Shown here piece by piece: positions 1-11,046 of a stretch of 11,046 nt of DNA (position 1 is its first letter; every line of letters starts with the position of its first letter). Origin of the DNA: an uncultured Sphingomonadales bacterium (GTDB lineage: Bacteria > Pseudomonadota > Alphaproteobacteria > Sphingomonadales > Sphingomonadaceae); NCBI GenBank assembly GCA_903893935.1, contig CAITOD010000392.1:1-11046 (forward strand), given 5' to 3'. The notes beneath the pieces are model-generated. The model saw only the letters and a program-made list of their open reading frames with translations. It searched no databases and was not told the origin of the DNA. The position numbers were made by a program, and so were the translations under genes.

Positions 1-814
1 AGGCGACAGCGGCAAAGCCGCGCTCGGTCAGCGAGGAATGGAGATGGCGGACATTGTCGCGCGTCGCGCAAAACAGGATCGCGGTCTCCGCCTCGTGAAA
101 GCGCAAGAGGTTGATCACCGCGTTTTCGATATCGGCGGGCGATACGGCCACCGCCTGGTATTCGATGTCGCCGTGGCCCGAGCTGTCGCCAACCGTCGAA
201 ATGCGCAAGGCATCGCGCTGGTAGCGTTTGGCGAGCGTCACGATCGGCCGCGGCATTGTCGCCGAAAACAACAGCGTGCGGCGTTCGGCCGGCGTCGCTT
301 CGAGAATTTCCTCGAGATCTTCGCGAAAGCCCATGTCGAGCATTTCGTCGGCTTCATCGAGCACGACATAGCGCAGCGACGACAAATCGAGCGCGCCGCG
401 TTCGAGGTGATCGCGCAAACGCCCCGGCGTGCCGACCACGATCTGCGTGCCATGGTTGAGCGCGCGGCGTTCCTTGACCGCGTCCATCCCGCCGACGCAC
501 GTGGTGATGCGAAGCTGTGCCTTGGCAAACAACCAGGCAAGCTCGCGGCTGACTTGCAACGCGAGTTCGCGAGTCGGCGCGATCACCAGCGCCAGCGGAT
601 TGCGCGAGCGCGCTTCGCTATCGGCCGAGAGAATGCTTTCCGCCATGGCAATGCCGAATGCGACGGTCTTGCCCGACCCGGTCTGGGCCGAGACGAGCAG
701 ATCGCGCGCCTGTGCATCGGGCGCCATCACGGCGGCCTGGACCGGAGTGGGCTCGGCATAGCCCTGTTCGGCAAGCGCGGTGCAGATCAGCGGGGGAAGC
801 GTGGAAAATGGCAT
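1..814 (-). CDS. DEAD-box ATP-dependent RNA helicase, N-terminal 271 residues (C-terminus outside window)
   Basis: This is an ATP-dependent RNA helicase that remodels RNA duplexes or RNPs in the cytoplasm. The first RecA-like domain is complete: Q motif GYAEPTPVQ (about residues 18-26), Walker A motif I AQTGSGKT (43-50), motif Ia PTRELA (80-85), motif Ib TPGR (129-132), motif II DEAD (153-156) and motif III SAT (184-186). The start of domain 2 follows (TAILFCATRDNVRHL, near residue 250) before the frame leaves the window at base 1. The ATG at 814 is chosen because the Q motif begins about 18 residues later, the usual layout, and there is no earlier in-frame start nearby; its Shine-Dalgarno is weak. 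The missing C-terminus would decide between a DbpA-type, CsdA-type or RhlE-type helicase, so I give no symbol. It is the last visible gene of a minus-strand run that also holds csp and an IF-1 gene. Confidence 0.95.
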   Translation of the reverse strand, partial: MPFSTLPPLICTALAEQGYAEPTPVQAAVMAPDAQARDLLVSAQTGSGKTVAFGIAMAESILSADSEARSRNPLALVIAPTRELALQVSRELAWLFAKAQLRITTCVGGMDAVKERRALNHGTQIVVGTPGRLRDHLERGALDLSSLRYVVLDEADEMLDMGFREDLEEILEATPAERRTLLFSATMPRPIVTLAKRYQRDALRISTVGDSSGHGDIEYQAVAVSPADIENAVINLLRFHEAETAILFCATRDNVRHLHSSLTERGFAAVA

Positions 815-888
815 GACAAAGTGTACTTCGGACGGTTGGCTCAGGCCCACCCGCTCGCGCGGCACGCCTGCACAGGGAAATGGAATGC

Positions 889-913
889 GCCGCGCGGACC
901 AGGTCCGCGCGGC
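889..913 (-). terminator. Perfect 12-bp inverted repeat, possible terminator of the 85-residue ORF
   Basis: The arms GCCGCGCGGACC (889-900) and GGTCCGCGCGGC (902-913) are exact reverse complements around a single central A. As RNA this gives an 11-bp stem with a 3-nt loop. It lies 24 nt after the stop codon of the ORF at 937-1194 and is followed on the minus strand by GCATTCCATTTCC, a weak T-rich stretch. That fits a GC-rich intrinsic terminator or 3' stabilising hairpin. A protein operator upstream of the helicase gene is the alternative, since such a short centre also suits a dimeric DNA-binding protein. Confidence 0.5.
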
Positions 914-936
914 CAAAGCGTGCTTGCCTTGCGCCC

Positions 937-1194
937 TTACCGGGTTTCGGCGCCGGCTGCAGCACCGAACTGCACGATCCGGTCGCGCGCCTGATCGGGC
1001 TCGATCTGGCGCGCCACCTTTTCGGCATCGCGCTTTTCGCGCGCGGCGGCGATATCGATCTCGCGGTCGGCAAGCGCCTGCCACGCCGCACCCGCGCGGA
1101 CATACGTCTCGCGCTGGTTGGCGAGCGTGGCGCGCTCGGCCGATTGGGCGCACAGCGCCGCCTGATCGAGGTAGAATTGGCAGGATGCAGACAT
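937..1194 (-). CDS. Small conserved-looking helical protein of unknown function (85 aa)
   Basis: The function is not recognised. The protein reads as one long amphipathic helix rich in Ala, Glu, Arg and Gln, with two cysteines near the N-terminus (Cys5 and Cys15). A core of the form YVRAGAAWQALADREIDIA resembles short hypothetical proteins I associate with sphingomonads; that is a memory-based impression. The frame could be opened 13 codons earlier at 1233, but the ATG at 1194 is preferred because GAAAGGGG sits about 6 nt upstream and the extra codons run through a GC-rich G7/C-rich stretch that looks non-coding. There is no signal peptide or membrane segment, so it is probably cytoplasmic. 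It lies between a 51-residue ORF and the DEAD-box helicase, all in the same direction. Confidence 0.7.
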   Translation of the reverse strand: MSASCQFYLDQAALCAQSAERATLANQRETYVRAGAAWQALADREIDIAAAREKRDAEKVARQIEPDQARDRIVQFGAAAGAETR

Positions 1195-1256
1195 TTCGGC
1201 CCCTTTCGGTTCGCCCCCGGGCGGGGGGGTCATTCGCGCACCACGGCGCCCGCAAA

Positions 1257-1412
1257 TCAGTCGACCATGTCGCGGATCACTTGCCGCAGTTCATGTCGCG
1301 ACAGCACCGGCGATTGCCGACGGGGGATATTGATGCCGAACTTGACCGGGACGGCGGGTTTTTGCAGGCTGGAAAAACGAAAATCACAGTACGTTGTAGA
1401 AAATTGAATCAT
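1257..1412 (-). CDS. Short ORF, 51-residue basic protein of unknown function
   Basis: The ORF runs from ATG at 1412 to TGA at 1257 and encodes 51 residues. It is supported by AGGA five nt before the start and by strong G/C preference at third codon positions over the second half, whereas the first 15 codons are AT-rich, as often seen at gene starts. The C-terminal half reads KPAVPVKFGINIPRRQ followed by a short helix ending RQVIRDMVD. This pattern of a PVKFGIN-type strand, an IPRR turn and a helix with LSRHELR looks like a real conserved small protein, but I cannot name a family. It lies 44 nt after the IF-1 gene and 62 nt before the 85-residue ORF, so it could be in one transcript with them. 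Confidence 0.6.
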   Translation of the reverse strand: MIQFSTTYCDFRFSSLQKPAVPVKFGINIPRRQSPVLSRHELRQVIRDMVD

Positions 1413-1422
1413 GAAAGTCCTG

Positions 1423-1439
1423 GGCGCGCACCGCGCGCC
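1423..1439 (-). terminator. GC hairpin between IF-1 gene and 51-residue ORF
   Basis: GGCGCGC (1423-1429) and GCGCGCC (1433-1439) form a perfect 7-bp stem with a 3-nt loop 17 nt after the infA stop codon. On the minus strand it is followed by CAGGACTTTC, with only a three-T run. The base of the stem is next to the AGGA ribosome-binding site of the 51-residue ORF. It may therefore act as a weak terminator or attenuator, or influence initiation on the small ORF. Confidence 0.4.
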
Positions 1440-1456
1440 GGTATGAAGGAAAAGCG

Positions 1457-1720
1457 TCAGCGTCTTTTGCGCTGTGGCCCGGGTCCGCTGCCGCCGCCGG
1501 GGCCTTTGTCCCGGAACACGATGCGACCCTTTTGCAGATCGTAGGGGGTCATTTCGACGCGGACCCTGTCGCCCACGACCGACCGGATGCGAAATTTGCG
1601 CATCTTGCCAGCCGTGTAGGCGATGATCCGATGGTCGTTTTCGAGCATGACGCCGAAACGGCCATCGGGCAGGATTTCGTCGATCTGGCCTTCGAGGGTC
1701 AAAAGCTCCTCTTTGGCCAT
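1457..1720 (-). CDS. infA: Translation initiation factor IF-1 paralogue with basic C-terminal tail
   Basis: IF-1 binds the A site of the 30S ribosomal subunit and helps IF-2 and IF-3 select the start codon. The protein is a single S1-type OB fold: it begins [11 protein letters not shown] and carries the IF-1 hallmarks [11 protein letters not shown] (about residues 36-46) and [18 protein letters not shown] (about 55-72). It is 87 residues against the usual 72; the extra part is a Gly/Pro-rich tail ending QRKRR, likely flexible and RNA-binding. The start is certain from family alignment. The csp stop codon (TGA 1727-1725) is four nt before this ATG and the local Shine-Dalgarno is poor, so translation is probably coupled to csp. 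Many alphaproteobacteria also carry a standard 72-residue infA elsewhere; if so here, this copy would be the accessory one. Confidence 0.93.
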
Positions 1721-1724
1721 GCGA

Positions 1725-1931
1725 TCAGACCGCTTCGATGTTGACGGCTGCGGTCTTGCCCCGGCGATCGGTTTCGAGTTCGTACTTCAGACGCTGATCC
1801 TTGAGCAGCGTGCGAAGCCCGGCGCGTTCGACCGCGCTGATGTGGACAAAATTGTCAGGGGTGCCATCATCGGGCGCGATAAAGCCATAACCCTTGTCGG
1901 CATTGAAAAATTTTACGGTGCCTACTGGCAT
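1725..1931 (-). CDS. Cold-shock-domain protein (CspA family, 68 aa)
   Basis: This is a single-domain RNA/ssDNA-binding protein of the CspA family, thought to melt RNA secondary structure and act as an RNA chaperone in the cytoplasm. The cold-shock domain fills the whole length: N-terminal [15 protein letters not shown] contains RNP1 (KGYGFI, residues 13-18), and NFVHIS is RNP2 (about 28-33). The tryptophan usual in KWFN is Phe here. The reading frame is open 13 codons further upstream, but the ATG at 1931 matches the family N-terminus and has AAGGA eight nt upstream. It is translationally linked to infA, with the stop four nt before the infA ATG. It has a leader of roughly 115 nt with marked secondary structure (see the element at 1935-2007), which points to post-transcriptional control. 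Confidence 0.95.
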
Positions 1932-1934
1932 GAT

Positions 1935-2007
1935 CCGGATCCTTACACAGGCAGAATGGTCTGCGGACAAAGGTGCCCGCAGAGCGAAGAGTCGTGATAA
2001 GGATCGG
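1935..2007 (-). promoter_or_regulatory. Structured csp leader: helix sequestering the Shine-Dalgarno around an inner hairpin
   Basis: On the transcribed minus strand, CCGATCCTTATCAC (2007-1994) can pair with GTGTAAGGATCCGG (1948-1935). The match is 8 contiguous base pairs (GATCCTTA with TAAGGATC), then CAC/GTG and CC/GG across single bulges, 13 pairs in all. The 3' arm contains the whole AAGGA ribosome-binding site of csp and ends four nt before the ATG. The 45-nt loop encloses a second hairpin at 1983-1960: TCTGCGGGCA, loop CCTT, TGTCCGCAGA, which is 10 bp with one G-U pair. Such nested structure over a Shine-Dalgarno is what RNA thermometers and autoregulated leaders look like. The pairing is seen directly; the function is inferred. 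Confidence 0.6.
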
Positions 2008-2037
2008 AAGGCGAAGGAGCCGAAAGTCCAGTCTCAG

Positions 2038-2089
2038 GCGACGTTAGCCCCACAGACATAGGCGCTCTGTCGCCGAATTGCAACGTCGC
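2038..2089. repeat. Inverted repeat flanking the presumed csp promoter
   Basis: GCGACGTT (2038-2045) and AACGTCGC (2082-2089) are perfect 8-nt inverted copies 36 nt apart. They bracket the candidate -10 hexamer, and the upstream copy overlaps the last two bases of the -35 hexamer. They could be paired operator half-sites for a dimeric regulator or chance in GC-rich DNA. Confidence 0.3.
2055..2083 (-). promoter_or_regulatory. Candidate housekeeping promoter for csp-infA
   Basis: On the minus strand TTGCAA (2083-2078) and TATGTC (2060-2055) are separated by exactly 17 nt, a plausible alphaproteobacterial sigma-70 pair. Transcription would begin near 2047, giving a leader of about 115 nt before the csp ATG, which matches the long 5' UTRs usual for cspA-type genes. 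Both hexamers are imperfect, so this is a candidate only. Confidence 0.35.
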
Positions 2090-2130
2090 ATCCTTCGGGG
2101 CATTGCTGCGAGGCCGGGCCGACGGGCGAA

Positions 2131-2736
2131 TCAGCGCGCGAGTTGTGCTTCGATCTGCGGCAACCGTTCCTTGCCGAAATACATTTCGCCAGCGACCCAG
2201 AACGTCGGAATGCCGAACGCCCCGCGCGCGGCGGCCGCTTCGGTCAGTTGCACAAGTTCGGCCTTGATCGCGGGGTCTTGCGTCGCCTCGACCAGCGCCG
2301 CGCCATCGAGCCCGGCATCGGTCATCACTTCGGCAATGGTTGCGGTATCGTCCATCTTGCGCGCATTTTCCCACATCGCGGCCAGCCCGGCCTCGATATA
2401 GGCCTGTTCCACGCCCATCGTCCGCGCCGCGATCAGCCCGCGCATCAGCGTGAGCGTGTTGATCGGAAACGCCGGATTCATGCGAAACCGCGTCAGCCCG
2501 TGAAGATCGATAAACCGCTGGAATTCCAGATTTTCGTACGCCAGCTTGCCTTTGATGGCAGAAAACGCCAGCATCGGCGCCTGGTTGCCGGTCAGCTTGA
2601 ACAGCCCGCCGAGCAGGCACGGCACCACGGCCATGCGCGCATTGTGGCGCGCAGCCAGCGCGGGCAGCACTTTCCACACCAGATAGGCATTGGGACTGCC
2701 AAAATCGAACAGCATTTCAATCGTCTTGTCGCTCAT
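2131..2736 (-). CDS. 2-hydroxychromene-2-carboxylate isomerase / DsbA-kappa-GST family protein
   Basis: The family has a thioredoxin-like fold with a helical insertion. Characterised members isomerise 2-hydroxychromene-2-carboxylate to trans-o-hydroxybenzylidenepyruvate with glutathione in naphthalene-type pathways; others are kappa-class GSTs. Seen here are the N-terminal strand and SP turn LFDFGSPNAYL with the conserved active-site Ser14, VVPCLLGGLFK (37-47), FPINTLTLMRG (90-100), the cis-Pro motif FGIPTF (174-179) and YFGKERL near the end. Length (201 aa) is normal. The frame opens further upstream, but the ATG at 2736 has GGTGA five nt before it and matches the family start. It follows the SDR stop codon by 5 nt, so the two are co-translated. 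No aromatic-degradation genes are visible, so the substrate is unknown; a general glutathione-dependent role is equally possible. Confidence 0.85.
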   Translation of the reverse strand: MSDKTIEMLFDFGSPNAYLVWKVLPALAARHNARMAVVPCLLGGLFKLTGNQAPMLAFSAIKGKLAYENLEFQRFIDLHGLTRFRMNPAFPINTLTLMRGLIAARTMGVEQAYIEAGLAAMWENARKMDDTATIAEVMTDAGLDGAALVEATQDPAIKAELVQLTEAAAARGAFGIPTFWVAGEMYFGKERLPQIEAQLAR

Positions 2737-2741
2737 TTGGC

Positions 2742-3482
2742 TCACCATTGTTCGCGCCAGGGGCGCACGTCGATTTCGTGGCTCCACGCCGATCGCGGCT
2801 GCTGGTGCAGCCAGAGATAGGATCGGGCAATATCCTCGGGTTTGAGAATGGCATCTTCGCGCAGCAAGGCGCCGGTATCGCCGACCCGTTGGCGGATGAA
2901 CACCCCGTCAATCGCGCCATCGCAGATCACATGGGCAACGTGGATGCCGAGCGGGCCCAGTTCGCGCGCGGCAGCCTGTGCCACCGCGCGCAAGCCGTGT
3001 TTGGCGGCCGCAAACGCGGCAAAGCCTTCGCGCCCGCGCAAGCTGGCGGTCGCCCCGGTAAACAGGATCGTGCCGCTACCGCGCGGCACCATCACCCGCG
3101 CGGCTTCGCGCCCCGCCAGAAAACCGGCAAAACAGGCCATTTCCCAAACTTTGGTGAACACGCGCGCGGTCGTTTCGCGAATGCCGAATTGCACATTGGC
3201 GCCGATGTTGAACACCACGATGCCGATCGGGCCGATGTCGCGTTCGATGCGGTCGAACAGGGCAATGGTCTCTGCTTCCGACCGGGCGTCAACGCCGAAC
3301 GCGTGCGCCACGCCACCCCTCGCCTCGATCCCCGCCACCAGCGCCTGCAACTGGTCGAAATTGCGCGCGCGCCGCGTGACGCAGACCGGATGACCCGCTG
3401 CCGCAAAGGCATGCGCGATCGCCTGCCCAACACCCTCGCCTGCACCGATCACGAGGCAAACCGGCTTGGCTGCGTCCGGCAT
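2742..3482 (-). CDS. Atypical short-chain dehydrogenase/reductase lacking the catalytic Tyr
   Basis: The protein has a Rossmann-fold SDR architecture (246 aa) with the dinucleotide-binding loop VIGAGEGVGQAIA (about residues 11-23) and the FNIGANV equivalent of NNAG (about 91-97). The active-site block FTGATASLRG ... AAFAAAKHG is unusual. By alignment with FabG-type enzymes the catalytic Ser position is Ala144, the Tyr of YxxxK is Phe157, and only Lys161 remains. Ser147 and Thr145 are nearby. I recall a widespread SDR subgroup with the same FTGATAS/AF..AK pattern, so this is probably a family trait, not decay. A GTG at 3488 would overlap the preceding stop (GTGA), but the ATG at 3482 has AAGG seven nt upstream and is preferred. 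It sits 2 nt after the amidotransferase and 5 nt before the isomerase gene. Substrate unknown. Confidence 0.88.
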   Translation of the reverse strand: MPDAAKPVCLVIGAGEGVGQAIAHAFAAAGHPVCVTRRARNFDQLQALVAGIEARGGVAHAFGVDARSEAETIALFDRIERDIGPIGIVVFNIGANVQFGIRETTARVFTKVWEMACFAGFLAGREAARVMVPRGSGTILFTGATASLRGREGFAAFAAAKHGLRAVAQAAARELGPLGIHVAHVICDGAIDGVFIRQRVGDTGALLREDAILKPEDIARSYLWLHQQPRSAWSHEIDVRPWREQW

Positions 3483-3484
3483 TG

Positions 3485-4294
3485 TCACGCCTTCATGGCC
3501 AAGGCCGCGTCGACCGGCCCTTCATAGACAATTTCGCCCGCCGCAATCTCCAGCATCGTGCCGCGCGGCAGCGGCCGCCAGGCTTCGTCGGTCAGCGGCA
3601 CGCTGGCGACTGCTGTCACTACCAGCGACGATCCGCGCACACCGACGACTGCATTGGTATCATGTGCGGTTTCGGTCGCGTCGAAACGGCGCTGAACCAC
3701 CCACAGCCCGGGTTCGGGCGGCGCATCGGGGCCCATCGTGCGGCAGTCGCTGTGGACGAACAGCCGGTCGGCCGAGGCATAGAGCAGATTGGCGTGGCCC
3801 AACGCGCTCAGCCTGTGCGCGGTATCGGCAAACACGCGCCGCACCGCGAGCGTATCATCGCCCTCGCCCGCCACTTGCGCCAGCATGCGGCAAAAGCCGA
3901 TCTCCGAATCGGTTTCGCCAAGCGGCCGGAACCATGACGTGGGCGCCAGCGCGCCGATGGCAGGAAAGCTGCCGTTGTGCGCAAAGACATGCACGCGGCC
4001 GAACAGCTCGCGCATGAACGGCTGGGTGTTGGCAAGCGCGACCCCGCCCGCGGTCGCGCGGCGTACGTGCGCGATGACGGTGTGGCTGGTGACCGGCTCG
4101 GTGGTGAGGAAGCGCGCAAACGGGCTGTCGGCCGCCGCATGCGGATCGCGCCAGACTTGCGCGTCATCGCCCGCGAGATAGGCGATGCCCCAGCCATCGG
4201 GATTGCCGCCTTTGCCGCCATGCGCGGCGAGCCGGCCGAACGACATCGTGACATCGACCGGTGCCGATGCGGACAATCCCAGCAATTCGCACAT
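3485..4294 (-). CDS. Class II glutamine amidotransferase, YafJ/EgtC-like
   Basis: This is an Ntn-type glutaminase domain, which hydrolyses glutamine (or a gamma-glutamyl amide) through an N-terminal cysteine exposed after Met removal. The protein begins MCELLGLS, so Cys2 is the nucleophile; this fixes the start at 4294 even though the frame is open much further upstream. Family motifs follow: NPDGWGIAYL (31-40), HVRRATAG (76-83), NTQPF (89-93), HNGSF (106-110) and GETDSE (126-131). At 269 residues it is a stand-alone domain without a synthetase or phosphosugar partner domain. E. coli YafJ and the ergothioneine-pathway hydrolase EgtC share this layout, but no ergothioneine genes are present, so the substrate stays open. 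The gene follows dctA after 32 nt and is nearly fused to the SDR gene downstream. Confidence 0.9.
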   Translation of the reverse strand: MCELLGLSASAPVDVTMSFGRLAAHGGKGGNPDGWGIAYLAGDDAQVWRDPHAAADSPFARFLTTEPVTSHTVIAHVRRATAGGVALANTQPFMRELFGRVHVFAHNGSFPAIGALAPTSWFRPLGETDSEIGFCRMLAQVAGEGDDTLAVRRVFADTAHRLSALGHANLLYASADRLFVHSDCRTMGPDAPPEPGLWVVQRRFDATETAHDTNAVVGVRGSSLVVTAVASVPLTDEAWRPLPRGTMLEIAAGEIVYEGPVDAALAMKA

Positions 4295-4326
4295 GGCCCA
4301 AAATTCTCCCGATAAATATCTGAAAC

Positions 4327-5586
4327 TTAATGATTCAAGGCCGCTTTCAAACGGTCGCCATCGAGCGTTCCTTCCCAGCGCGCGATCACCAGCGTGGCGA
4401 CCGCATTGCCCATGAAATTGGTCAGGCTGCGGCATTCGGACATGAACCGGTCGACGCCGAGGACCAACGTCATCCCGGCAATCGGGATCGATGGCACGAT
4501 CGCCAGCGTTGCCGCGAGCGTGATGAACCCCGCGCCGGTCACGCCGGCCGCCCCTTTCGACGACAGCATCGCCACGCCCAGCAGTTGTATTTGCTGGGCC
4601 AGCGTCAGATCGACTTTGCACGCTTGCGCGATGAACAGCGCCGCCAGCGTCATGTAGATATTGGTGCCATCGAGATTGAAGCTATAGCCAGTGGGCACGA
4701 CCACGCCGACAATGCCGCGCGGCACGCCTGCCGCTTCCATTTTCTGCATCAGCCCGGGCAGCGCGGATTCGGACGACGATGTGCCCAGCACCAGCAGCAG
4801 TTCCTGCCCCAGGTAGCGCGCCAGCCGCAGCACCGAAAACCCGGCGAGCCAGCCGACCACGCCCAGCACGCCGAACACGAAGACCAGCGACGTCGCGTAG
4901 AACGTCGCCACCAGCAGCGCGAGTTGTGCGAGTGCTGCCACGCCGAATTTGCCCACGGTGAACGCCATCGCCCCGAACGCGCCGACCGGTGCCGCGCGCA
5001 TCAGGATCGCGACCAGCCGGAACAGTACCGCGCCAAGATCTTCGAACAGCCCGGTCAGCCGCTCGCTGCCGCCCGGCACCGTCGCCAGCGCGACCCCGAA
5101 CAGCACTGCCACCAGCAGCACTTGCAGGATATTGCCTTCGGATTGCGACGAGACGAGCGTATCGGGGACCAGCCCGAGGAAAAACCCGCTGAGCGTGGTA
5201 TCGTGCGCCTTGGCCACGTAGCCCGCGACTTTGCTTGCATCGAGTGCGCCTTTGCCGACGGCAAAGCCCGCGCCGGGGTGCACCACATTGGCGACCACCA
5301 TGCCCAGCACCAGCGCAAACCCCGACATGACCGCGAAATAGCCGAGCGCACGCCCGGCCACTCGCCCCAGCGAACCGAGGTCGCGCATCCCGGCAATCCC
5401 GGTGACAATCGATACGAAAATGACCGGCGCAATCACCATGCGAACCAGCCGGACGAACAGATCGCCAAGCGGCTGCAGCGCTTCACCGGTATGGGGCGCC
5501 ATAATGCCAACCACGATCCCGGCGACAATCGCGATCAGCACTTGCACCGGCAGCCGGCCGAGCCAGCGAAAACGTCCCGAAGACAC
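4327..5586 (-). CDS. dctA: C4-dicarboxylate/amino acid:cation symporter, DctA-like
   Basis: This is an inner-membrane secondary transporter of the dicarboxylate/amino acid:cation symporter family. DctA members take up succinate, fumarate and malate with protons; relatives carry glutamate or aspartate. The 419 residues show the family core: [20 protein letters not shown] (44-63), the serine-rich hairpin [10 protein letters not shown] (268-277), [15 protein letters not shown] (298-312), [13 protein letters not shown] (342-354) and [16 protein letters not shown] (379-394). Eight membrane helices and two re-entrant loops are expected from the family. The start is GTG at 5586 with a strong AAAGGGG a few nt upstream. 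It begins 72 nt after the nrsF stop with no obvious terminator between, so read-through from the sigma operon is possible; an own promoter around TTGCCG at 5630-5625 is weak. DctA is the best name, but GltP-like specificity cannot be excluded. Confidence 0.93.
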
Positions 5587-5658
5587 CCCTGCCCCTTTGC
5601 TTATGAAGCGTGTGCGAACCTTACCGGCAACCGCCGCAAGCGGGAAGCGCCGATTGGT

Positions 5659-6300
5659 TTACCAGCGCAGCAGATAAGGTCCGAGCAGGCGCCCCAGCAA
5701 GGCCGCCCCCGCCATCCCCAGCGAATACCAGGTCAGCACGAACAGCGCCGAGGTTTCCGGGCAATGCAGGCAATAGAGCGTGGCACCCCAGGCCCCGGCA
5801 GCCATGCCCGCGCTTGTCCCGGCGAGCGCGAGCCGGGTCGGCGCGAGCCGGCGATACGACCACAGCAGCCCGGCGAAGATCGGCAGGGCCAGCAGGAAGA
5901 CATTGCGCGAACAGATCGTCCAGCTGTTGCCAAGCCACATATCGAGCCACTGCGTGCTGGGTGTCATCGCCAGTTCGATCCCGGCAATCAGCGCCAGGCC
6001 GAGCACCGGCAGCGCCATCAGCCGCAACCAGCCGCCCGCTGTGCCATCGGGGCGCGCCAGCCGCATCGCGGCGGCGCTCGCACAGATCGCAAGGCTGATC
6101 GTATAAGTCCATTTGAGCCAGAACGTCGCCCCCAGCATGGCCGGCATCAGATCGGGACGAATGCCCAGCCAGAACACCACCGCAACAAGGGTTATCAGCC
6201 CGCCGGCAATCACGCCCTGCCCGAGCCGTTCGCCAAGCGCGTGGCGCGATACCGGTCGCAGATCCTGCGACAGCGAAGCGATCAGATCCTCGCTGTTCAT
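5659..6300 (-). CDS. nrsF: NrsF-type (DUF1109) membrane anti-sigma factor
   Basis: A six-helix inner-membrane protein of the NrsF/DUF1109 family; in Caulobacter crescentus NrsF holds sigma factor SigF inactive and releases it under chromate or cadmium stress through two conserved cysteines. This 213-residue protein starts with a short soluble N-terminus (MNSEDLIASLSQDLRPV) typical for sigma binding, then hydrophobic segments at about 30-47, 54-78, 94-111, 133-149, 157-176 and 185-206. Cysteines at 130 (TICSRN) and 180 (YCLHCPET), placed near helix ends, correspond as I remember to the pair needed for sensing; Cys177 is an extra one. The ATG overlaps the sigma-factor stop by 4 nt (ATGA), so the two are translationally coupled. 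I expect it to act as the negative regulator of the neighbouring sigma factor. Confidence 0.9.
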   Translation of the reverse strand: MNSEDLIASLSQDLRPVSRHALGERLGQGVIAGGLITLVAVVFWLGIRPDLMPAMLGATFWLKWTYTISLAICASAAAMRLARPDGTAGGWLRLMALPVLGLALIAGIELAMTPSTQWLDMWLGNSWTICSRNVFLLALPIFAGLLWSYRRLAPTRLALAGTSAGMAAGAWGATLYCLHCPETSALFVLTWYSLGMAGAALLGRLLGPYLLRW

Positions 6301-6836
6301 CGCAGGCTGTCCTTTACCCGCGCCGCGAGCGCTTTCAGCCCGCGATGCGCCGAGACTTTGACATCGGATTCGCCGATCCCCAGCCGCTCGGCCGCTTCGG
6401 CGGTGCTCAGCCCTTCGATCCGCGTGGCGCGCAGCACCGCGGCCTGCTTTTCGGGGATCGTTTCGAGCAGACGATCGACATCGGAACGCGCGTCGCTGGC
6501 ATCGTCGAACGCGAATTCGTCGGCCAGCTCGGGCAAATCGTCGAGCGCGGTGGTGCGTCCCGACCGCCGGTAGCGATCGATCAGCTTGTAGCGCGCGATC
6601 GCATAGACCCAAGCGCCGAACGGGCGGCCCGGGTCATACGTCGCACGGCGCGTGTGAACGGCAATCAGCGTTTCCTGCACCAGATCCTCGACATCATCGT
6701 CGCGCCCGCCAAGGCGACGCCGAAAAAAGCTGCGCAGCGGGGGCAAAAGCGCACGCAACAGCGAGGCATGCGCCCCGCCGTCACCCGCCAGGCCCGCGAG
6801 CATCAAAGCCCGCAGGCGATTGTCATCATCCCGCAT
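6297..6836 (-). CDS. sigF: ECF-type RNA polymerase sigma factor, SigF/ECF16-like
   Basis: An alternative sigma factor of the extracytoplasmic-function class with only regions 2 and 4 (179 aa). Region 2 covers about residues 25-95, including DVEDLVQETLIAVH and PFGAWVYAIARYKLIDRYRR; region 4 covers about 120-175, with IPEKQAAVLRATRIEGLSTA and a helix-turn-helix around EAAERLGIGESDVKVSAHRG. The ATG at 6836 has AGGA nine nt upstream. Pairing with an overlapping nrsF gene and the GTAACC-N16-CGAA promoter just upstream places it with Caulobacter SigF. By analogy it should direct a small regulon for redox or metal stress; the known Caulobacter targets are not in this window. Autoregulation is strongly suggested by the promoter. 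Confidence 0.92.
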   Translation of the reverse strand: MRDDDNRLRALMLAGLAGDGGAHASLLRALLPPLRSFFRRRLGGRDDDVEDLVQETLIAVHTRRATYDPGRPFGAWVYAIARYKLIDRYRRSGRTTALDDLPELADEFAFDDASDARSDVDRLLETIPEKQAAVLRATRIEGLSTAEAAERLGIGESDVKVSAHRGLKALAARVKDSLR

Positions 6837-6856
6837 GCGCAGTCATCCTGTACGCT

Positions 6857-6882
6857 TTCGTCGCGCGCGGGGGGCTGGTTAC
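6857..6882 (-). promoter_or_regulatory. ECF (SigF-type) autoregulatory promoter
   Basis: On the minus strand GTAACC (6882-6877) and CGAA (6860-6857) are separated by exactly 16 nt. This is the form I know for Caulobacter SigF-dependent promoters. Transcription would begin near 6850, leaving a leader of about 14 nt that still contains the AGGA ribosome-binding site of the sigma gene. The spacer is unusually GC-rich (six C followed by a GCGCGCG run). Confidence 0.75.
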
Positions 6883-6906
6883 AACACGGTTTGCCAAACG
6901 TCAGCG

Positions 6907-6928
6907 AAAATCATTGCGCCACAAGGCG
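6907..6928 (-). terminator. Weak hairpin downstream of astD
   Basis: Seven nt after the astD stop codon the minus strand reads CGCC-TTGT-GGCG followed by CAATGATTTT. This is a 4-bp GC stem and a 4-T run. It is the only terminator-like signal between astD and the sigma-factor promoter, but the stem is short. Confidence 0.25.
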
Positions 6929-6934
6929 TGCGCT

Positions 6935-8344
6935 TCAGGTAAGGCCCGGTATGGGCAGTGCCGCGAGGCCAGGGGCTTCGAAACTGGCGACCGGATAGGC
7001 GCAATAATCGGCGGCGTAATAGGCGCTGGGGCGATGGTTGCCGGATTCGCCCAGCCCACCGAACGGGGCTGCCGATGCAGCGCCGGTGGTCGGCCGGTTC
7101 CAGTTGACCACGCCGGCGCGGATCTCCGCAACGAACCGGTCCCACAGCGCGGGATCGGCTGAAAGCAGCCCGGCGCTGAGCCCGAACGCGGTGGCATTGG
7201 CAGCAGCAATCGCGGCGGCAAAATCGGGTACGCGCACGATCGTCAGCACGGGGGCGAAAATTTCGGCATCGGGCAGCGAGAGACCGGTGCCATCAAGCAG
7301 CACCGGGCCAAAAAACGCATCGCCGCGTCCTTCGATGCGGTTGCGGTCGAGCAGCACCCGGCAGCCGGTGGAAATCAGATGGCCGAGCGCCGCGCGCGCG
7401 CCCTTGGCCGCCGCTGCACCGATCAAGGGCCCGCAAAACGCGGTGTCTTCGCCTGCGCCGATCGGCAGGCGCGTCGACAGATCGACCAGTGCCGCGATCA
7501 GCGCATCGCCGGCCGCCCCCTCGGGCACGATCAGCCGCCGCGCGCACGAACAGCGCTGCCCGGTGGTGACGAACGCCGAATGCACCACCAGATTGGCGAG
7601 CACCGCCCGATCGGTCTCGTCATCCCACGCCACCAGCGGATTGTTGCCGCCCAGTTCGAGCGCAAGGATCACCCCCGGGCGATCGACAAACATGCGGCGG
7701 AAATGGCGCCCGGCGCCGGCCGAACCGGTGAACAGCAGCCCGTCGATATCCTGTTCGAGCAGGGCTGCACCGGTGTTGCGCCCGCCCTGGAGCACTTGCA
7801 CGACATCGTTCGGAACGCCGGCCGCGTGCCACGCCGCAATCATCGCCGCGCCCACGCCGGGCGTCAATTCGGACGGCTTGAAGACGACCGCGTTGCCCGC
7901 CAGCAGCGCGGGCACAATGTGCCCGTTCGGCAAGTGCCCGGGGAAATTGTAGGGGCCCAGCACCGCCATCACGCCATGCGGGTGGTGGCGCAGCACCGCG
8001 CGCCCGAACGGTTGCGCGGTTTCGCTGGTGCCGGCGCGTTCGGCTTGCGCGCGGATCGAGATTTCGACTTTGCCGATCATCGCGGTGACTTCGGTGCGCG
8101 CTTCCCACAGCAATTTGCCGGTTTCGCGCGAAATCAGCCTGGCCAGATCCTCGCGCCGCGCATCGAGCACGCCGGCATAGGCGCGCACCAGCGCCAGGCG
8201 CTCGTCGAGCGGCCGGCGTGCCCAGCCGGGCGCCGCCGCCCGCGCGCGCGCAACCGCGGCTTCAGCGGCGGCCGCATCGGCCACTTCGCCCTGCCAAACG
8301 AGGTCGCCGGTGGCCGGATCGAACGATTGCAGCAGATCAGCCAT
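6935..8344 (-). CDS. astD: N-succinylglutamate 5-semialdehyde dehydrogenase
   Basis: AstD oxidises N-succinylglutamate 5-semialdehyde to N-succinylglutamate with NAD+, the fourth step of the arginine succinyltransferase pathway. The 469 residues carry the aldehyde dehydrogenase core: PYNFPGHLPNGHIVPALLAG (131-150) with Asn133, VVFKPSEL with Lys156, LALELGGNNPL with catalytic Glu230, and TTGQRCSCARRL with catalytic Cys265. The stretch HPHGVMAVLGPYNFPGHLP and the C-terminal ESGNHRPSAYYAADYCAYPV are diagnostic of AstD relative to other ALDHs. The frame is open back into astC, but the ATG at 8344 has AAGGGG eight nt upstream and matches the family start. It follows astC by 23 nt. astA, astB and astE are not in this window. 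Confidence 0.93.
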   Translation of the reverse strand: MADLLQSFDPATGDLVWQGEVADAAAAEAAVARARAAAPGWARRPLDERLALVRAYAGVLDARREDLARLISRETGKLLWEARTEVTAMIGKVEISIRAQAERAGTSETAQPFGRAVLRHHPHGVMAVLGPYNFPGHLPNGHIVPALLAGNAVVFKPSELTPGVGAAMIAAWHAAGVPNDVVQVLQGGRNTGAALLEQDIDGLLFTGSAGAGRHFRRMFVDRPGVILALELGGNNPLVAWDDETDRAVLANLVVHSAFVTTGQRCSCARRLIVPEGAAGDALIAALVDLSTRLPIGAGEDTAFCGPLIGAAAAKGARAALGHLISTGCRVLLDRNRIEGRGDAFFGPVLLDGTGLSLPDAEIFAPVLTIVRVPDFAAAIAAANATAFGLSAGLLSADPALWDRFVAEIRAGVVNWNRPTTGAASAAPFGGLGESGNHRPSAYYAADYCAYPVASFEAPGLAALPIPGLT

Positions 8345-8367
8345 GGCAAATGCCCCTTCCCGAGATA

Positions 8368-9564
8368 TCAGGCCGCTTGTGCCATACGGCTGCGGCTGGT
8401 GGCAAATGCCATGGCCAGCCGGTCGAGCGCGGTATCGACTTCGCGCGCGGTGATCGTGAGCGGCGGCAAGAGGCGGATGCAGTTGTCGCCGCCGCCCGCC
8501 ACCAGCAGGCCGTGTTCGCGCGCGGTCGCCATCATCGTGCGGTTGTTGACCAGCAGCTTGACCCCGATCAGCAGGCCTTTGCCGCGCACATCGACCGCAA
8601 TATCGCGATAGGCCGCGACCAGCTTGTTGAGCCCGGCGGCAAACCGGTCGCCCATTTCGCGCGCATGGGTCAGCGTCGCGGGATCGGCCAGCACGTCGAA
8701 CGCGGCATTGCCCACCGCCATCGCCAGCGGGTTGCCGCCAAATGTGGTGCCGTGCGCGCCGACCACCATGCCCGCTGCGGCTTCGCGCGAGGCAAGGCAG
8801 GCGCCCATCGGGAAACCGCCGCCCATCGCTTTGGCAATCGCCATGATATCGGGTTCGGCGCCCGGCGCCCACTGGTGCGCGAACAGCCGCCCGGTGCGGC
8901 CCATGCCGCATTGCACTTCGTCGTGGATCACCAGCACGCCGGCGGCTTTGGCCATGGCCGAAAGCGCTTGCAGCCATTCGACCGGCAAAGCACGCGCACC
9001 GCCTTCGCCCTGCACCGGTTCGACCAGCACGGCGGCCGTGGTCGGCGCGGCGATCGCGGCGGCCAGCCCGGCTGCATCATCAAGCGACAGCTGGACAAAG
9101 CCCGGCAGGCGCGGGCCAAAGCCGTCGATATAGGCGGGATTGCCCGCCGCGTTGACCGCGGCATAAGTGCGGCCGTGGAACGAGCCGGCGAACCCGATCA
9201 CATCGATGCGCTCGGGCGCGCCACGCGCGGCGTGGTATTTGCGCGCGGTCTTGATCGCGCATTCGATCGCTTCGGTGCCCGAATTGGCAAAGAACACCAC
9301 ATCGGCAAACGAGGCGTGCACCAGCTTTTCGGCAAGCGCTTCCTGGCCCGGAATGCGGAAGATGTTCGACACGTGCCACAGCCGTTCGGCCTGATCGCGC
9401 AAGGCGGCCACCAATTTGGGGTGGCAATGGCCGAGCGCATTGGTGGCAATGCCGCTGACGCAATCGAGATAGACCTGGCCGTCGCGGGCATGCAGCCAGA
9501 CGCCTTCGCCCCGTTCCACTTCCAGCGGCGCCCGGTTGTAGACGCCCATCAATGCATCGCTCAT
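8368..9564 (-). CDS. astC: Acetylornithine/succinylornithine aminotransferase
   Basis: A PLP-dependent class III aminotransferase that moves the delta-amino group of N-succinylornithine (or N-acetylornithine) to 2-oxoglutarate. The 398 residues include FFANSGTEAIECAIKTARKY (91-110), FHGRTYAA (129-136), VEPVQGEGG (181-189), HDEVQCGMGRTG (214-225) with Asp215, and the PLP lysine Lys245 in MAIAKAMGGGFPMGA. The ATG at 9564 has AAAGGA seven nt upstream; an earlier in-frame start at 9621 lies inside the regulatory region. AstC and ArgD cannot be separated by motifs alone; the catabolic name rests on the astD gene 23 nt downstream and the absence of argF. The gene is divergent from a LysR-type regulator, which is the likely controller. 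Confidence 0.9.
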   Translation of the reverse strand: MSDALMGVYNRAPLEVERGEGVWLHARDGQVYLDCVSGIATNALGHCHPKLVAALRDQAERLWHVSNIFRIPGQEALAEKLVHASFADVVFFANSGTEAIECAIKTARKYHAARGAPERIDVIGFAGSFHGRTYAAVNAAGNPAYIDGFGPRLPGFVQLSLDDAAGLAAAIAAPTTAAVLVEPVQGEGGARALPVEWLQALSAMAKAAGVLVIHDEVQCGMGRTGRLFAHQWAPGAEPDIMAIAKAMGGGFPMGACLASREAAAGMVVGAHGTTFGGNPLAMAVGNAAFDVLADPATLTHAREMGDRFAAGLNKLVAAYRDIAVDVRGKGLLIGVKLLVNNRTMMATAREHGLLVAGGGDNCIRLLPPLTITAREVDTALDRLAMAFATSRSRMAQAA

Positions 9565-9593
9565 CGCGCGGTCCTTTCCGATCCAGCCTGTTG

Positions 9594-9621
9594 CAAATAT
9601 CGCATGACATGTGCATTTCAA
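9594..9621 (-). promoter_or_regulatory. Candidate astC promoter overlapping the LysR operator
   Basis: On the minus strand TTGAAA (9621-9616; five of six matches to TTGACA) and TATTTG (9599-9594) are 16 nt apart. The -35 hexamer lies inside the first GCATT-N11-AATGC element, the arrangement expected when a LysR-type activator contacts polymerase at the -35. The -10 is poor, consistent with activator dependence. Confidence 0.35.
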
Positions 9622-9656
9622 AACAAGGAATGCGCATTGTTTGATGCGCTGAATGC
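9613..9656. promoter_or_regulatory. LysR-type operator: four ordered GCATT/AATGC half-sites
   Basis: In the astC/lysR divergent region the plus strand reads GCATT (9613-9617), 11 nt, AATGC (9629-9633), immediately GCATT (9634-9638), 13 nt, AATGC (9652-9656). The first pair is an exact T-N11-A LysR box with 5-bp arms. The two inner half-sites fuse into the 10-bp palindrome AATGCGCATT. A second, outer symmetry TCAA(A)ACAA-N10-TTGTTTGA (9618-9644) overlaps. This suits a tetrameric LysR regulator occupying two dimer sites. The last half-site is 14 nt before the regulator's own ATG, so autorepression is plausible. Confidence 0.65.
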
Positions 9657-9670
9657 ATCAGGGAGCACAG

Positions 9671-10549
9671 ATGACCGACCGCCGGCTGCTGCCGCCGATG
9701 GGGGCGATCCATGCTTTTGTAGAATCCGCTGCGACCGAGAACTTTTCGGCGGCCGGCGCGCGACTCGGGCTGAGCCAGAGCGCGATCAGCCGGCAGATTG
9801 CGGTGATCGAGAGCCTCGCGGGCACGGCGCTGTTCGAACGGCGCGGGCGGCGCGTGCTGCTCAACGCGGCCGGGCGCCGGGTGCATGCGGCACTGCTTCC
9901 CGCGCTCGACCAGATCGCGGGCGCAATGCGCGCGGTGCGCGCGCAAGACAGCGAGCTGACGGTGGCGACTTTGCCCGGTTTCGGCATGCGCTGGCTGGCG
10001 CCGCGGCTGCCGCAGCTGAGCGCGCGACACCCCGACCTGATTGTCAACCTGACCGTGCGGATCGATCCGTTCGATCTGACCCGCGAAGGCTTTGACGCGG
10101 CAATCCATTTCGGCGCGCCCGACTGGCCCGACGCCGAACACCATTTCCTGTTCGAGGAAGAGCAAGCGGCGGTCGCTGCACCGGGCTGGGCTGCGGCGCA
10201 TCAGATCACCCGGCCTGAAGAGGTGGTTGCGGCACCGCTGCTGTTCCAGAGCCTGCGCCCGACGGCGTGGAACGACTGGCTCGAAAGCCAGGGGATCGGT
10301 GCCACCGCGCCCTTGAGCGGCGCGCGGTTCGATCATTTCATGATGCTGGCGCAAGCGGCGGCGGCAGGCGCGGGGCTGGCACTGATCCCGCGCTTTCTGA
10401 TCGAGCCCGAACTGGCTGCCGGCACGCTGGTCGAACCCTTTGCGCATCGGCTGAAAAGCCGGTCGGCCTATTGGCTGGTCCACCAAAAAGGGCCGGTTGC
10501 CCCGGCCCTTGCGCGATTTCGCGACTGGCTGACCGGACACCTGGTCTGA
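9671..10549 (+). CDS. LysR-family transcriptional regulator (GcvA-like)
   Basis: A 292-residue DNA-binding regulator with an N-terminal winged helix-turn-helix (about residues 10-70: FSAAGARLGLSQSAISRQI with the following ALFERRGRRVLLNAAGR wing) and a C-terminal periplasmic-binding-protein-like effector domain (about 95-290). The segments TLPGFGMRWLAPRLPQLSAR and LREGFDAAIHFG-like DLTREGFDAAIHFG are typical of the GcvA/AmpR branch. An ATG at 9653 is in frame, but the ATG at 9671 has AGGGAG five nt upstream and begins MTDRRLLPPM, the usual GcvA-type start. It is divergent from astC across a 106-nt region with matching operator symmetry, so it most likely controls astCD in response to an amino acid or pathway intermediate. 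It is the only plus-strand gene here and ends 19 nt from the convergent Gly-rich gene. Confidence 0.93.
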   Translation: MTDRRLLPPMGAIHAFVESAATENFSAAGARLGLSQSAISRQIAVIESLAGTALFERRGRRVLLNAAGRRVHAALLPALDQIAGAMRAVRAQDSELTVATLPGFGMRWLAPRLPQLSARHPDLIVNLTVRIDPFDLTREGFDAAIHFGAPDWPDAEHHFLFEEEQAAVAAPGWAAAHQITRPEEVVAAPLLFQSLRPTAWNDWLESQGIGATAPLSGARFDHFMMLAQAAAAGAGLALIPRFLIEPELAAGTLVEPFAHRLKSRSAYWLVHQKGPVAPALARFRDWLTGHLV

Positions 10550-10565
10550 TCAGCCGGTCTGTCCG
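10531..10565. terminator. Overlapping inverted repeats between convergent genes
   Basis: GACCGG (10531-10536) pairs with CCGGTC (10554-10559), and the overlapping CGGACA (10534-10539) pairs with TGTCCG (10560-10565); a palindrome CTGATCAG (10546-10553) lies in the middle, over the lysR stop codon. It occupies the end of lysR and the 19-nt gap to the convergent gene, where a bidirectional terminator would be expected, but there is no T tract on either strand. Confidence 0.3.
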
Positions 10566-10568
10566 CGA

Positions 10569-11046
10569 TCAACGATGGCCGTGCCCGCCACCGCCATGGC
10601 CGCCACCACCGTTGCCGCCGCCGGCATAACCGCCGCCGTGACCGCCGCCACCGGCGTAGGCCACATGCCCGCCCCCGGCGTAGCCGCCGTAGCCGCCGCG
10701 CGCCGCCGGAGCCGAATAGCCGGCGCGATAGCCACCGCCATAACCGCCGCCCGCATATCCGCCGCGATACCCGCCACCGACATAGCCGCCGCGATAACCC
10801 GACGGCGCATAGCCGCCCCGATACCCGCCGCGATAGCCACCGATCACAAACGGATGCGCATAACGCGCGCCGCCGTACCACCAGTAGCCATCATGCCAGC
10901 CCCAGCCGAGATTGACGTAATACGAGGCGGGGTAGCAGTAGCCGTCATACCCCGGATAGGCCGCATAGCAGCCGGCCGGGACCGGATAGGCGACCGGCGG
11001 CGGCGCATAGTAGCCGACCGGTGCCGGCGCCACATAAGGACCGTGG
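10569..11046 (-). CDS. Gly/Tyr-rich, probably exported protein (N-terminus outside window)
   Basis: No enzymatic family is recognised. The frame is open to the right edge and reads HGPYVAPAPVGYYAPPP inwards, so the true start and any signal peptide lie beyond base 11046; a GTG at 11033 is an internal valine codon in this reading. The visible 158 residues have three parts: a Pro/Tyr segment, an aromatic segment containing NLGWGWHDGYWWYGG with two cysteines before it (GCYAAYPGYDGYCYP), and a long low-complexity region of GGYRGG-type repeats that ends in Gly/His (HGGGGHGHR). Such proteins are usually secreted or surface-associated in alphaproteobacteria. The His/Gly end could bind metal, and the Tyr/Arg/Gly region could self-associate; both are inference. 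It is convergent with the LysR gene. Confidence 0.75.
   Translation of the reverse strand, partial: HGPYVAPAPVGYYAPPPVAYPVPAGCYAAYPGYDGYCYPASYYVNLGWGWHDGYWWYGGARYAHPFVIGGYRGGYRGGYAPSGYRGGYVGGGYRGGYAGGGYGGGYRAGYSAPAARGGYGGYAGGGHVAYAGGGGHGGGYAGGGNGGGGHGGGGHGHR
10572..10840 (-). repeat. Degenerate GGYRGG / GGYAGGG coding repeats
   Basis: About 90 codons of near-repeats encode units such as GGYRGGY, GGYAGGG and GGGHGGG. At DNA level the plus strand repeats variants of GCCGCCGCGATAGCC and CCGCCGTAGCC. The copies have diverged in third positions, which suggests selection for the peptide repeat over recent DNA duplication. This is a likely site of length variation between strains. Confidence 0.7.

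Follow-up and report, generated by a model that had tools for sequence, protein, structure and literature searches.

A candidate family of cis-regulatory leader RNAs upstream of csp and second infA genes in Sphingomonadales

How is a cold-induced gene translated when the pairing that locks its Shine-Dalgarno (SD) sequence becomes tighter in the cold? To our knowledge, this paradox has been worked out mainly for Escherichia coli cspA. The question is raised here by a csp gene in the window, that is, in the whole 11,046-nucleotide stretch of Sphingomonadales DNA that was analyzed. The gene (minus strand, 1725..1931, ATG at 1931) encodes a 68-amino-acid cold-shock domain protein (Pfam CSD, E 5.9e-19), and it is followed after 4 nt on the same strand by infA2 (1457..1720), which encodes an 87-amino-acid paralogue of initiation factor IF1 with a basic tail (TIGR00008, 91.3 bits against a cutoff of 61.15). 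Two further minus-strand frames lie beyond infA2. A 51-codon frame at 1412-1257 ends in ...SPVLSRHELRQVIRDMVD, with similar endings behind infA2 in loci L128, L130, and L168, and is possibly a small conserved operon protein; a 98-amino-acid frame at 937-1233 resembles frames near csp-infA in several relatives and had no Pfam or NCBIfam match.

A promoter profile of relatives was anchored on a 5'-terminal hairpin (P1) and built from 95 csp and 9 infA regions, with identical sequences removed and near-duplicates kept. Its -35-like element, TTGACTTTT, begins at about -39 and its -10-like element, CCATAT or CCTATAT, at about -18, both blurred by small shifts. In the window, the putative promoter (minus strand, 2055..2083) consists of TTGCAA at 2083-2078, a 17-nt spacer, and TATGTC at 2060-2055; it is a weak match that received no call in a consensus scan, and its position agrees with the profile. 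Judging from this position, the csp transcript probably starts near 2049-2045, so the upstream arm of the SD-locking helix described below would be transcribed. In the family the promoter is followed by P1 at the RNA start, a variable hairpin P2, an anti-SD strand, a hairpin P4, and the SD strand. P1 is near-invariant in relatives (consensus CGTCG-CCTG-CGACG) and is decayed in the window, where 2030..2043 (minus) reads CGTCGCCTGAGACT instead of CGTCGCCTGCGACG. P2 is a small GGC/GCC hairpin in the predicted fold (2010..2021, minus).

A preliminary description of this DNA had proposed that the SD of csp can be locked in a long helix around a separate 10-bp hairpin. The pairs themselves, the minimum-energy fold, and shuffled controls confirm this. 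The helix, P3, joins an anti-SD arm, CCGATCCTTATCAC (minus strand, 2007-1994), to GTGTAAGGATCCGG (1948-1935), which holds the SD core AAGGA at 1944-1940, and the two arms are separated by 45 nt. Eight contiguous pairs, GATCCTTA/TAAGGATC, are extended by CAC/GTG and CC/GG. The enclosed hairpin P4 (minus strand, 1960..1983) is TCTGCGGGCA-CCTT-TGTCCGCAGA, in which 1983-1974 pair with 1969-1960 through ten pairs, including one G-U, around a CCUU loop in the RNA. Both helices are present in the minimum-energy fold of 2060-1910 (-52.3 kcal/mol, z = -2.49), which was equalled or bettered by 2 of 200 shuffles. The modelled cost of opening the SD at 37 C is 10.1 kcal/mol. When everything upstream of the last 30 nt was dinucleotide-shuffled, 2 of 500 sequences came to this cost; among 34 other predicted genes with an SD on the fetched loci, none did.

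The leader belongs to a family that extends well beyond the window. A Csp protein scan of named species genomes returned at least 468 relatives, and among the best 80 of these, which were kept, 73 bear sphingomonad names. Contig identity with named records points to Novosphingobium, in a wide sense, as the probable genus of the window. A strict P1 pattern occurs in 58 of the 79 of those best 80 that have enough upstream sequence; the pattern misses the window itself, and the remaining 21 include L032 and L033, which are closely related to the window and share its decayed P1. Two homologous classes of leader were distinguished: class A, to which the window belongs (Csp mostly beginning MPxGTVKFF; 42 aligned), and class C (mostly MITGTVKFF; 30 aligned). 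From these, models R1 (class A) and R2 (class C) were built. At E 0.01 or better, R1 matches 48 and R2 32 of 246 genomes of the order, and each model reaches members of the other class, some of the weak rows being chance. Across 60 loci matched by R1 or R2, duplicates included, the csp start lies at the end of the model in 55. The window scores 79.5 bits with R1 (2047-1926) and has the P1, P3, and P4 layout ending at the start codon; being one of the 42 sequences from which R1 was built, it matches by construction. Across Sphingomonadaceae, csp leaders repeat both the SD lock and its inner hairpin. A scan with each model of 289 genomes drawn from the whole class left no credible match beyond the order: R1 gave four matches besides the window's own genome and R2 two, and these six loci were taken as chance because tblastn found neither csp nor infA there. 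The R2 match L158 was likewise rejected as chance.

Other csp leaders were noted alongside this family. One type is rich in GGCCGGGGCCGGAC-like repeats and ends in CAAGGAACTAC before the ATG (L053, L055, L062, L064, L069, L073, L075, L077, and L106). Class B leaders (L015-L020, L024, L192, L218, and L219) have a CCTTTC- or TTCCTT-like strand complementary to the SD 50 to 80 nt upstream, and the same kind of strand occurs in the csp leaders of L049, L071, L111, L092, and L110, the last two Hyphomonadaceae by title. The theme of an SD-complementary leader may be wider than classes A and C.

The strength of the SD lock differs between the classes. In class A the median opening cost is 5.9 kcal/mol against 3.4 in the 34 control genes (P = 1.3e-6), and the SD-lock reading is well supported for these leaders. 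The class C median, 2.7 kcal/mol, is not above that of the 34 control genes (P = 0.42). A different line of evidence comes from covariation, assessed by tree-based simulation in a test written after the R-scape idea. For P4, none of 400 simulations reached the observed helix score in either class, on MAFFT or model-fitted alignments. For P3 in class C the result was 0 of 400 on the model-fitted alignment, where slid controls reached at most 8.4 against 59.1, and 29 of 400 when the alignment was unfitted. In class A, P3 showed no significant covariation, with 86 and 103 of 400 simulations reaching the observed score on two alignments; there the helix is conserved without significant covariation. 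P4 has accumulated many compensatory changes. P1 varies too little for this kind of testing. Over the whole class A structure, a pair counter found 91.2% of cells paired, compared with 42 to 50% when the structure was slid, and none of 500 shuffles equalled it. RNAalifold by itself did not show P3. When the two arms of 100 leaders were duplexed, cognate arms averaged -15.9 kcal/mol and permuted arms -13.8 (lowest of 10,000 permutations, -14.8). The same comparison, run on 130 leaders with the SD core masked, gave no significant difference (5,821 of 20,000 overall and 1,021 of 20,000 within classes), so the unmasked signal rests on the SD region.

A locked SD calls for an alternative fold, and the preliminary description had pointed to CTCCTT and GCCTTCC further upstream as competing strands. 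An alternative probably exists, but the competitor found is a different one: a local hairpin, P5, which uses the same SD arm as P3. In the window it is weak and spans 1934..1955 (minus strand), where 1955-1949 pair with 1943-1941 and 1937-1934. The class A form, (G)UUUUC-GUGAAA-GGAAAC, has a weak A-U and G-U stem that also pairs part of the SD, and the class C form, AUGGG-ACAAAGGAUA-CCCAU, holds the SD in its loop. Cognate halves of P5 fold better than permuted halves (0 of 20,000 in class A, n = 59; 8 of 20,000 in class C, n = 38), also after thinning to 65% identity (25 of 20,000, n = 25, and 97 of 20,000, n = 24, respectively). Column-wise, tree-aware tests were weaker (29 of 400 for class A and 131 of 400 for class C on fitted alignments; 59 of 400 for class A unfitted). 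Overall, this competing fold is moderately supported.

The balance between the two folds was expressed as the difference in energy when one or the other pairing was forbidden. By this measure the upstream fold is favored by about 2 to 3 kcal/mol at 37 to 45 C, with medians at 45 C of about +2.8 kcal/mol (class A) and +2.3 (class C), and at that temperature 59 of the 61 class A leaders and 34 of the 38 class C leaders prefer it. After shuffling of the upstream parts the preference passes to the local fold, at -0.8 kcal/mol in both classes. The window leans much further towards the upstream fold, by 7.4 kcal/mol at 37 C. In these models the upstream fold and P5 look tuned against each other. Folding with enforced P3 or P5 pairs was discarded, being unreliable in class A, whose fitted register does not suit the window. 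Attenuation was also rejected as a general mechanism: a U-run follows P4 in some class A leaders and is absent in the window and in class C. No terminator-like site was called in 1200-2400 of the window.

How temperature acts on this balance bears directly on the paradox. In nearest-neighbor folding the SD stays closed throughout 5 to 55 C, and more tightly in the cold: the class A median opening cost is 8.4 kcal/mol at 5 C, 5.9 at 37 C, and 4.5 at 55 C, and the window SD still costs 7.35 kcal/mol at 55 C. The preference of class C for the upstream fold drops on cooling, from 34 of 38 leaders at 45 C to 22 of 38 at 5 C; the accompanying shift is no larger than in shuffled controls (medians -1.23 versus -1.1). 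In class A there is almost no shift (+0.1, against -1.93 after shuffling). The equilibrium models showed no specific opening of the SD by cold beyond the controls; a cold switch, if real, must be kinetic or protein assisted. The trigger would be cold trapping, or remodelling by Csp or a helicase. An RNA thermometer or Csp-controlled switch had been suggested at this site; the SD lock on which that suggestion drew is present, but equilibrium folding by itself leaves the SD locked over the whole range from 5 to 55 C.

The heat-shock thermometers ROSE and fourU pair the SD in a stem near the start codon. The present leader shares this feature and differs from them in its long-range helix around a separate hairpin, its competing local hairpin, and its place on csp and IF1 genes. 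The cold box of E. coli cspA is UGACGUACAGA, and class C leaders start with GCUGACGUCGC; in both, the element stands at the 5' end of the RNA. Like the cspA thermoregulator, the window leader is an SD-hiding fold in front of a cold-shock-domain gene. It is unlike cspA in being built as a long-range helix around one hairpin, in a form common to infA2 and DUF6481 genes. A further likeness is a csp leader of more than 100 nt with two folds, one that hides the SD and one that places it in a loop or in weak helices (PMC9947658). In that account, cspA RNA made in the cold has its SD in a large loop and weak helices, the SD is hidden when the RNA is made at 37 C, and CspA helps translation of the SD-hidden form (PMC9947658). 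For IF1, PMC6511841 reports that the protein rises after cold shock in E. coli, with infA mRNA stabilized and preferentially translated, and that E. coli infA is monocistronic with two promoters. Here, in contrast, a second IF1 gene sits in the csp operon or directly under the same leader.

In Rfam 15, no model matched this Sphingomonadales leader family at a passing score. The model of the cspA thermoregulator, RF01766, did not match the window at up to E 5, and the leader is thus not a member by that measure; in 16 related loci only L070 (24.7 bits) and L051 (24.1 bits) matched, against a gathering score of 78 for a model of 428 positions that also spans coding sequence. An Rfam scan of the window up to E 5 returned only four chance-level matches, none of them a thermometer. 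A search of the open PMC literature at listing level, a depth that leaves absence unproven, recognized nothing on this leader or on a sphingomonad csp-infA operon, and papers on candidate RNAs searched in PMC for csp and infA terms yielded none.

The preliminary description had taken infA to be coupled to csp. The leader is indeed tied to infA, since it occurs directly on infA paralogues and at infA loci that no longer have csp, but the infA of the window is a second IF1 gene and not the canonical one. The same genome has another infA on contig C682, 65% identical, and one csp match, at an assembly completeness of 82%. A tree of 67 IF1 sequences splits ten of canonical type from the 57 others with a support of 0.913; L199, among the 57, looks canonical by eye. 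Among 18 infA2 loci from a sample of 147 genomes, csp lies directly upstream in 8, a P1 leader stands 125 to 135 nt upstream without csp in 5, and 5 have neither csp nor a P1 leader by the pattern used (L192 has a mismatched P1 and a stop in infA2). In three genomes csp has been lost between the leader and infA2: in L128 and L130 an 11-codon frame behind an intact leader (94.7 and 93.1 bits) is all that remains of it, with its end 3 nt ahead of infA2, and in L252 no csp was found between the leader (81.5 bits) and infA2. Fifteen further R1 matches that were fetched lie before csp (12) or infA2 (3); among these 3, L223 matches in part and marks the place already known as L168. DUF6481 genes follow the promoter and P1 in L237 and L245 (E 2.4e-12 and 1.3e-12), and L237 has a whole class C leader (R2, 80.9 bits, E 1.3e-18; L245, 33.1 bits). 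The presence of the leader before csp, infA2, and DUF6481 means that it goes with several genes and is not merely the 5' end of csp, and its presence on both csp and infA2 suggests that it probably sets the translation strength of both.

P1 as the mark of a large regulon was rejected. In a place search covering 41 genomes, in which counts refer to loci read among the places found, the 14 loci read with no or one mismatch comprised 10 csp, 2 infA2 with csp lost, 1 further infA2, and 1 DUF6481, and the two read with two mismatches were 1 DUF6481 and 1 without a gene in reach. Several observations concern infA itself. The regions upstream of canonical infA in L196, L200, L201, L202, L203, and L205 share a CTTCCCTTTTG/C-like stretch, unlike the infA2 leader. 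Only a single infA match was found in each of genomes G157 and G145 (genus g32) and G129 (genus g28); the tree assigns it to the infA2 type, and infA2 may have replaced canonical infA there. The infA2 copies in L125, L192, and L139 look frame-shifted or stopped.

Four other explanations were weighed. Constitutive autoregulation by protein, in which Csp or another RNA-binding protein acts on the anti-SD strand or P1 without temperature sensing by the RNA, would fit the pyrimidine-rich anti-SD arm of the aligned leaders, the near-invariance of the P1 sequence beyond the needs of base pairing, and the binding of E. coli CspA to its own mRNA, where it aids translation of the closed form (PMC9947658). 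Since the leader is kept on infA2 and DUF6481 without csp in cis, such control would have to act in trans, and we consider it unlikely. A heat-opened thermometer, with P3 and P5 melting on warming and more csp-infA2 translation when warm, as in ROSE and fourU, is distinctly more doubtful. The modelled opening cost does fall with warming, and the UUUUC/GGAAA stem of class A P5 is reminiscent of fourU. Yet the window remains closed at 55 C by the cost given above, no Rfam thermometer matched it up to E 5, and in E. coli both Csp and IF1 belong to the cold-shock products (PMC6511841, PMC9947658).

The two remaining explanations deny the SD lock a leading part. If P1 worked on the DNA as an operator, with its inverted repeat directly behind the start site and control exerted on transcription, P3 and P4 would be minor or would serve mRNA stability. 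An invariant palindrome whose spacing from the promoter is fixed, together with P1 pattern matches that led to csp, infA2, and DUF6481 genes, would suit such an operator; covariation of P4 as RNA, a class A SD lock exceeding that of controls, and a palindrome that is broken in the window all speak against it, making it very unlikely. Least credible of all, to the point that we give it hardly any weight, is a passive G+C-rich leader that covers its SD by chance without a regulatory role. The missing covariation of class A P3, the null result of the masked cognate test, and class C SDs no more locked than control genes are what such a leader would give. It sits poorly with a lock in class A and the window that is stronger than in controls and shuffles, with the covariation of P4, with models from separate classes that find each other's members, and with a leader that stays where csp is lost.

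We favor a two-state translational switch that is cspA-like in logic and lies outside the cspA family. It is, in our view, somewhat more probable than not that the csp leader belongs to a so far undescribed family of Sphingomonadales cis-regulatory RNAs and governs the translation of both csp and the infA2 behind it. In such a switch, the promoter would set P1 at the 5' end of the mRNA. P3, the long-range pairing of SD and anti-SD around P4, would be the OFF state, and P5, the same SD strand folded locally, would be the ON or easily opened state. The balance between them would be set during RNA synthesis in the cold, when rearrangement to P3 would be slow, and could also be shifted by RNA remodellers such as Csp itself. 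Ribosomes starting on csp would reach infA2 by coupling, and a single switch would supply Csp and extra IF1 after chilling.

More tentatively, the leader may be a portable cold-shock RNA device of Sphingomonadales, distinct from cspA and bistable at the SD, that stands before csp, duplicated IF1, and DUF6481 genes and raises an RNA chaperone and a second initiation factor together in the cold; where the csp frame has been lost in some lineages, the device would drive the IF1 paralogue alone. As a family of its own, with P3 and P5 readable from the sequences of its many natural variants, it would allow the switch to be dissected by comparison of species. The second IF1 gene under the leader suggests a dedicated cold-shock initiation factor.
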